Assembly (NCBI GenBank): GCA_019116245.1 | Contig: DXCC01000031.1 | Span: 1 to 64,000, forward strand | Length of the DNA stretch: 64,000 nt | Direction: 5' to 3' | DNA from: Candidatus Tidjanibacter faecipullorum | Lineage (GTDB): Bacteria; Bacteroidota; Bacteroidia; Bacteroidales; Rikenellaceae | Shown: piece after piece, positions 1-64,000 of the stretch | Layout: each line of letters begins with the position of its first letter | Position numbering within the stretch: the first letter of the stretch is position 1 | The notes under the pieces: model-generated | What the model saw: only the letters and a program-made list of their open reading frames with translations | What the model was told of the DNA's origin: nothing | Database searches by the model: none | Program-made: the position numbers and the translations under genes

Positions 1-342
1 GAGCAGTACCGCCATGCGGAGGGGGTGGTGTTCATTGTGGATCCGCCATACCTGTCGACGGAGGTAGGGGCCTACAAGTGTTATTGGAAGCTGGGCGACT
101 ACCTCGACGTGCTGAAGGTGCTGGACGGCCAGTCCTATGTCTATTTTTCCTCGACCAAGTCGCAGATCGTCGAGCTGATGGACTGGGTGACGACCTCGAC
201 ATTTTCCGGCAACCCGTTTGCCGGTGCCGAACGCCGCGAGCAAAGCGTCACGATCAACCACTCCTCGCACTACATGGACATCATGATGTTTAAAAAAGCA
301 GGGCTATGTGGCGCCGAAAATGTGGCGCCGCCGCGAGTGTAG
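1..342 (+). CDS. D12-class adenine-specific DNA methyltransferase, C-terminal fragment (5' end outside window)
   Basis: The open frame runs in from base 1 (the track's GTG at 25 is internal). It carries the DPPY catalytic motif IV of N6-adenine methyltransferases about 14 residues in, followed by a typical downstream strand/helix pattern. Enzymes of this class transfer a methyl group from S-adenosylmethionine to adenine in DNA, and in Bacteroidetes they are common in prophages and conjugative elements. Only the last ~113 residues are visible, so target site and family cannot be fixed. It faces a tRNA-Arg gene, a usual place for an integrated element to end, so a mobile origin is likely but is inference. 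Confidence 0.72.
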   Translation, partial: EQYRHAEGVVFIVDPPYLSTEVGAYKCYWKLGDYLDVLKVLDGQSYVYFSSTKSQIVELMDWVTTSTFSGNPFAGAERREQSVTINHSSHYMDIMMFKKAGLCGAENVAPPRV

Positions 343-395
343 GGAGCATTTCGCTAATCTGATCAATAGTGTGGGCGGATACGCTGGAAATAATG

Positions 396-424
396 AAAAA
401 GCAAGGCCCAATGACCTTGCTTTT
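396..424 (+). terminator. Rho-independent terminator after the methylase
   Basis: A stem of AAAAGCAAGG with CCTTGCTTTT closes a 7-base loop. It is A-rich on one side and T-rich on the other, so it could act in both directions between the methylase and the tRNA-Arg gene. Confidence 0.7.
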
Positions 425-492
425 ATTGTCTTAAATGGTTGTCCATTTGGTTGCCACTATTGGCTAACTTGCTGATAATCAGTATTAGTTAG

Positions 493-564
493 TAGTTCCA
501 CCAGGAATCGAACCTGAATCTACAGTTTAGGAAACTGTCGTTCTATCCGTTGAACTATGGAACC
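493..564 (-). tRNA. tRNA-Arg (anticodon CCU)
   Basis: Read on the minus strand the segment folds as a full cloverleaf: acceptor GGTTCCA/TGGAACT with a G-U first pair, D arm GTTC/GAAC, anticodon stem ACAGT/ACTGT with loop TTCCTAA, and a T arm containing GGTTCGATTCC. The anticodon CCU reads AGG. No CCA is encoded. The 3' end points toward the truncated methylase at the window edge, and the gene lies downstream of fabH on the same strand. Confidence 0.93.
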
Positions 565-570
565 GTAAGA

Positions 571-612
571 TACCATCTGCCGAATCATCCGAAGATTGGA
601 CGGCAGATGGTA
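571..612. repeat. Perfect 12-bp inverted repeat between fabH and tRNA-Arg
   Basis: TACCATCTGCCG and its exact complement CGGCAGATGGTA flank an 18-base loop that contains a smaller hairpin (ATC/GAT). There is no T run on either side, so it is not a typical intrinsic terminator. It could be an RNA-processing or attenuation hairpin between fabH and the tRNA, or a protein-binding site. Confidence 0.6.
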
Positions 613-665
613 TTATGCGTTATGCGGCGCCGGAGAACACCTGCGTGTCCCGCGTTGCCAAAGGC

Positions 666-1676
666 TTATTTCGAGAAATCGCCGCCGTTGTAGGCCCATT
701 TGAGGTAGATCGAACCCCATGTGAAACCTCCGCCGAACGAGGCGAGAATCAGATTGTCACCTTTGCTCAACCGGCTTTCGTAATCCCACAGGCAAAGCGG
801 GATGGTGGCAGCCGTGGTATTGCCGTATTTCTCGATGATGAGCATGCATTTTTCGCGCGGCAGGCCGATCCGTTTGGCTACGGCATCGATGATGCGCAGG
901 TTGGCCTGGTGGGGAACCAGGTAACGGATATCCTTCGCTTCGAGGTTGTTGCGGCGCATGATCTCCTCCGTGACGTCAGCCATGTTGGTCACCGCAGCCT
1001 TGAATACGCTTTGACCGTCCTGATGGGCATAATGCCACCGGTTGCGCACGGTTTCCTCCGTTGCGGGATAGGCCGAACCGCCTGCTTTCATGTAGAGGTG
1101 CTTGCCTCCGTTGCCGTCGCTGCGGGTAATGGAGTCAATGACGCCGTATCCTTCGGTGCTGGGTTCCAGCAGAACGGCGGCAGCGCCGTCGCCGAAGAGC
1201 GGCAGGGTGGTACGGTCGGTCGGGTCGATGATGGACGACATCTTGTCCGCTCCGATGACGACCACTTTCTTGTTGCGGCCCGTTTCGATGTATTGCGATG
1301 CCGTGACCAGCGCGAAGATGAAGCCGCTGCAGGCGGCCAGAGTGTCGAATCCGAAGGCATTCTTCAGACCGCATTTGGCAGCCGTCAGATTGGCGGTCGA
1401 GGGGAAGAACATGTCGGGCGTCACCGTGGCGCAAATGACCATGTCCACGTCGAGCGGATCGGTGTTGGTTTTTTCCAGCAGGTCGTTGACGGCCCTTTCC
1501 GCCATATACGATGTGCCGAGGCCTTCACCCTTGAGGATGCGGCGGGTTTTGATACCCACGCGCGTCATGATCCATTCGTCGGAGGTGTCCACCATCTTGC
1601 TCAGCTCGAAGTTGTCGAGTACGTAATCCGGCAGATAGGCTCCGACGCCTGTTATTGCTGCTGTAATTTTCTTCAT
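666..1676 (-). CDS. fabH: 3-oxoacyl-ACP synthase III (FabH)
   Basis: FabH condenses acetyl-CoA (or a branched primer) with malonyl-ACP to start fatty-acid synthesis in the cytoplasm. The 336-residue protein has the family's usual length and the full catalytic triad: Cys116 in AACSG, His256 in VPHQAN and Asn286 in YGNTTAAT. The glycine-rich C-terminal FGGGFTWG segment is also typical. Its ATG overlaps the plsX stop by one base (TGATG), so the two are translationally coupled. It ends the rpmF-plsX-fabH lipid cluster that is conserved in many bacteria. The primer used (straight or branched) cannot be read from sequence alone. Confidence 0.95.
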
Positions 1677-2626
1677 CAGAAATTACGAAAAGTCTCCTGT
1701 AGTTTGGTAATCAGTCCGCTGCGGATCGTCTTTTCGGTTTGGCGGATCATGTTCTGAATGGCAAGGGAGGAAGAACGTCCGTGTCCGATGATTACGGTTC
1801 CGTTGATGCCCAGCACGGCTGTGCCGCCAACGTATTCGTAATTGAGCCGGTCGATATAGGCGTCAGACAGGCCGCGCTGGCGGGCGATTTCGTAGAAACC
1901 CTCCGTCTGTTTGAGGATGGTGTTTCCGACGAAGCCGTCGCAGACGACGACATCGGCTTTCCCGCCCGAAAAGATTTCGTTGGCCTCGATGTTGCCCACG
2001 AAATTGTACTTTCCGTTTTCGGCCATCAGTTCATAGGCGGCCTTGGTGGCAAGATTGCCCTTTTCCTTTTCTGCACCGATATTGAGCAAGGCGATCCGTG
2101 GGCGTTTCCGGTTCAGTACGGCCTCGGCATAGGTACTGCCGAGGAGGCCGTATTGATCCAGAACGTCGGGTTTGCAGTCTACGTTCAGACCGACGTCGAG
2201 CAACAGGAAACTGCTCCCGTCGAGTGTGGAGATCTGTGCGGAGATAGCGGGGCGGATAACGCCGGCTATCGCACCGACGGAATACATGGCTCCTACGAGC
2301 ATAGCTCCCGTCGCTCCGGCACTTGCAAAACCGTCTATTTGCCTCGTTTTGAGGTAATCGTAACCTACCCGGATGCTGGAGTTCGGCTTTTGGTTGTAGG
2401 CCTTGGCCGGATGGTCGTTCATGCCGATCACTTCGGTGGTCGGCACGATGTCGAACATCGCATGCGAGGCGCCGTGCCGGTCCAGTTCGTGCCGGATGGC
2501 CTGTTCGTCGCCGAACAGCACCAGGCGGCAGTCGTCGCCGACCTGCTCGCGTGCAGCCAATGCGCCCTCGATGACGACTTGCGGTGCAAAGTCGCCACCC
2601 ATTGCGTCGATACCGATCTTCAGCAT
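1676..2626 (-). CDS. plsX: Phosphate acyltransferase PlsX
   Basis: PlsX makes acyl-phosphate from acyl-ACP, the acyl donor for PlsY in phospholipid synthesis. The 316-residue protein opens with the family signature [12 protein letters not shown], has the MNDHPAKA segment, and ends with a helical region typical of PlsX. It lies 35 bases downstream of rpmF and is coupled to fabH, the arrangement seen across bacteria. The protein is expected to be a peripheral membrane enzyme; the sequence shows no transmembrane helices. Confidence 0.95.
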
Positions 2627-2661
2627 GGGGGAATACCGGTTAGATCAACTCCCAAGCGGGA

Positions 2662-2844
2662 TTATTCCGCTTTCTTCTCGATGGCGAGTTTGCCGCGGTA
2701 GAAACCGCACTCGGGGCAAACCCTGTGGTACTGTACGGCAGCGCCGCAGTTGGAGCAAACGGCAACGGTCGGAGTTGCTGCCTTGTAGTGCGTACGTCTT
2801 TTATCGCGTCTCGTCGAGGAGACCTTGTGTTTGGGATGTGCCAT
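2662..2844 (-). CDS. rpmF: 50S ribosomal protein L32
   Basis: This 60-residue basic protein starts MAHPKHKVSSTRRDKRR and carries two zinc-ribbon knuckles, CSNCG and CPECG, the zinc-binding (C+) form of L32. It is a structural protein of the large ribosomal subunit. It sits 22 bases after yceD and just before plsX, the standard yceD-rpmF-plsX-fabH order. Confidence 0.96.
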   Translation of the reverse strand: MAHPKHKVSSTRRDKRRTHYKAATPTVAVCSNCGAAVQYHRVCPECGFYRGKLAIEKKAE

Positions 2845-2866
2845 GGTTTTTTATTGAATTAATAGG

Positions 2867-3454
2867 TTATTCGTTGCGTTGTTGGTTGTCCTCTTCGGCT
2901 TCGAGCCGGGCCTTGAGCTGTTGCAGCTGTTCGTTGCCTTCGGCCCTGGCCAGCGTGCGGCTTTCGGCTTCGATAGCGTCGAATTCGGCTTCGCTGACGA
3001 TGCGGAACCGTTCCAGCATGCGGGCGTCGCAGAGGGGATTGCCGTCGGCATCCTCGCCGTGAATCCTGCGGTAGGGCAGGCTCAGCACGATGCTTTCATA
3101 GAGATACTGGGCAAGGTTCAACTCGCCGTCGGTCGGATTGATCCACATCAGGTCGCCGTCGTAGTCCGTGATCTCGTCGGAGAACTTCACGGTCAGCCGG
3201 CCGTCGTAGTCCACCGGCAGAACCAGATCGGCCAGACAGCGGTCGCAGGGAACGGTCACCTCGCCTTCGAGATGCACGTCCAGCACCAGCATGGAAGCCG
3301 CTTTCTTAAGTTCCACCGCAGCCCGGACGGAACCATCCGTGATGTCGGTCTCTTCGAATGCCGCGAAGAAGGGGGCCTCCATCGTGAATTCGAAGCGGTG
3401 GCTGCCGTTCGACAGACTTTTCCACGGGATGATGTATGTCTTCAGTATATCCAT
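2867..3454 (-). CDS. YceD/DUF177 family protein
   Basis: The track ORF starts at 3862, but its first 136 codons are the antisense of aroC; the likely start is the ATG at 3454, giving 195 residues beginning MDILKTYIIP. The protein matches the YceD/DUF177 family in length and has the conserved CDRC motif (VPCDRCLADL) after a beta-rich N-terminal half, with an acidic C-terminus. Family members sit directly upstream of rpmF and are linked to 23S rRNA accumulation in plants and E. coli, but the biochemical role is not settled. Position and CxxC motif support the call. Confidence 0.88.
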   Translation of the reverse strand: MDILKTYIIPWKSLSNGSHRFEFTMEAPFFAAFEETDITDGSVRAAVELKKAASMLVLDVHLEGEVTVPCDRCLADLVLPVDYDGRLTVKFSDEITDYDGDLMWINPTDGELNLAQYLYESIVLSLPYRRIHGEDADGNPLCDARMLERFRIVSEAEFDAIEAESRTLARAEGNEQLQQLKARLEAEEDNQQRNE

Positions 3455-3551
3455 ATCAGCCCGCAAATTTAATAATTTTAATTGAAACGCAAAGGGATTC
3501 TTCCGATTCTTTCGCTTGGAGGGGCGTGGCGGAGGTTCCGGCCGGGTGCAG

Positions 3552-4535
3552 CTATGCCCGGCGGAGCGACAGGTCGGCCAGTGCAAGGGCCAGAGCCGCC
3601 TCGGCGACGACAGCACCCCGAAGGGCGATGCAGGCGTCGTGGCGGCCTCCGACGGTAAGCGGAGCGGTCGTTCCCCTCCGGGCGTCGAAGGTCTCCTGCG
3701 GCAGGGCAATGCTGGGGGTGGGCTTGAAGGCAACACGCAGGCGGATGTCGTTGCCGTTGGCGATGCCGCCGTTGATGCCGCCGTCATTGTTGGTGAAGGT
3801 GTGGCCGGAGCCGTCTGCGATCCGGTCGTTGTTGGCGCTTCCTGTGCGGCGTGCGGCCTCAAAACCTGCGCCGAATTCGACGCCCTTGACGCCGGGAATG
3901 GAAAAAAGCAGGTGGGCGGCCACCGATTCGACCGAGTCGAAGAAGGGTTCGCCCACGCCGCGCGCCACGCCCCGGGCGACTACCTCGACGATGCCGCCGG
4001 CCGAATCGCCCCTCCGGCGCAGTTCGGCGAGCAGTTCGTCGAACCGGGCGGGATCGCTCTCGCCGCCGATCTCGGTCAGCCGTGTGGCAAAGGAGACGTC
4101 CGGCAGCAGTTTCTTGGCGATGGCTCCGGCGGCCACGAGGGCTACGGTCATGCGTCCCGAAAACATGCCGCCGCCGCGCGGGTCGTTGTAGCCGCCGTAT
4201 TTGACGGCGGCGGCCAGGTCGGCATGGGAGGGGCGGTAGTGGTGGCGCAGCGTGTCGTAGTCCTGTGAGTGCAGATTGCCGTTGGCGAACAGCAGGGTGA
4301 GCGGCGCGCCGGTCGTGTGGCCGTTCAGCAGACCGGAGACGATCTGGGGACAGTCCTGTTCGGCGCGCGGCGTACTGCCGGCGTGTCGGCCTCCCTGCCG
4401 ACGGGCCAGGTCGGGGAGCAGTTCCTTGGCCGCGAGCGGTGTGCCGGCGGGAATACCGTCGATCACGACGCCGACGTACGGGCCGTGGGATTCGCCGAAA
4501 AGGGTGAGGCGGAGGGCTGTTCCTATGGTGTTCAT
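3552..4535 (-). CDS. aroC: Chorismate synthase
   Basis: AroC converts EPSP to chorismate with reduced FMN, the last shikimate step. The chosen ATG (4535) gives 327 residues and overlaps the aroA stop as ATGA; the longer track ORF reads antisense of aroA. Visible signatures are GESHGPYVGVVIDGIPAG near the N-terminus, RPSHAD, the GGINGGIANG flavin/substrate loop and RHDACIALR near the C-terminus. It is somewhat shorter than many homologues (about 350-360), ending soon after the last conserved helix, but no key motif is missing. Confidence 0.95.
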   Translation of the reverse strand: MNTIGTALRLTLFGESHGPYVGVVIDGIPAGTPLAAKELLPDLARRQGGRHAGSTPRAEQDCPQIVSGLLNGHTTGAPLTLLFANGNLHSQDYDTLRHHYRPSHADLAAAVKYGGYNDPRGGGMFSGRMTVALVAAGAIAKKLLPDVSFATRLTEIGGESDPARFDELLAELRRRGDSAGGIVEVVARGVARGVGEPFFDSVESVAAHLLFSIPGVKGVEFGAGFEAARRTGSANNDRIADGSGHTFTNNDGGINGGIANGNDIRLRVAFKPTPSIALPQETFDARRGTTAPLTVGGRHDACIALRGAVVAEAALALALADLSLRRA

Positions 4536-5782
4536 GCCTGTTGCGGGGTGGTGAGCCGTTCGAGGTCGTCCCAGAACCGGGGATAGGATTTGGTGACGGC
4601 CTGAGCATTGGTGATGATGACGGGGCCTTCGGCGGAGAGCGCGGCGATGGCGGCGGCCATGGCGATGCGATGGTCTCCGCAACTGTCGGCTTCACCGCCG
4701 CTCAGGCGGCCTCCGCGTACGGTCATGACATCGTCGTCGAACGAGACGTCCATGCCCAGCCGGGTGTATTGCGTGTGGATCGCTTCGGCGCGGTTGCTCT
4801 CCTTGTAGATCAATCGGTTGACGCCGTGGATGTGGCTTTCGCCCTCGCAGTTGGCCGCCAGCACCGCCAGAATGGGGAAGAGGTCGGGACGCTGCGTGGC
4901 ATCGAAATCGAAGGCGGTCAGTTCGCGGTGGCGGACGGTGATCTCGTTGGGCGTGGTGATGATGACGGCACCGGCCTTGGTCAGGGCCTCGATGATGGCC
5001 AGGTCGGCCTGCAGGGAGAGGGTGTTCATCGGCCTGGCGGTCACCTCGCCGGCGATGGCTCCCGCCACGAGCATGAAGGCGGCGCTGCTCCAGTCACCTT
5101 CGATGTGCAGTTTGGTGGGGACGTAGTGCTGGCCTCCGGGGATGAAAAACTCGCGGAAGTTGTTGTGCTCCATGCGGATCTTGAACTTGGCGGCCAGATC
5201 GACCGTGACGGCCAGGTAGGGCAGGCTGTTGGGCTGTTCGACATGGAGAATGGTGTCGCCGGCCGCCAGCGGCAGGGCCATCAGCAGGCCCGTCAGAAAC
5301 TGGGAACTGACCTGGGCGTCCACATCTGTTTCGCCGCCCCGCAGCGGGCCGTGAACGGCGATGGGGAGGAAGCCGTTCGAGACGACCTCGACGCCCAGGT
5401 TGCGTAGCGGCTCGATCATCATGCCGATCGGGCGGCGCAGCATGGTACCGCTGCCGGTGATGGTGATTTCGCGGTCGCACAGGGCGGCTACCGGGGTGAA
5501 CAGCCGGGTGGCCAGGCCCGATTCGCCCGTATTGATCCGGTCGGTGCGCGGAGCCAGTCCGCCCCGGATGACATACTCGGTGGGGCCGGTCTGGCGCAGT
5601 TCGGCGCCGAGATGGGTGATGACATCCATGGCATATCGGGTGTCGTCGCACAGTTCGATGTTGCTGAGCGTCGTTTCGCCTTCGCTCAGCAGCGCGGCGG
5701 CCAGGGCGCGCTGTGCATAGCTTTTGGAGCAGGGGGGGCGCACTTCGCCCGATACGTGCGAAGGCGATATGGTCTTGTCCAT
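4532..5782 (-). CDS. aroA: 3-phosphoshikimate 1-carboxyvinyltransferase (EPSP synthase)
   Basis: AroA joins phosphoenolpyruvate to shikimate-3-phosphate. The 416-residue protein has the N-terminal CSKSYAQR phosphate-binding loop, the RPDLFPILA and YKESNR segments and the DHRIAMA motif near the C-terminus. The loop that is usually GNAGTAMRP in E. coli-type enzymes reads GESGLATRLF here, so the proline and threonine that shape inhibitor sensitivity in class I enzymes are not conserved. It is coupled to aroC by a 4-base overlap and lies 29 bases after lptB. Confidence 0.95.
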   Translation of the reverse strand: MDKTISPSHVSGEVRPPCSKSYAQRALAAALLSEGETTLSNIELCDDTRYAMDVITHLGAELRQTGPTEYVIRGGLAPRTDRINTGESGLATRLFTPVAALCDREITITGSGTMLRRPIGMMIEPLRNLGVEVVSNGFLPIAVHGPLRGGETDVDAQVSSQFLTGLLMALPLAAGDTILHVEQPNSLPYLAVTVDLAAKFKIRMEHNNFREFFIPGGQHYVPTKLHIEGDWSSAAFMLVAGAIAGEVTARPMNTLSLQADLAIIEALTKAGAVIITTPNEITVRHRELTAFDFDATQRPDLFPILAVLAANCEGESHIHGVNRLIYKESNRAEAIHTQYTRLGMDVSFDDDVMTVRGGRLSGGEADSCGDHRIAMAAAIAALSAEGPVIITNAQAVTKSYPRFWDDLERLTTPQQA

Positions 5783-5811
5783 AGATGGCGGATATTATAA
5801 AAGGACGGGAA

Positions 5812-6546
5812 TCAGCGGAGCTTGAAGTCCTGTCCCAGGTAGACTTTGCGGACCTGTTCGTCGTTGGCAAGGTCTTCGGCGGAACCGGCCTTCAGCACCC
5901 GACCCTCGAAAAGCAGGTAGGTGCGGTCCGTGATGCTGAGCGTCTCGTGAACGTTGTGGTCGGTGATGATGACGCCGATGTTCTTGTCCTTCAGCGTGCG
6001 GACAATGCTCTGGATATCCTCCACGGCAATGGGGTCCACACCGGCGAAGGGCTCGTCGAGCAGGATGAATTTCGGGTTGATGGAGACGGCGCGGGCAATC
6101 TCGGTGCGGCGCCGCTCGCCGCCGGAGAGCTGGATACCCTTGCTCTTGCGGACCTTCTGCAGGCGGAACTCCTCGATCAGATTCTCGACCCGTTCGCGCT
6201 GGTATTCTTTCGAGTAGTTGGTCATTTCGAGTACCGAGCGGATGTTGTCCTCCACGCTCAGGTGGCGGAATACGGAGGCCTCCTGGGCCAGGTAGCCCAC
6301 GCCGAGCTGGGCGCGCTTGTAGACGGGGAGTTTGGTGATGTCCTGTGTCTGGCCCTCCTCTTCGAGGAAAATCTGGCCTTCGTTGGGCTTGATCAGCCCG
6401 ACGATCATGTAGAAGGTCGTGGTCTTGCCGGCGCCGTTGGGACCGAGCAGACCGACGATCTCGCCCTGGTTGACGTCGATGGATACGTGGTTGACGACGG
6501 TGCGGGTTTTGTATTTCTTGACCAGTCCGGAGGTGTACAGTCTCAT
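5812..6546 (-). CDS. lptB: LPS export ABC transporter ATPase LptB
   Basis: LptB powers extraction of lipopolysaccharide from the inner membrane with LptFG. The protein has Walker A GPNGAGKTT, Q-loop region, ABC signature LSGGERRR, Walker B FILLDEP and the H-loop in ITDHNVHET; these residues and the compact length fit LptB rather than a generic ABC ATPase. I prefer the ATG at 6546 (244 residues, MRLYTSGLVKKYK) over the track start at 6573, because a promoter -7 box (TAACTTTG) lies at 6578-6571 and would place the transcript start downstream of 6573. It heads the aroA-aroC-yceD-rpmF-plsX-fabH run. Confidence 0.93.
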   Translation of the reverse strand: MRLYTSGLVKKYKTRTVVNHVSIDVNQGEIVGLLGPNGAGKTTTFYMIVGLIKPNEGQIFLEEEGQTQDITKLPVYKRAQLGVGYLAQEASVFRHLSVEDNIRSVLEMTNYSKEYQRERVENLIEEFRLQKVRKSKGIQLSGGERRRTEIARAVSINPKFILLDEPFAGVDPIAVEDIQSIVRTLKDKNIGVIITDHNVHETLSITDRTYLLFEGRVLKAGSAEDLANDEQVRKVYLGQDFKLR

Positions 6547-6570
6547 GGAAATTCTGAAAAAACTTTTGGA

Positions 6571-6578
6571 CAAAGTTA
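6571..6578 (-). promoter_or_regulatory. Putative -7 box for lptB (TAACTTTG)
   Basis: Matches the Bacteroidetes TAnnTTTG -7 consensus 25 bases before the lptB ATG. No clear TTTG -33 box is found at the usual distance, so this is only moderately supported. Confidence 0.45.
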
Positions 6579-6707
6579 GGTAAATATTGGAAAAAGGTTA
6601 TATCTTTATGTTATGAAAGATTACTGGGTCCAGTAGATTTCTGCTGCGGCGTCTGCCGGAGCGGCCGCGAGGCACTCATCACGATCCAACGAGGAAGCGA
6701 GGAGAAC

Positions 6708-8903
<2,196 letters not shown>

Positions 8904-9067
8904 TCCGTGCGGTCGCCTTCGGTGTGAAGCAGGGGATGGAATTTCCGGTTTTGTACGTGAAGTTCCGTTTTTCAACACGTGATCGGAAGTATTGTTCCGT
9001 TTTTTAACCGGGTGTATAAAGCGTGCAGTGACAGTCGGTTACGTTGCAATTTATTTTCCGCGGACGC

Positions 9068-9098
9068 TTGCAGAAAAGAAAAATTTTTTTCAAATTTG
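9068..9098 (+). promoter_or_regulatory. Putative tnaA promoter
   Basis: A TTG (9068-9070) is followed after exactly 20 bases by CAAATTTG (9091-9098), one mismatch from the Bacteroidetes -7 consensus TAnnTTTG. The predicted leader to the tnaA ATG is about 60 bases and AT-rich. No TnaC-like leader peptide (a short ORF with a key Trp) is present. Confidence 0.55.
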
Positions 9099-9166
9099 TC
9101 AAGTCGCATTAAAATTTTATCAATCGGTCACTTCGAAATTCATAATAACCTTTAAAAACAGAACTT

Positions 9167-10543
9167 ATGGAACTGCCATTCGCAGAATCTTGGAAAATCA
9201 AAATGGTTGAGCCGATCCGCAAAAGCACCCGCGAGGAGCGTGAGCGTTGGATGAAAGAGGCTCATTACAACGTATTCCAGCTCAAGGCCGAGCAGGTTTA
9301 CATCGACTGCATCACCGACTCCGGTACGGGTGCCATGAGCGACCGTCAGTGGGCTGCCATGATGATGGGTGACGAGAGCTACGCCGGCGCATCGTCGTTC
9401 TTCCGTCTGAAAGACACCATCACCCGTCTGACCGGTTTCACCTACGTGATCCCGACGCACCAGGGCCGTGCTGCCGAGAACGTGCTCTTCAGCTACCTCG
9501 TAAAGGCCGGCGATATCGTTCCGGGCAACTCGCACTTCGATACGACCAAGGGTCACATCGAGAGCCGCAAGGCCATCGCGCTGGACTGCACGATCGACGA
9601 GGCGAAGGATACGCAGCTCGAAATTCCGTTCAAAGGTAACGTAGATCCGAAGAAACTGGAGAAAGCGCTGGCCGAGCACGCCGACAAGATCCCGTTCATC
9701 ATCGTAACGATCACCAACAACACGGCCGGCGGTCAGCCCGTATCGATGCAGAACCTGCGCGAGGTACGTGCCATCGCCGACAAGTATAACAAACGTGTCG
9801 TATTCGACTCCGCACGGTTCGCCGAGAATGCCTACTTCATCAAGACCCGTGAGGAAGGCTATGCCGACAAGACCATCAAGGAGATCACCAAGGAGATGTT
9901 CTCGCTGGCTGACGGTATGACCATGAGCGCCAAGAAGGACGGTATCGTCAACATGGGCGGTTTCATCGCTACCCGTTGGGAGGACTGGTATGAGGGTGCA
10001 AAATGCTACTGCATCCCGTTCGAGGGTTATCTGACCTACGGCGGTATGAACGGCCGTGATATGGACGCTCTGGCTGTCGGTCTGGATGAGAACACCGAGT
10101 TCGACAACCTCGAGACCCGTATCAAACAGGTTGAGTATCTGGCTAAACGTCTCGATGAGTTTGGCATTCCCTACCAGCGTCCTGCCGGTGGTCACGCCAT
10201 CTTCGTGGATGCCTCCAAGATCCTGACCCACGTTCCGAAGGAGCAGTTCCCGGCTCAGACCCTGACCGTAGAGCTCTACCTCGAGGCCGGTATCCGTGGC
10301 TGCGAGATCGGTTACATCCTCGCCGACCGTGACCCGGTAACGCGTGAGAACCGTTTCGGCGGTCTCGACCTGCTCCGTCTGGCTATTCCGCGTCGTGTGT
10401 ACACCAACAACCACATGGATGTGATCGCTGTCGCTCTGAAGAACGTTTACGATAGAAGAGAGCAGATCACCAAGGGTGTGAAGATCGTTTGGGAGGCCGA
10501 ACTGATGCGTCACTTCACCGTTCAGCTCGAGCCGGTGAAATAG
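9167..10543 (+). CDS. tnaA: Tryptophanase (tryptophan indole-lyase)
   Basis: The enzyme splits tryptophan into indole, pyruvate and ammonia using pyridoxal phosphate. The 458-residue protein has the PLP lysine in MSAKKD, the DSARFAENAYF strand and a C-terminal LMRHFTVQL with the His of tryptophanases. Two positions separate it from tyrosine phenol-lyase as recalled: the active-site Thr of TPL is Asp (HFDTTKGH), and the TPL-specific Arg is Ile (IRGCEIGYI). Codon usage is strongly biased toward apparent highly expressed codons compared with neighbours. It stands alone, with its own promoter and terminator, and no tryptophan permease gene follows. Confidence 0.94.
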   Translation: MELPFAESWKIKMVEPIRKSTREERERWMKEAHYNVFQLKAEQVYIDCITDSGTGAMSDRQWAAMMMGDESYAGASSFFRLKDTITRLTGFTYVIPTHQGRAAENVLFSYLVKAGDIVPGNSHFDTTKGHIESRKAIALDCTIDEAKDTQLEIPFKGNVDPKKLEKALAEHADKIPFIIVTITNNTAGGQPVSMQNLREVRAIADKYNKRVVFDSARFAENAYFIKTREEGYADKTIKEITKEMFSLADGMTMSAKKDGIVNMGGFIATRWEDWYEGAKCYCIPFEGYLTYGGMNGRDMDALAVGLDENTEFDNLETRIKQVEYLAKRLDEFGIPYQRPAGGHAIFVDASKILTHVPKEQFPAQTLTVELYLEAGIRGCEIGYILADRDPVTRENRFGGLDLLRLAIPRRVYTNNHMDVIAVALKNVYDRREQITKGVKIVWEAELMRHFTVQLEPVK

Positions 10544-10569
10544 TTCGGACACGATTCCGTAAACTTTGG

Positions 10570-10600
10570 GCCGGAGCGGATTTTCCGCTCCGGCTTTTTT
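10570..10600 (+). terminator. Strong terminator after tnaA
   Basis: An 11-bp perfect stem (GCCGGAGCGGA/TCCGCTCCGGC) with a TTT loop is followed by six T's. It makes tnaA monocistronic. Confidence 0.93.
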
Positions 10601-10898
10601 GTGCTCTGCCGGAAGCGGAGGAGCACCGGCCGGAACCGGAGATGTGCCCGTGTCCTTATGCCCAAGTGCTTATCGGCCCGTCGGGGGCGGGATAGTCAAA
10701 GGACAGCGGACAGACTATCTGTGGTAACAGGAGCGATACGGTCGGCGGGGCAATTTATGGTACGGCGTTCAATGAGGCCGGGCCAGCAGACAGAATGTGC
10801 AGGACAGGGTGGATCGGCGCGTCCGATGATGGACGCGGGGCGGCATTGTGGAGCCATGCAGACGGGTAAAGGGAACGTCCGGCAGCCGCAGAGGCGGA
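10601..10898. other. Intergenic stretch with no supported gene
   Basis: About 300 bases lie between the tnaA terminator and the stop of the convergent M23 gene. The ORFs here (10489-10695, 10601-10939) have shadow-type arginine/glycine-rich translations and no promoter or start context. No RNA gene or repeat is evident. Confidence 0.6.
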
Positions 10899-11843
10899 TC
10901 AGTCGAATGACTGCATGCCGCTGCGGGCGATGCGGATGAGCTGACGGTACTCCTCCGGAGTGAGCTCCAGGAAGAAATAGTGCAGCGGATCGACTGGCTT
11001 GCCGTTGTGGATCACCTCATAGTGGAGGTGGGGCAGGAGCGAGAGACCGGTGTTGCCCGACAGGGCGATGATGTCGCCCCGGGTAATGTTTTCGCCCGAG
11101 CGGACCAGGGCTTTGTTCAGATGGCAGTAGCGGGTCTTGTAGCCGTTGCCGTGGTCGATGGTAATGGTGATGCCCGAGGTCGAATTGCGCGATACGTCGG
11201 TCACCCGGCCGTCGGCGGTGGCGAAGACGCGTGAATTCTCCGGCACCGTGAAATCGACGCCGTTGTGCTGGACCAGACTGCGGTAGAAGGGGTGGATGCG
11301 CAGGCCGAAGGCGGCGGTGAGAAATGTCAGGTTGTCATTGATGACCGGTTGGATGGCCGGAATGTGGTTGGTTCGGTCCGGACCTTTGACGGCCGCCGTG
11401 TCGGCTGCTGCGGCCATGGTGCCGTAGAGGTGGCGGATGGCGCTCGTCAACCCTTCGGTACGCCGCCGGACCGAAGCGCCCAGTTCGGCATTGGAGGAGG
11501 CCAGCCGATGGCTCCGCTCCTGCTGGGAACGGACCAGGTCGGTGGTGTCCGGGTCGGATTCGAACATGATGTTGAAGACGTTCCGGTCACGTGCCTCGAC
11601 GTTGCCGAGGACGGTTTCGATCGCATCCAGGCGCTCCTCCAGTTCGTCGTAGCTGCGCTCCAGAGCCCGGTTGGCTTCGCGCAGGCGATGCTCCTGCGGG
11701 GTGTCGAACAGGGCGGAAAAGACGAAATAGTACAGGGTGCCGGCTCCGAGCAGCACCAGTACGTTGATGGTGTTGCGGATGATCCGTTCCTCTTTCGGGG
11801 TGCGGCGGGCGGAGCGGCGGCGTATGGGGCGATTCTGTTTCAT
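10899..11843 (-). CDS. Membrane-anchored M23 family metallopeptidase (second of two)
   Basis: A 314-residue protein with a basic N-terminus, one membrane helix near residues 30-50 (VLVLLGAGTLYYFVF), a coiled-coil segment, and a C-terminal LytM/M23 domain. Zinc ligands appear intact: HNGVD and HLHYEV. Such proteins cut peptidoglycan cross-links in the periplasm or regulate other hydrolases. It follows the upstream M23 gene by only 5 bases, so they form a two-gene operon and may act together. The pair resemble the M23/DipM-like proteins of Bacteroidetes cell separation, but a specific role cannot be assigned. Confidence 0.88.
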   Translation of the reverse strand: MKQNRPIRRRSARRTPKEERIIRNTINVLVLLGAGTLYYFVFSALFDTPQEHRLREANRALERSYDELEERLDAIETVLGNVEARDRNVFNIMFESDPDTTDLVRSQQERSHRLASSNAELGASVRRRTEGLTSAIRHLYGTMAAAADTAAVKGPDRTNHIPAIQPVINDNLTFLTAAFGLRIHPFYRSLVQHNGVDFTVPENSRVFATADGRVTDVSRNSTSGITITIDHGNGYKTRYCHLNKALVRSGENITRGDIIALSGNTGLSLLPHLHYEVIHNGKPVDPLHYFFLELTPEEYRQLIRIARSGMQSFD

Positions 11844-11848
11844 GGCCG

Positions 11849-12826
11849 TTAGTCGTTCGGTTCGTACGTGGTTTCACGCGCCGAACGGATGATGCGTTCG
11901 AAGTCTTCGGTGCTCATGTCACGGCGGAAGTAGTTGATCGGATTGACCGTATGGCCCCGATAGATTACCTCGTAGTGGAGGTGGGCACCGGTCGAACCGC
12001 CCGTATTGCCGACGCAGCCGATCTGTTCGCCGCGCCGGATCTCCTGGCCGGGACGGACGTCGATGCGCGAGAGGTGGGCATAGCGGGTCTGGTAGCCGAA
12101 GCCGTGGTCGATCAGGATCTGCTTGCCGTAGCCCCGGCTGCGCAGTCCGTTGTCGACCGAACGGACCACACCGTTGCCGGTCGCATAGACCGGATCGCCG
12201 ATATGGGCCGGCATGTCGAGCCCTTCGTGTTTGATGTAGCGTTTGTAGATGGGGTGAAAACGGCCGCCGTATGCGCCGAGGCTGTTGCGCAGGTTGCGCT
12301 TGTCGATCGGCCAGATGGCCGGTATGGCCGTTGCCATCTTCTCCTTGTCGGAGGCCATGAGCTGGAGCGTGTCCAGCGAGCGGGACTGGAGGTAGAGTCG
12401 GCGCGTGAGGGCGTCGAGTGTCTGCCAGCTGGCGACGATGCGGTCACCGAACGGGCGGGAGGCCAGGGAGCGGTAGACCGAATCGGGATAGGAGGTGTAG
12501 ATGCCCGCAATGTGGAGCGAATCGACGCCGAAGAGCGGCCGGTAGACATTCACGTCGCGGGCGTGCAGTTCGTCGACGCGGAGCTGGGCAGCCCGGATGC
12601 GGTCGTCGAGTGCTTCCATGCGCAGCAGCAGTTCGTCGCGTTCGGCGGCGATGCGGTTGGCCTTCGGCGTGCGGAAGACGAACGAGAAGATCAGGTTGAC
12701 GATGCAGACCACGATGATGACCACCAGTCCCTTGCGCAACAGGCGATAGATGTGCAGGCGCAGGGGTTCTCCGTCGGAGGCGCCGGCTGCAGCGGCGTGT
12801 CGGGGGCTGAATGGAAAACGTACCAT
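11849..12826 (-). CDS. Membrane-anchored M23 family metallopeptidase (first of two)
   Basis: A 325-residue protein with one membrane helix at about residues 33-51 (GLVVIIVVCIVNLIFSFVF), a heptad-like coiled coil, and a C-terminal M23 domain with HEGLDM and HLHYEV zinc sites. Architecture matches its downstream neighbour, so the two are probably tandem paralogues, although sequence identity outside the catalytic core appears modest. It is transcribed from a good promoter in the gap shared with alaS. Expected location is the inner membrane with the enzyme domain in the periplasm. Confidence 0.88.
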   Translation of the reverse strand: MVRFPFSPRHAAAAGASDGEPLRLHIYRLLRKGLVVIIVVCIVNLIFSFVFRTPKANRIAAERDELLLRMEALDDRIRAAQLRVDELHARDVNVYRPLFGVDSLHIAGIYTSYPDSVYRSLASRPFGDRIVASWQTLDALTRRLYLQSRSLDTLQLMASDKEKMATAIPAIWPIDKRNLRNSLGAYGGRFHPIYKRYIKHEGLDMPAHIGDPVYATGNGVVRSVDNGLRSRGYGKQILIDHGFGYQTRYAHLSRIDVRPGQEIRRGEQIGCVGNTGGSTGAHLHYEVIYRGHTVNPINYFRRDMSTEDFERIIRSARETTYEPND

Positions 12827-12873
12827 GATCGCGTAAAACGGCGTCCGAATGCTTTTTAAGAAACTGTATCGTA

Positions 12874-12904
12874 CAAAATTAAGCGAAATTACGTACTTTT
12901 ACAA
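12874..12904 (-). promoter_or_regulatory. Promoter for the tandem M23 peptidase operon
   Basis: On the minus strand a TTG (12904-12902) is followed after 20 bases by TAATTTTG (12881-12874), an exact TAnnTTTG -7 box. The ATG lies 47 bases downstream. Confidence 0.65.
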
Positions 12905-12979
12905 CCTCTTTTGTCGCAACCTTTATCGGAAACGGCAACACAATAACGGAATCAAAAATCGAAAAAGTATACAGATACC

Positions 12980-15613
12980 ATGGAAGCGAATAAGATAAGG
13001 GAGACCTTTCTGGAATTTTTCCGGAGCAAGGGACACACGATCGTCCCGTCGGCTCCGATGGTGGTGAAGAACGACCCGACGCTGATGTTTACCAACGCCG
13101 GCATGAACCAGTTCAAGGATATTTTCCTCGGCAACAGTCCGGCCAAATATCCGCGTGCGGCCGATGCGCAGAAATGTCTGCGCGTGTCGGGCAAGCACAA
13201 CGACCTGGACGAAGTGGGCCGCGATACCTACCACCACACCATGTTCGAGATGCTGGGCAACTGGTCCTTCGGCGACTATTTCAAGAAAGAGGCCATCGAA
13301 TGGGCCTGGGAGTTGCTGACCAAGGTGTACGGTCTGCCCGAAGACCGCTTCTATGCCACCGTATTTGAGGGTAGCGAGGAGGACGGCGTGCCGTTCGACA
13401 GCGATGCCTATGAATACTGGAAACGTTTCCTGCCCGAAGACCGCATTCTGAAGGGCAACAAGAAGGACAACTTCTGGGAGATGGGCGATACGGGTCCCTG
13501 CGGTCCCTGCAGCGAGATTCACTACGATCTGCGTTCGGACGAGGAGCGGGCCGCCAAACCCGGCCGGGAACTGGTCAACCGCGACCACCCGCAGGTGATC
13601 GAGATCTGGAACCTGGTCTTCATGCAGTTCAACCGCAAGGCGAACGGCTCGCTGGAGGAGCTGCCCCACCACCACGTGGATACGGGCATGGGCTTCGAGC
13701 GTCTGTGCATGATCATGCAGGGCGTCCAGAGCAACTACGATACCGATGTCTTCCAGCCGCTCATCCGGCGCATTGCCGAGATGTCGGGCAAGCGTTACGG
13801 CGAGGATGCCATGTGCGATGTGGCCATGCGTGTGGTAGCCGACCACCTGCGCGCCATCTCCTTCTCGATTGCCGACGGCCAGCTGCCTTCCAACGTGAAG
13901 GCCGGTTATGTGATCCGCCGCATCCTGCGTCGTGCCGTCCGCTACGGTTACACCTACCTCGGTTTCAACGAACCTTTCATCTGCCGGCTGGTCGATACGC
14001 TGGCCGAACAGATGGGCGGTCAGTATCCCGAACTGCTGGCCCAGAAGAACCTGATCATCAGTGTGATCCAGGAGGAGGAGAGCGCCTTCCTGCGTACCCT
14101 GGCCACGGGCATCAACCTGCTCGACGGCGTGGTGCGCCGCTCCAAGGCCGAGGGTATCACCGAAATCAGCGGCAAGGATGCCTTCCTGCTTTACGATACC
14201 TACGGTTTCCCGATCGACCTGACCGAATTGATCTCGCGCGAGAACGGCATGACGGTGGACATGGCCGGTTTCGAGAAGGAACTGGCGGCTCAGAAGGCCC
14301 GTTCGCGCAATGCCGCCGCCGTCGATACGGACGACTGGGTGGAGCTCTATCCGATCGTGCAGAGCCGTTTCGTGGGCTATGACACGCTGACGGCCGATGT
14401 GCGCATTTCGCGTTACCGTCGTGTGACGACCAAGGGCAAGACCTTCTACCAGCTGGTATTCGACCAGACGCCTTTCTATGGCAATTCGGGTGGTCAGGTG
14501 GGCGACTGCGGCTACATCGAGAGCGAGCAGGAGCGCATCGCCATCGTCGATACCCAGAAGGACAACAACCTGACGGTGCACATTGCCGAACGGCTGCCGG
14601 AGGATCCCTCGGCAGCTTTCGTGGCCGTGGTGGATGAGAAGCGCCGTACGGCTTCGGCCAACAACCACTCGGCAACCCACCTGCTGCATCACGCCCTGCG
14701 CCGCCTGCTGGGCACGCACGTCGAGCAGAAGGGTTCGCTCGTCAATCCCGACTACCTGCGTTTCGACTTTTCGCATTTCCAGAAGGTAACCCCCGAACAG
14801 CTCCGCGAAGTGGAGCGCATGGTGAACGCCATGATCCGCGCCAACTATCCCCTCGAGGAGAATCGCAACAGCACCATCGAGGAGGCCCGCAAGCAGGGAG
14901 CCATGATGCTCTTCGGCGAGAAATACGGTGAGGTGGTGCGTACGATCCGTTTCGGCTCGTCGATCGAGCTCTGCGGCGGTACGCACGCTTCGGCTACGGG
15001 TAACATCGGTTATTTCCGGATTGTCTCCGAGAGCGCCATTTCGGCCGGCGTACGCCGCATCGAGGCCGTGACCGGCGAGAAGGCCGAGGAGATGGTCTAT
15101 CTGATGCAGGATACGATGCAGAATGTACAGCAGCTGCTCAACAGCCCGTCGATCGTGCAGTCGGTCAAGAAGCTCTTTGACGAGAATGCCGAACTCAAGC
15201 AGCGGACCGAGGCGCTGGTCAAGGAGAAGATTGCCGGACTGGCCGATCGGATGATGGCCGAATTTGCGGCATCGGCCTCTCAGGAGGAGGTGATCGTGCA
15301 TGCCATGGAGGTGTCTTTCTCGCCGGATCATCTGCGCGACATCGCCTTTGCTCTGCGCTCGCGGCTGAGCAATATTGCCATTGTGCTGGGAACGAAGGCC
15401 GAAGGCAAGGTCAATCTGGCCGTTGTGCTGGGTGACGATGTAGTGGCCCGCGGCCTGAATGCGTCGCAGATCGTGCGCGAGGCGGCCAAGGCCATCCAGG
15501 GTGGTGGCGGCGGTCAGCCTTTCTTCGCCATGGCCGGCGGCAAGAAGCCCGAGGGACTCGCCGAGGCGATGGATGTCGCCCTGCGGCTGATCCATGACCA
15601 GCTCGCAAAATAA
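12980..15613 (+). CDS. alaS: Alanyl-tRNA synthetase
   Basis: AlaS charges tRNA-Ala and edits mischarged Ser and Gly. The 877-residue protein has the class II core at the N-terminus ([21 protein letters not shown]), the editing domain with zinc-type [12 protein letters not shown] and the matching [10 protein letters not shown] segment, and the C-terminal DHHA1-like part with [10 protein letters not shown]. Full length and all motifs are present. It has strong codon bias, like other translation genes, and is followed at 57 bases by gpmI. Confidence 0.97.
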
Positions 15614-15670
15614 ACGGCGGGCGGGGAACGTTAGTCAATCGACGTTTTATTGTAAAAACAAGCGGAATTT

Positions 15671-17200
15671 ATGGAACACAATAAGGTATTGCTGATGATC
15701 CTCGACGGATGGGGTATCGGCAATCATTCCAAGGGAGATGTGGTGTGGAGCGCCCATCCCGTTTACCTGAACGGGCTGGCGGAGCACTATCCCCATGCAC
15801 AGTTGCGTACCGACGGTGAGAATGTCGGTCTGCCCGACGGACAGATGGGCAACTCGGAGGTGGGACACCTCAACATCGGAGCCGGTCGCGTGGTTTACCA
15901 GGATCTGGTGAAGATCAACCGGGCGATTCGCGACAACTCCATCATGGAAAATCCCGAAATCAAGGCCGCCTTCACCTACGCCAGGGAGAAGGGGGTGCGG
16001 GTGCACTTCATGGGACTGGTGTCGGACGGCGGCGTACACAGCTCGCTTGACCATCTCTTCAAACTGTGCGACATCGCGCAGGAGTACGGCATTCACGATG
16101 CGTTCGTGCACTGCTTCATGGATGGCCGTGATACCGACCCGATGAGCGGCAAGGGCTTCATCGAACAGTTGCAGCGTCACATCTACGGTACCAACGTGAA
16201 GATCGCTTCGATCATCGGCCGTTACTATGCCATGGATCGCGACAAGCGCTGGGAGCGTATCAAGGTGGCTTACGACCAGCTGGTCAACGGCGTGGGCGAG
16301 AAGTCGACCGATCTGGTGGCTACGGTGCGCAAATCGTATGACAACGGCATCACGGACGAGTTCATCAAGCCGATCGTGGCGGTGGACGACCACGACGAGG
16401 CGATCGGCACCCTGCAGGAGGGCGACATGGTCATCTTCTTCAACTTCCGCAACGACCGGGCCAAGGAGCTGACCATCGTGCTGACGCAGGAGGACATGCC
16501 CGATGCCGGCATGCACACCCTGCCGCTCTACTACTGCACCATGACGCCCTACGATGCCAAGTTCAAGGGCGTGCACATCCTGTTCGACAAGGAGAATGTC
16601 AAGAATACGATCGGCGAATATGTCGCTTCGCTGGGGCTGACCCAGCTGCGCATTGCCGAGACCGAAAAATATGCCCATGTCACCTTCTTCCTCAACGGCG
16701 GTCGCGAGGATAAATTCGTCAATGAGGAGCGCATTCTGATTCCTTCGCCGAAGGTGGATACCTACGACCAGAAGCCGGAGATGAGTGCCTACGAGGTGAA
16801 GGATGCCCTGGTGGGCGCCTTGAATACGGGACGTTTCGATTTCATCGCGCTGAATTTCGCCAATGGCGACATGGTGGGCCACACGGGCGTGTACGATGCG
16901 ATCGTGAAGGCCGTGAAGGCGGTGGACCAATGTGCCGGCGAGGTGATCGAGGCGGCCAAGAAGAACGGCTATGAGGTGGTGGTGATTGCCGATCACGGCA
17001 ATGCCGACAATGCCATCAATCCGGACGGCACGCCCAATACGGCGCATTCGCTCAATCCGGTGCCGATCATCGTGGTTTCCGACCGGGTGGCTTCGGTGCG
17101 CAACGGCGTGCTGGCCGATGTGGCGCCGACCGTACTGGCGCTGATGGGGCTGCCGCAGCCGGCCGAGATGACGGGCCAGTCGCTGGTGACCTTCAAGTAG
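15671..17200 (+). CDS. gpmI: 2,3-bisphosphoglycerate-independent phosphoglycerate mutase
   Basis: GpmI interconverts 3- and 2-phosphoglycerate in glycolysis using two manganese ions. The 509-residue protein starts with [11 protein letters not shown] and has the catalytic serine in [16 protein letters not shown], the DGRDTDP substrate loop, and C-terminal metal ligands in ADHGNADNA. Length and motif order match the iPGM family. A terminator follows directly. Confidence 0.96.
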
Positions 17201-17220
17201 CGGTCTGACCCTGCAATGAA

Positions 17221-17262
17221 CGAGGGAAATTCCGGTTTGCCGGAGTTTCCCTCGTTTTTTTT
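17221..17262 (+). terminator. Terminator after gpmI
   Basis: The stem CGAGGGAAA...TTTCCCTCG encloses an inner TCCGG/CCGGA hairpin and is followed by eight T's. Confidence 0.92.
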
Positions 17263-17398
17263 GTTGCCGCAACCAGCCCTCGGGGGTGGGGTCATTCGTC
17301 GGCCGCCCGGCGGTTTCGGTCGATGAAAGGAGGCTCTCTGTCGATTCGGATTGCGCAGGCGTCGTGCAGGCCGTAAGTTTACGGCAAATCCGAAGACG

Positions 17399-18706
17399 AT
17401 GAAACGAATCTTGCTCATACTCGGCGCCTGGCTGCTCGGCTGGCAGACGGCAGCCGCACAGGACCTGCCGAAGCGGTGGACGCTGCAGGAGTGTCTGGAC
17501 TATGCGCTGGAGAACAACATTCAACTCCAGCAGAGCCGTAACGACCACCTCTCCGGCCTGGAGGACACGGAAGCGGCCAGGGCGGCCATGCTGCCTTCGC
17601 TGTCGGCCTCGACGACGCAGGCGTTGACGAACTATCCCTCGGCGGAGGCGGTCGACAACAACAGCTATACGGGAACCTACGGCATAACGGCCGGCATCAC
17701 GGTTTTCGAGGGCGGGCGGCTGCGCACGGCATTGCAGCGCCAGCAGACCCAGAACCGGATGGATGCCCTGACGGTGGATGAAACAGCCAACGATATCCGC
17801 ATTGCCATCGTGCAGGCCTACATGCAGACCCTCTATGCGCTGGAGGCGGTGGAGGTGGCGCGGAGTACGGTCGAGGTGTCGTCTGCGCAGCGCGACCGGG
17901 CCGAGCAGATGCTGCAGGCCGGTTCGATCAGCAAGGTGGATCTGGCCCAGCTGGAGAGCCAGCTTGCCTCCGACCGCTACCAGGTGGTGGCGGCGCAGGC
18001 AACGCTCGACGACTGCAAGCTGCAGCTCAAGCAGCTGCTCGAACTGGACATCATGGATGAGATCGAGGTGGTGTCGCCCGACCGGAGCTATGCGGAGGTG
18101 ATGCGGATGCTGCCCGACAAGGCGGCCATTTATGACAAGGCGCTGGAAACGATGCCGGAGATCGCCCGGGGGGCGCTGGCCGTTGAGGCGGCCGAACTGG
18201 ATGTGAAGCAGGCGCAGGCGGGGTATTGGCCCTCGGTGTCGCTCACGGCAAGCCTCGGCACCGGCCACATTTCCGGCGAAAACCAGCAGACCGGCACGCA
18301 GGTGTGGAACCGCTTCAACGAGAGTCTGGGCCTGACGATCAGCATCCCGATTTTCTCCAACCGTCAGAACCGTACGGCCGTCAACAAGGCCCGGCTGGCT
18401 GTGGAGAACAGCCGCCTCTCGCAGCTCGATCTGGAGAAGACGCTGCTGCGCGAAGTCGAGTCGGCCTATCTGGATGCGGTGTCGGCCCAGTCGCAGTATG
18501 TGGCTGCCGTGGAGAAACAGCGCTATGCCCAGCAGAGCTATGACCTGACCGACGAACAGTTCCGGGTAGGCATGAAGAATACGGTCGAACTGATTACGGC
18601 GCAGAACGAACTCACGGCGGCCCGTCAGGAGGTGCTGCAGGCGAAATACATGGCGCTGATGAATCTGAATCTGCTCGACATCTATCAGGGAAATGAAATC
18701 CAATAA
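17399..18706 (+). CDS. TolC family outer-membrane efflux protein
   Basis: The track start at 17351 is replaced by the ATG at 17399, which gives a clean signal peptide (MKRILLILGAWLLGWQTAAAQ) and a 435-residue protein. Two OEP repeats follow, with the typical TLQECLDYALENNI opening, long helices and the second-repeat strand YWPSVSLTASL. It would form the outer-membrane channel for the MacA/MacB-like pump encoded directly downstream (14-base gap). The substrate is not evident. Confidence 0.93.
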   Translation: MKRILLILGAWLLGWQTAAAQDLPKRWTLQECLDYALENNIQLQQSRNDHLSGLEDTEAARAAMLPSLSASTTQALTNYPSAEAVDNNSYTGTYGITAGITVFEGGRLRTALQRQQTQNRMDALTVDETANDIRIAIVQAYMQTLYALEAVEVARSTVEVSSAQRDRAEQMLQAGSISKVDLAQLESQLASDRYQVVAAQATLDDCKLQLKQLLELDIMDEIEVVSPDRSYAEVMRMLPDKAAIYDKALETMPEIARGALAVEAAELDVKQAQAGYWPSVSLTASLGTGHISGENQQTGTQVWNRFNESLGLTISIPIFSNRQNRTAVNKARLAVENSRLSQLDLEKTLLREVESAYLDAVSAQSQYVAAVEKQRYAQQSYDLTDEQFRVGMKNTVELITAQNELTAARQEVLQAKYMALMNLNLLDIYQGNEIQ

Positions 18707-18720
18707 AATCGCATAAGAAC

Positions 18721-19716
18721 ATGACAAGGAAAACGAAAAGGACGATCGGCATGCTGGCGGCGGTTGCGGTAGCCGCACTCGTGCTGTGGCTCGTGCTGCG
18801 TCCCGGCCGGAAGGACGCGATCATGCTGGAGACGGCGCCGGTGGAACGGATGACCGTGCGCAACTCGGTGACGGCCACCGGTACGGTGGAGCCGGTCACG
18901 GAGGTGGAGGTCGGTACGCAGGTGTCGGGTATCATCGACCGGCTCTACGTCGACTACAACGATGTGGTGAAGGCCGGACAGCTGATTGCCGAGATGGACA
19001 AGGTGACGCTGGAGGCCGAATTGGAGTCGTCGCAGGCCGATCTGGCCAGCAGCAAGACCGAGTACGAGTACCGGCTCAAGGAGTACACGCGTACCAAGAC
19101 CCTCTACGAAAAGGGGCTGGTGAGCGATTCGGAATACGATCAGGCCTTCTACATGTACGAGACGGCGCGCAACACCTACCAGCGCAATCAGGCCGATATC
19201 GTGCGGGTGCGTCAGAATCTGGAGTATGCCACGATCACTTCGCCGATCGACGGCGTGGTGATCAGCCGGGCCGTGGAGGAAGGGCAGACCGTGGCGGCCG
19301 GTTTTGAGACCCCTACGCTCTTTACCATTGCGAACGACCTGACGCAGATGCAGGTGATTGCCGACGTCGACGAGGCCGACATCGGGCAGGTCAAGGAGGG
19401 GCAGCGGGTCGAATTTACGGTCGATGCCTATCCGGACGATACGTTTACCGGTACGGTCGAGCAGGTGCGGCTGGAGGCCACGACCGAATCGAGCGTGGTC
19501 ACCTACGAGGTGGTCATTACGGCCTACAATCCCGATCTGAAACTGAAGCCGGGTCTGACCGCCAATGTGACGATCTATACCTTCGAGCAGGAGAACATGC
19601 TGACGGTCCCCACGAAAGCGCTGCGCTTCGTGCCGGACGAGGAGTTGCTGTCCGAGATCGGTGTGACGTTCCGGCCCGATACGGAACAGGCCCCGAGCGG
19701 CACCCGTCAGGTGTAG
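18721..19716 (+). CDS. MacA-like periplasmic adaptor (HlyD family), ended by an in-frame TAG
   Basis: This is the membrane-fusion protein of a tripartite MacAB-TolC type pump. It has one N-terminal helix (MLAAVAVAALVLWLVL), a lipoyl/barrel-sandwich region with coiled coil at ~70-150, a beta-barrel (ANDLTQMQVIADVDEADIG), and the start of the membrane-proximal domain. Translation stops at TAG (19714-19716) after 331 residues, although the same frame continues for 67 more codons with family-like sequence to a second TAG just before the ATPase gene. The last domain is thus interrupted; see the remainder feature. Function of the truncated form is uncertain. Confidence 0.88.
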   Translation: MTRKTKRTIGMLAAVAVAALVLWLVLRPGRKDAIMLETAPVERMTVRNSVTATGTVEPVTEVEVGTQVSGIIDRLYVDYNDVVKAGQLIAEMDKVTLEAELESSQADLASSKTEYEYRLKEYTRTKTLYEKGLVSDSEYDQAFYMYETARNTYQRNQADIVRVRQNLEYATITSPIDGVVISRAVEEGQTVAAGFETPTLFTIANDLTQMQVIADVDEADIGQVKEGQRVEFTVDAYPDDTFTGTVEQVRLEATTESSVVTYEVVITAYNPDLKLKPGLTANVTIYTFEQENMLTVPTKALRFVPDEELLSEIGVTFRPDTEQAPSGTRQV

Positions 19717-19920
19717 GTCAAGGAGGGGGCTGCGCTGTCCGTACGCAACATCCGGTGCGGCGTGGCGAGCGGTGACCGTACCGCCGTCCTAGAGGGATTG
19801 ACGGACGGCGAAGAGGTGGCGGTCGGCCTGACGGCTGCCCAGAAACCTGCCGCAACGGGGGCGGCCGAACGCAGCCCGTTCATGCCGACCCCTCCCGGAG
19901 GTGGAAACAACAAGAAATAG
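19717..19920 (+). pseudogene. In-frame remainder of the MacA-like adaptor after the amber codon
   Basis: Without a new start, the frame of the adaptor continues VKEGAALSVRNIRCG, then GLTDGEEVAVGL, the usual C-terminal membrane-proximal domain of MacA-like proteins, and ends at TAG 19918-19920, two bases before the ATPase ATG. In homologues the interrupted position is usually an aromatic residue in a VWVKEG-like strand, so the TAG looks like a TGG (Trp) changed by one base. Confidence 0.8.
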
Positions 19921-19922
19921 CC

Positions 19923-20666
19923 ATGAAAAAAGAGGTCATTCGTTTGGAGAACATCGGCCGAGACTTCCGGGTCGGGGACGAAATCGTACATGCCCTGCGC
20001 GGGGTGTCGTTCTCGATCGACGAAGGGGAGTTCGTGACCATCATGGGTACGTCCGGGTCGGGCAAGTCCACCTTGTTGAATACCCTGGGGTGTCTGGATA
20101 CGCCCACCTCGGGCGAGTATTACCTCGACGGGGTGGCGGTCAGCACGATGGACAAGAACCAGCGGGCCACGCTGCGCAACCGAAAGATCGGTTTCGTGTT
20201 CCAGAACTACAATCTGTTGCCGAAGACGACGGCCATCGAAAATGTCGAACTGCCGCTCATGTACAATCCTTCCTGTTCGGCAGCCGAACGGTATGCCCGG
20301 TCGGTCGAGGCGCTGAAAGCGGTCGGCCTGGGGGACCGGCTGCTACACAAGAGCAACCAGATGTCGGGCGGACAAATGCAGCGTGTGGCCATTGCCCGGG
20401 CGCTGGTGAACAATCCGGCGGTCATTCTGGCCGACGAGGCGACCGGCAACCTCGATACGCGTACCAGTTTCGAGGTGCTGGTGCTCTTTCAGCAGCTCCA
20501 TGCCCAGGGGCGCACGATCATCTTCGTGACCCACAACCCCGAGATCGCCCAGTACAGCAGCCGCAACATTACGTTGAGGGACGGACGCGTCACGGCGGAC
20601 GTACGCAACACACAGGTGCTGAACGCGGCCGAGGCGCTGGCGCAGCTGCCTAAACCGGAGGAGTAG
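19923..20666 (+). CDS. MacB-type ABC transporter ATPase
   Basis: A 247-residue LolD/MacB-class ATPase with Walker [13 protein letters not shown], signature [15 protein letters not shown], Walker [13 protein letters not shown] and the FVTHN switch. It is placed between the adaptor and the permease and would energise the tripartite pump. In this phylum ATPase and permease are commonly separate proteins rather than fused as in E. coli MacB. Confidence 0.93.
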
Positions 20667-20669
20667 AAC

Positions 20670-21890
20670 ATGAACTTTGCCAATTTATTCAAGATTGCCG
20701 TCAAGGCGCTCAGCAACAACAAGCTGCGCGGATTCCTGACCATGTTGGGCATCATCATCGGCGTAGCCTCCGTCATCACCATGCTGGCCATCGGCCAGGG
20801 CTCGAAGAAGAGCATCCAGGCCGAGATCAGCGAGATGGGCTCGAACATGATCATGATCCATCCGGGCGGTGACATGCGGGGCGGCGTGCGGCTGGATGCG
20901 GACGACATGGAATCGCTCAAGCTGCAGGATTTTGAAGATATCCGGGACAAGACCCGCTATGTCAGCTACGTGTCGCCGGCGGTCAACAGTGCCGGACAGG
21001 CGGTGTACGGAGCGAACAATACGCCGACGACGGTCTACGGGGTCAATCTCGACTACCTCGAGATTCGCCGCTACCGGGTGGCCGACGGCGAACCCTTTAC
21101 CGATCAGGATATTCGGGTAGCCGCCAAGGTGTGTCTGGTGGGACAGACGGTGGTGGACGAACTCTTCCCCGACGGGGAAAACCCGATCGGCAAGGTGATC
21201 CGTTTCGGCACCATCCCGTTCCGTATCGTCGGCGTGCTGGAGAGCAAGGGCTACAACAGCATGGGCATGGACCAGGATGACCTGATCATTGCCCCCTACA
21301 CGACTGTCCAGAAACGTATTCTGGCCATCACCCACCTGCAGGAGATCATCTGCTCGGCCCTGAGCGAAAGCTATACGGAGGAGGCGATTGATGAAATTGC
21401 CGACATTCTGCGGACCAACCATCGGCTCAAGGCGACCGACGAGGACGACTTCTCGATCCGTTCCCAGCAGGAGCTCTCCTCGATGCTCACCTCCACGACC
21501 GACATGATGACTGTCCTGCTGGCGGCCGTAGCGGGCATTTCGCTGCTGGTCGGCGGCATCGGCATCATGAACATCATGTATGTTTCCGTTACGGAACGCA
21601 CGCGCGAGATCGGTCTGCGCATGTCGATCGGGGCCAAGGGGCGCGACATTCTGGCCCAGTTCCTGATCGAATCGATCCTCATCAGCGTGACCGGCGGTCT
21701 GATCGGGGTGCTCTTCGGCATCGGGGCGGCGATCGTGGTCAAGGTCGTGGCGGCCTTCCCGATCTACATTCAGCCCTGGAGTGTCATCCTCTCCTTTGCC
21801 GTATGTACGCTTACGGGCGTCTTCTTCGGCTGGTATCCCGCACAGAAGGCGGCCCGACTCGATCCGATCGAAGCCATCCGTTACGAATAA
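20670..21890 (+). CDS. MacB-type ABC transporter permease
   Basis: The 406-residue protein has the FtsX/MacB topology: one N-terminal helix in NNKLRGFLTMLGIIIGVASVITMLAIG, a large periplasmic MacB-PCD domain, and three C-terminal helices with the NIMYVSVTERTREIGLRMSIGA motif. It starts 3 bases after the ATPase gene. It works mechanically in the periplasm to move substrate into the TolC channel; such pumps export macrolides, peptides or siderophores in other bacteria, and the substrate here is unknown. Confidence 0.93.
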   Translation: MNFANLFKIAVKALSNNKLRGFLTMLGIIIGVASVITMLAIGQGSKKSIQAEISEMGSNMIMIHPGGDMRGGVRLDADDMESLKLQDFEDIRDKTRYVSYVSPAVNSAGQAVYGANNTPTTVYGVNLDYLEIRRYRVADGEPFTDQDIRVAAKVCLVGQTVVDELFPDGENPIGKVIRFGTIPFRIVGVLESKGYNSMGMDQDDLIIAPYTTVQKRILAITHLQEIICSALSESYTEEAIDEIADILRTNHRLKATDEDDFSIRSQQELSSMLTSTTDMMTVLLAAVAGISLLVGGIGIMNIMYVSVTERTREIGLRMSIGAKGRDILAQFLIESILISVTGGLIGVLFGIGAAIVVKVVAAFPIYIQPWSVILSFAVCTLTGVFFGWYPAQKAARLDPIEAIRYE

Positions 21891-21903
21891 TCCGCAAGAA
21901 TCG

Positions 21904-21911
21904 CTACATTT
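21904..21911 (+). promoter_or_regulatory. Possible -7 box (TACATTTG) in front of the sensor kinase
   Basis: Exact TAnnTTTG match ending six bases before the preferred ATG. There is no clear -33 TTG. If real, it would separate the kinase/regulator pair from the pump genes and give an almost leaderless transcript. Confidence 0.35.
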
Positions 21912-21917
21912 GTGTAT

Positions 21918-22973
21918 ATGGCAGTGTTGCAGGCAAAACATTCCGGGTGGCTGATTCATCTGACGGCCTGGGCCGTGGTGCTCGGCATGCCCCTGTTCGT
22001 CATGGGACCCGACCGCCCCATGATGGGGGGCGGCGACTACCTGCGTGCGCTGCTGGTGCCGCTGTCGTTCATCGTCGTCTTTTATGTCAATTACTTCGGA
22101 CTGATCGACCGCTTCCTGTCCACGCGTCGCATCGGCCGCTTTCTGCTGTGCAATCTGTTGCTCGTCGTGGTGGTCATGTGGGGAGTCGGTCTGTTGCTGC
22201 GCCATGTGTTCGTGCCGTCGGAAGCTCCCACGCATCCCGTACCGGCCGGTTGGCAGGATCATCTCCGTTTCTTCGTGCACAATGCCGTCCTCTATCTGCT
22301 GGTCGTCGGCGCCAGCGTGGCGGTCCGGATGACGGGCAGCTGGTATCGTACCGAAGCGGCCCGCCAGCAGTTGGAACATGCCCATACCGAAGCCGAACTG
22401 CAGAACCTGAAGAGTCAGCTCAATCCCCATTTCCTGTTCAATACGCTCAACAACATCTATTCGCTGATTCAGATCGATCCCGTGCGCGCCCAGCAGGCCG
22501 TGCATGATCTGAGCCGGATGCTGCGCTACGTGCTCTACGACAGCAGCCAGGCGACGGTGCCGTTGAGCGAGGAGATCCGTTTCCTGCGCGACTACATCGG
22601 ACTGATGCGTCTGCGGCTGCCTCGTCATGTGGAGCTTACCGTCGTTTTGCCCGAGGAGCCGTCGTCGGCCCCGATTGCGCCGCTGCTCTTCATTTCGCTG
22701 GTCGAGAATGCGTTCAAGCACGGTGTCAGCAACGATCAGCCCTCCTGGATCGCGATCGAAATTGCCGAGCAGGAGGGGCGGCTGACCTGCCGCATCCGCA
22801 ACAGCGCATTTCCCAAGACGGCGGAGTCGGATCACAGCGGGTCGGGTATCGGCCTGCAGAACCTGACCCGGCGGCTGGAGATGCTCTATCCCGGCCGGTA
22901 CCGGTTTGTCTGCGGACCGGTGGGGACGGAAACGTATGAGGCCCTGTTGACCATAGATTTGTATGAAGCATGA
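21918..22973 (+). CDS. LytS/YehU-type sensor histidine kinase
   Basis: The protein has four membrane helices in its first ~140 residues, then the His_kinase box LNPHFLFNTLNNIYSLI and a HATPase region with NAFKHGVSN and GSGIGLQNLTRRL. I choose the ATG at 21918 (351 residues) over the GTG at 21912. It autophosphorylates on the box histidine and passes phosphate to the LytTR regulator, which overlaps its stop codon (ATGA). No extracellular sensing domain is visible; the signal may be sensed in the membrane. Confidence 0.93.
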   Translation: MAVLQAKHSGWLIHLTAWAVVLGMPLFVMGPDRPMMGGGDYLRALLVPLSFIVVFYVNYFGLIDRFLSTRRIGRFLLCNLLLVVVVMWGVGLLLRHVFVPSEAPTHPVPAGWQDHLRFFVHNAVLYLLVVGASVAVRMTGSWYRTEAARQQLEHAHTEAELQNLKSQLNPHFLFNTLNNIYSLIQIDPVRAQQAVHDLSRMLRYVLYDSSQATVPLSEEIRFLRDYIGLMRLRLPRHVELTVVLPEEPSSAPIAPLLFISLVENAFKHGVSNDQPSWIAIEIAEQEGRLTCRIRNSAFPKTAESDHSGSGIGLQNLTRRLEMLYPGRYRFVCGPVGTETYEALLTIDLYEA

Positions 22974-23731
22974 AGTTGCGTTGTGTTGTGATCGACGACG
23001 AGCCGTTGGCCGTCGAACTGATGGAGAGTTATGTGCGCAAGACGCCGTTTCTGGAACTTTGCGGCTCCTACGGCAGCGCCTCGGCAGCGTTCGAGGCTTT
23101 GAGGGAACAGCCGGTCGATCTGCTTTTCTGCGATATTCAGATGGCTGGACTGAACGGCATGGAGTTGGCGCGCATGCTGCCCGCCACCACGCGCGTCATC
23201 TTTACGACGGCCTTCAGCCGCTATGCGGTGGAAGGCTTCCGGGTCAATGCGATCGACTATCTGCTCAAACCGATCGACTATGCCGATTTTCTGGAGGCGG
23301 CCAACAAGGCGTTGGCGTGGTTCGAGATCCGCGACCGGGCCGAAACCCGGGACAACCGAGTGGAACCACCGGCCGCAGCACCGAAGCCGCAGCGCATTTT
23401 TGTCAAGACGGAGTATCGCCTGCAGCAGATCGAACTCGGACGGATCAATTATGTCGAGGGGTGGCGGGACTATGTGAAGATCCATGTGGAGGGGGAGGCG
23501 CAGCCCGTGCTCTCGCTCATCAGCCTCAAGGCCATGGAGGCGCAGCTGCCGGCCGACGATTTCGTGCGGGTGCACCGTTCCTTCATCGTGCGGCTGGATG
23601 CCATCCGGATCATTGAACGCAACCGCATAGTCTTCGGCAAGGAGTATATTCCGATTTCGGACAGCTATCGGGCGGCTCTGTTTGACCGACTCGCGCAGCG
23701 GGCGGTGATGCCGACGGGGGAGCGGTCGTAA
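22970..23731 (+). CDS. LytTR family response regulator
   Basis: A 253-residue protein with an N-terminal receiver domain (acidic IDDEP, phospho-acceptor in LLFCDIQM, and the conserved lysine in LLKPID) joined by a Pro/Ala linker to a C-terminal LytTR DNA-binding domain (IFVKTEYRLQQIELGRINYVEG, VRVHRSFIV). Four-base overlap with the kinase shows they are cotranslated. Position after the efflux operon suggests, but does not prove, that it controls that pump. Confidence 0.94.
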   Translation: MKLRCVVIDDEPLAVELMESYVRKTPFLELCGSYGSASAAFEALREQPVDLLFCDIQMAGLNGMELARMLPATTRVIFTTAFSRYAVEGFRVNAIDYLLKPIDYADFLEAANKALAWFEIRDRAETRDNRVEPPAAAPKPQRIFVKTEYRLQQIELGRINYVEGWRDYVKIHVEGEAQPVLSLISLKAMEAQLPADDFVRVHRSFIVRLDAIRIIERNRIVFGKEYIPISDSYRAALFDRLAQRAVMPTGERS

Positions 23732-23756
23732 CGTCGCGGCGCACGAAAAAACGAAG

Positions 23757-23795
23757 AAAGCCGGTTCTACGCTATGCAGAACCGGCTTTTTCTTT
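23757..23795. terminator. Bidirectional terminator between the regulator and tRNA-Ser
   Basis: A 12-bp stem, AAAGCCGGTTCT/AGAACCGGCTTT, has a 9-base loop. T-rich tracts occur on both strands, so it can end both the plus-strand regulator operon and the minus-strand tRNA-Ser. Confidence 0.9.
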
Positions 23796-23886
23796 GGCGG
23801 AAAGAGGGGGATTCGAACCCCCGGTACAGGAATTCCCGTACGTCAGTTTAGCAAACTGGTGGTTTCAGCCACTCACCCATCTTTCC
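23795..23886 (-). tRNA. tRNA-Ser (anticodon GCU), CCA encoded
   Basis: Minus-strand class II cloverleaf: acceptor GGAAAGA/TCTTTCC, anticodon stem and loop CAGTTTGCTAAACTG with anticodon GCU, a long variable arm (ACGTACGGGAATTCCTGTACC region), T arm GGTTCGAATCC, and an encoded CCA. Reads AGU/AGC. Confidence 0.95.
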
Positions 23887-23910
23887 GGGCTTGATTGCCA
23901 AATGCGGATG

Positions 23911-23941
23911 CAAATATAGAAAAGAAAAACGATTTACCAAA
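23911..23941 (-). promoter_or_regulatory. tRNA-Ser promoter
   Basis: On the minus strand TTTG (23941-23938), 19 bases, then TATATTTG (23918-23911): a complete Bacteroidetes promoter 25 bases upstream of the tRNA 5' end. Confidence 0.8.
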
Positions 23942-24132
23942 ACTTTCCTCCCGGTCGATGGCGAAAAAATGCTCCGTACAGGCGGGGCTGCAACCTCCGG
24001 GACGGGGGCGACCGACCGGAAACGGATTCAGGGTGAGCGGAAAAGGGAAGAGAGGAACGCATGGGCGGACGTGCGGAAGAAAATATTTGCAGAATTGATC
24101 CGGCGGATGGAGGGAATCCGGGGCGAAAGTGG

Positions 24133-24140
24133 TATCTTTG
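24133..24140 (+). promoter_or_regulatory. Putative purB -7 box (TATCTTTG)
   Basis: Exact consensus -7 element 23 bases before the purB ATG. No convincing -33 TTG at 19-21 bases, so the promoter may depend on an activator or a weak upstream element. Confidence 0.5.
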
Positions 24141-24163
24141 TATCCTGTCAAAACAATGCAGTT

Positions 24164-25459
24164 ATGATTGAGAGATACAGTAGGCCTGCCATGCGGGCCG
24201 TATGGACCGAACAGAAAAAATTCGAGGCCTATCTGAAAGTCGAGATCCTCGCCGCCGAGGCGTGGAGCGAGCTGGGCGTCATTCCCAAGGAGGATGTCGC
24301 CAAGCTGTGGGAGAAGGCTTCGTTCAGCATAGACCGGATCAAGGAGATCGAGGAGCAGACCCATCACGATGTAGTGGCCTTCACGCGTGCCGTCAGCGAG
24401 ACGCTGGGCGAGGAGCGCAAGTGGGTGCACTACGGACTGACCAGCACCGATGTGGTGGATACGGCCAACGGCTACATCATCAAGCAGGCCAATGCGATTC
24501 TGCTCAAGGATATCGAGGACTTCATCGAGATGCTGCGCAAACAGGCGCTGCGGTTCAAGAATACCCCCTGCATCGGCCGTACGCACGGCATTCACGCCGA
24601 CATCACCTGCTTCGGTCTGAAATGGGTGCTGTGGCATGAGGAGATGATGCGCAACCTGGCCCGTTTCAAGGAGGCCGCCCGCAACATCGAGGTGGGCAAG
24701 CTGAGCGGTGCGGTGGGCAACTTCGCCAATATTCCGCCTTTCATTCAGGATTACGTGTGCGAGAAGCTGGGCATTCAGAGCGCCAACGTCTCGACGCAGG
24801 TCATCCAGCGCGACCGGCATGCCTACTACATGGCTACGCTGGCCGTGATCGCCGCTTCGCTGGAGCAGATGGCCTTCGAGGTGCGCAACCTCCAGCGCAC
24901 CGAGGTGCACGAGGTGGAGGAGGCGTTCAGCAAGGGACAGAAAGGTTCGAGCGCCATGCCCCACAAACGCAACCCGATCAGCAGCGAGAACATCACCGGC
25001 TGCGCCCGCGTGATGCGCGGTTACATGGTGACCTTCTACGAGAACGTGGCCCTGTGGCACGAGCGTGATATTTCCCACTCGGCCACCGAGCGTATCATTC
25101 TGCCCGATTCGACGATGCTGCTTGACTACATGCTCAACCGTTTCCGCGGCGTGCTGGAGAACCTGACCGTTTTCCCCGACGTGATGCTGGAGAACATCTA
25201 CCGTACCCGCGGCGTGATCTTTGCCCAGCGTGTGATGAATGCGCTGATCGGCAAGGGCCTCTCGCGAGAGCAGGCTTACGATACGGTGCAGCCGATTGCC
25301 ATGCGGGCCATGAGCGAACGCCGCGACTACCAGGAGCTGTTGCGCGAAAGTCCGGAGGTGATGCGCTACCTGACGCCCGAGGAGCTGGACGGCTGCTTCA
25401 CGCTCGACTACTACATGAAGAACGTGGACTACATCTACAACCGCGCAGGCGTCAAATAA
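24164..25459 (+). CDS. purB: Adenylosuccinate lyase
   Basis: PurB acts twice in purine synthesis, releasing fumarate from SAICAR and from adenylosuccinate. The ORF track extends it upstream to 23891, but the ATG at 24164 gives 431 residues, the family length, and starts [14 protein letters not shown] as in other PurB proteins. Visible motifs include [11 protein letters not shown], the catalytic histidine region GRTHGIHAD and the fumarase-superfamily signature [10 protein letters not shown]. It is 30 bases upstream of purA, so the two steps from IMP to AMP are cotranscribed. Confidence 0.96.
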
Positions 25460-25489
25460 CAAATCAACGCAGACTACACAACATTCGAT

Positions 25490-26773
25490 ATGAAGAACAG
25501 GTTGGTTGTCGTCGGAACCCAATGGGGAGACGAGGGAAAAGGCAAAATCACCGACTATTTCGCCCAGCAGGCCGATGTGGTCGTGCGCTACCAGGGCGGT
25601 AACAATGCCGGTCACACGATCGAATTCGGCGGCCAACGCTATGCCTTGCAGAGCATTCCGTCGGGTATCTTCAACCCGCACATCAAGAACGTGATGGCCA
25701 ACGGTATGGTGGTCAATCCGGTGAGCGTGGTGAGCGAACTGGAGACGCTCGAGTCGCGCGGCGTGAAGGATTACAAACTGTTCATCTCCGACCGGGCGGC
25801 TGTCGTCATGCCTTACCACTCCGTGCTGGACGGTGCGGCGGAATCCCTGAAGGGAGGCAAGCAGATCGGTACCACCAAGAAGGGTATCGGTCCGGCCTAT
25901 TCCGACAAGTACGACCGGATCGGCATCCGGATGGGCGATCTGCTCGACGGCGATTATTTCGCCTCCCGGCTGCGCGATGCGCTGGAGATCAAAAACCGCG
26001 AACTGGCCATGTACGGCTGCGAGCCCATGTCGTTCGATACGATCTATGCGCAGTACATGGAGCTGGGCCGCCGGCTCGGCAAATACATCTGCGACACGTC
26101 GGTCCTCATCAACGAGGAGATCGAAAAGGGGTCGCGCGTGCTCTTTGAAGGAGCGCAGGGCGTAATGCTGTGCATTGACCACGGCACCTATCCCTATGTT
26201 ACCTCGTCGAGCCCCACGGCATCGAGCGTACCGCAGAATACGGGTATCGCACCGCGTTACGTGGACAATGTGATCGGTGTCTGCAAGGCCTATACGACCC
26301 GTGTGGGCGAGGGTCCCTTCCCGACGGAACTGGAGGGCGAAATCGCGCACAATATCCGCGAACGGGGTCACGAGTACGGTACCGTAACGGGACGTCCTCG
26401 TCGGGTGGGCTGGCTGGACGCCGTCGTGCTGAATCACACCCGTCGCGTGAGCGGCATCGACTACCTGGCCCTGATGCTGTTCGATGTGCTTTCGGGGCTG
26501 GACACGGTGAAGATTTGCGTGGCTTACGAATTGGACGGTCGGCGCATCGAGACGATGCCGGCCACGATTCCGCAGTTCGAGCGCTGCAAGCCGATCTACG
26601 TCGAGATGCCCGGCTGGAAGGAGGACATCTCCGGCATCCGGAGCTTCGACGAACTGCCCGAGGCTGCCAAGAATTATGTGCGCAAGATCGAGGAACTGAC
26701 CCGCATCAAGGTGGCCGTCCTGTCGGTAGGTCCCGACCGGACCCAAACTGTTCTGCTGCACGACGTCTTCTGA
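25490..26773 (+). CDS. purA: Adenylosuccinate synthetase
   Basis: PurA makes adenylosuccinate from IMP and aspartate with GTP. The 427-residue protein begins with the P-loop region VGTQWGDEGKGKITDYF and has GGNNAGHTI, the IGTTKKGIGPAYSDK loop, TSSSPTASSV and the TVTGRPRRVGWLDAV segment, all standard. It is directly followed by a terminator. Confidence 0.97.
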   Translation: MKNRLVVVGTQWGDEGKGKITDYFAQQADVVVRYQGGNNAGHTIEFGGQRYALQSIPSGIFNPHIKNVMANGMVVNPVSVVSELETLESRGVKDYKLFISDRAAVVMPYHSVLDGAAESLKGGKQIGTTKKGIGPAYSDKYDRIGIRMGDLLDGDYFASRLRDALEIKNRELAMYGCEPMSFDTIYAQYMELGRRLGKYICDTSVLINEEIEKGSRVLFEGAQGVMLCIDHGTYPYVTSSSPTASSVPQNTGIAPRYVDNVIGVCKAYTTRVGEGPFPTELEGEIAHNIRERGHEYGTVTGRPRRVGWLDAVVLNHTRRVSGIDYLALMLFDVLSGLDTVKICVAYELDGRRIETMPATIPQFERCKPIYVEMPGWKEDISGIRSFDELPEAAKNYVRKIEELTRIKVAVLSVGPDRTQTVLLHDVF

Positions 26774-26804
26774 TCGGCACGCGGATCACGGAAAACCAAT
26801 TGAA

Positions 26805-26839
26805 AAGGCTGCCGGCATGCGTGTCGGCAGCCTTTCTTT
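26805..26839 (+). terminator. Terminator after purA
   Basis: AAGGCTGCCG and CGGCAGCCTT form a 10-bp stem around GCATGCGTGT, followed by a T-rich tract (TCTTTG). Confidence 0.85.
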
Positions 26840-26875
26840 GTGCCGACGGAGAGGCGGCAACTGCGCAGAAAATAG

Positions 26876-26883
26876 TACATTTG
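26876..26883 (+). promoter_or_regulatory. Possible -7 box (TACATTTG) for the acidic protein-miaA pair
   Basis: Exact TAnnTTTG match 51 bases before the ATG at 26935. No -33 TTG at the expected distance. Confidence 0.4.
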
Positions 26884-26934
26884 TAGAGTCGCCGCAACGG
26901 ATTGCGGCGGCAGAGTATCAAAAACGGGATAACG

Positions 26935-27453
26935 ATGATTTTCAAATTGAGAATGTTGAGCGACGAATCCGACAACTTCGTGCGGGAGTACGAGGTGCCC
27001 TCCAATACGGATTTGTTGCAGTTGCACGATACGATCTGCCGGGATCTCGGCCTGGACCGGTCGAATTTCTGTTCGTTCTTTACGGCCAACGAGCGGTGGA
27101 ACAAGCTGCAGGAATATACGCTGACCGACATGTTCGACGATGAGGAGAGTGTGGATGCGCAGCCCATGGAGGATGTGCGGCTCGACGAACTGGCCGCGGC
27201 GGGGGCCTCGCGTCTGATTTTCGTCTTCGATCTGTTGTCCGGACGGTCGCTCTACCTGTCGATTGCCGATTTCGGCCGGGAAGCGGAAGGGGAGAGCTAT
27301 CCCCGGGTGTTGTTGTCGGAGGGCGAGCTGCCCGAAGGGGCTGAGAACGGCCTGCTTGACGAAGAGGATGAGGAGGATCCGTTCGGCGACATGATGGCCG
27401 AATTTGCCGATTTCGAAGGGGCCGAGGACGACAGCTATTCGGATGAGTACTGA
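26935..27453 (+). CDS. Acidic pRiA4b ORF-3-like (PF07929-type) protein
   Basis: The ATG at 26935 gives 172 residues starting MIFKLRMLSDESDNFVREYEV; the track start adds an 11-residue leader with no support. The first two thirds resemble the plasmid pRiA4b ORF-3/IS1096 passenger fold: beta strands, then LLQLHDTICRDLGL, FFTANERWNKLQEYTL and RLIFVFDL. The last ~50 residues are very acidic (LLDEEDEEDPFGDMM). No catalytic residues are known for this family and the function is unknown. It overlaps the miaA start by 11 bases, so the two are translated together. No transposase is near, so it is not a passenger gene here. Confidence 0.72.
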   Translation: MIFKLRMLSDESDNFVREYEVPSNTDLLQLHDTICRDLGLDRSNFCSFFTANERWNKLQEYTLTDMFDDEESVDAQPMEDVRLDELAAAGASRLIFVFDLLSGRSLYLSIADFGREAEGESYPRVLLSEGELPEGAENGLLDEEDEEDPFGDMMAEFADFEGAEDDSYSDEY

Positions 27454-28360
27454 TCGCAGAGGGACGCTGGTCGTCATTGTAGGGCCGACTGGATCGGGCA
27501 AGACGGCGGTGGCCGTGCAGTTGGCGCAGCGGCTCCATGCTCCGATCCTCTCGACCGATTCGCGACAGGTGTTCCGTGGTCTGGCCATCGGTACGGCCCA
27601 GCCGTCGGCAGAGGAACTGGCGGCCGCTACCCACTACTTCATTGCCGACCGCGACGTGTCGGACGATTACAATGCGGGGCGTTTCGAGGTCGAGGCTCTG
27701 GCGTTGCTCGAACGGTTGTTTGCCGACCACGACCATGTCATTGCCGTCGGTGGCTCGGGGCTGTACGTGGATGCGCTCTGCAACGGCTTCGACCCCTTGC
27801 CCCAGGCCGATCCGGCGTTGCGGCAAGCCTTGGAGGAGCGGTTGCTCCGGGAGGGATTGCCGGCACTGGTGGAGGAACTGAAGCAGCTGGATCCGGTCTA
27901 TTGGGCAGCGGTTGATCGCAACAATCCGGCCCGCGTGCTGCGGGCGCTGGAGGTGTGCCGGCTGACCGGGCAACCCTATTCGGCCCAGCGGAAGGGGGTG
28001 CAGCGTGAGCGTCCGTTCCGGATTGTGAAGTTGGGCATCGATACGCCCCGTGAGGAGTTGTACGACCGGATCAACCGGCGGGTGGATGCCATGATGCAGG
28101 CCGGCCTGTTGGCGGAGGCCGAGCGGATGTTTCCGCTGCGTCATTTGAATGCGTTGCGGACTGTGGGGTATCAGGAACTGTTCGCCTTTCTGGAAGGGCA
28201 CGGTACGCTGGAGGAGGCGGTGGAACTGATCAAGCGCAACTCGCGCCGGTATGCCAAACGGCAGTTGACCTGGTTCCGGCGGGATGCGTCCATCCGCTGG
28301 TTCGGCAGGGAGGAGGTCGAGGCGATGAAAATTTATTGCGAAAAGTTTGCAGAAACGTAA
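27443..28360 (+). CDS. miaA: tRNA dimethylallyltransferase
   Basis: MiaA adds a dimethylallyl group to A37 of tRNAs that read UNN codons. The 305-residue protein (ATG 27443) has P-loop VGPTGSGKTAVA, the STDSRQVFRGLAIGTAQPS segment, the GGSGLYVDALCNG loop and the C-terminal YAKRQLTWFRRD motif. The conserved tyrosine of the usual DSxQVYRG motif is Phe here. It overlaps the preceding acidic-protein gene. Confidence 0.95.
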   Translation: MSTDRRGTLVVIVGPTGSGKTAVAVQLAQRLHAPILSTDSRQVFRGLAIGTAQPSAEELAAATHYFIADRDVSDDYNAGRFEVEALALLERLFADHDHVIAVGGSGLYVDALCNGFDPLPQADPALRQALEERLLREGLPALVEELKQLDPVYWAAVDRNNPARVLRALEVCRLTGQPYSAQRKGVQRERPFRIVKLGIDTPREELYDRINRRVDAMMQAGLLAEAERMFPLRHLNALRTVGYQELFAFLEGHGTLEEAVELIKRNSRRYAKRQLTWFRRDASIRWFGREEVEAMKIYCEKFAET

Positions 28361-28376
28361 AACCTGCTTATCTTTG
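28346..28376 (+). promoter_or_regulatory. tRNA-Gly promoter
   Basis: TTTG (28346-28349), 19 bases, TATCTTTG (28369-28376): complete consensus, partly inside the miaA 3' end, 32 bases before the tRNA. Confidence 0.82.
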
Positions 28377-28408
28377 CACTCGCAAACGGGACGGATGTCT
28401 CACCGAAT

Positions 28409-28481
28409 GCGGAAATAGCTCAGTTGGTAGAGCACAACCTTGCCAAGGTTGGGGTCGCGAGTTCGAGTCTCGTTTTCCGCT
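28409..28481 (+). tRNA. tRNA-Gly (anticodon GCC)
   Basis: Cloverleaf with acceptor GCGGAAA/TTTCCGC, D arm GCTC/GAGC, anticodon arm CAACCTTGCCAAGGTTG (GCC, reading GGU/GGC) and T arm GAGTTCGAGTCTC. CCA is not encoded. Confidence 0.95.
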
Positions 28482-28484
28482 CAC

Positions 28485-28512
28485 AAGGCAGTCAGCAATG
28501 ACTGCCTTTTTT
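28485..28512 (+). terminator. Terminator after tRNA-Gly
   Basis: AAGGCAGTCA/TGACTGCCTT stem with a GCAA loop, followed by a run of T's. Confidence 0.92.
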
Positions 28513-28543
28513 GTTTCCGGCTCGGAAGGGAGTCAGAGGCCAT

Positions 28544-28578
28544 AAAAAACGCCTGCCGTTTCTACGGCAGGCGTTTTT
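28544..28578. terminator. Terminator for aqpZ (minus strand), probably bidirectional
   Basis: AAAAACGCCTGCCG/CGGCAGGCGTTTTT stem with T runs on both strands, 20 bases beyond the aqpZ stop. Confidence 0.9.
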
Positions 28579-28598
28579 GTGGGGACGACAGTAGCCGG

Positions 28599-29285
28599 TT
28601 ACTTCTTCGGCTGGGCGGCCAGCAGTTTCCATACGCCGGCACTCAGCGCGGCGCCGACAAACGGGGCTACGATGAAGAGCCACAGCTGCGACAGGGCCTG
28701 CCCCCCTTCGAACAGCGCCGGGCCGATCGAACGGGCCGGATTGACCGAAGTGCCCGTGATCGGAATGCAGACGATGTGGACCAGCACCAGCGTCAGACCG
28801 ATGGCCAGACCGGCCAGATTGCCCGCACCGCGTTTGGGGTCCGTGGCTCCCAGCACAACCAGTACGAAAATGCAGGTAAAGACCGCTTCGGCAATGAAGG
28901 CCTGCAGCATGGTGCCTTCGGGGAAGCTGTTGGCACCCGTAGTCGTAGGTCCGCCGTGCAGGCCGGTCGATACAAGGGCGTAGAGAATGGCCGAACCGAT
29001 GATGGCGCCGATGACCTGGAAAATCATGTAGCCGACGGCCTCTTTGCCGGACATGCGGCCCGAGAGATAGACGCCGAGGGTGATGGCCGGGTTGATGTGG
29101 CAACCGGAGATGTTGCCGATGGTGTAGGCCATCGCCACAACGGAGAGGCCGAAGGCCAGGGCGACACCGATGGTGCCGACTCCGGCGCCTACCGTACCGG
29201 TGACGCTGCCGGCGAAGACGGCGCTGCCGCAACCCATCAGGACGAGAACCATCGTCCCGATCATTTCTGCAAGGTACTTTTTCAT
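28599..29285 (-). CDS. aqpZ: Aquaporin Z-like water channel (MIP family)
   Basis: A six-helix MIP channel of 228 residues starting MKKYLAEMIGTMVLVLMG (the ATG at 29291 two codons earlier is also possible). Both half-helix motifs are intact: CHINPAIT and TSVNPARS. Comparison from memory with E. coli AqpZ places Phe (ALAFGL), His (LVLVHIVCIP), Thr (GTSVNP) and Arg (NPAR) at the selectivity filter, which fits a water-specific channel rather than a glycerol facilitator. It is monocistronic, with a terminator downstream and a 10-base tandem repeat in its leader. Confidence 0.93.
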   Translation of the reverse strand: MKKYLAEMIGTMVLVLMGCGSAVFAGSVTGTVGAGVGTIGVALAFGLSVVAMAYTIGNISGCHINPAITLGVYLSGRMSGKEAVGYMIFQVIGAIIGSAILYALVSTGLHGGPTTTGANSFPEGTMLQAFIAEAVFTCIFVLVVLGATDPKRGAGNLAGLAIGLTLVLVHIVCIPITGTSVNPARSIGPALFEGGQALSQLWLFIVAPFVGAALSAGVWKLLAAQPKK

Positions 29286-29293
29286 GTTCATAC

Positions 29294-29317
29294 AGTTAGT
29301 TGAAGTTAGTTGAAGTG
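29294..29317. repeat. 10-bp tandem direct repeat in the aqpZ leader
   Basis: AGTTAGTTGA occurs twice in tandem followed by AGTG (2.4 copies), directly upstream of the aqpZ start codon. Copy number could vary by slippage. Confidence 0.75.
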
Positions 29318-29770
29318 AATGAGGTATACTTAACTCTTTAAAATTAACCATAAAAAACGGAACAAACAAATTCCCGGGATAAATCCCGGATGTGAGCAGG
29401 GGGGAATACGCATATGGAGGAGGCACAGGAACTGCCTTGCGGAACGAGGACGGGTGGGAGCGTGTCCGGTCCTGCCGGGGGTGCAATCGGATCGTCCGGT
29501 GGCAGGTTGAGTGTACTGTTCGACGGTCGAACGGCAGAAGTCCGGGGGTGCCGGCAGGAACAGGTATGGAACCGAATAGCCTCCGTTCATGCCGGTATGC
29601 CGGTTGTTGGCAGCCATGAAACGACAGCAGGGGCCGGTTCGAGTAGGCAAGGAAAGCGAGAAAAGGCTCCACCTGCACGAACTGTTGGCTGTCGTAACAA
29701 AATCTTCATCGAATCGACACGAATGCGTTGCGTTGCGCCGCTTTTTTTGTCGCCGAAAATCATAGTGAAC
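29318..29770. other. Intergenic stretch between aqpZ and the porin gene
   Basis: About 450 bases with divergent promoters expected. A perfect 7-bp inverted repeat (CCGGGAT-AA-ATCCCGG) lies at 29374-29389. No exact TAnnTTTG box was found for either gene. The ORFs in the track here (29392-29619, the 5' part of 29414-31138, 29330-29935) look like shadows. Confidence 0.55.
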
Positions 29771-31138
29771 ATGAAACATCTTTTGCCCGTATGCTTTTGT
29801 CTGGCGCTGAGTTTGACGGCCAACGGCCAAACGCGCAAAGAGACGGCCTACGATGACGGATCGAAAAAATGGCCGGCCAAAGCCTATTTTCAGGGCGGCA
29901 AACTCCATTTCAAATCCGCCAACGACAAATTCCATCTTTGGTTCGACAACCGCATCTATATTGACGGTGCCTATTACGATCCCACGACGGACGTCAGCAC
30001 GCTGCAGTCGAAACCCAACAAGGATCTCGAAACGGACGACGGCCAGTTCCGGTTTGACAATGGCTTCGTCATCCGGCGCGCCCGGTTTGCCGTCAAGGCG
30101 ACGCTCTATGAGCGCTGGTTCGCCGAGCTGGATCTCGATTTTGCCTACAACGAGGTGGAGATCAAGGATATGTTTCTCGGTTATCAGTTCAACGACCGCT
30201 TTTCGATCAAGGCAGGAAACTTCAAGGAGCCCATGTCGATGGAACGCATGACCTCGTCGAAATACCTAACCTCCATGGAGCGCCCCATGGTGATCGACAT
30301 GTTTGCCGGCGGCCGTCGCCTTGGTGTGGCCGCAACCGGGTGGGGTAAGCATTGGTGGGCCTCGGCCGGCCTGTTCGGTCGCGAGGTGGACATCATCCAG
30401 AAGGAGAAAAACCGGGGCAGTGACGGCTACGGTGTATCCGGGCGCGTGGCCTGGTCGCCCATTCTGCGCGACGACTGGACCCTCCATATCGGTGGATATG
30501 CCTCCTGGCGCCGCCCCGATGCTACCGGTACCCGGGACCGGATGGTCGAGTTCCGGACCTTCCCCGAAAGCCGCGTCGATCGCCGGCGGTTCGTGCGGGC
30601 CGAAATTGAGAATGTCAACAACTATGCGGTGCTCGGCCTCGAACTGGCCGCCCGGTGGAACAAGCTGCTCCTGTACGGTGAGTATGTCTATACGACCCTG
30701 TCGCGGTATGGCTATGAGAACGGCAGCAGGGTGCCCCTCAAAAACGCCGTATTCAACGGCTGGTATGTGACCGCTTCCTACATGATCCTCGGCCAAAACC
30801 GGCAGTATGCGCCCGAGGATGCCGAATTCGGCCCTATGAATGTCCGGAAGAAGGGTGGAAACCTCGAGTTGGCAGCCCGCGTAAGCACCGTGAACCTCAA
30901 TGATTTCAATGATCCGACTGCCTATATCACCGGCGGCAAGGCCATCAACTACAGCGCATCGCTCAACTGGTATCCCGTGCGGAACGTTCTGGTCGGACTG
31001 AACTACACCTTTGTGGACAACGACAAGTATGCCGATGACAAGGGGCATATTACCTGCAACGGCAGGCCGCTCAGCCAGAGTCTGCGGAATGGGTTGGACT
31101 TCAGTGTCTTCCAGATGCGGCTGATGGTTTCGTTCTAA
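29771..31138 (+). CDS. OprP/OprO-type outer-membrane porin
   Basis: The ATG at 29771 gives a signal peptide (MKHLLPVCFCLALSLTANGQ) and 455 residues; the track's start at 29414 has no support. The body is beta-rich with alternating aromatic strands and ends in Phe (MRLMVSF), as expected for an outer-membrane barrel. Sequence such as FRFDNGFVIRRARFAVKATLYERWFAELDLDF and the EPMSMERMTSSKYLT region matches the phosphate-selective porin O/P family. Its partners downstream (lamin-tail lipoprotein and phosphatase) suggest uptake of phosphate or phosphate-containing ligands, but the arginine ladder of OprP was not checked, so selectivity is inference. Confidence 0.86.
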   Translation: MKHLLPVCFCLALSLTANGQTRKETAYDDGSKKWPAKAYFQGGKLHFKSANDKFHLWFDNRIYIDGAYYDPTTDVSTLQSKPNKDLETDDGQFRFDNGFVIRRARFAVKATLYERWFAELDLDFAYNEVEIKDMFLGYQFNDRFSIKAGNFKEPMSMERMTSSKYLTSMERPMVIDMFAGGRRLGVAATGWGKHWWASAGLFGREVDIIQKEKNRGSDGYGVSGRVAWSPILRDDWTLHIGGYASWRRPDATGTRDRMVEFRTFPESRVDRRRFVRAEIENVNNYAVLGLELAARWNKLLLYGEYVYTTLSRYGYENGSRVPLKNAVFNGWYVTASYMILGQNRQYAPEDAEFGPMNVRKKGGNLELAARVSTVNLNDFNDPTAYITGGKAINYSASLNWYPVRNVLVGLNYTFVDNDKYADDKGHITCNGRPLSQSLRNGLDFSVFQMRLMVSF

Positions 31139-31167
31139 GTGAAAATTTTTCCAAAACACATAGCATC

Positions 31168-32649
31168 ATGAAAATTGCAAATTGGTTTATGGCCCTGACG
31201 GCTGTCGCCATGCTGGGCGTGGGCTGCAAAACCGACAAGGAACCGGTGATTCCCCCGGTGTCGGACGGTGACTATACCGGTGTCGTACTGAATGAAATCT
31301 GTGGCGGTGCGGCCGACAACAAGGATGACGACTGGGTAGAAATTTACAATATGTCGGATGTCACCGTCGATCTGACCGGCGTTCAGCTGATGAAGATCGA
31401 CGAAGACAATCTTTCCGAAATCCTGTGCACCCTGTTGACCGGTACGCAGATTGCTCCCCGCGGCTATCTGGTGGTTTCCAAGCAGAGCGGCGCTTTCTCG
31501 GCCGGTATTTCCAATTCCAAGAAGGTGTCGATCGTGCTGATCACGCCCTCGGGCGAGAATGAAATCGACCGTTTCGATCGCGATGCGGCCGTCGGCGAGG
31601 GACAGAGCCACGAACTGGGCGGAAGTTATGCCCGCATTCCCGACGGCACGGGGGCGTGGACGATTGTGGCCCGGAGTACGCAGGGTGCTGCCAACAGCAA
31701 TGAAGCGCCTCAGCCCGACGACACCGACTATTCGGGTCTGGTGCTCAATGAAGTGTGCGGCGGTGCGGTTGACAATGACGAGGACGACTGGATCGAACTC
31801 TACAACAACGGTACGGAAACCCTGGATCTGGCCGGTGTGAAGATTCTCAAGACCGATGAGGAGGGGGTTACGGAAACCATCGCCACGCTGCCCGAAGGAA
31901 CGACGGTCGAGGCCGGCGGTTACCGCGTGTTCGGCAAACTTGACGGTCAGCTGTCCAAAAAGATTTCCAACTCCAAACAGGTGGTCATTGCCGTGATGAC
32001 GCCGGCCGGTGAGCCGATCGACGCTTTTGACCGTGACGCGGAGGTGGGCACCGATCAGGGGCATGAACTGGGCGGAAGCTATGCCCGCATTCCCGATGTG
32101 ACGGGCGGCTGGGCCGTTGTGGCACAGAGCACCCGCGGTGCGGCCAATACGGACGCGACGGTCGATCCCGATCCGACTCCTTCCTCGCCCTATGAGGGTT
32201 TGGCTCTCAACGAACTGAACGGCAACGACAAGTTCATCGAACTGTACAACGGGTCCGCGAGCGACATGGATATTTCGGGTGTGCAGCTGCGCAAGGATGA
32301 CGAGGAGATCATCTATGTGGCTCCGCAGGGGACGACGATTCCGGCCGGCAGTTTCCTGTCGCTGGCAGGCAATGCCGAGGATTATGCGGACGGCTTCACC
32401 AGCGGTCTGTCGGCCGACAAGTCGGTGATGATCCAGCTGCTCGATCCGGAGGGCGTGCAACTCGATGTGTTCAAGAACCTGAGTGCTTCGCAGGGCGAAG
32501 TCTGGGGAGAGGATGACGGCCTGTACAACGGTAAGAAGCCCGAAAAGGTGTCGTTCGGCCGTTTCCCCGATGGCGTGGGCGACTGGTATCTGACGGCTCC
32601 GACCTCCGGGGCGGCGAACGGTGAAGGAACGGAAAAGATCGAGTGGTAA
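31168..32649 (+). CDS. Lipoprotein with three lamin-tail domains
   Basis: A 493-residue exported lipoprotein: signal sequence with lipobox LGVGC (Cys at ~25), then three tandem lamin-tail (LTD) domains opening with YTGVVLNEICGG, YSGLVLNEVCGG and YEGLALNELNG, each containing a W/F-IELYN strand. The first two share SHELGGSYARIPD-type ends; the last ends FGRFPDGVGDWYLT. LTDs are small immunoglobulin-like folds found on secreted nucleases and phosphatases and may bind ligands or proteins. It begins 29 bases after the porin and its TAA overlaps the phosphatase ATG, indicating one operon. Molecular role is not known. Confidence 0.85.
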   Translation: MKIANWFMALTAVAMLGVGCKTDKEPVIPPVSDGDYTGVVLNEICGGAADNKDDDWVEIYNMSDVTVDLTGVQLMKIDEDNLSEILCTLLTGTQIAPRGYLVVSKQSGAFSAGISNSKKVSIVLITPSGENEIDRFDRDAAVGEGQSHELGGSYARIPDGTGAWTIVARSTQGAANSNEAPQPDDTDYSGLVLNEVCGGAVDNDEDDWIELYNNGTETLDLAGVKILKTDEEGVTETIATLPEGTTVEAGGYRVFGKLDGQLSKKISNSKQVVIAVMTPAGEPIDAFDRDAEVGTDQGHELGGSYARIPDVTGGWAVVAQSTRGAANTDATVDPDPTPSSPYEGLALNELNGNDKFIELYNGSASDMDISGVQLRKDDEEIIYVAPQGTTIPAGSFLSLAGNAEDYADGFTSGLSADKSVMIQLLDPEGVQLDVFKNLSASQGEVWGEDDGLYNGKKPEKVSFGRFPDGVGDWYLTAPTSGAANGEGTEKIEW

Positions 32650-33716
32650 TGAAACGGTTGTTGCTGACGCTGACCGTGATCCTGTTGGGCTTGCCGATGG
32701 TGCATGCCCAACAGATCCGTTTTGTATTCATGTCCGATCCGCACTATGGCCTGGAGCGCGAGTTCCGGGGACGGGAGGCTCGGGCCGAAGAGGTGAACCG
32801 GGTGATGGCCGGCGCAGTAGCTGCTCTGCCCGGCGAACGGCTGCCCGACGACGGGGGTGTCGGGGCGGGCGAGGCGATCGGGCCGCTCGACTTTGTCGTG
32901 TGCGGTGGCGACATAGCCAATCGTATGGAAGACGGCGTGCAGCCGGCTGCGGAGTCGTGGCGGGAGTTTGCCGCCACCTGGCTGGCGCCCGACATGCCCC
33001 GCGTGTGGATGCTGGCGGGCAACCACGACCTGTCGAATGCTATCGGCTATGTACGGCCCATGACGCCCGAACGGGATGCAACCTGTGCCGCAGAGATCTT
33101 CAACCGCACCATGCATCCCGATACGCTGCGCACGGCCGCCACGTTCGATTATGCGACCGACAAGGTCCACTATGTGGTGGATGTGTCGGGCGTCCGGTTC
33201 GTTTTTGCCGGCATGTGGCCCGATACGCCCACGCGGCGCTGGCTGGATGAAGCACTGGCCGGCAGCGATCGTCCCTGCCTGCTCTTCACCCATTCGGAGC
33301 CGGATGCCGAGGCCAAACAGTTCATCAACCCCTACGGCGACCACTCGATCAACGCTACGGACCGTTTCGAAAACTTGATCTGCGATACCTGCAGCGTGGC
33401 TCGCGGTGGAACGCCCCGCAGGGAGTATGGTCAGCTGGCTGCTTTTCTGGCCGGGCATCCGACGATCGTCGCCTGGTTTCACGGCAATACCAACTACAAC
33501 GAATTCTATACCTGGGAGGGGCCGGATCACAAGGTGGCGGTGCCCGTTTTCCGGGTCGATTCCTCCATGAAGGGCGAAATATCCGGTACGGACGAGTCCA
33601 TGCTCTCCTTCCAGGTGGTGTGCATCGACGTTGCCACCCGCCGGATGACGGTGCGCGAATATTTCTGGAACCGCACACCGGGCGAGTGGGGAGCATCCGC
33701 CACCGTGACGTTATAG
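32649..33716 (+). CDS. Exported calcineurin-like metallophosphoesterase
   Basis: The ATG at 32649 overlaps the previous stop (TAATG). A signal peptide (LLLTLTVILLGLPMVHAQ) is followed by a calcineurin-like phosphoesterase of 355 residues total with metal-binding motifs DPHYG, GGDIAN, AGNHDLSN, FTHSEPD and a terminal WFHGNTN, where the last usually reads GHxH (here HGN, a possible change at a metal ligand). It is expected to cleave phosphate esters in the periplasm or at the surface. Its coupling to the lamin-tail lipoprotein and an OprP-type porin points to phosphate scavenging. Confidence 0.85.
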   Translation: MKRLLLTLTVILLGLPMVHAQQIRFVFMSDPHYGLEREFRGREARAEEVNRVMAGAVAALPGERLPDDGGVGAGEAIGPLDFVVCGGDIANRMEDGVQPAAESWREFAATWLAPDMPRVWMLAGNHDLSNAIGYVRPMTPERDATCAAEIFNRTMHPDTLRTAATFDYATDKVHYVVDVSGVRFVFAGMWPDTPTRRWLDEALAGSDRPCLLFTHSEPDAEAKQFINPYGDHSINATDRFENLICDTCSVARGGTPRREYGQLAAFLAGHPTIVAWFHGNTNYNEFYTWEGPDHKVAVPVFRVDSSMKGEISGTDESMLSFQVVCIDVATRRMTVREYFWNRTPGEWGASATVTL

Positions 33717-33826
33717 ACGGAGGAAAGTGCAGTCAGGGGACAGAAGGCGTGGCGTTCTGCCCCCTGATTGGTGTGGGACGCGTCTTGATCCGTTGCGGCG
33801 GGGGGGCGGAACCTGTAAAATAATCC

Positions 33827-33834
33827 TATCTTTG
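33827..33834 (+). promoter_or_regulatory. Possible -7 box (TATCTTTG) for the orphan gene at 33857
   Basis: Exact TAnnTTTG match 22 bases before the ATG; no good -33 TTG at 19-21 bases. Confidence 0.45.
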
Positions 33835-33856
33835 TTAGGTAAACTCCTCAGTATTT

Positions 33857-34228
33857 ATGGTTACCGGCAATTTCAACTCTTTGGCCTTTTTCCGTGCCTA
33901 CTACCACATTCCAGCCAGCCGGAAGCTGGCCTGGGCGCTGATCGTCGAACAGGCGCAGGGGCTCCAGAAGGTGCGCCTCGGCGTGGTCTTCTGTCAGCAG
34001 CCGCATGTATATATCGACGTGGCCATGCGTCGGTTCTTTACGGAAGCAACCATCGGCAACGGCATGCTGTCCCGCAGGGTGTTTCCGGCCCGGCGCATCG
34101 CGCGGCAGGACGAGTATCTCTACGTGACCGACAACGGACTCTCCGCCGCCTTCTCCAAATCCTATATCCGGGATATCTATTTTACCGCGGTCTATTCACC
34201 CGAACTGATGCGTCAGGTGCTCTATTGA
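33857..34228 (+). CDS. Small basic protein of unknown function
   Basis: A 123-residue protein that I do not recognise. It has no signal peptide or membrane helix, and a mix of hydrophobic strands and basic residues (VRLGVVFCQQPHVYIDVAMRRFF, RRIARQDEYLYVTDNGL, SKSYIRDIYFTAVYS). An upstream -7 box, an ATG start, and codon use similar to neighbours support a real gene. It stands alone between the phosphatase operon and the marR efflux operon. Function cannot be inferred. Confidence 0.6.
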   Translation: MVTGNFNSLAFFRAYYHIPASRKLAWALIVEQAQGLQKVRLGVVFCQQPHVYIDVAMRRFFTEATIGNGMLSRRVFPARRIARQDEYLYVTDNGLSAAFSKSYIRDIYFTAVYSPELMRQVLY

Positions 34229-34336
34229 CCGGCGTGCACGATCTCGGCCGCCCCGGAGTGTGTCCTGCACGCCGGGGCGGCTTGTTTTGTGAGAAGCGTG
34301 GGGGAGTGAACGCGTCTGGCGTGATGTTGTGCGGTG

Positions 34337-34358
34337 AATAGTTTGAAATCAAACTATT
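34337..34358. promoter_or_regulatory. Palindromic operator upstream of marR
   Basis: A perfect inverted repeat with 10-bp arms (AATAGTTTGA and TCAAACTATT) and a 2-base spacer covers the -33 box and most of the promoter spacer. This is the size and placement of MarR-family operators and predicts autorepression of the marR-tolC-emrAB operon. Confidence 0.8.
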
Positions 34359-34372
34359 TTCAAGTATCTTTG
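34342..34372 (+). promoter_or_regulatory. Promoter of the marR-efflux operon
   Basis: TTTG (34342-34345), 19 bases, TATCTTTG (34365-34372): complete Bacteroidetes promoter, 28 bases before the marR ATG; its -33 box lies inside the palindrome. Confidence 0.82.
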
Positions 34373-34400
34373 CGGCCCGATTACAGTATCTAGACCCGTT

Positions 34401-34834
34401 ATGACCTGTTCCGTTCCCGAATTGTTTCATCAGATTCTGAAAGTGAGGGCCGCTTTCCGGTCCGCCATGGCCAAGAGCCTGAAGGCGCACGACATTGACT
34501 TGTCGTTCGAGATGCTGCAGATTCTGCACAAGCTCCGGCAGCGGCAGGGGGTGACCCAGCAGGCACTGGCCGTCAGTACGGTGCGGGACAAGGCCAGCCT
34601 GACCAGTCTGCTTAACAACATGGAGCAGCGGGGACTGGTGGAGCGGCGCACGCTGGCCGAGGATGGGCGCAGCAAACTGATTTTTTGAGCCGGCAGGGTG
34701 AGGAGCTGGCCCGGCAGGTACAGCCGCTGGTGGATGAGGTGTACGGCTATGCCGAGGCAAAGGTGAATGGAGAGGCCGTGGCAGCTGCCATCGCCGTATT
34801 GGAGGAGGTGTATGAGACGTTGGAGCGCTATTAG
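34401..34834 (+). pseudogene. MarR family regulator, frameshifted in a T run
   Basis: The first 95 codons encode a typical MarR N-terminus and winged helix (KASLTSLLNNMEQRGLVERR, then EDGRSKLIF) and stop at TGA 34686-34688. Moving to the next frame at the run of six T's restores a clean C-terminus: LSRQGEELARQVQPLVDEVYGYAEA and ending VLEEVYETLERY at TAG 34832. With a seventh T the gene would encode 144 residues, normal for MarR. The C-terminal dimerisation helices are lost in the sequence as given. The full-length frame overlaps the tolC start by 23 bases. Confidence 0.88.
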
Positions 34835-36131
34835 TCTGGGCCTGTTGCTGGGACTCTGTACGTCCGGAGCGGTCCAGGCGCAGCCGGCGGACACCATTCG
34901 GCTGACCGTCGAGCAGCTCTTCGACCGGGGCACCTCCTGCAACCTGCAGCTGCAGGCCGACCTGCTCAAGGAGCGCATGGCCGAGGAGCGTCGCAAGGAT
35001 GCCCGCAAGCAGGCCTATCCGGATGTGGAAGTCGAACTGGCCGGCGGCGTGATCGGGCAGCCGGTGGTTTTCCTCCACGGCTTGACCGATCCGACCTATC
35101 CGGAGACGCCGGACTGGTCGCAGGATTACGGCATCGTGTTCCGGCAGCCCATCTACAAGTCCGGCAAGATTACGCTCGGCATCCAGAAGGCCGAACTGGA
35201 GCGGCAGATCGCCGTGCTGGAAACGGCCGAGGATGATGCCTCGGTCAAACTGGGGCTGTTGCAGCAGTATCTGAACCTTTTTTGCCTCTACAAACAGCAG
35301 GAGCTGCTGTCCTACAAGATCCGGGAGTCGGAACGGCGGCTGATCGACATCCGGCAGATGAAGCGCGAGGGGCTTATCACCAACAACGACGTGCTGCGCA
35401 GCGAGCTGCAGCTGACCGACGACCAGCTGGCGCTCACGGAGGTGAACGACGGCATTCTGCTGGTCTCCCAGCAGCTGGCCATTCTGCTGGCGCTGGACGA
35501 GGAGGCGGTCATCCGTCCCGACGAACAGTTTCTCGACCATGTGGTGCCGGAGGTGGAGGACTACGAACGGTATGTGTCGGCCGCCTATGCTGCCAATCCC
35601 GCCATGCAGGTGCTCGGCAAACGGATCGAACTTTCGCGCAACAACATCCGGTATGTCCGCTCGGATAATCTGCCTTCGCTCTATCTGGAGGGCGGCAACA
35701 CCTTTGCCCGGCCGATTACGCGCACGATGGTGGACCTGTACAACAATGCGTGGCGGATCGGCCTGACGCTGAACATTCCCGTGTCGGCCTTCTACAAGAA
35801 CCGGCACCGGCGGGCCGAGGCCGAGCAGCAGCTCCGGCTGGCGATCAACCAGGAGGAGCAGGGGCGGCAGCAGATCCGCATGCAGATCCGGACCGCCTTT
35901 CTGAAACACAAGGAGGCGCTCGAGCGGGCCGCCCGCATGAAACTCTCCATCGAACAGGCGCGGGAGAACTACCGCATCATGGAGAACCGCTACATGAACC
36001 AGCTGGTGATTCTGACCGACCTGCTGGATGCCAGTTCGCTCTACATGAATGCCGAGCTGCAGGCCATCACGGCCCGGACACAGGTCATCTATACCTACTA
36101 CGAATTGCAGAAGATCTGCGGAAATCTTTAG
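34812..36131 (+). CDS. TolC family outer-membrane efflux protein
   Basis: The ATG at 34812 (15 codons into the track ORF) gives a signal peptide (ISLGLLLGLCTSGAVQAQ) and a 439-residue OEP protein with two repeats (DTIRLTVEQLFDRG at the start; LTLNIPVSAFYKNRHRR at the second barrel strand). It is the first intact gene after the broken marR and the start of a complete EmrAB-TolC type pump. Its start lies within the marR 3' end in another frame, so its translation may depend on ribosomes finishing full-length marR. Confidence 0.92.
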   Translation: MRRWSAISLGLLLGLCTSGAVQAQPADTIRLTVEQLFDRGTSCNLQLQADLLKERMAEERRKDARKQAYPDVEVELAGGVIGQPVVFLHGLTDPTYPETPDWSQDYGIVFRQPIYKSGKITLGIQKAELERQIAVLETAEDDASVKLGLLQQYLNLFCLYKQQELLSYKIRESERRLIDIRQMKREGLITNNDVLRSELQLTDDQLALTEVNDGILLVSQQLAILLALDEEAVIRPDEQFLDHVVPEVEDYERYVSAAYAANPAMQVLGKRIELSRNNIRYVRSDNLPSLYLEGGNTFARPITRTMVDLYNNAWRIGLTLNIPVSAFYKNRHRRAEAEQQLRLAINQEEQGRQQIRMQIRTAFLKHKEALERAARMKLSIEQARENYRIMENRYMNQLVILTDLLDASSLYMNAELQAITARTQVIYTYYELQKICGNL

Positions 36132-36143
36132 GAAGAACTCGCT

Positions 36144-37214
36144 ATGGCAAGAACGCATAACAAACGATACATCGCGCTGAAACGGCAACGCAACCGGAAC
36201 ATCATCCTCAATACCGTGTGTGCGGTGTTCTTTCTGGCCGGTGCGCTTTGGTTCGCCCGCTTTTTCCTGAACCATCTGCGCTACGAAATGACCAACAACG
36301 CCTACGTCGATCAGTACATCGTACCGGTCAATATCCGGGTGTCGGGGTTCATTCGCGAGATCTGTTTCTCGGAACACCAGTATGTCCACCGGGGCGACAC
36401 GCTGCTGGTGTTGGATGACCGGGAGTACAAGATTCGCCTGCAGGAGGCCGTGGCCGCGCTGATGGATGCCGAGAATACGAAGGAGGTGCTCCATTCGGTG
36501 GTCAATACGGCGCGGATCAACGTGGCCGTGCAGGACGCCAACATGGCGGAGGCCCAGGCCCAGCTTTGGCAGACGGAGCAAGACTACCACCGCTACGAGC
36601 GGCTGCTGGCTGACGAGGCGGTTTCTCGGCAGCAGTTCGAGCAGATGAAGGCCTCCTACGATGCCTCGCAGGCGCGTTTCGAGGCGCTGAAGCAGCAGCG
36701 TGAGACGGCCCGCTCGCAGAGCGACGAGGCGGCCAAGCGGGCGGCGGGTGCCGATGCGACCATTCTGCATTGCGAGGCCGAACGGGACATGGCCGAACTG
36801 AATCTCTCCTACACGGTGGTGACCGCCCCTTTCGACGGATATATGGGGCGGCGTTCGCTCGAGGAGGGACAGTACATCCAGGCGGGGCAGAGCATCTCCT
36901 ATCTGGTGCGCGAGAATCAGAAATGGATTACGGCCAACTACAAGGAGACCCAGATCGGAAACATCTACCTCGGACAGAAAGTAAGAATCAAGGTGGATGC
37001 CTACAAGGACAAGAAAATCATGGGGATCGTGACGGCCATCTCGGAGGCGACCGGATCGAAATACGCCCTGATTCCGACGGACAATTCGGCCGGCAACTTC
37101 GTGAAGATCCAGCAGCGCATTCCGGTGCGGATCGACCTGGTGGATGTGGAAAAGGAGGATCTCGACCTGCTCCGGGCCGGCATGATGGTTGAGGTGGCGG
37201 CGATCAAGCGATGA
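36144..37214 (+). CDS. EmrA-like membrane fusion protein (HlyD family)
   Basis: A 356-residue adaptor with a basic N-terminus, one membrane helix (NIILNTVCAVFFLAGALWFARFF), an N-terminal lipoyl strand (PVNIRVSGFIREICFSE), a long coiled coil (~90-180) and a beta-barrel (MGRRSLEEGQYIQAGQ). The DNxYV-type motif (NNAYVDQYIVPV) is typical of EmrA. It links the MFS pump to the TolC channel. The gene overlaps emrB by ATGA. Confidence 0.92.
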   Translation: MARTHNKRYIALKRQRNRNIILNTVCAVFFLAGALWFARFFLNHLRYEMTNNAYVDQYIVPVNIRVSGFIREICFSEHQYVHRGDTLLVLDDREYKIRLQEAVAALMDAENTKEVLHSVVNTARINVAVQDANMAEAQAQLWQTEQDYHRYERLLADEAVSRQQFEQMKASYDASQARFEALKQQRETARSQSDEAAKRAAGADATILHCEAERDMAELNLSYTVVTAPFDGYMGRRSLEEGQYIQAGQSISYLVRENQKWITANYKETQIGNIYLGQKVRIKVDAYKDKKIMGIVTAISEATGSKYALIPTDNSAGNFVKIQQRIPVRIDLVDVEKEDLDLLRAGMMVEVAAIKR

Positions 37215-38806
37215 AACGGTACGTGCTGAATGTCCCGGTCCGGCCGTGGGTGCCGCAGTGGGTGGCGCTGGGGATGATGTTTCTCATCCTGCTCTCCGTA
37301 CTGATGATCAACGGTGCCTATGTGGGCAGCAGTATTGATGTGTCCGGAGCGCTGGGCACCACCCGCGAGGATATCATGATGGCCTACTATGCCTGCTCGG
37401 TCGGTATGGTGGTGGCCAATCCATTTGTGCAGAAAATCAGGCAGATGCTGACATCCAAATCGCTGCTGCTGGCCGATATGGGGGCGCAGGTGGTTCTGGC
37501 ACTGATCTGTGCACGGACCGATGCCGTGGAGATCATCATTCTGTGCAGTTTCCTGATCGGCGTGCTCAAAACGTTTCTGTTGCTGGAGTTCATCATTCTG
37601 ATGACCCCGTTCTTCAGTCCGGGCAACGTGCGCAGCGAATGTTACTCGTGGTTCTATCCGATCGTGTTCGGAGGCGGCCAGCTGTCGGTACCGCTGACGG
37701 CCTGGCTGGCCAATACCTACCATTGGCAGTATACCTACTATTTTGTCATCGTCCTGTTGCTGCTGACCATGGCCTGCGTGGTTGTCTTCTTCCACAACGG
37801 CCGGTTACCGCGCATGACCGTGCTGCGGGAAATCAACTACCGGAGCCCCTTTCTGCTCAGCGTGGCTTTTCTGATGATCGTCTATGTGGGTACCTACGGA
37901 AAGAATGCCGACTGGTTTGCCAACCGCTACATCACGCTGTTTGCGGTGCTCGGTGCGGTGACGCTGCTGCTGTTCATCGTCAGTCAGCGCTATGCACGCC
38001 ATCCGTATGTCAGTTTCCAGCCCTTCCGCCATATCAATTCGGTGGTGGGGTATCTGTTCACGTTTCTCTGCCTTTTTCTCAACAGCGACACCACGCTTGT
38101 CAACAGTTATGTGCAAAACATTCTGAATGTGGATAATGTGCATGCCAATCTCCTGGGATTGTTTACCATTCCGGGGTATGTGATTGCCGGCGTGATTGCC
38201 TTCTGGTGGTTTCGCTGGCAGCGGTGGCGCTTCCGCTATCTGATTGCGGCCGCCACGGGGCTGTTTGCCTGCTATTTCGCCTCCCTGTACTGGGGTATCG
38301 GACCCGACAGCCGCTATGAGGCCCTGTTCCTGCCCATGATTGTCAAGGGGATGGGAATGATGCTTTGCGTGATTGCCTTCGGCGTCTACACGGCCGAAAA
38401 ACTGGATGCCCGCTACCTGGTCTCCAACACCTTCTTCATGATTTCCGTGCGGTCGTTGCTGACGCCGGTGTTTGCCTATTCGTTCTGCAACAACATGCTC
38501 TATCAGGTGCAGCAGCGGAGCATGGGGCGGCTGGTCGAACACCTGACGCTGACCGATCCCCAGGCCGTGCAGCGTTATGCCGAACTGATGCAGGGCGGCA
38601 TGGGGCAGGGTTATCAACAGGCGGTGCAGATGGCCAACAGCAACCTGTATGCGCTGCTCCAGACCCAGGGACTGCTGTTGAGCCTGAAGATTCTGTTTGG
38701 CTATCTGCTGCTGGCGGCCGTGGTGCTGGCAGTGGCTTCGGCCCTGATTCCGTTCCACCAGACCGTTCGGGTGCCTGTGGTGCGCGCCGGAACCGACATG
38801 GCGTGA
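37211..38806 (+). CDS. EmrB-like MFS drug exporter
   Basis: A 531-residue MFS protein with 12-14 predicted membrane helices. Its partner genes (TolC and EmrA types) and the 4-base overlap place it in the DHA2/EmrB group, although the classic DHA2 motif (LDxTIVNVALP) is weak here: the first helix reads LMINGAYVGSSIDVSGALG. The second half is less conserved. Substrates cannot be predicted. It is the last gene of the marR operon. Confidence 0.87.
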   Translation: MKRYVLNVPVRPWVPQWVALGMMFLILLSVLMINGAYVGSSIDVSGALGTTREDIMMAYYACSVGMVVANPFVQKIRQMLTSKSLLLADMGAQVVLALICARTDAVEIIILCSFLIGVLKTFLLLEFIILMTPFFSPGNVRSECYSWFYPIVFGGGQLSVPLTAWLANTYHWQYTYYFVIVLLLLTMACVVVFFHNGRLPRMTVLREINYRSPFLLSVAFLMIVYVGTYGKNADWFANRYITLFAVLGAVTLLLFIVSQRYARHPYVSFQPFRHINSVVGYLFTFLCLFLNSDTTLVNSYVQNILNVDNVHANLLGLFTIPGYVIAGVIAFWWFRWQRWRFRYLIAAATGLFACYFASLYWGIGPDSRYEALFLPMIVKGMGMMLCVIAFGVYTAEKLDARYLVSNTFFMISVRSLLTPVFAYSFCNNMLYQVQQRSMGRLVEHLTLTDPQAVQRYAELMQGGMGQGYQQAVQMANSNLYALLQTQGLLLSLKILFGYLLLAAVVLAVASALIPFHQTVRVPVVRAGTDMA

Positions 38807-38869
38807 GCGGGGATGGTCGGCTGCGGCAAAAATCGCGGAGCGGATACTGGCCCGCTGTCCGGAATGTAT

Positions 38870-38877
38870 TATCTTTG
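38870..38877 (+). promoter_or_regulatory. Putative -7 box (TATCTTTG) for the C1 peptidase
   Basis: Exact consensus match 51 bases before the start codon; no -33 TTG at the usual spacing. Confidence 0.5.
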
Positions 38878-38928
38878 CATTCGGCCGAACGATCGGTCAG
38901 CAAAACACATTTACCTAATTTTATCTAC

Positions 38929-40320
38929 ATGAAAAAAACGCTCTCTTTGGCGGCGATGCTGGCCCTGGCGTGCGGTTTCGCAGCCGAGGCACAGACGATC
39001 TCGGACGCCGATATCAGGCAAATGCGTGACAGTTTCCAGCGGGACAATGCGACCGTCGCAGCGCAGAATGCGCTGACCTCCACGGCCAACATCCAGTCGC
39101 TGGTGCGCAACCACGAGCTGGATGGCAAGATTGACCACTACTTCAAATACCGTGTGGACGTGCAGGGCAGCATCACCGATCAGAAACAGTCGGGCCGCTG
39201 CTGGATGTTCACCTCGATGAACGTGCTGCGTCCGGCCGTGATGAAACGCTACGGCCTGGCCGACTTTGACTTTTCGCACAGCTATCTTTATTTCTGGGAT
39301 ATTCTGGAGAAGTCAAACCTCTTCCTGGAGAATGTGATCGCCACCGCTTCGCGCGACATGGACGACCGGGAGGTGGCCCGCTATTTCTCCGCGCCGGTGG
39401 ATGACGGCGGCGTATGGAACCTCTACTACAATCTGGGCATCAAATACGGTGTGGTGCCTGCTACGGTCATGCCCGAGACGCCCCATTCCGAAAATACGGC
39501 CCAGATGATGGCCCTCATCAAGGAGAAACTCCGCCGGGAGGGCTATGCGCTCCGTCAGGCGGTCAATGCCGCCAAAGGCAAGCGGACAAAGGCTGTGGAG
39601 CAGCAGAAGGCTGCCGCGCTGAACGACATCTACCGCATGCTGGCGCTGTGTCTGGGCGAGCCGCCGGTCGAGTTCGAGTGGCGCTACCGCACGCAGGACG
39701 GCGAAGTGGTCTCCAAACACTACACACCGCAGGAGTTCTACGCCGAGATTACGCCGGATGACTATTCGCCGGAGAATTACGTCATGATCATGAACGACCC
39801 CACGCGCGAATATTACAAACTGTACGAGATTGCCAACTACCGCAATACGGTCGAAGGAGTGAACTGGGTGTATCTCAACCTGCCGAACGAGGTGATCAAA
39901 CAGGCTGCGTTGGCCTCCATCAAGCATAACGAGGCCATGTATGCCTCCTGCGACGTGAACAAGTATCTGGATCGTGTGGCAGGTCTGATGGATCCGTCGC
40001 TGTACGACTACGAGGCGCTGTTCGGTGTGGAGCTGTCGATGGACAAGAAGGCCCGCATCCTGACCCGTCAGAGCGGCTCGAGCCATGCCATGACGCTGAT
40101 CGGCGTCGATACCGACGAGAACGACGTGCCGGTCAAGTGGGAGTTTGAGAACAGCTGGGGCCCGCAGTACGGCAACCACGGCTATCTGACCTTCACGGAT
40201 GACTGGTTCGACGAGTACATGTTCCGACTGGTGGTGCACAAGAAATACTTGGATCAGAAGTCCGTCGAGGCGCTCGACCAGGAGCCGGTTCAGCTGCCCG
40301 TGTGGGACTACATGTTCTGA
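38929..40320 (+). CDS. Exported C1B (bleomycin hydrolase/PepC-like) cysteine aminopeptidase
   Basis: From the ATG at 38929 the protein is 463 residues with a signal peptide (LSLAAMLALACGFAAEAQ). The catalytic triad is intact: Cys in QKQSGRCWMF, His in GSSHAMTLIG and Asn in FENSWGPQ, with the usual C1B spacing. PepC enzymes are normally cytosolic hexamers that trim peptides; a signal peptide suggests a periplasmic or secreted form. The track's extended ORF from 38365 reads the 3' end of emrB in another frame. Confidence 0.93.
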   Translation: MKKTLSLAAMLALACGFAAEAQTISDADIRQMRDSFQRDNATVAAQNALTSTANIQSLVRNHELDGKIDHYFKYRVDVQGSITDQKQSGRCWMFTSMNVLRPAVMKRYGLADFDFSHSYLYFWDILEKSNLFLENVIATASRDMDDREVARYFSAPVDDGGVWNLYYNLGIKYGVVPATVMPETPHSENTAQMMALIKEKLRREGYALRQAVNAAKGKRTKAVEQQKAAALNDIYRMLALCLGEPPVEFEWRYRTQDGEVVSKHYTPQEFYAEITPDDYSPENYVMIMNDPTREYYKLYEIANYRNTVEGVNWVYLNLPNEVIKQAALASIKHNEAMYASCDVNKYLDRVAGLMDPSLYDYEALFGVELSMDKKARILTRQSGSSHAMTLIGVDTDENDVPVKWEFENSWGPQYGNHGYLTFTDDWFDEYMFRLVVHKKYLDQKSVEALDQEPVQLPVWDYMF

Positions 40321-40345
40321 TCCGCCGCCGCGGACAGCATGCAAA

Positions 40346-40382
40346 AACGGGACAAGGCCGCAAGGCTTTGTCCCGTTCTTTG
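40346..40382. terminator. Bidirectional terminator between the peptidase and the Eis gene
   Basis: AACGGGACAAGGCC pairs with GGCTTTGTCCCGTT around GCAA, with T-rich flanks on both strands. It would end two convergent genes. Confidence 0.9.
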
Positions 40383-40430
40383 TTGTAGCTGTTGTATGTG
40401 CCCGTCCGGTGTTTTTGGGGGCGGCGGGGA

Positions 40431-41657
40431 TCAGAAGTAGTCCGAGAAATAGGGCTGTCCGTCGGGAATGATCTCCTCCAGCAGGCGCAGTGTGCGGCGG
40501 TCGGTCCGGATGCGTTCGATCTTGGCCAGGTAGGTGGGGCGTTTGTACCCCATCAGCATGGTGGTGAGGGTCTGGATGTCCAGTTCGACCGACTTGCCGA
40601 CCGGTTCGGCGGAGACGGCAATGCCGTTCGGGGCGTTCTTGTCGGCCGTGATGCCGAATACGCCGTTGTTCCAGTGGGCCATCGGATCGGTGATGACAAA
40701 GTGGAACGGGCGGATGGTCCCTTCGAAGGGGTAGGCCTGCAGGAAACGTTCCACATCGACGATGCGTGCCATGAAGTAGGGTTCGATGGTCTCCTTGATC
40801 TGGCTCTCGTCGAGCAGAAAGGCCAGCGGTTCGCTCGTATAGATGTCGCCGCGCACGGCGTCAATCATCGAATAGTGGGCCCGGATGAAGTTCCACAACC
40901 CCTTGCGAGCCTCCTGGGTGAGATAGACCATCTCGCGGATGTGGAAGATGTCGTCCTCCACCCAGTAGAGCAGGAAGCCCTGCGGAACGTTTCTGGCATC
41001 GTGGTAGATGGCGGCGATCCGTTCGTCCTCGTTTTCCCAGCGCCAGTATTCCACCCATTCGAAATCGTTGCGGATCAGGGCACCGTGTGTGGTGCGGGCG
41101 AAGCGGTCGTAGATTTCGCGTACGACGGGATTTCCTACCGTAGTGCGTTCCACGTGGCCCGGCACGTCGATGGCCTGCGGAATTTCCGTGTCCTTCAGCT
41201 CGAAGGTGATGTGGTCCGACATGATCTCCCAACCCTTGCGGCGGTAGTAGGGAATGGAGTAGGGGTAGAGGTAGGAGATGTACTGGCCGGCCTTGCGCAT
41301 CTTTTCGAGCGCGCGGCGGATCAGGTCGTTCATCAGCCCCATGCCCGCAAATTCGGGATAGGTGCCCACGCCCGTGACGCCGCCCATCTTGAAGATGCAG
41401 TTGTGGATGTTCACCTCACAAGGGTAGATGCAGATTTGCGACACCAGCTGGTCTTCGGGCGTAAACCAGCCGAATACCTCGGCTTCCTGCAGAACGGGCC
41501 GCTTGGAGCGTTTCAGTTCGCCGTCTTCGTAGCCGCTCTCCTCCAGTTCGCGGTCGGTGACCTGGAAGACGTAGCGCAACAGCTCATTGTATTGGTCGAG
41601 GTATTTCAGCCCGACGGGTTTGACCCGGAGCGAATCTTTTATCTTGTGATCGGACAT
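40431..41657 (-). CDS. Eis-family GNAT acetyltransferase
   Basis: From ATG 41657 (8 codons into the track ORF) the protein has 408 residues, the size of Eis proteins: an N-terminal GNAT with CoA loop GVTGVGTYPEFAGMGLMNDLIRR, a second GNAT-like region, and a C-terminal SCP2-like sterol-carrier fold (NNGVFGITADKNAPNGIAV...LDIQTLTTMLMGY). The C-terminal residue is Phe (PYFSDYF), as in Eis where the carboxylate takes part in catalysis, and the Tyr-rich SYLYPYSIPYY fits the active site. Mycobacterial Eis acetylates aminoglycosides and host or peptide amines; the substrate here is unknown. Confidence 0.86.
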   Translation of the reverse strand: MSDHKIKDSLRVKPVGLKYLDQYNELLRYVFQVTDRELEESGYEDGELKRSKRPVLQEAEVFGWFTPEDQLVSQICIYPCEVNIHNCIFKMGGVTGVGTYPEFAGMGLMNDLIRRALEKMRKAGQYISYLYPYSIPYYRRKGWEIMSDHITFELKDTEIPQAIDVPGHVERTTVGNPVVREIYDRFARTTHGALIRNDFEWVEYWRWENEDERIAAIYHDARNVPQGFLLYWVEDDIFHIREMVYLTQEARKGLWNFIRAHYSMIDAVRGDIYTSEPLAFLLDESQIKETIEPYFMARIVDVERFLQAYPFEGTIRPFHFVITDPMAHWNNGVFGITADKNAPNGIAVSAEPVGKSVELDIQTLTTMLMGYKRPTYLAKIERIRTDRRTLRLLEEIIPDGQPYFSDYF

Positions 41658-41794
41658 GACACGATGCTTTGAGGAAAGCAAAGGTACGGAAAATAGCGCA
41701 AAGGTAGGCGGCCCGCAGGGGGACGATGCGGAGAAATTGCGGACGATGGGGTTGTAACGTGTGGTGCGGGCGGCCGAGACGGTCGGGTATACCG

Positions 41795-41830
41795 AAAAAA
41801 GACGGTCGCCGGCGTGATGGGGCGACCGTC
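41795..41830 (-). terminator. Terminator for the small GNAT gene
   Basis: GACGGTCGCC/GGCGACCGTC stem with a 10-base loop, followed on the minus strand by six T's. Confidence 0.88.
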
Positions 41831-41853
41831 AAGAGACGTGTGGGCGGCACGGA

Positions 41854-42144
41854 CTACCGGTCGGCCAGCAGCTCCTGCCACTCCGGATGGCGGTTCACAT
41901 AGGCGACCGCAAAACTGCATTGCGGAACGATCCGCCGGCCGTCGGCACGCAGGGCAGCCAGCGTTCGGGCCAGGAGCTGGCTGCCGATGCCCTGACCTTC
42001 GTGGCGCGGGGGGACCTCCGTGTGGGTGAGGATGACGGCGCCGTCGGCGCGCACGACGTAGCAGGCCAGTGCGGTGGTGCCGTCCAGCAGGTCGAGTTCG
42101 AAACGATGTTCGGCCTGGTTATGGGTGAAAGGGTATTCGTTCAT
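41854..42144 (-). CDS. NATD1-like small N-acetyltransferase (PF14542-type)
   Basis: A 96-residue GNAT mini-domain. It has the strand EHRFELDLLDGTTALACYVV, the acetyl-CoA loop HEGQGIGSQLLARTLAALRADG, and the family end QCSFAVAYVNRHPEWQELL. Homologues (human NATD1, bacterial YidJ-type) are believed to be acyl-CoA-binding acetyltransferases with unknown targets. It lies 19 bases after the chromate transporter genes on the same strand and may be cotranscribed. Confidence 0.85.
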   Translation of the reverse strand: MNEYPFTHNQAEHRFELDLLDGTTALACYVVRADGAVILTHTEVPPRHEGQGIGSQLLARTLAALRADGRRIVPQCSFAVAYVNRHPEWQELLADR

Positions 42145-42163
42145 GGCGACAGCGATGTGTTTG

Positions 42164-42688
42164 TCAGAGATACAGCAATAATCCTGCCACGGCCGACAGA
42201 ATGATGATCAGAATGGGGTTGACCTTCTTGATCGAGGCGATGAAGCTCACGGCCAGAATCACCCAGCTCTTCCAGTCGATGAAGGTGTCCGGCGTCAGCA
42301 ACAGCAGGGCGGCGGCGATGATCATGCCGATCATCATGGGTTTCATGCCCTCCATGGCGCCTGCCACATAGGCGTTGGCGCGCAGCTTGATATAGAAGCG
42401 GGTGGCGGCCAGCATCAGGGTCAGCGACGGAATGCAGACGGCTATCGTGGCCGTAACGGAGCCCCAGATCGATCCCGTGATGGCGTAGCCCACATAGGTG
42501 GCGCTGTTGATGGCAATTGGGCCGGGGGTGACCTGCGAGACGGCAATGATGTCGGTCAGCTGTTCGGAGGTGAGCCAGCTGCGCTGCACGACGATCTCGT
42601 TGTGGATAAGCGACAGCATGGCATAGCCGCCGCCGAATCCGAAGAAGCCGATCTTCAGATAGGACCAGAGCAGTTGCAGGTAGATCAT
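42164..42688 (-). CDS. Chromate transporter (CHR domain), short subunit B
   Basis: The ATG at 42688 (52nd codon of the track ORF) gives 174 residues and overlaps the upstream subunit stop as ATGA. It has the CHR hallmark sequence FGFGGGYAMLSLIHNEIVV and SQVTPGPIAINSATYVGY, with five or six membrane helices. Short-chain CHR proteins work as heteropairs. The family exports chromate with sulfate-like coupling, but in anaerobes the natural substrate may differ. Confidence 0.9.
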   Translation of the reverse strand: MIYLQLLWSYLKIGFFGFGGGYAMLSLIHNEIVVQRSWLTSEQLTDIIAVSQVTPGPIAINSATYVGYAITGSIWGSVTATIAVCIPSLTLMLAATRFYIKLRANAYVAGAMEGMKPMMIGMIIAAALLLLTPDTFIDWKSWVILAVSFIASIKKVNPILIIILSAVAGLLLYL

Positions 42689-43329
42689 GACCGGGTGCCC
42701 TTTCCGGTGCCGGAGGCACCCTTGCGGTTGTAGAAGGTATAGAGTATGCCGCCGACGGCGCCCACCAGGATGAACCAGATGGGCGAGACACCCAGCAGCC
42801 AGACGATGAGGGCGGCTATGGCGGCCAGCCCGATTTTCCACCAGCCCATGCCCCGCGCCAGTCCGAAGACGGGGGCGGCGATGAGGGCCACCACGGCGGG
42901 ACGCATGCCCTTGAAGGCGGCGTCGACATAGCGGTTGGTGCGGAAGTCGGTGAAATACATGGCGATCAACAGAATGATGATGAAGGACGGGAGCACGACG
43001 CCGGTGACGGCCGACAGTGCGCCGCGGTAGCCGGCAATCTTGTAGCCGACAAAGACGGCCGTGTTCAGCGCAATGGGCCCCGGGGCGGATTGGGCCAGGG
43101 TGAGCAGCTCCAGAAAATCGGTCCGCTCGATCCAGCCGCGGCGGTCGATCATTTCCCGCTCGATGAGGGGGATCATGGCAAAGCCGCCTCCGAAGGTGAA
43201 GGCACCGATCTTCAGAAACGAGGTGAAGAGGGCGGTGCAGGCATGGCGCCGGTCGGACGGTTGACCGGTGCCGGATGTCGGCGTGGCAGCGGGTTGTTTG
43301 TTTGCGGGCGTATGCATGGGTTGTGGCAT
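42685..43329 (-). CDS. Chromate transporter (CHR domain), short subunit A
   Basis: From ATG 43329 (or 43317) the 214-residue protein has a ~35-residue Pro/Thr-rich cytoplasmic lead-in, then a CHR domain with FTFGGGFAMIPLIEREMI and AQSAPGPIALNTAVFVGY. It is the first of the coupled pair and starts 20 bases after the rsmE stop, so rsmE and both transporter genes may share one transcript. The track's 43572 start overlaps rsmE and is not supported. Confidence 0.9.
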   Translation of the reverse strand: MPQPMHTPANKQPAATPTSGTGQPSDRRHACTALFTSFLKIGAFTFGGGFAMIPLIEREMIDRRGWIERTDFLELLTLAQSAPGPIALNTAVFVGYKIAGYRGALSAVTGVVLPSFIIILLIAMYFTDFRTNRYVDAAFKGMRPAVVALIAAPVFGLARGMGWWKIGLAAIAALIVWLLGVSPIWFILVGAVGGILYTFYNRKGASGTGKGTRS

Positions 43330-43349
43330 ATTGCGTTGGAAGGGTGGGG

Positions 43350-44060
43350 TCAGCGTCCCCGGTTGATGAACGAGGCGAAGGCGACGGCCGTGAGGGCCGC
43401 CGTTTCGGTGCGCAGGCGGCTTTCGCCCAGCGAAATGGCGGTGAAGCCGGCCTGACGTGCGGCCTCGATCTCGTCTTCCGCGAAATCGCCTTCCGGACCG
43501 ATGAGAATCAGGGCGGATTCGCCCGGTGCAAGTACGTCGCCGAGGAAGGTGCGCGGCGAAGCCTCGTCGCAATGGGCAATCAGCTTGCGCCCCTCAAACG
43601 GCATGGCAATGACCTCCTTGACGGGGGTCATCTCATCCACTTCGGGACGATAGGCCTTGAGCGACTGTTTCATGGCGCTGGTGACAATCCGGTCGCCCCG
43701 GTCGCGGCGCAGCGTACGGCGTTCGCTGTGGCGGCATTCGATCGGAATGATGCGGTCGATGCCGATCTCGGTGGCCTTCTCCAGGAACCATTCGTAGCGG
43801 TCCGTATTTTTGGTGGGGGCGACGGCGACGGTCAGCCGGTAGGAGCGGCGGCCAAACGCGGGCAGCGTCTCCTCGATGCGGACGACGCACCGTTTGGGGT
43901 GGGGCTGCTCGACGACGGCCCGGTAGAGCGTGCCCCGGCCGTCGGTCAGATGAAGCGTGTCGCCTGCGGAGAGGCGCAGTACCTTCATGCAGTGGGCCGA
44001 CTCCTCCTCGCTGAGCGTATAGACGGGTAACGTGATGTCGGGAGCGTAAAATAATTGCAT
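43350..44060 (-). CDS. rsmE: 16S rRNA m3U1498 methyltransferase RsmE
   Basis: RsmE methylates uridine 1498 of 16S rRNA using S-adenosylmethionine in a SPOUT fold. The 236-residue protein has an N-terminal PUA-like barrel (HCMKVLRLSAGDTLHLTDG), and the SPOUT knot motifs LIGPEGDFAEDEIEAARQAGF and LGESRLRTETAALTAV. It is complete, and divergent from the M3 peptidase gene; its start codon lies within that gene's promoter. Confidence 0.95.
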   Translation of the reverse strand: MQLFYAPDITLPVYTLSEEESAHCMKVLRLSAGDTLHLTDGRGTLYRAVVEQPHPKRCVVRIEETLPAFGRRSYRLTVAVAPTKNTDRYEWFLEKATEIGIDRIIPIECRHSERRTLRRDRGDRIVTSAMKQSLKAYRPEVDEMTPVKEVIAMPFEGRKLIAHCDEASPRTFLGDVLAPGESALILIGPEGDFAEDEIEAARQAGFTAISLGESRLRTETAALTAVAFASFINRGR

Positions 44061-44085
44061 ATTACAGTGCGAATCGGTATTTTTG
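44055..44085 (+). promoter_or_regulatory. Promoter of the M3 peptidase gene
   Basis: TTG (44055-44057), 20 bases, TATTTTTG (44078-44085): complete promoter, 43 bases before the ATG; it overlaps the start codon of rsmE on the other strand. Confidence 0.72.
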
Positions 44086-44108
44086 TACGTTTGTAAAAAA
44101 CAGAAAAC

Positions 44109-44124
44109 TTACAAAAGTTTGTAA
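44109..44124. promoter_or_regulatory. Inverted repeat in the M3 peptidase leader
   Basis: TTACAAA-AG-TTTGTAA is a perfect 7-bp palindrome, with one more TTTGTAA half-site at 44091-44097. It lies just after the expected transcript start, a usual repressor position. Confidence 0.5.
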
Positions 44125-44128
44125 AAGT

Positions 44129-46267
44129 ATGAAAAAAATCGGTTTGATATTAGCTTCCTGCACGGTGATGACCCTCGTGTCGGCTTGCGGAGGCAATGAA
44201 AACGGCAACGGCCAGAACCCGTTGCTCGGCGAGTGGACAACGCCCTACGGCGTACCTCCGTTCGACCAGATCAAAACCTCGGACTATCTGCCCGCCTTCA
44301 AGGAGGCCATGAAGCAGCACAACGAGGAGATCGAGGCCATCGTGTCGTCGAAAGAGACGCCTACCTTCGAGAACACCATCCTCGCATACGACAATGCGGG
44401 CGATCTGCTGGGACGCATTGCCAGCACGTTCTGGAGCGTGGCCGCTGCCGACACGGATCCCGAAATGCAGAAGGTTCAGGAGCAGGCCGCTTCCATGCTG
44501 TCCGAACACTCGGACGGCATCATGCTGAACGATAAACTGTTCCAGCGTATCAAGGCGGTGTACGAGCAGCGCGACATGCTCGATCCGATGCAGCGCCGTC
44601 TGACCGAAAAAATCTATAAGGATTTCGAGCGTTCGGGTGCCAACCTCTCGCCCGAGGACAAGGCCGAATTCTCGAAGCTGAACAGCCGTCTGGCCCAGCT
44701 GTCGTTCCAGTTCGGCAAAAATTTGCTGGCCGAGAATGCCCGCTATCAGCTGGTGCTGAGCGAGGAGGAGGTGAACGGTCTGCCCGCCACCGTGCGCAAC
44801 ATGGCCCGGGCCGCTGCCCGTGAGGCCAAAGTGGGCGATCAGAAGTATCTCTTCACGCTGTCGCCGGCCAGCATGGGTCCGTTCATGACCTATTCGCCGA
44901 ACCGCGATCTGCGCAAGCAGCTCTACCAGGCCTATACCGAGAAATGTATGCACGGCGACGAGCTGGACAACAGCAAACTGGTCAATGAAATTGTCGAGCT
45001 GCGCACCAAACGCGCCCATCTGCTCGGATACGACACCCATGCCGCCTATGTGCTGGACAACAACATGGCCAAAACGCCGGAAAATGTATATGGCCTGCTG
45101 GACGAAGTGTGGGGCCCGGCTCTGAACCGAGCCAAGGACGAACTGGCTGCCATGCAGGAGATCAAACTCAAGGAGACCGGCAATACCGATTTCGCAGCCT
45201 GGGACTGGCCCTATTATGCCGAAAAGGTGCGCAAGGCGCAGTATGATCTCGATCAGGATGCCCTGCGGGCCTATTTCCCGCTGGAAAATGTGCGTCAGGG
45301 TATCTTTGAGTTGAGCAACCGCCTCTACGGCATTACCTTCCGTCCGGCCGTCCTGCCCGTTTACAACGAGGAGTGCACCACCTATGAGGTGTACGATACG
45401 GACGACACGCTGCTCGGTGTGCTCTATATGGATCTTTATGTACGTGCCGGCCGCAAGGGCCCCGGTGCCTGGTGTGGCACCTTCCGCAGTCAGTCGTGCG
45501 ATGCGGAAGGCAACCGGGTGGTGCCGATCGTGTACATCGTGGCCAACTTCCCGCGTCCCAACGGCTCCACGCCTTCGTTGCTGAGCCTGGACGAGACCCG
45601 CACCTTCTTCCATGAATTCGGCCACGCCCTGCACATGCTCTTCTGCGACGTGCCCTACCGCGGCCTGACCGAGGTGGAGAACGACTTCGTGGAACTGCCT
45701 TCGCAGATCATGGAAAACTGGGCAACCGAGCCGGAGATGCTGCGCAGCTATGCCCTGCACTGGCAGACGGGCCGCGTGATTCCCGACGAAATGATCGACC
45801 GTATCCTCGAGAGCGCTCACTTCAACCAGGGCTTCGCAACGACCGAACTGGTGGCTGCCTCCTATATTGATATGGATATCCACAATCAGAAAGATTTCGT
45901 ACCGGTGGATCCGGCGGCTTACGAGAAGCGCGTATTGAACGAGGAGCGCGGTCTGATTCCGCAGATCGACCCGCGTTACCGCTATACCTATTTCTCCCAC
46001 ATCTTTGACGGCGGTTACTCGGCCGGCTACTACGGCTATCTGTGGGCCGAGGTGCTGGACAAGGATGCCTATGAAGCCTTCATGGAGACGGGCGAACCCT
46101 TCAACCGAAAGGTCGCAACCCGCTTCCGGGAGGAGATCCTCTCCAAGGGCGGTACGGCAGACGGTATGGTGCTGTATGAGAATTTCCGCGGCCGTCAGCC
46201 CAGCCGTGAGCCGCTGCTGCGCTCGCGCGGTCTGCTGAACGAAGAGAATGCCGAGGCACAGAAATAG
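44129..46267 (+). CDS. M3 family peptidyl-dipeptidase, lipoprotein
   Basis: A 712-residue Dcp-like metallopeptidase. An N-terminal lipobox (LVSAC, Cys at ~20) predicts attachment to the periplasmic face of a membrane, unlike cytosolic E. coli Dcp. The zinc motif HEFGH in FFHEFGHALHML is intact, with the downstream Glu in EVENDFVELPSQIMENW, and the C-terminal substrate Tyr cluster (YSAGYYGYLWAE) is typical of the family. It would remove dipeptides from peptide C-termini. Confidence 0.94.
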   Translation: MKKIGLILASCTVMTLVSACGGNENGNGQNPLLGEWTTPYGVPPFDQIKTSDYLPAFKEAMKQHNEEIEAIVSSKETPTFENTILAYDNAGDLLGRIASTFWSVAAADTDPEMQKVQEQAASMLSEHSDGIMLNDKLFQRIKAVYEQRDMLDPMQRRLTEKIYKDFERSGANLSPEDKAEFSKLNSRLAQLSFQFGKNLLAENARYQLVLSEEEVNGLPATVRNMARAAAREAKVGDQKYLFTLSPASMGPFMTYSPNRDLRKQLYQAYTEKCMHGDELDNSKLVNEIVELRTKRAHLLGYDTHAAYVLDNNMAKTPENVYGLLDEVWGPALNRAKDELAAMQEIKLKETGNTDFAAWDWPYYAEKVRKAQYDLDQDALRAYFPLENVRQGIFELSNRLYGITFRPAVLPVYNEECTTYEVYDTDDTLLGVLYMDLYVRAGRKGPGAWCGTFRSQSCDAEGNRVVPIVYIVANFPRPNGSTPSLLSLDETRTFFHEFGHALHMLFCDVPYRGLTEVENDFVELPSQIMENWATEPEMLRSYALHWQTGRVIPDEMIDRILESAHFNQGFATTELVAASYIDMDIHNQKDFVPVDPAAYEKRVLNEERGLIPQIDPRYRYTYFSHIFDGGYSAGYYGYLWAEVLDKDAYEAFMETGEPFNRKVATRFREEILSKGGTADGMVLYENFRGRQPSREPLLRSRGLLNEENAEAQK

Positions 46268-46367
46268 CGTCTTGACATGCCAATGATGACGGACGGGTTG
46301 CGGTGACGCGATCCGTCCGTCTGCTTTTGGTTGTGACGGGAACGGTGCAAAAGAGACAAGAGCATGA

Positions 46368-46402
46368 AAAAAGCCGGAGCGTGGCGCGTTCCGGCTTTTT
46401 GT
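46368..46402. terminator. Bidirectional terminator between the M3 peptidase and meaB
   Basis: AAAAGCCGGA/TCCGGCTTTT stem with an inner GCG/CGC pairing, and T/A runs on either side, between two convergent genes. Confidence 0.87.
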
Positions 46403-46422
46403 GTAGGGTCTGTTTCGGAGGA

Positions 46423-47541
46423 CTATGCTTCCCGCTTGAGATCGCCGAAGTAGAGGTTGAGCAGCTCCTTGGCGGCGATGAATGAGCTCATGCGGCTCTC
46501 CAGCACCTTGCGCTCGAAACGCGGCAGTTCGGCTTCGATGTGCGGATCGCGGTAGAAGCTGTTGCGGAGCGCTTCGTTGATGCTTTCGTACATCCAGTAT
46601 TTGCTCTGGCGGTTGCGGTTGGCCCGGAAGAAGCCGTTGCGACGGGTGAAGGCGATGAAGTCGGTGACGCCGGTCCACACCTCCTGCAGTCCCGAACCGT
46701 CCACCGCCGAGCTGGTCAGCACCTGCGGCCGCCATCCCGAATCGGGTTCGGGAAAGAGGTGCAGCGCATTTTCGATCTGCCGTTTGGCCAGTTTGGCCTT
46801 GGTGAGGTTCTCGCCGTCGGCCTTGGTGATGACCACCATGTCGGCCATCTCCATGATGCCGCGTTTGATGCCCTGCAACTCGTCGCCCGCACCGGAGATC
46901 TGAAGCAGCATGAAGATGTCCACCATCGAGTGGACGGCCGTTTCGCTCTGGCCCACACCCACCGTCTCAATGAAAATAGTATCGAAGCCGGCCGCCTCGC
47001 AGAGAATGACCGTCTCGCGGGTCTTGCGTGCCACGCCGCCGAGCGAGCCGGCCGACGGGGAGGGGCGGATGAAGACGTCCGGGTTGGAGGAGATGCTCTC
47101 CATGCGGGTCTTGTCGCCGAGGATCGATCCGCCGCTGCGTTCCGAACTGGGGTCGATGGCCAGAACGGCCAGCCGGTGGCCGAGCGAGGTGACCATGCCG
47201 CCGATGGCTTCGATGAAGGTCGATTTGCCTGCACCCGGCACGCCCGTGATGCCCACGCGGATCGAGTTGCCGGAGTGGGGCAGGCAGCGTTCGATGATCT
47301 GCTGGGCCTGTTCGTAGTGCTCGGGGCGGTTGCTCTCCACCAGGGTGATGGCCTGCGAGAGAACGGTGATGTTGCCGGCCAGAATGCCCTCGACATATTG
47401 GTCCACCGTCAGCGTAGGCCGGCGTTTGCGGTGAAAATTGGGGTTTACGACGGGTTGTGCCTCGACGCCTTCGGTGACGTTGAGCGCGCTGTCGGTATGT
47501 TCGGCTTTGTGCTGGTGTTCCCAGTGTTCGTTGTAGTCCAT
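46423..47541 (-). CDS. meaB: Methylmalonyl-CoA mutase-associated GTPase MeaB
   Basis: MeaB is a G-protein chaperone that loads and protects the adenosylcobalamin of methylmalonyl-CoA mutase. The 372-residue protein has P-loop GVPGAGKSTFIEAIG, LAVLAIDPSSERSGGSILGDKTRM, FIETVGVGQSE and VITKADGEN, all characteristic of the MeaB/ArgK branch. It is divergent from the epimerase/decarboxylase operon, and its placement ties that operon to B12-dependent succinate-propionate chemistry. The mutase genes are not in the window. Confidence 0.94.
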   Translation of the reverse strand: MDYNEHWEHQHKAEHTDSALNVTEGVEAQPVVNPNFHRKRRPTLTVDQYVEGILAGNITVLSQAITLVESNRPEHYEQAQQIIERCLPHSGNSIRVGITGVPGAGKSTFIEAIGGMVTSLGHRLAVLAIDPSSERSGGSILGDKTRMESISSNPDVFIRPSPSAGSLGGVARKTRETVILCEAAGFDTIFIETVGVGQSETAVHSMVDIFMLLQISGAGDELQGIKRGIMEMADMVVITKADGENLTKAKLAKRQIENALHLFPEPDSGWRPQVLTSSAVDGSGLQEVWTGVTDFIAFTRRNGFFRANRNRQSKYWMYESINEALRNSFYRDPHIEAELPRFERKVLESRMSSFIAAKELLNLYFGDLKREA

Positions 47542-47744
47542 GGCATGAAGGGTGTTTTGTCGGGTTGTCCGGGAGGGGGCCGACCGTGCGGCACACGCCC
47601 TCCGTTATGCGAATGTAATGCTTTTCCGCGAATGTCCGACGGGTGGCGGACGGAAATGTGGCCCCGGCCGGATGGCGGAGTGCGGTGCCGGCGATGCGGG
47701 GCGAAAAAATGCGCTTTTTGTCCGGCTTTCTTAAAAAGAAAAAT

Positions 47745-47752
47745 TATCTTTG
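47745..47752 (+). promoter_or_regulatory. Putative -7 box (TATCTTTG) of the methylmalonyl-CoA decarboxylase operon
   Basis: Exact consensus match 69 bases before the epimerase ATG. The nearest TTTTG (47716-47720) leaves a 24-base spacer, longer than usual. Confidence 0.5.
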
Positions 47753-47821
47753 TAACGCTTCGCGCTCCGGGGGCGCCGAGCGAATCGTACGATAGTGTAC
47801 ACAATTCAAAATATTACGGAG

Positions 47822-48235
47822 ATGAACATTTTTCACATCGAACATCTCGGAATCGCTGTCAAGAATCTCGACGAGGCGATACCTTTCTGGGAAAACATCC
47901 TGGGCTTCAAGTGCTACAACATCGAGGAAGTAGCCGATCAGAAGGTGAAAACCGCATTCTTCAAGGTGGGTCAGACCAAAATCGAACTGCTCGAGCCGAC
48001 CAGCGAGGAGAGTACGATCGCCAAATTCATCGCCAACCGCGGCGAGGGCGTGCATCACGTGGCCTATGCCGTGGAGAATATCGAGGAGGCGCTGGCTGAA
48101 GCCGAAAGCAAGGGCGTGCGTCTGATCGACAAAACGCCGCGCAAGGGCGCCGAGGGGCTGACGATCGCCTTCCTGCACCCGAAATCGACCGGCGGCGTGT
48201 TGACGGAACTGTGTGAAGACAAGAACAAAAAATAG
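47822..48235 (+). CDS. mce: Methylmalonyl-CoA epimerase
   Basis: A 137-residue VOC-fold enzyme that interconverts (S)- and (R)-methylmalonyl-CoA. Metal ligands appear in [23 protein letters not shown] and the C-terminal LTELCE, spaced as in known epimerases. The ATG at 47822 is nine codons into the track ORF. It leads the operon that carries the decarboxylase; the mutase product is epimerised here and then decarboxylated. Confidence 0.94.
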
Positions 48236-48357
48236 CGGCTCGGCGCACGTCCTCTTCTCCGAGAAGATAACCATGTGACGGATATTGACCCGCGAGGGAT
48301 CGGTATCCGTCATTTGGGGTTGTAAACAGATACAAATCACATATCATAGGAAAGCTT

Positions 48358-49920
48358 ATGAGCGAGAATCAAAACAAAGTGGCGCAGCTGATCAAGTTGC
48401 GTGAGGAAGCGAGACTGGGCGGCGGTCAGAAGAGGATCGACGCACAGCATGCAAAGGGCAAATATACCGCCCGTGAACGTATCCAGATGTTGCTCGACGA
48501 GGGCTCCTTCGAGGAGTTCGACATGTTCGTGACGCATCGTTGCTACGATTTCGGCATGGAGAAGAGCCACACCTACGGTGATGGCGTCGTAACCGGTTAC
48601 GGTACGATCGACGGCCGTCTGGTGTACGTGTTCGCCCAGGACTTCACCGTGTCGGGCGGTTCGCTTTCGAAGACGATGTCCGAGAAGATCTGCAAGGTGA
48701 TGGATATGGCCATGAAGGCCGGCGCTCCCTGCATCGGTCTGAACGACTCGGGCGGCGCCCGTATTCAGGAGGGCGTGAATGCCCTGGCCGGCTATGCCGA
48801 GATCTTCCAGCGCAACGTGATGGCTTCGGGTGTGATTCCGCAGATTTCGGTCATCCTCGGCCCGTGTGCCGGTGGTGCGGTGTATTCGCCGGCACTGACC
48901 GACTTCATCATCATGCGTCGCGATACCAGCTACATGTTCCTGACCGGCCCGGCCGTCGTGAAGACCGTAACGGGTGAGGAGGTTACCCAGGAGCAGCTCG
49001 GCGGTGCTTCGATGCACACCACCAAGTCGGGCGTGGCCGATTTCGCCACTTCGACCGAGGAGGAGACCATGGAACTGATCCGCAAGCTGATCTCCTACAT
49101 CCCGCAGAACAACATGGAGGATGCTCCGCTGGCCGTCTGCACCGATTCGATCAGCCGTCTGGAGGATTCGCTCAATGAAATCATCCCCGACAGCCCGAAC
49201 AAGCCCTACGACATGTACGAGGTGATTCGCGCCATTGTCGATAACGGCGATTTCCTCGAGGTACACGAGGCTTACGCCAAGAACATTATCACCTGCTTCG
49301 CCCGCTTCAACGGCCAGAGCGTCGGTATCATTGCCAACCAGCCCAAATTCATGGCCGGCGTGCTCGACATCAACGCTTCGCGCAAGGCGGCCCGTTTCGT
49401 CCGTTTCTGCGACGCCTTCAACATTCCGCTGGTTACGCTCGTCGATGTTCCGGGCTTCCTGCCGGGTACGGGCCAGGAGTACGGCGGCGTGATTACCCAC
49501 GGTGCGAAACTGCTCTTCGCTTACTGCGAGGCTACCGTGCCGAAGGTGACCGTTACGCTGCGCAAGGCTTACGGTGGTGCCTACATCGTGATGTCGTCGA
49601 AGCATATCCGCGGTGACATCAACTACGCATGGCCGACCGCCGAGATCGCCGTGATGGGTGCGAGCGGCGCCGTAGAGGTGCTCTTTGCCCGCGAGATCGC
49701 CAAGATCGAGGATCCGGCAGCCAAAGCCGCCTTCATCGCCGAGAAAGAGGCCGAGTATAAGGAGAAGTTCTCGAACCCCTACAATGCTGCCAAATATGGC
49801 TACATCGACGATGTGATCGAGCCGCGCAACACCCGTTTCCGCATCATCCGCGCACTCCAGTCGCTGGCTACCAAACGTCTGACAAATCCGGCCAAGAAAC
49901 ACTCAAACATTCCGCTGTAG
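48358..49920 (+). CDS. mmdA: Methylmalonyl-CoA decarboxylase alpha / acyl-CoA carboxyltransferase subunit
   Basis: A 520-residue biotin-dependent carboxyltransferase. It has two crotonase-like halves with [24 protein letters not shown] and, in the second half, [19 protein letters not shown] and [15 protein letters not shown]. In the setting of OadG, biotin-carrier and OadB genes directly downstream it should move CO2 from methylmalonyl-CoA to biotin as part of a sodium pump, although the same family also serves propionyl-CoA carboxylase. Strong codon bias suggests high expression. Confidence 0.93.
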
Positions 49921-49923
49921 CAT

Positions 49924-50940
49924 ATGAAAAAACTGAGTTTATTCCTCATTATGGCGCTGTGCGGACTCAGCCTGTCTGCACAGGGTGTCCTTAATGTCCG
50001 GATCAACGAGGTACTCGTATGCAACGACAACGGTATCGTTGACGATTACGGCGAGCGCCAGTCGTGGATCGAGGTGTTCAACACCGGTTACGAGCGTGTG
50101 AACATCGGCGGTTGCTATCTGGGTATCCGGTATGCCGACCGTTTCGACGCACAGGGCAACAAGCTTATCAAAAAATATTACATCCCGCGTAACAATCCCA
50201 ATACCAGCATCGAACCGCAGGGCTACCGGCTGTTCTTCTGCGAGGGTAACGACGAAAAGGGTACGTTCTACACCAACTTTACGCTGGAGGACGAGCCCGT
50301 GGACATGATTATCCTCTACAATGCGAACGGCAAGGACGTGATCAGCGTCTTCAAGTTCCCGGCCGGTTACCAGCCGCAGTCGGATGTGGCGTGGGGTATT
50401 CTGGGCAACGCCGAGATCGAGTCGAAGATTTTCCCGACCTTCTCGCGTCGTGAACGCAAACAGATGACCGAGGATCAGTATCTGGATGCCGTGGCTGCCG
50501 GTCTGCTTTACCAGCCGCAGCCCATGCTGAAGAATACGCCTTCGACGACGAACGAGATTGGCGAGGTGGTGCCCCGTCACGAGGTGTTCCGTCAGCACGA
50601 CCCGATCGGCGGTGTGATGGCCGTAACGGCCATGGGCGTCGTATTCCTGGCGCTGGTGGCCATTTTCCTTGTGTTCAAGGTATTCGGCAAGATCATGATC
50701 GGTCAGACGAACCGTACCGAGGCTAAACACAAAGGCGAGCCGGCACCCGTGGCTGCCAAGGATACCAGTTACAGCGGCGAGGAGGTGGCTGCCATTGCCA
50801 TGGCCCTGCGTCTGTACAGCGAGGATCTGCACGTCAAGGAGTCGACGGTGATCACGATCAACCATGTCAGCAGAATGTATTCGCCGTGGAGCTCCAAGAT
50901 TCATGGCATCACGTCTTTACCGGAAAAGAAAAACAGATAA
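49924..50940 (+). CDS. OadG-type subunit with an N-terminal periplasmic lamin-tail-like domain
   Basis: A 338-residue protein: signal peptide (LSLFLIMALCGLSLSAQG), a periplasmic region of ~180 residues with the lamin-tail pattern (VRINEVLVCN...SWIEVFNTGYERVNIGGCYLGI), one membrane helix (GVMAVTAMGVVFLALVAIFLVFKVFG) as in OadG, and a cytoplasmic C-terminal tail ending AAIAMALRLYSEDLHVKES, which resembles the part of gamma/delta subunits that meets the carboxyltransferase. It lies 3 bases after mmdA. It should anchor the decarboxylase to the membrane; the periplasmic domain's job is unknown. Confidence 0.82.
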   Translation: MKKLSLFLIMALCGLSLSAQGVLNVRINEVLVCNDNGIVDDYGERQSWIEVFNTGYERVNIGGCYLGIRYADRFDAQGNKLIKKYYIPRNNPNTSIEPQGYRLFFCEGNDEKGTFYTNFTLEDEPVDMIILYNANGKDVISVFKFPAGYQPQSDVAWGILGNAEIESKIFPTFSRRERKQMTEDQYLDAVAAGLLYQPQPMLKNTPSTTNEIGEVVPRHEVFRQHDPIGGVMAVTAMGVVFLALVAIFLVFKVFGKIMIGQTNRTEAKHKGEPAPVAAKDTSYSGEEVAAIAMALRLYSEDLHVKESTVITINHVSRMYSPWSSKIHGITSLPEKKNR

Positions 50941-50946
50941 AACGAT

Positions 50947-51393
50947 ATGAAAGAGTATAAATTCAAGATCAACGGTAATGCCTACAAGGTAGCCGTAGAA
51001 AATGTAGAAGATGGCGTGGCAACGGTGACCCTGAACGGCACGACCTACAAGGTGGAGCTGGAGGAGGAGATCACCGGTCCGAAACCCGTCAAACCGGTGG
51101 CCGTATCTCCGGCTACCTATCAGGCTACGCCGCAGGCGGCTCCCGCCAAGGTGGCTACTCCCGCACCGGCTGCCGGCAACGAGACGCAGCTCCGCAGCCC
51201 GCTGCCCGGTACCGTACTGGAACTGCGCGTCAGCGAGGGCGACCAGGTGAACGAAGGTCAGACGCTGATGATCCTCGAGGCAATGAAAATGGAAAACAAC
51301 ATCGACGCCAACAAGAGCGGCGTGATCAAGAAGATCATGAAGCGTCAGGGCGATTCCGTAATGGAAGGCGATGTATTATTTATTATCGGATAA
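50947..51393 (+). CDS. Biotin carboxyl carrier subunit (decarboxylase gamma)
   Basis: A 148-residue biotinyl protein with an N-terminal beta segment, a Pro/Ala/Lys hinge (PVAVSPATYQATPQAAPAK) and the biotinyl domain with the site lysine in LEAMKMENNIDANKSG. It carries CO2 between the carboxyltransferase and the membrane beta subunit. The start is 6 bases after the OadG stop and the stop 3 bases before the beta-subunit ATG. Confidence 0.95.
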   Translation: MKEYKFKINGNAYKVAVENVEDGVATVTLNGTTYKVELEEEITGPKPVKPVAVSPATYQATPQAAPAKVATPAPAAGNETQLRSPLPGTVLELRVSEGDQVNEGQTLMILEAMKMENNIDANKSGVIKKIMKRQGDSVMEGDVLFIIG

Positions 51394-51396
51394 CCT

Positions 51397-52566
51397 ATGA
51401 TGACGTTTCTGGAAGGCGGGTTCGGAGCCTTTATCGGCCAGAACCTGCAGGAATTCTGGGGCTTTACGGGATTTGCCAACGCTACGTGGGGGCATCTGGT
51501 GATGATCTGCGTGGGTCTGTTCTTCCTGTACCTCGGAATCAAGCACAAGATGGAGCCGATGCTCCTCGTGCCGATCGGATTCGGTATCCTGATCGGTAAC
51601 ATTCCGTTCCACGACGGTATGCAGATCGGTATCTACGAGGAGGGTTCGGTGCTGAACTACCTTTATTTCGGTGTGAAGAACGGTATCTACCCGCCGCTGA
51701 TCTTCCTGGGCATCGGCGCAATGACCGACTTCTCAGCCCTGATCTCCAACCCGAAACTGATGACAATCGGTGCAGCAGCCCAGCTGGGTATCTTCGGCGC
51801 CTACATCGCCGCGCTGGCATTTGGCTTTACGGCTGCCGAGGCCGGTGCAATCGGCATCATCGGTGGTGCCGACGGTCCTACGGCCATCTTCCTGTCGAGC
51901 CGTCTGGCTCCCGACATGATGGGTGCGATCGCCATTGCAGCCTATTCGTACATGGCCTTGGTACCGGTGCTGCAGCCCTGGATCATGAAATTGTGTACGA
52001 CGAAGAAAGAGCGTCTGATCCGCATGCGTCCGCCGCGTCCCATCTCCAAATCGGAGAAGGTGATGTTCCCGATCATCGGTCTGTTGCTTACCTGCTTCCT
52101 CGTACCGTCCGGTCTGCCTCTGCTCGGCATGCTGTTCCTCGGTAACCTGCTCAAGGAGAGTGGTGTGACCAAGCGTCTGGCTACGACGGCAGGCGGTCCG
52201 CTGATCGACATCGTGACGATTCTGATCGGTCTGACGGTAGGTGCCTCGACGCAGGCCACGACGTTCCTCACCGAGAAGTCGCTGCTCGTGTTTGCGATCG
52301 GTGCCGCTTCGTTCATCATCGCAACCTTCGGCGGTGTGCTGTTCGTGAAGTTCCTGAACCTCTTCCTCAAGGAGGGTAACAAGATCAACCCGCTGATCGG
52401 TAACGCCGGTGTGTCGGCTGTGCCGGATTCTGCCCGCGTATCGCAGGAGATCGGTCTGAAATACGACAAGACCAACCACCTGCTGATGCACGCCATGGGC
52501 CCGAACGTGGCCGGTGTGATCGGCAGTGCCGTTGCCGCCGGTATTCTGCTGGGCTTCCTCGGATAG
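51397..52566 (+). CDS. mmdB: Sodium-translocating decarboxylase beta subunit (OadB/MmdB)
   Basis: A 389-residue integral membrane protein (about 9-11 helices) that decarboxylates carboxybiotin and exports Na+. It has GIGAMTDFSALISNPKL and the essential aspartate-containing GGADGPTAIFLSSRLAPD, and ends with NHLLMHAMGPNVAGVIGSAVAAG. All three segments are family signatures. With mmdA, the OadG protein and the biotin carrier it completes a methylmalonyl-CoA decarboxylase. Confidence 0.96.
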   Translation: MMTFLEGGFGAFIGQNLQEFWGFTGFANATWGHLVMICVGLFFLYLGIKHKMEPMLLVPIGFGILIGNIPFHDGMQIGIYEEGSVLNYLYFGVKNGIYPPLIFLGIGAMTDFSALISNPKLMTIGAAAQLGIFGAYIAALAFGFTAAEAGAIGIIGGADGPTAIFLSSRLAPDMMGAIAIAAYSYMALVPVLQPWIMKLCTTKKERLIRMRPPRPISKSEKVMFPIIGLLLTCFLVPSGLPLLGMLFLGNLLKESGVTKRLATTAGGPLIDIVTILIGLTVGASTQATTFLTEKSLLVFAIGAASFIIATFGGVLFVKFLNLFLKEGNKINPLIGNAGVSAVPDSARVSQEIGLKYDKTNHLLMHAMGPNVAGVIGSAVAAGILLGFLG

Positions 52567-52588
52567 TCCGCACGGATTCCGCAATCGA

Positions 52589-52628
52589 ACGGAGGATGGG
52601 ACACGGTTCCCGTCCTCCGTTTTTTTTT
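52589..52628 (+). terminator. Terminator of the decarboxylase operon
   Basis: ACGGAGGATGGGA/TCCCGTCCTCCGT stem, loop CACGGT, then eight or more T's. Confidence 0.93.
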
Positions 52629-52695
52629 GTGCGTCGGGCGGAATCTGTTGTTATTGCAGGCGCGGAGGATTCTTGCTAAATTTGGAGAAAAGTGT

Positions 52696-54001
52696 ATGAC
52701 AATGCAAAATAGAATGCGGATCGGATGGATGATCCTTTGTGTGGTAGTGACGTTGTTTGGCAGCACAGGCAGGGTAGCGGGACAGACGCCGGCTGATGCG
52801 GAACTGGGTGCGGTGTTGAACGCAGGCGACCTTTGGCTGCTGCGGGAACGGTATCCCGTCTTGAAAGATTCAGTCAGCATGGAGATGCTGCAACTGATTG
52901 CCGAGGCACAGTTGGGGGTCGGTTTTAACCGATTGGAAGAGGCCGAGGCGGTGTTGGATGTGCTGTTGCGGAAATATCAGGAGGAGATGGGCCCGACAAC
53001 AACGCTCAATATGGCTGCCGTCCGGGCGTTTAACTTGTTGAATTTGGGCCATTATGCGGCGGCTGGTGAGATCGGTGCACAACTGGTGGCTGCCCTGGAG
53101 GGGAGTCAGGCGCCCGAGGCGATCTCCGGATTGCGCTTTATAGAACGGGTGGGGCAGGGACTGGCCGATGTGCCGGCTCCCTATCTGGAGCGCCCCGATC
53201 GGGATGTACAGGTGCCGATGAAGGTCATTGCAACCGGACGGGGCCATCACCTGCATATTCCGGTCGAAGTAAATGGCGTGACCAGCGATTTCATTTTTGA
53301 TACCGGGTGCTCGTTCGGCAATTTTGTCACGGAGGAGTATGCCCGGGAGGTGGGGTTGCGGATTGTGGCCGATTCAATTCCCGTGGCCGGGGCACAGGTT
53401 GGCCTGGTAAAACTGGCAACGGCCGATTCGTTGCGGATCGGCGATTTGGTGTACCATCACCCCGTGTTCATGGTGGCTCCTCCGGATCCTGAATTGGATG
53501 CATCTCTGGCCTACGATGGAGTGCTTGGCTTTAATTTTATGCGTGCAGCGCAGGAGATCGTGCTCGATGTCGAGAAGGGGATGTTTGTTTTTCCGGCAGC
53601 GGTCGGTACAGGAACCCCCCAATATGGTGCTGGCATCCAATGTGCCGTATGTACGCATCCGATATGACGGCGAGCCGTTTGACCTGCTGTTCGATTCGGG
53701 AAATGTGAAGACCGATCTGGGGACGGATTTTGCCCGGAGTTTCCCGAAGGCCGTGGCCGGTCTGCCGGAATGTCATGTCCAGCGGGGCGGTTTCGGCGGT
53801 ATGGTCGATCTGAAAGCGGTGACGTTGCCGGAATGGACCTTTACGCTGGCGGGGGTGTCGGTCACGCTGCATGATACGGATGTGTATGAGACGGATCAGA
53901 CCCTTTCGTTCTATTCAGGCTCGTTGGGGTGCGACTGTATCCTGGCTTTTCGCCGGTTGACCCTCAATTACGCGCACATGTATCTGCGCGGCGAGCGGTG
54001 A
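52696..54001 (+). pseudogene. Secreted two-lobed retropepsin-like aspartyl protease, frameshifted in a C run
   Basis: From ATG 52696 the first frame gives a signal peptide, ~150 residues of helical repeats, and a first protease lobe with DTGCS and a closing LGFNFMR, then stops at 53665-53667. The second lobe, starting near 53620 in another frame (SNVPYVRIRYDG, FDSGNVKTDLG, GCDCILAFRRL), runs to TGA at 53999-54001. Removing one C from CCCCCC at 53615-53620 joins them smoothly as GTGTPNMVLASN. In this family both Asp motifs are needed, so the sequence as given should be inactive. Joined, it would encode about 434 residues. Confidence 0.85.
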
Positions 54002-54069
54002 AGTAGTCGTGGGCGAGGGAGACTGTCGGCTGAGGGAATGGCTGACAGCCTCTCTCGGTCGTATAAAAG

Positions 54070-54101
54070 AAAAAAGGATGACGGTCAATCGTCATCCTTT
54101 C
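54070..54101 (-). terminator. Terminator for tRNA-Lys
   Basis: GGATGAC/GTCATCC hairpin just after the tRNA, ending on the minus strand in a long T run (TTTTTTCTTTT). Confidence 0.88.
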
Positions 54102-54102
54102 G

Positions 54103-54175
54103 TGCTCCCTCCGGGGCTCGAACCCGGGACCCCAACATTAAGAGTGTCGTGCTCTACCAACTGAGCTAAAGAAGC
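54103..54175 (-). tRNA. tRNA-Lys (anticodon CUU)
   Basis: Minus-strand cloverleaf: acceptor GCTTCTT/AGGGAGC with G-U pairs, D arm GCTC/GAGC, anticodon stem CGACA/TGTTG with loop CTCTTAA (CUU, reading AAG), T arm CCGGGTTCGAGCCCCGG. CCA not encoded. Confidence 0.93.
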
Positions 54176-54218
54176 AATCCGCTTTCGGTGTGCTTATCAG
54201 TACTTCCTAAAAGCAGTG

Positions 54219-54249
54219 CAAATATAGATGCTTTTTGGAAAAGTGCAAA
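54219..54249 (-). promoter_or_regulatory. tRNA-Lys promoter
   Basis: On the minus strand TTTG (54249-54246), 19 bases, TATATTTG (54226-54219): a complete consensus promoter, 44 bases upstream of the tRNA. Confidence 0.8.
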
Positions 54250-54393
54250 ACAAAAACGGAAAAAATGCCGAAAATGTTGCGATTTTTTTGCTTTTGGTTC
54301 CCATGACTGCCATTCGGGGGCGCAGGAACAGGTAAATGATGCGGAAAATGGAAGATTGTGGGGACGGGTTCTGCAAATCGGGAAAAATTACGT

Positions 54394-54401
54394 TACATTT
54401 G
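54394..54401 (+). promoter_or_regulatory. Putative -7 box (TACATTTG) of the pseudouridine synthase gene
   Basis: Exact consensus match 26 bases before the ATG at 54428; no clear -33 TTG. Confidence 0.45.
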
Positions 54402-54427
54402 TCCGTTGGTTAACCATTCATTCTGAA

Positions 54428-55870
54428 ATGAAAAATTTTGAAGAGAGAGACAGCCGTCCCGATCGGGAAGATGCGGATGGCGGACAGGAGCGTCGTCCTG
54501 CTTATACGGCGTTTATGAAGGACAAACGGAATCGTGCGCCGCAGGCCGAGCATACGTCGCACAGAAGTCATGAACGGTCCGGTGAGGGAGAGGAACGACA
54601 GGAGCGTCGTTTCGACAAGCCGTATCGCAGCGAGTCGGCATCGCGGGAGGGCGGTTTCCGTCGTGGCGGAGAGCGTCGCGGGGGGTATCGTCTGCGTACG
54701 GAACAGGAGGAGACGACCGGCCAGCGCCGTTCGTTCAATCCCAATTTTGATGCATCCAACCGGCTGGTGGGGCAGCACAAGCCTTTCCGTCGTCCGGCCG
54801 AGGGTGAAGGCGAGGAGGGCGAGCGTCCCCGTACCTATGGCAGTCGGCCGCGTACCGATGCCCCGCGTGAAGGCGGTCGTTATCGCGAAGAGCGTAGCTG
54901 GCCCAAAAAAGGCGATCAGACCGGGCGCGGATACCGCAAAAATACCCGGCCGTATGAGAAGCCGGAGGGGCAGGAAGAACAAGCGGAGGGGCGTCCCGGC
55001 CGCTCGTTCCGGTCAAGTTACGGGGACAACAAAAAGCGTCCCTATGACGGTGAGCGCAAACGCAGCGGCAACGGCAAGCCGTTCCGCAGACAGGAAGAGC
55101 GCCGCCCGTCCTACGATGCGGAGCACTATCCGACTTTCGCTCCGGAAGTTACGGACGGCAAGATTCGCTTGAACCGTTATATCGCCATGTCGGGCATCTG
55201 CTCGCGGCGCGAAGCCGATGAGTTCATCCAGGCGGGTGTGGTGACGGTCAATGGGGCCGTTGTGACGGAGCTGGGGGCGAAAGTCGATCTTTCGGACGAG
55301 GTGCGCTTCCACGGCGAGGTGATCCGCAACGAGCGGAAGGTGTATATCGTCATGAACAAGCCGAAAGGTTATGTCACTTCTGTCGAGGATCCGCATGCCG
55401 ACAAGACGGTGATGGATCTGTTGAAAAACGGATGCAAGGAGCGGGTATATCCGGTAGGACGTCTCGACAAGAACAGTCTCGGCGTGCTGCTGATTACCAA
55501 TGACGGCGACATGGCCAAACGGTTGATGCATCCGTCGTTCGAGAAAAAGAAAGTGTACCAGGTGTCGCTCGACAAGCCGCTGACGCGGGCCGATATGGAT
55601 GCGCTGGTAGAAGGTTTCGAACTGGAGGACGGCGAGATTCATGCCGACTCGGTCAGCTATGTCGGTGAGAAGAAGACGGAGATCGGCATCGAGATTCATT
55701 CGGGCCGTAACCGTATTGTGCGCCGCATGTTCGAACACCTCGGATACCGGGTCATCAAACTGGATCGTGTCTATTTCGCCGGTTTGACCAAGCAAAAGCT
55801 CAAACGGGGCGAATGGCGTTTCCTGACTCCCCGAGAAGTCCAGGCGTTGCGTTCGGGACAGTACGAATAG
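54428..55870 (+). CDS. RsuA/RluB-family rRNA pseudouridine synthase with a long disordered N-terminus
   Basis: From ATG 54428 the protein has 480 residues. About 245 N-terminal residues are low-complexity, rich in Arg, Glu and Gly, with repeated RR, GGR and ERR motifs. An S4 RNA-binding domain (IRLNRYIAMSGICSRREADEFI) and a pseudouridine synthase domain follow, with catalytic Asp in VGRLDKNSLGVLLITND and SGRNRIVRRMFEHLGY. It probably converts a uridine in 16S or 23S rRNA; which one is not clear. The Arg-rich tail likely binds RNA. Such extensions are known in Bacteroidetes homologues. Confidence 0.92.
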   Translation: MKNFEERDSRPDREDADGGQERRPAYTAFMKDKRNRAPQAEHTSHRSHERSGEGEERQERRFDKPYRSESASREGGFRRGGERRGGYRLRTEQEETTGQRRSFNPNFDASNRLVGQHKPFRRPAEGEGEEGERPRTYGSRPRTDAPREGGRYREERSWPKKGDQTGRGYRKNTRPYEKPEGQEEQAEGRPGRSFRSSYGDNKKRPYDGERKRSGNGKPFRRQEERRPSYDAEHYPTFAPEVTDGKIRLNRYIAMSGICSRREADEFIQAGVVTVNGAVVTELGAKVDLSDEVRFHGEVIRNERKVYIVMNKPKGYVTSVEDPHADKTVMDLLKNGCKERVYPVGRLDKNSLGVLLITNDGDMAKRLMHPSFEKKKVYQVSLDKPLTRADMDALVEGFELEDGEIHADSVSYVGEKKTEIGIEIHSGRNRIVRRMFEHLGYRVIKLDRVYFAGLTKQKLKRGEWRFLTPREVQALRSGQYE

Positions 55871-55890
55871 AAGGAATTTAAAACGATGAT

Positions 55891-55930
55891 AAAAGGCGGA
55901 GCACCCCGACGGTTGGCTCCGCCTTTTTTG
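55891..55930. terminator. Bidirectional terminator between the pseudouridine synthase and the small membrane protein
   Basis: AAAAGGCGGAGC/GCTCCGCCTTTTTT stem with a 13-base loop, between convergent genes. Confidence 0.9.
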
Positions 55931-55932
55931 TG

Positions 55933-56130
55933 TCAGGCAGCCGTCGAACTGACGATCAGATAGGCCAGCCCGACGATCAGGATGAAGACCAGGGCAAAGA
56001 CGATGAGTGCGGAGGCCCGGCGCCATGCAGAGGGTGTGGAGGCGCCCTCCTGCTGGCTGGCCAGACGTTCGCCTTCCTCCTCGGTTTGACGGATAATCTT
56101 CAATTCTTCCGGTGTTAATTGTCTGGGCAT
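55933..56130 (-). CDS. Small single-pass membrane protein of unknown function
   Basis: From ATG 56130 it encodes 65 residues: a charged N-terminus with helix pattern (LTPEELKIIRQTEEEGERLASQQEG), then one membrane helix (ALIVFALVFILIVGLAYLIVS) and a short tail. There is no signal peptidase site, so it should stay in the membrane with the acidic part in the cytoplasm. Composition and a shared terminator support a real gene. I do not recognise the family. Confidence 0.65.
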   Translation of the reverse strand: MPRQLTPEELKIIRQTEEEGERLASQQEGASTPSAWRRASALIVFALVFILIVGLAYLIVSSTAA

Positions 56131-56317
56131 GGTAATGTCGTTACTTTGCCACAAAAGTAATAAAATATTGTGAGCGGGTGATGCAAGGCAGGTGTCCTGT
56201 GGAGTTATTTTGATATTGTTTGATGTTTATATAATGCTATATAATAATTACTTGACGCTGATTATGTTTGTTTTTGGTTGATATTGAAATGCGGTGATGG
56301 TAGGACGTACGAGGGGA

Positions 56318-56348
56318 TTGCTTTTCCGGAAAGAATGGGATACCTTTG
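56318..56348 (+). promoter_or_regulatory. Promoter of prmC-recX
   Basis: TTG (56318-56320), 20 bases, TACCTTTG (56341-56348). The box ends only seven bases before the prmC ATG, so the transcript would be leaderless or nearly so if this start codon is right. Confidence 0.68.
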
Positions 56349-56355
56349 TTGCATT

Positions 56356-57219
56356 ATGGAACGCAAGGATGCAATCGCACGGATCATGGAAGCCGTGGCG
56401 TCGATCTATTCCCGGGAAGAGGCCCGGATTATTGCCTGGGAGGTTGCCGGGCATATCGGAGGCTTTACCCGTTCGCAAGGCATTGCCGATCCATCCGCTC
56501 CCATTCCGGACGCTTCGGAAGGTGCGCTGGAGGAGGCGTGCCGCCAACTGGCGGCCGGACGTCCGCTGCAGTATGTGGTCGGCCAGTCCGAGTTTTACGG
56601 TTTACCCTTTGCTGTTGCCGAAGGGGTGTTGATCCCCCGCCCCGAAACGGAGGAACTGGTGCAGTGGATCATTCGGGACAACGGTCAGCGGGAAGGAACG
56701 CGCGTACTGGATATCGGTACGGGAAGCGGCGCCATTGCCGTGGCTTTGGCGCACAACCTGCCGCGTGCCGTGGTGGATGCGGTGGATATATCGTCCGATG
56801 CCTTGCGCATAGCGGCCGATAATGCCGCTCGCAATCATGTGGCTGTCCGTTTCCTGGCAGGCGATGCCCTGCAGCCGACAACGGAGTTCGTAAAGGGGCT
56901 GCCACAGGTTCGGTACGATGTGGTAGTATCCAATCCGCCCTATATTCCCGCCTCGGAATATGCCGACATGCGGGATAATGTGCGTCGCTGGGAACCGGCT
57001 GCTGCCTTGTTTGTTCCCGACGATGATCCGTTGCGCTTTTATCGCGCCATAGGCCGTCATGCCCTGCATGTATTGGCTCCGGGCGGGCGGCTCTATTTTG
57101 AGATCCATGAGCGCTTCGGCAGGGAGGTATGTGATCTGCTGCAGGCAGAAGGTTTTCTGCAGGTAGAGTGTCGTAAGGATTTGAACAACAAAGCAAGAAT
57201 GGTGCGATGCGTGCGATAG
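56356..57219 (+). CDS. prmC: Release factor glutamine methyltransferase PrmC
   Basis: PrmC methylates the GGQ glutamine of release factors RF1 and RF2. The ATG at 56356 (27th codon of the track ORF) gives 287 residues, the family size; upstream codons overlap the promoter. It has the N-terminal helical domain, LIPRPETEELV, SAM loop VLDIGTGSGAIAVAL and the catalytic VSNPPYIP. The stop overlaps recX by 13 bases. Confidence 0.94.
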   Translation: MERKDAIARIMEAVASIYSREEARIIAWEVAGHIGGFTRSQGIADPSAPIPDASEGALEEACRQLAAGRPLQYVVGQSEFYGLPFAVAEGVLIPRPETEELVQWIIRDNGQREGTRVLDIGTGSGAIAVALAHNLPRAVVDAVDISSDALRIAADNAARNHVAVRFLAGDALQPTTEFVKGLPQVRYDVVVSNPPYIPASEYADMRDNVRRWEPAAALFVPDDDPLRFYRAIGRHALHVLAPGGRLYFEIHERFGREVCDLLQAEGFLQVECRKDLNNKARMVRCVR

Positions 57220-57731
57220 AGGACGAACGGGAAGAGCGAGACGGGAAGGAGTCTCGTCAGCGCGTCAAGACGCCTAACAAGGCGTTACAGGATTTGATGC
57301 GGTATGCAGCCCGTGCGGAGCGCTCGAGCGGCGACGCGCTCCGGCTGATGCGCCGATGGGGCATTGGAGAAGTGGATCGCCGTCAGATTCTGGAAAAGTT
57401 GCAACGTCAGCACTTTATTGATGACGAACGATTTGCCGAGGCCTATGTGCGGGAGAAAACCCGCCTGGCAGGCTGGGGCATTCATAAGATACGGGCCGGG
57501 CTGCGCATGAAGGGGATTGCTCCGGCGTTGATTGAGCGGGTCACGCAAGTGTTGTCCGACCAGCGTCCGGATAACAAACAGCGATTGGCCGAACTGTTGG
57601 CGCGCAAGCGACGTTCACTGAAAGAGGCCGATGTTTACAAAGTTAAAGATAAACTCATCCGGTTCGGTATGTCCCGAGGGTTTGATTATGAGGATGTAGC
57701 TGACGTTGTACAGCAGGTTCTGCAAGATTAG
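57207..57731 (+). CDS. recX: Regulatory protein RecX
   Basis: RecX binds RecA filaments and limits their growth. The 174-residue protein has the three-helix repeat organisation of the family: ALRLMRRWGI, ILEKLQRQHFIDDERFAEAYVREKTRLAGWGIHKIRAGLRMKGIA and a C-terminal KLIRFGMSRGFDYEDV. It overlaps prmC, and lies about 6 kb from recA rather than next to it. Confidence 0.9.
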   Translation: MRAIEDEREERDGKESRQRVKTPNKALQDLMRYAARAERSSGDALRLMRRWGIGEVDRRQILEKLQRQHFIDDERFAEAYVREKTRLAGWGIHKIRAGLRMKGIAPALIERVTQVLSDQRPDNKQRLAELLARKRRSLKEADVYKVKDKLIRFGMSRGFDYEDVADVVQQVLQD

Positions 57732-58001
57732 ATATAAGTCTCTTTATAGTTATATTTACTCTTGTAAATAATGCATACGCAAATGTAATCACATGTGTCA
57801 ACGCGGATTTCGCATGCGTGTCATGCCGCCGTCGTAAGTTAACGACTGGTAGGTAAGACGGAGTGATGCGGCGCGAAGACAGTGGTATAATATTGTGGTT
57901 TATATGCAAACAGATACAGCTCTGTTTATCAAGCTATTATATGTATGCAAACCTATGCTTTCCGACTTAAGTCAATAGTTATTGCCGGAGGGTGTTAAGA
58001 A
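57732..58001. other. AT-rich intergenic stretch after recX
   Basis: About 270 bases with lower GC than the flanking genes, between convergent recX and the MFS gene. No gene, clear hairpin terminator or repeat was seen. Confidence 0.5.
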
Positions 58002-59456
58002 TTATTGTCTGGATTTTTTCTTGACCCGTACACCTTCCGGGAGCGGAAGGGAGATGCGGGAGAAACTGGCAGTTGCCCCCGCCAGGGCAAAGCAGCCGGC
58101 CAAAATGAGTGTCAAATGGGTGCTGTTGGGGGAAATGTGGAACAGCAGGGCAACCAAAGCGGCACCGGTAGTTTGGCCAACGAGTCGGGAGGTAGCCAGC
58201 ATGCCGCTGGCGCTGCCGCTGCGGTGGGCAGGCGCAGAGCCTACCATGATGCTGTTGTTGGGGGACTGGAAGAGGCCGAATCCCATGCCGCACAGCGCCA
58301 GCCTCCAGATGATATCGGTTGACGTCGGTTGCGCCGGCAACCAGGCGAGCAACAGCAATCCGACAGTCATGCAGAGCAGCCCCAGTCCTCCCAGCAGACC
58401 GGCATGAATGCGTTCAATCAGGCGTCCGGCCAGTGGTGCGACAATCACAATGATGGCCGGCCAGGCAGTCATGATCAGTCCCGTAGATACGGCGTCATAA
58501 CCGAATGTCCGTTGCAGGTAAAAGGGGAGTGCCACGAGGGCCAGCGACTGGGCAATGAATGAGCAGATGCTGGTTGCTACGGACATGGCAAAGATCGGGA
58601 TGCGCAACAGGTCGAAGGGCAGTATCGGATACTGTTTGTGGAGCTGACTGCGCACGAAAATCGTACCGATGATGAGCAGCAGCACAATGCCGCCGATGAT
58701 ATAGGGCAGGGAGATGCCGTGGGCATAACCTTCGATGGAGGCGATCAGTAATCCGAATGTCAAGGCATTCATGATGGCGTCACGCCAGTCGAACCGCCGT
58801 CCGGTATTTTTGACCGGATTCTCCGGCAGGAAGTTGTAACTTAATGAGTAAGCGATAATTCCGACCGGTATGTTGATGGCAAACAGCCAGGGCCATGGCG
58901 CAAAGGAGAGGATGCCGGCGGCAATAGTGGGGCCGGCAACTGCGGAAACGGCAACAACCGTGGCATTCAGTCCCATGCCACGCCCCAGATACCGTCTGGG
59001 ATAAATAATACGGATCAGTGTTGTGTTGACACTGGTCACGGCGGCTGCTCCGAAGCCTTGACAAACACGTGCCGCGACCAGCATGCCGAATGAGTGGGCG
59101 AAGGTGCAGACGACCGAAGCGGCCGTAAAGGTCATCAGGCCCATCAGGTAGATCTTGCGATAACCGATCAGGTCTCCCAGAGTTGAAAAGGAGAGGAGGG
59201 AGATGACGATGGCCAACTGGTAGGCATTCACAATCCAGATCGAATCGGACGGCGAAATATTGAGTTCGTGACTGATGGTCGGCAGGGCCACATTGGCGAT
59301 GGCGCCGTCGAGCACGGACAGGGATACGCCGAATGCAACGGCCAGAATCGCCCAAATGCGTTGCGGCATGGGCACGCCGTCCCATGTGTTGGGCTGGGTG
59401 GATTGATTTTGTATTTGAGGCCGACTGGCGGCCGTATTATGGTAACGTGTGAACAC
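58002..59456 (-). CDS. SmvA-like MFS drug transporter (DHA2 family)
   Basis: A 484-residue, 14-helix major facilitator protein. The first helix has the DHA2 motif LDGAIANVALPTI, followed by motif A (LGDLIGYRKIYLMG) and the motif C-like GPTIAAGILSFAPWPWLFAINIPVG. SmvA-type proteins export cationic drugs and dyes such as methyl viologen and biguanides. An N-terminal ~28 residues are polar; a start at the internal Met (MPQRIWAIL) is possible. GC content and flanks are lower than the window average, so recent acquisition is possible. Next to it is an XRE regulator on the same strand. Confidence 0.88.
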   Translation of the reverse strand: MFTRYHNTAASRPQIQNQSTQPNTWDGVPMPQRIWAILAVAFGVSLSVLDGAIANVALPTISHELNISPSDSIWIVNAYQLAIVISLLSFSTLGDLIGYRKIYLMGLMTFTAASVVCTFAHSFGMLVAARVCQGFGAAAVTSVNTTLIRIIYPRRYLGRGMGLNATVVAVSAVAGPTIAAGILSFAPWPWLFAINIPVGIIAYSLSYNFLPENPVKNTGRRFDWRDAIMNALTFGLLIASIEGYAHGISLPYIIGGIVLLLIIGTIFVRSQLHKQYPILPFDLLRIPIFAMSVATSICSFIAQSLALVALPFYLQRTFGYDAVSTGLIMTAWPAIIVIVAPLAGRLIERIHAGLLGGLGLLCMTVGLLLLAWLPAQPTSTDIIWRLALCGMGFGLFQSPNNSIMVGSAPAHRSGSASGMLATSRLVGQTTGAALVALLFHISPNSTHLTLILAGCFALAGATASFSRISLPLPEGVRVKKKSRQ

Positions 59457-59769
59457 GATAAATTCGATGTTTGCCTTACAAAGGTAGTGTTTTTTGGCGA
59501 GATCGGGTTTGTCCGGGTGGGAATATCGACGCGGTTCGGGGTTAATGCGGATGACTGGCTTGCGGGGCCTGGTCGTGTTGGAGTAATTGCCGTGTGTGGG
59601 GGTTGCGTTGGAGCGAATGAAGTATCCAGGGTCGAGAACAGGAGGCCGTGCGTGTGGTTTCTTGGCCGTTTCCTATTCTTTATTTAACATAATATAAATT
59701 ATGGTGCAATGCAGAAAATGAGTGGGAGAGTCTCCTCGGAAGGCTCATTGGCAGGTTGCGCTGTGCGTG
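59457..59769. other. Intergenic stretch between the XRE regulator and the MFS transporter
   Basis: About 310 bases holding the MFS promoter region; no gene or terminator recognised. The short G/C-skewed ORF of 59268-59687 is a shadow. Confidence 0.5.
59479..59486 (-). promoter_or_regulatory. Putative -7 box (TACCTTTG) of the MFS gene
   Basis: Exact consensus match 22 bases before the ATG on the minus strand; no -33 TTG at 19-21 bases. Confidence 0.45.
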
Positions 59770-60363
59770 TCAGCGGTCGGTGTAGTCAAAAGATTCTACC
59801 GTGTGATCCGTATAGAAAATCATGACACGGCGAATCTGACGTTGGATTGCGTGAATGGATGCAGGTGACGTCGATGGTTGCGGTGAGGACGGTGTAACCG
59901 GATCGTTGCTCGGCAGATCGGTCACCGAGAAATCCAGGACGCCTTGCGATGTCGAGGGATCGACCTGCGCAGTTTTTCGTGCGGAATTGTGTGGCGCGGG
60001 TGTGTCGGGTGTGTCCGACTGCGCGGTCACATTGGTTTGAGTGGGCGTATGGGTCGTGTTGACGGCAGGTATGACGGGATGCGGGGGCTGGTGGCTCGTC
60101 GAGGTTGCCGATTCGGCTGCCTCGGCGGCAGATGATGGTTGGGCGGTCGATTGTGTGCGACACATGGAGCCTGTCCCCAAAATAAACCAGTCCGGATTCA
60201 GGTCAGGAAAAGCCAGCAGCAACTTGGTTACAAAATCGATACTGGGCTTGTTACGTCCGGCAAGTATATGGGAAATACCGGATGGCTGAATGCCTAACAT
60301 TTCGGCCAGCTTATTGGCAGACAGCTTTTTGTCCTGCAGTAATTGTTGTAAACGCTCCTTCAT
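59770..60363 (-). CDS. XRE-type HTH regulator with a Ser/Thr/Pro-rich linker
   Basis: From ATG 60363 the protein has 197 residues; the 31 upstream track codons lie across its promoter and are dropped. Residues 1-60 form a lambda-repressor-type HTH (LSANKLAEMLGIQPSGISHILAGRNKPS, then FVTKLLLAFPDLNPDWFI). A ~105-residue linker is rich in Ser, Thr, Pro, Ala and Gln. The last ~28 residues form a compact basic/aromatic motif (IQRQIRRVMIFYTDHTVESFDY) that may be a conserved interaction site. Targets are unknown; the MFS gene downstream is a candidate. Confidence 0.82.
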   Translation of the reverse strand: MKERLQQLLQDKKLSANKLAEMLGIQPSGISHILAGRNKPSIDFVTKLLLAFPDLNPDWFILGTGSMCRTQSTAQPSSAAEAAESATSTSHQPPHPVIPAVNTTHTPTQTNVTAQSDTPDTPAPHNSARKTAQVDPSTSQGVLDFSVTDLPSNDPVTPSSPQPSTSPASIHAIQRQIRRVMIFYTDHTVESFDYTDR

Positions 60364-60380
60364 GTCCCGTATGTGTTTTA

Positions 60381-60388
60381 CAAAAATA
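60381..60388 (-). promoter_or_regulatory. Putative -7 box (TATTTTTG) of the XRE gene
   Basis: Exact TAnnTTTG match 17 bases before the ATG, with no clear -33 element. Confidence 0.4.
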
Positions 60389-60728
60389 AAATAAAAACAA
60401 ATGCAATGGTGTGATTGGCAAGAAATAATTGGGGCCTCATTACCGGGTTGAATCATTATGCTTAATGTAATTTATTTATTTCGATATCGTGTCTTATATT
60501 GCTGGTTTTATGTGTATTTGTGTATGTGTGCATTCTTAATTGTGACGTTATTGGTAGTTGTTTTGCTATCTATGAATTTTGTATTTATATTTTTACTGGA
60601 TGTATGTATTGTTAATTTATTGGTTTTTATTTAGTTGTTGTTATTTGTTCATTTTTACAACATGATTTACTGGAGGGTTTTGAGGTGGACTTGTGTGGTT
60701 CTTTGTGTTGTGTTTACAAATGTACATA
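60389..60728. other. Very AT-rich intergenic stretch
   Basis: About 340 bases, among the most AT-rich in the window, between the XRE promoter and the HIT terminator. Runs of T and TTTAT dominate. No gene or RNA was recognised. Confidence 0.55.
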
Positions 60729-60760
60729 AAAAAGAGGGGCGTATTGCTACGTCCCTCTCG
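60729..60760 (-). terminator. Terminator of the recA-RSH-HIT operon
   Basis: GAGGGACGTA/TACGCCCCTC stem on the minus strand followed by TTTTTT, 40 bases after the HIT gene stop. Confidence 0.88.
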
Positions 60761-60800
60761 GTATCGGAGTATGGAGTTTTACGGGCTACCCTTCCCTGCC

Positions 60801-61187
60801 CTATTCCTCGTTGATGGTGCGGGCTATGGCAGCCAGTTCGTCGCTGGACAGATTGAGTTTATGTTTGAAATCTACCTCGCCTTCCGTGGAAATGGGCATC
60901 AGATGGATATGTACGTGCGGAACTTCCATGCCGATGACCGCCACGGCTACCCGTTTGCAGGCAATTTTGCGTTCCAGCTTGTGGGCCACCTTTTTTGCAA
61001 AAATCATCAGGTCGGCCAGTTCTTCGTCGGACAGGTTAAAAATGTAGTCGTTCTCTTTTTTAGGGATCACCAACGTGTGGCCCTTGACAACGGGATTGAT
61101 GTCCAGGAAGGCGTAGTGTTTGTCGTCTTCCGCAATTTTGTAGCTGGGGATTTCCCCTTTTGCTATTTTAGAAAAAAGCGTAGCCAT
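60801..61187 (-). CDS. HIT family nucleotide hydrolase
   Basis: A 128-residue histidine-triad protein with the motif HVHIHLMP (HxHxHxx) near residue 95, and N-terminal FSKIAKGEIPSYKIAEDDKHYAFLDI as in HinT-type proteins. These enzymes hydrolyse AMP-lysine or other nucleoside phosphoramidates. It is the last gene of the recA-RSH operon. Confidence 0.93.
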   Translation of the reverse strand: MATLFSKIAKGEIPSYKIAEDDKHYAFLDINPVVKGHTLVIPKKENDYIFNLSDEELADLMIFAKKVAHKLERKIACKRVAVAVIGMEVPHVHIHLMPISTEGEVDFKHKLNLSSDELAAIARTINEE

Positions 61188-61208
61188 AAAAATTATGTAT
61201 TTGAATGG

Positions 61209-61565
61209 TCAGAATTTCGGGGTCATGATTTCTGAATACAGCATGGCCTGCCTCAGATCAAAATGTCGCATCAAATCCGAACCGGCTTCTGCGGCAGGCG
61301 TGGCAACCGGCTCGGACGCACCGTTCGCAGGAAGAGGCGGCACGGAGCCATGAGAGCGTGCAGATGGCAAGTCGGTCGGCTTGACGACAGGCTGTACCGG
61401 TGACAAGGAATGTTGCGTTGCGTCGGGTTCGGACTGTTCCGGGTGAGCGGTCGGGGCAGCTGGCGTTACTACCCGACCAGATGGTTTACGCCGATTGGAC
61501 AAGGTGAGTTTCGGTCCAATGAAGCCGACGATGGCAACAATGATCAGAGGCAGCATCCACTCCAT
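61209..61565 (-). CDS. Small membrane-anchored protein of unknown function
   Basis: A 118-residue protein: N-terminal membrane helix (MEWMLPLIIVAIVGFIGPKL), a Pro/Ala/Ser-rich linker of ~65 residues, and a short C-terminal segment (DLMRHFDLRQAMLYSEIMTPKF) that looks like a folded interaction motif. It starts 12 bases after the RSH gene and is followed at 21 bases by the HIT gene. No homologue is recognised with confidence. The same type of C-terminal segment, as recalled, occurs in small Bacteroidales membrane proteins. Confidence 0.6.
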   Translation of the reverse strand: MEWMLPLIIVAIVGFIGPKLTLSNRRKPSGRVVTPAAPTAHPEQSEPDATQHSLSPVQPVVKPTDLPSARSHGSVPPLPANGASEPVATPAAEAGSDLMRHFDLRQAMLYSEIMTPKF

Positions 61566-61577
61566 GACAAAACGGTG

Positions 61578-63779
61578 TTACAAGGTTCGATTCACTTTCT
61601 CTATGCCCTTGATGTGGCTGACGCTGTCGAGCAGTGCGTTCAGGCTGGCCGTATCCGACACGTAGACACTGATCTTTCCTTCGAAGATGCCGTCGTGGCT
61701 CTGGATGGAAAGGTTGCGGATATTGATACCCTGCTCCACGGTGATGACCTGGGACAGGTCGACCAGAATACCGATGCGGTCGATACCGCGCACTTCCAGT
61801 TCGGCCAGATAGGATTCGGCCTTATAGCTGGACCACTTGATGTTGGTGACGATGTTCTCGCCGTGTTGGGCAGCCAGTCGGGTAATGTCTTCGCAACCGG
61901 CTTTGTGTACGACAATCGTATTCGATTCCGGGTTGCGGTAACCGACAATCTCATCTCCGGGAATCGGGTTGCATCCGTCGGCAATGACAAACTTCGGTGC
62001 GTTGGCATCCGGTTCGCCGCCGCCGACCACCATGTCTCCCCCGCCCGTCTTGGAGGGTTTTGTTAATTGGATATCCCAGAATTTCAGTACTTTGCTCATC
62101 GAATTCTGGCGCAATACCTTTTCGACATCGTCCAGGTTGATGATGCCGGATCCCAGTTTGCTGTAGAATTCGTCCTTGTTGCGGCATTCGTAGGCCGGCA
62201 GGATCTTGCGGAAAACGCGGGCGCGCGGTGTGATGCCGAATTCGCTCATCTTGCGTTCGAAAAGCTCCATGCCGTGCTCCACGTTGTTTTCGCGCGAGCG
62301 TTTTAGAAAGGTGGTGATCGACTGTTTGGCCTTGGCGGTCGTGACATGGTCCAACCACTCCAGACTCGGATGGGCGTTGTCGGAGGTGATGATCTCGACC
62401 TGGTCGCCGTTCTTCAGGGTCTGGTAGATCGATTCGATCTTGTGATTGACCTTGGCGCCGATGGCCTTGTTGCCGACATTCGTGTGAATATTGTAGGCAA
62501 AGTCCAGTACGGTGGCGTTCTGCGGCATCTTGCGCGGCTCGCCTTTCGGGGTGAAGACGACGATCTCGTTGGTGTAGAGGGTCAGTCGTACGTTGTCCAG
62601 AAATTCGATGGCATCGTCCGTCGGGCCGTGCAGGGCATTGCGCACCTCCTGGAGCCAGTTGTCGAATTCGTCGTCAGAACTGTGCTCCTGTTTGTATTTC
62701 CAGTGGGCGGCGAATCCCCTTTCGGCGATTTCGTCCATACGCTCCGAACGGATCTGAACCTCGGCCCAGACGCCGTCCGGTCCCATGACCGTAACGTGTA
62801 GCGCTTCGTATCCGTTGGCTTTTGGGAAATTGACCCAGTCCCGGATACGGTCGGGCTTCGGCGGGAAGATGTCCGTGATCAGCGAGTAGATGTGCCAGCA
62901 CTGCGACTTTTCGGGAATCAGTTCGGTCGGTTTGAATACGATGCGGATGGCGAACAGGTCGTAAACGTCCTCGAACGGGATGTTCTTCCGCTGCATTTTG
63001 GACCAGATCGAAAAGATGCTCTTGACCCGTCCGGAGATTGTGAAGTCAATTCCACTGTCGGTCAGCTGTTTGCGGATCGGTGCAATGAACCGGTCGATGA
63101 AAGCGGTACGGGCCGCTTCCGTTTCGTTCAGCTTTTGGGCGATCTCGTTATACTGCTCCGGATAGCGGTATTTCAGACTCAGGTCTTCCAGTTCCGTTTT
63201 GATGCTGTACAGGCCGAGGCGATAGGCCAGCGGCGCGAACAGGTAGAGGGTTTCGCTGGAGATCTTGATCTGTTTGTTGCGGGGCATGGAGGCCATGGTC
63301 CGCATGTTGTGGAGCCGGTCGGCAATCTTGATCAGAATGACCCGCACGTCGTCCGAGAGCGTCAGCAACACCTTGCGGAAATAAGCGGCCTGCTTGGAGG
63401 TGTCCGTGTTGACCACGCCGGCCATTTTGGTCAGGCCGTCCACCATGTAGGCAACTTTCTCGCCGAAGATGGCTTCGATCTCCTCGACCGTGTAGTCCGT
63501 ATCCTCCACCACGTCGTGCAGCAGAGCGGCTGCTACGGATTTGGAACCCAGCCCGATCTCCTCGACAACAATCTTGGCGACGGCAATGGGGTGCAGGATA
63601 TAAGGTTCGCCGCTCCGACGGAGCACGCCTTTGTGTGCCTCCTTGGCGAGAAAAAAGGCCTTGCGAATCAACTCCCACTCCTCGTCGGTCTTGGCAATCT
63701 TCTTGCACGAGTCAATCAGATCGTTGTAGCGATCGGTAATGATGAGTTCCTGTTCTTCGGTATATCCTGCCGTTTCCAT
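61578..63779 (-). CDS. Bifunctional (p)ppGpp synthetase/hydrolase (RSH family)
   Basis: A 733-residue Rel/SpoT protein. The hydrolase domain is intact by motif (YILHPIAVAKI, HDVVEDTDY, DRLHNMRT); the synthetase domain has AIRIVFKP, RIRDWVNFPKANGYEALHVTV and EVQIRSERMDEIAERGFAAHWKYK, with basic residues of the bifunctional class. TGS (VFTPKGEPRKMPQNATVLDF), helical/zinc-finger-like and C-terminal ACT (IDRIGILVDLSQVI) regions follow. It controls the stringent response. It is 24 bases after recA. Confidence 0.95.
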   Translation of the reverse strand: METAGYTEEQELIITDRYNDLIDSCKKIAKTDEEWELIRKAFFLAKEAHKGVLRRSGEPYILHPIAVAKIVVEEIGLGSKSVAAALLHDVVEDTDYTVEEIEAIFGEKVAYMVDGLTKMAGVVNTDTSKQAAYFRKVLLTLSDDVRVILIKIADRLHNMRTMASMPRNKQIKISSETLYLFAPLAYRLGLYSIKTELEDLSLKYRYPEQYNEIAQKLNETEAARTAFIDRFIAPIRKQLTDSGIDFTISGRVKSIFSIWSKMQRKNIPFEDVYDLFAIRIVFKPTELIPEKSQCWHIYSLITDIFPPKPDRIRDWVNFPKANGYEALHVTVMGPDGVWAEVQIRSERMDEIAERGFAAHWKYKQEHSSDDEFDNWLQEVRNALHGPTDDAIEFLDNVRLTLYTNEIVVFTPKGEPRKMPQNATVLDFAYNIHTNVGNKAIGAKVNHKIESIYQTLKNGDQVEIITSDNAHPSLEWLDHVTTAKAKQSITTFLKRSRENNVEHGMELFERKMSEFGITPRARVFRKILPAYECRNKDEFYSKLGSGIINLDDVEKVLRQNSMSKVLKFWDIQLTKPSKTGGGDMVVGGGEPDANAPKFVIADGCNPIPGDEIVGYRNPESNTIVVHKAGCEDITRLAAQHGENIVTNIKWSSYKAESYLAELEVRGIDRIGILVDLSQVITVEQGINIRNLSIQSHDGIFEGKISVYVSDTASLNALLDSVSHIKGIEKVNRTL

Positions 63780-63803
63780 TCCGTATTTATATTAAGTATG
63801 ATA

Positions 63804-64000
63804 TCAGGCCTTTTTGGCTGTACGGGCCTCTTGCATGGCCTCGCGCACCTTGGCCTCGATTTCTTCCATCAGCGGCTCGTCCGATTTCAGCAGCGCCTTG
63901 ACCGCGTCGCGGCCCTGCGCCAGTTTGCGGTCGCCGTAGGCATACCACGAACCGCTCTTCTTGATGATGCCGTAGTCCACACCCAGGTCGATGATCTCGC
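63804..64000 (-). CDS. recA: RecA recombinase, C-terminal part (5' end outside window)
   Basis: The last 65 codons read in from the window edge: [50 protein letters not shown] and a short basic tail. These match the RecA C-terminal domain closely. RecA catalyses strand exchange and drives the SOS response. The RSH gene follows on the same strand, suggesting cotranscription. Confidence 0.93.

Follow-up and report, generated by a model that had tools for sequence, protein, structure and literature searches.

Probable recent frameshift loss of the MarR-type repressor of an EmrAB-TolC-like efflux operon in an uncultured Rikenellaceae gut commensal

The repressor gene heading a marR-tolC-emrA-emrB efflux operon of Candidatus Tidjanibacter faecipullorum has probably been inactivated, and lately, by a one-base frameshift in a run of six T's; the operon is otherwise an ordinary, presumably autoregulated one. 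It lies in the window analysed here, a stretch of 64,000 nucleotides on contig DXCC01000031.1 (C27 in our numbering), whose coordinates are used throughout, and its genes are on the forward strand. The lesion was read from one assembled genome of the species.

The marR gene starts with ATG at 34401 and is open for 95 codons (34401-34688). Its stop codon, TGA at 34686-34688, comes directly behind the T6 run at 34681-34686, the point at which the frame is lost, just as the earlier note on this DNA had described. The frame running from 34685 (34685-34834) reads LSRQGEELARQVQPLVDEVYGYAEAKVNGEAVAAAIAVLEEVYETLERY and consists of 49 codons followed by TAG at 34832-34834. When this displaced tail was aligned with 13 full-length MarR proteins that other members of the family encode in the same operon, it matched without gaps over the last 49 residues: the 95-residue part ends at a conserved (V/I)(F/Y), the tail resumes at L(S/T)xxGE, and all sequences end in the same column. 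A BLASTP comparison of the tail alone with one full-length MarR of the operon family gave E = 4e-7. Between the tail and the corresponding segment of the sister species G022 (see below), differences at the three codon positions numbered 10/4/15 (chi-square p = 0.043 against the equal counts expected if there is no selection; dN/dS about 0.29), a pattern typical of protein-coding DNA, and for the N-terminal part the counts were 13/9/33 with a dN/dS of 0.12. Judged by these alignments and substitution patterns, the displaced frame is the real MarR C terminus, which a shift of one frame restores as had been proposed, and both halves were selected as protein for the greater part of the period since the two species diverged. 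Since the N-terminal part and the tail both bear the mark of purifying selection between the two species, both lesions are recent.

The 95-residue part keeps the N-terminal helix and the winged helix, and the MarR winged helix-turn-helix was recognized in it by Pfam profiles PF01047 and PF12802 with 41.2 and 40 bits, above the curated cut-offs (24.6 bits for MarR). The C-terminal helices that complete the dimer are absent from the product as written, which ends at residue 95 and leaves 49 C-terminal residues in another frame; here too the earlier reading proved correct. In MarR proteins the C-terminal helices make up most of the dimer interface. Among proteins of solved structure, the best relative of an intact MarR from this operon family was MexR of Pseudomonas aeruginosa (PDB 1LNW, 3MEX; E = 5e-13), a regulator of an RND pump with only distant sequence similarity. 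In the alignment with MexR the break falls at the QLFLTDEG stretch, just ahead of the segment forming the C-terminal helices, and therefore the 95-residue product should be inactive: with its winged helix kept and most of the dimer interface gone, it would be expected neither to dimerize nor to repress.

The three genes downstream of marR are intact. They encode a tolC-like outer membrane efflux protein (34812-36131, 439 aa; Pfam OEP, 152 bits), an emrA-like periplasmic adaptor (36144-37214, 356 aa; NCBIfam EmrA/EmrK TIGR00998, 244 bits against a curated cut-off of 390.8) and an emrB-like DHA2/MFS transporter (37211-38806, 531 aa; Pfam MFS_1, and NCBIfam TIGR00711 with 81.5 bits against a cut-off of 230.2). 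The adjacency and order of the OEP, HlyD/EmrA-like and MFS_1/EmrB-like profiles correspond to the operon layout of an MFS pump of the EmrAB-TolC type and bear out the description of marR as a repressor gene upstream of such a pump; we use the name EmrAB-like, as the EmrA and EmrB subfamily scores are below the NCBI cut-offs. Translation of tolC most likely starts, to judge from the sequence, at the ATG at 34812. It had been suggested that the restored marR frame ends exactly where tolC begins, and this holds in so far as tolC starts inside the 3' end of marR; the junction is not exact, there being an overlap of 23 nt. A tolC start within the marR tail is common to the sister species and the relatives (marR ends over the tolC start in all other 14 operons), with overlaps of 20-23 nt where measured. 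The purine-rich sequence GGAGGAGGT immediately precedes the tolC start; Bacteroidetes rely little on purine-rich sequences ahead of their starts.

Ahead of marR there is a perfect palindrome, AATAGTTTGA-AA-TCAAACTATT (34337-34358), whose 10-nt arms are 100% complementary and whose 22 bases were unique in the genome even when up to 3 mismatches were allowed. It contains a likely -33 promoter element, TTTG (34342-34345, assigned by consensus), which is separated by 19 nt from a likely -7 element, TATCTTTG (34365-34372; TAnnTTTG); we take this arrangement to fit the -33/-7 promoter pattern of Bacteroidetes. The palindrome is nearly identical in the sister species, and in most relatives this position is occupied by a TAGTCAAA..TTTGACTA palindrome, after which the same TATCTTTG comes upstream of marR. 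A palindromic candidate operator near the promoter is a trait of MarR-family systems, and the palindrome found here over the -33 element is likely to be the operator of an autorepressing MarR. As a separate observation, the form of the palindrome is AGTTTGA..TCAAACT in this genome and its sister, and AGTCAAA..TTTGACT in most of the family, a difference accompanied by a change from D-R-R to D-G-R in the wing of MarR. It is possible that the repressor and the operator-like site have co-evolved.

If the intact protein behaved like other members of its family, a MarR dimer on the palindrome would have kept the operon repressed until a ligand freed it, and loss of the repressor would leave operon transcription uncontrolled. 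As to the earlier claim that the pump is constitutively on, the palindrome covers the likely promoter, and thus repressor loss would plausibly leave the pump unrepressed; the claim is reasonable as a predicted effect. With the premature stop, 123 nt separate the end of marR translation from the tolC start, which it formerly overlapped, so that any translational coupling between the two genes would be lost; the net level of the pump, like that of TolC, could go either way.

Our literature search returned nothing on this operon in Rikenellaceae and did return precedents for the loss of such repressors. In EmrR-EmrCAB of Chromobacterium violaceum and emrRCAB of Stenotrophomonas maltophilia a MarR-family repressor is likewise encoded beside a TolC-type gene, emrA and emrB, and loss of the repressor leads to overexpression of the pump, as in the derepression of EmrCAB upon loss of the MarR-type EmrR in C. 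violaceum (PMC6249546). In contrast to these systems, the repressor gene described here heads the operon, overlaps tolC and belongs to another phylum; moreover, the EmrR losses were laboratory deletions or selected mutants (PMC6249546), unlike the natural loss proposed here. The MarR-like pump repressor Rv0678 (MmpR5) of Mycobacterium tuberculosis offers a parallel in the type of lesion, since its frameshifts are frequent, have a hotspot at nucleotides 198-199 and derepress MmpS5-MmpL5, but that pump is of the RND type and, unlike here, within-species selection by drug has been documented (PMC9184757).

A scan of genome collections recovered only one close relative, G022, an uncultured Rikenellaceae bin, which is also the nearest genome with the operon. 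The two genomes agree in gene order across almost all of the window, and their DNA is mostly 82-87% identical there. The marR gene of G022 is 84-86% identical, yet it is truncated as well, at 99 aa, by an in-frame TAG four codons past the position of the stop behind T6. At the T-run site G022 reads ATTTTCCTG and has no T run. By the earlier note's own account, its reading would be undermined if MarR were equally short in close relatives and the frame behind the stop were not conserved; G022 has the equally short product, but its frame is kept. Of its pump genes, tolC is interrupted by an in-frame TGA, emrA has a deletion of 10 bp and emrB is open (locus L020, about 5900-8800); ahead of the operon, the gene for a phosphoesterase is split. 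From this set of lesions the whole operon is decaying in G022, which has lost this repressor in an event of its own, through a nonsense codon, and has lost tolC and emrA as well. The pump genes of Ca. T. faecipullorum are intact, and only for the sister has decay of the entire operon been demonstrated.

Also upstream of the operon, the porin and lamin-tail-domain genes at 29300-33700 of the window are largely missing from G022; by comparison of the two genomes this is a variable stretch flanked by conserved blocks. When about 110 syntenic genes of the two genomes, on stretches of contigs C27 and C25, were scanned in both directions for lesions, nearly all of the other genes were intact and few other credible lesions appeared. 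Several stop flags seemed to stem from ORF starts placed too far upstream or from antisense frames, and the two inspected closely were both over-extended starts. An aspartyl-protease-like gene (Pfam Asp_protease_2; 52627-53998) is frameshifted at a C6 run at 53615, its remainder lying in the next frame; the gene is open in G022 (457 aa).

The lesion could also be a sequencing or assembly slip. The number of T's would then have been read wrongly in a gene that is really intact, or the consensus would have picked up a variant from a minority strain. In marR one base of a homopolymer is affected, purifying selection still shows in the displaced tail, and the second six-base-run frameshift in the window, that at 53615, makes a pattern that would be expected of a homopolymer-prone assembly too. 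The genome (1.86 Mb, 32 contigs, 99.75% complete) is probably a short-read metagenome bin, as the number of contigs and our failure to find a 16S gene in it suggest. Short-read consensus is, on the other hand, seldom wrong at six-base runs. Run-associated lesions numbered 2 in about 110 compared genes, so this genome is not riddled with errors, and 26 of the window's 28 coding runs of at least six bases keep the frame. The independent nonsense codon in the marR of the sister species indicates that this gene does get lost in the lineage. Taking these points together, we regard an assembly artefact as unlikely, though by no means negligible.

Two further readings assign the T run a function. The first is phase variation, which the earlier note had raised: reversible slippage in the run would toggle the repressor, and hence the pump, within the population. 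The break does fall exactly at a homopolymer, and the frame that follows is intact; a reversible frameshift in a short run, the C7 of glpK in M. tuberculosis, is mentioned in PMC9184757. The run is, however, short and private to this genome: a conserved or length-varying run, by which phase variation at homopolymers is recognized, was found at the site neither in the sister nor in 13 relatives, the intact genes of the latter reading TAC CTC, TTC CTG and similar. The sister has lost marR by substitution and not by slippage, and those phase-variable resistance genes of Bacteroidales that are described in PMC8748976 use invertible promoters. With the run confined to one genome and the sister's loss due to a substitution, phase variation is unsupported; it was rejected on present evidence and we consider it very improbable.

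Alternatively, programmed -1 frameshifting or transcriptional slippage might yield full-length MarR from the sequence as written, the conserved tail being in the -1 frame at the T run, which is then followed by a stop. The register at the site (ATT TTT TGA) does not, however, provide a canonical slippery heptamer, the downstream structure is no better than chance (z = 0.38), and the site is not conserved in the sister or the relatives. In addition, the in-frame TAG of the sister could not be bypassed by such frameshifting. Programmed frameshifting was therefore rejected, with register, conservation and fold all against it, and its probability appears to be close to nil.

The distribution of the operon in the family bears on recent inactivation by frameshift, the reading we prefer. 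Apart from Ca. T. faecipullorum and G022, 14 genomes of the family were found to carry all four genes of the operon, and a close tolC occurs in 17 genomes, among which G160 has a tolC-like gene only. In each of these 14 operons the marR gene has its full length, about 146-149 aa for those with a clear start. Of the 16 four-gene operons, 5 carry one or more broken genes: apart from the two described above, emrA has an in-frame stop in G023 (L078) and a frameshift in G171 (L080), with marR intact in both, and tolC is interrupted in G023 (L010) and G210 (L012). The latter two stops, TAG and TAA respectively, are at the same codon, around locus position 2550, even though G023 and G210 belong to different genera; the codon is Q in this window, and the frame is open and conserved behind the stop. 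No stop was seen at this codon in the other 14 close tolC genes. The shared stop may be due to chance parallel decay or to something else, possibly recoding. Within the genus the operon was found in 2 of 23 genomes, G022 being the only congener that has it, and in three congeners the peptidase gene located 3' of the operon adjoins unrelated genes. A search of viral contigs for MarR gave no match. Comparison of these genomes indicates that the operon is dispensable, patchily distributed and often decaying.

Two sister gut species have independently lost the C-terminal half of MarR within four codons of each other, with the winged helix kept, and it is conceivable that the loss was selected, an unrepressed pump or a free DNA-binding fragment being advantageous; we give this only a slim chance. 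The pattern of lesions suggests that selection on the operon as a whole has been relaxed; it does not suggest a switch.

The biology looks like that of ordinary gene decay, with no new switch or mechanism. If real, the lesion would mean that an uncultured gut commensal has lost a pump repressor naturally, in a non-clinical setting, and that its nearest relative has done so independently; the case would illustrate how regulated efflux operons decay in gut Bacteroidales, and which gene goes.
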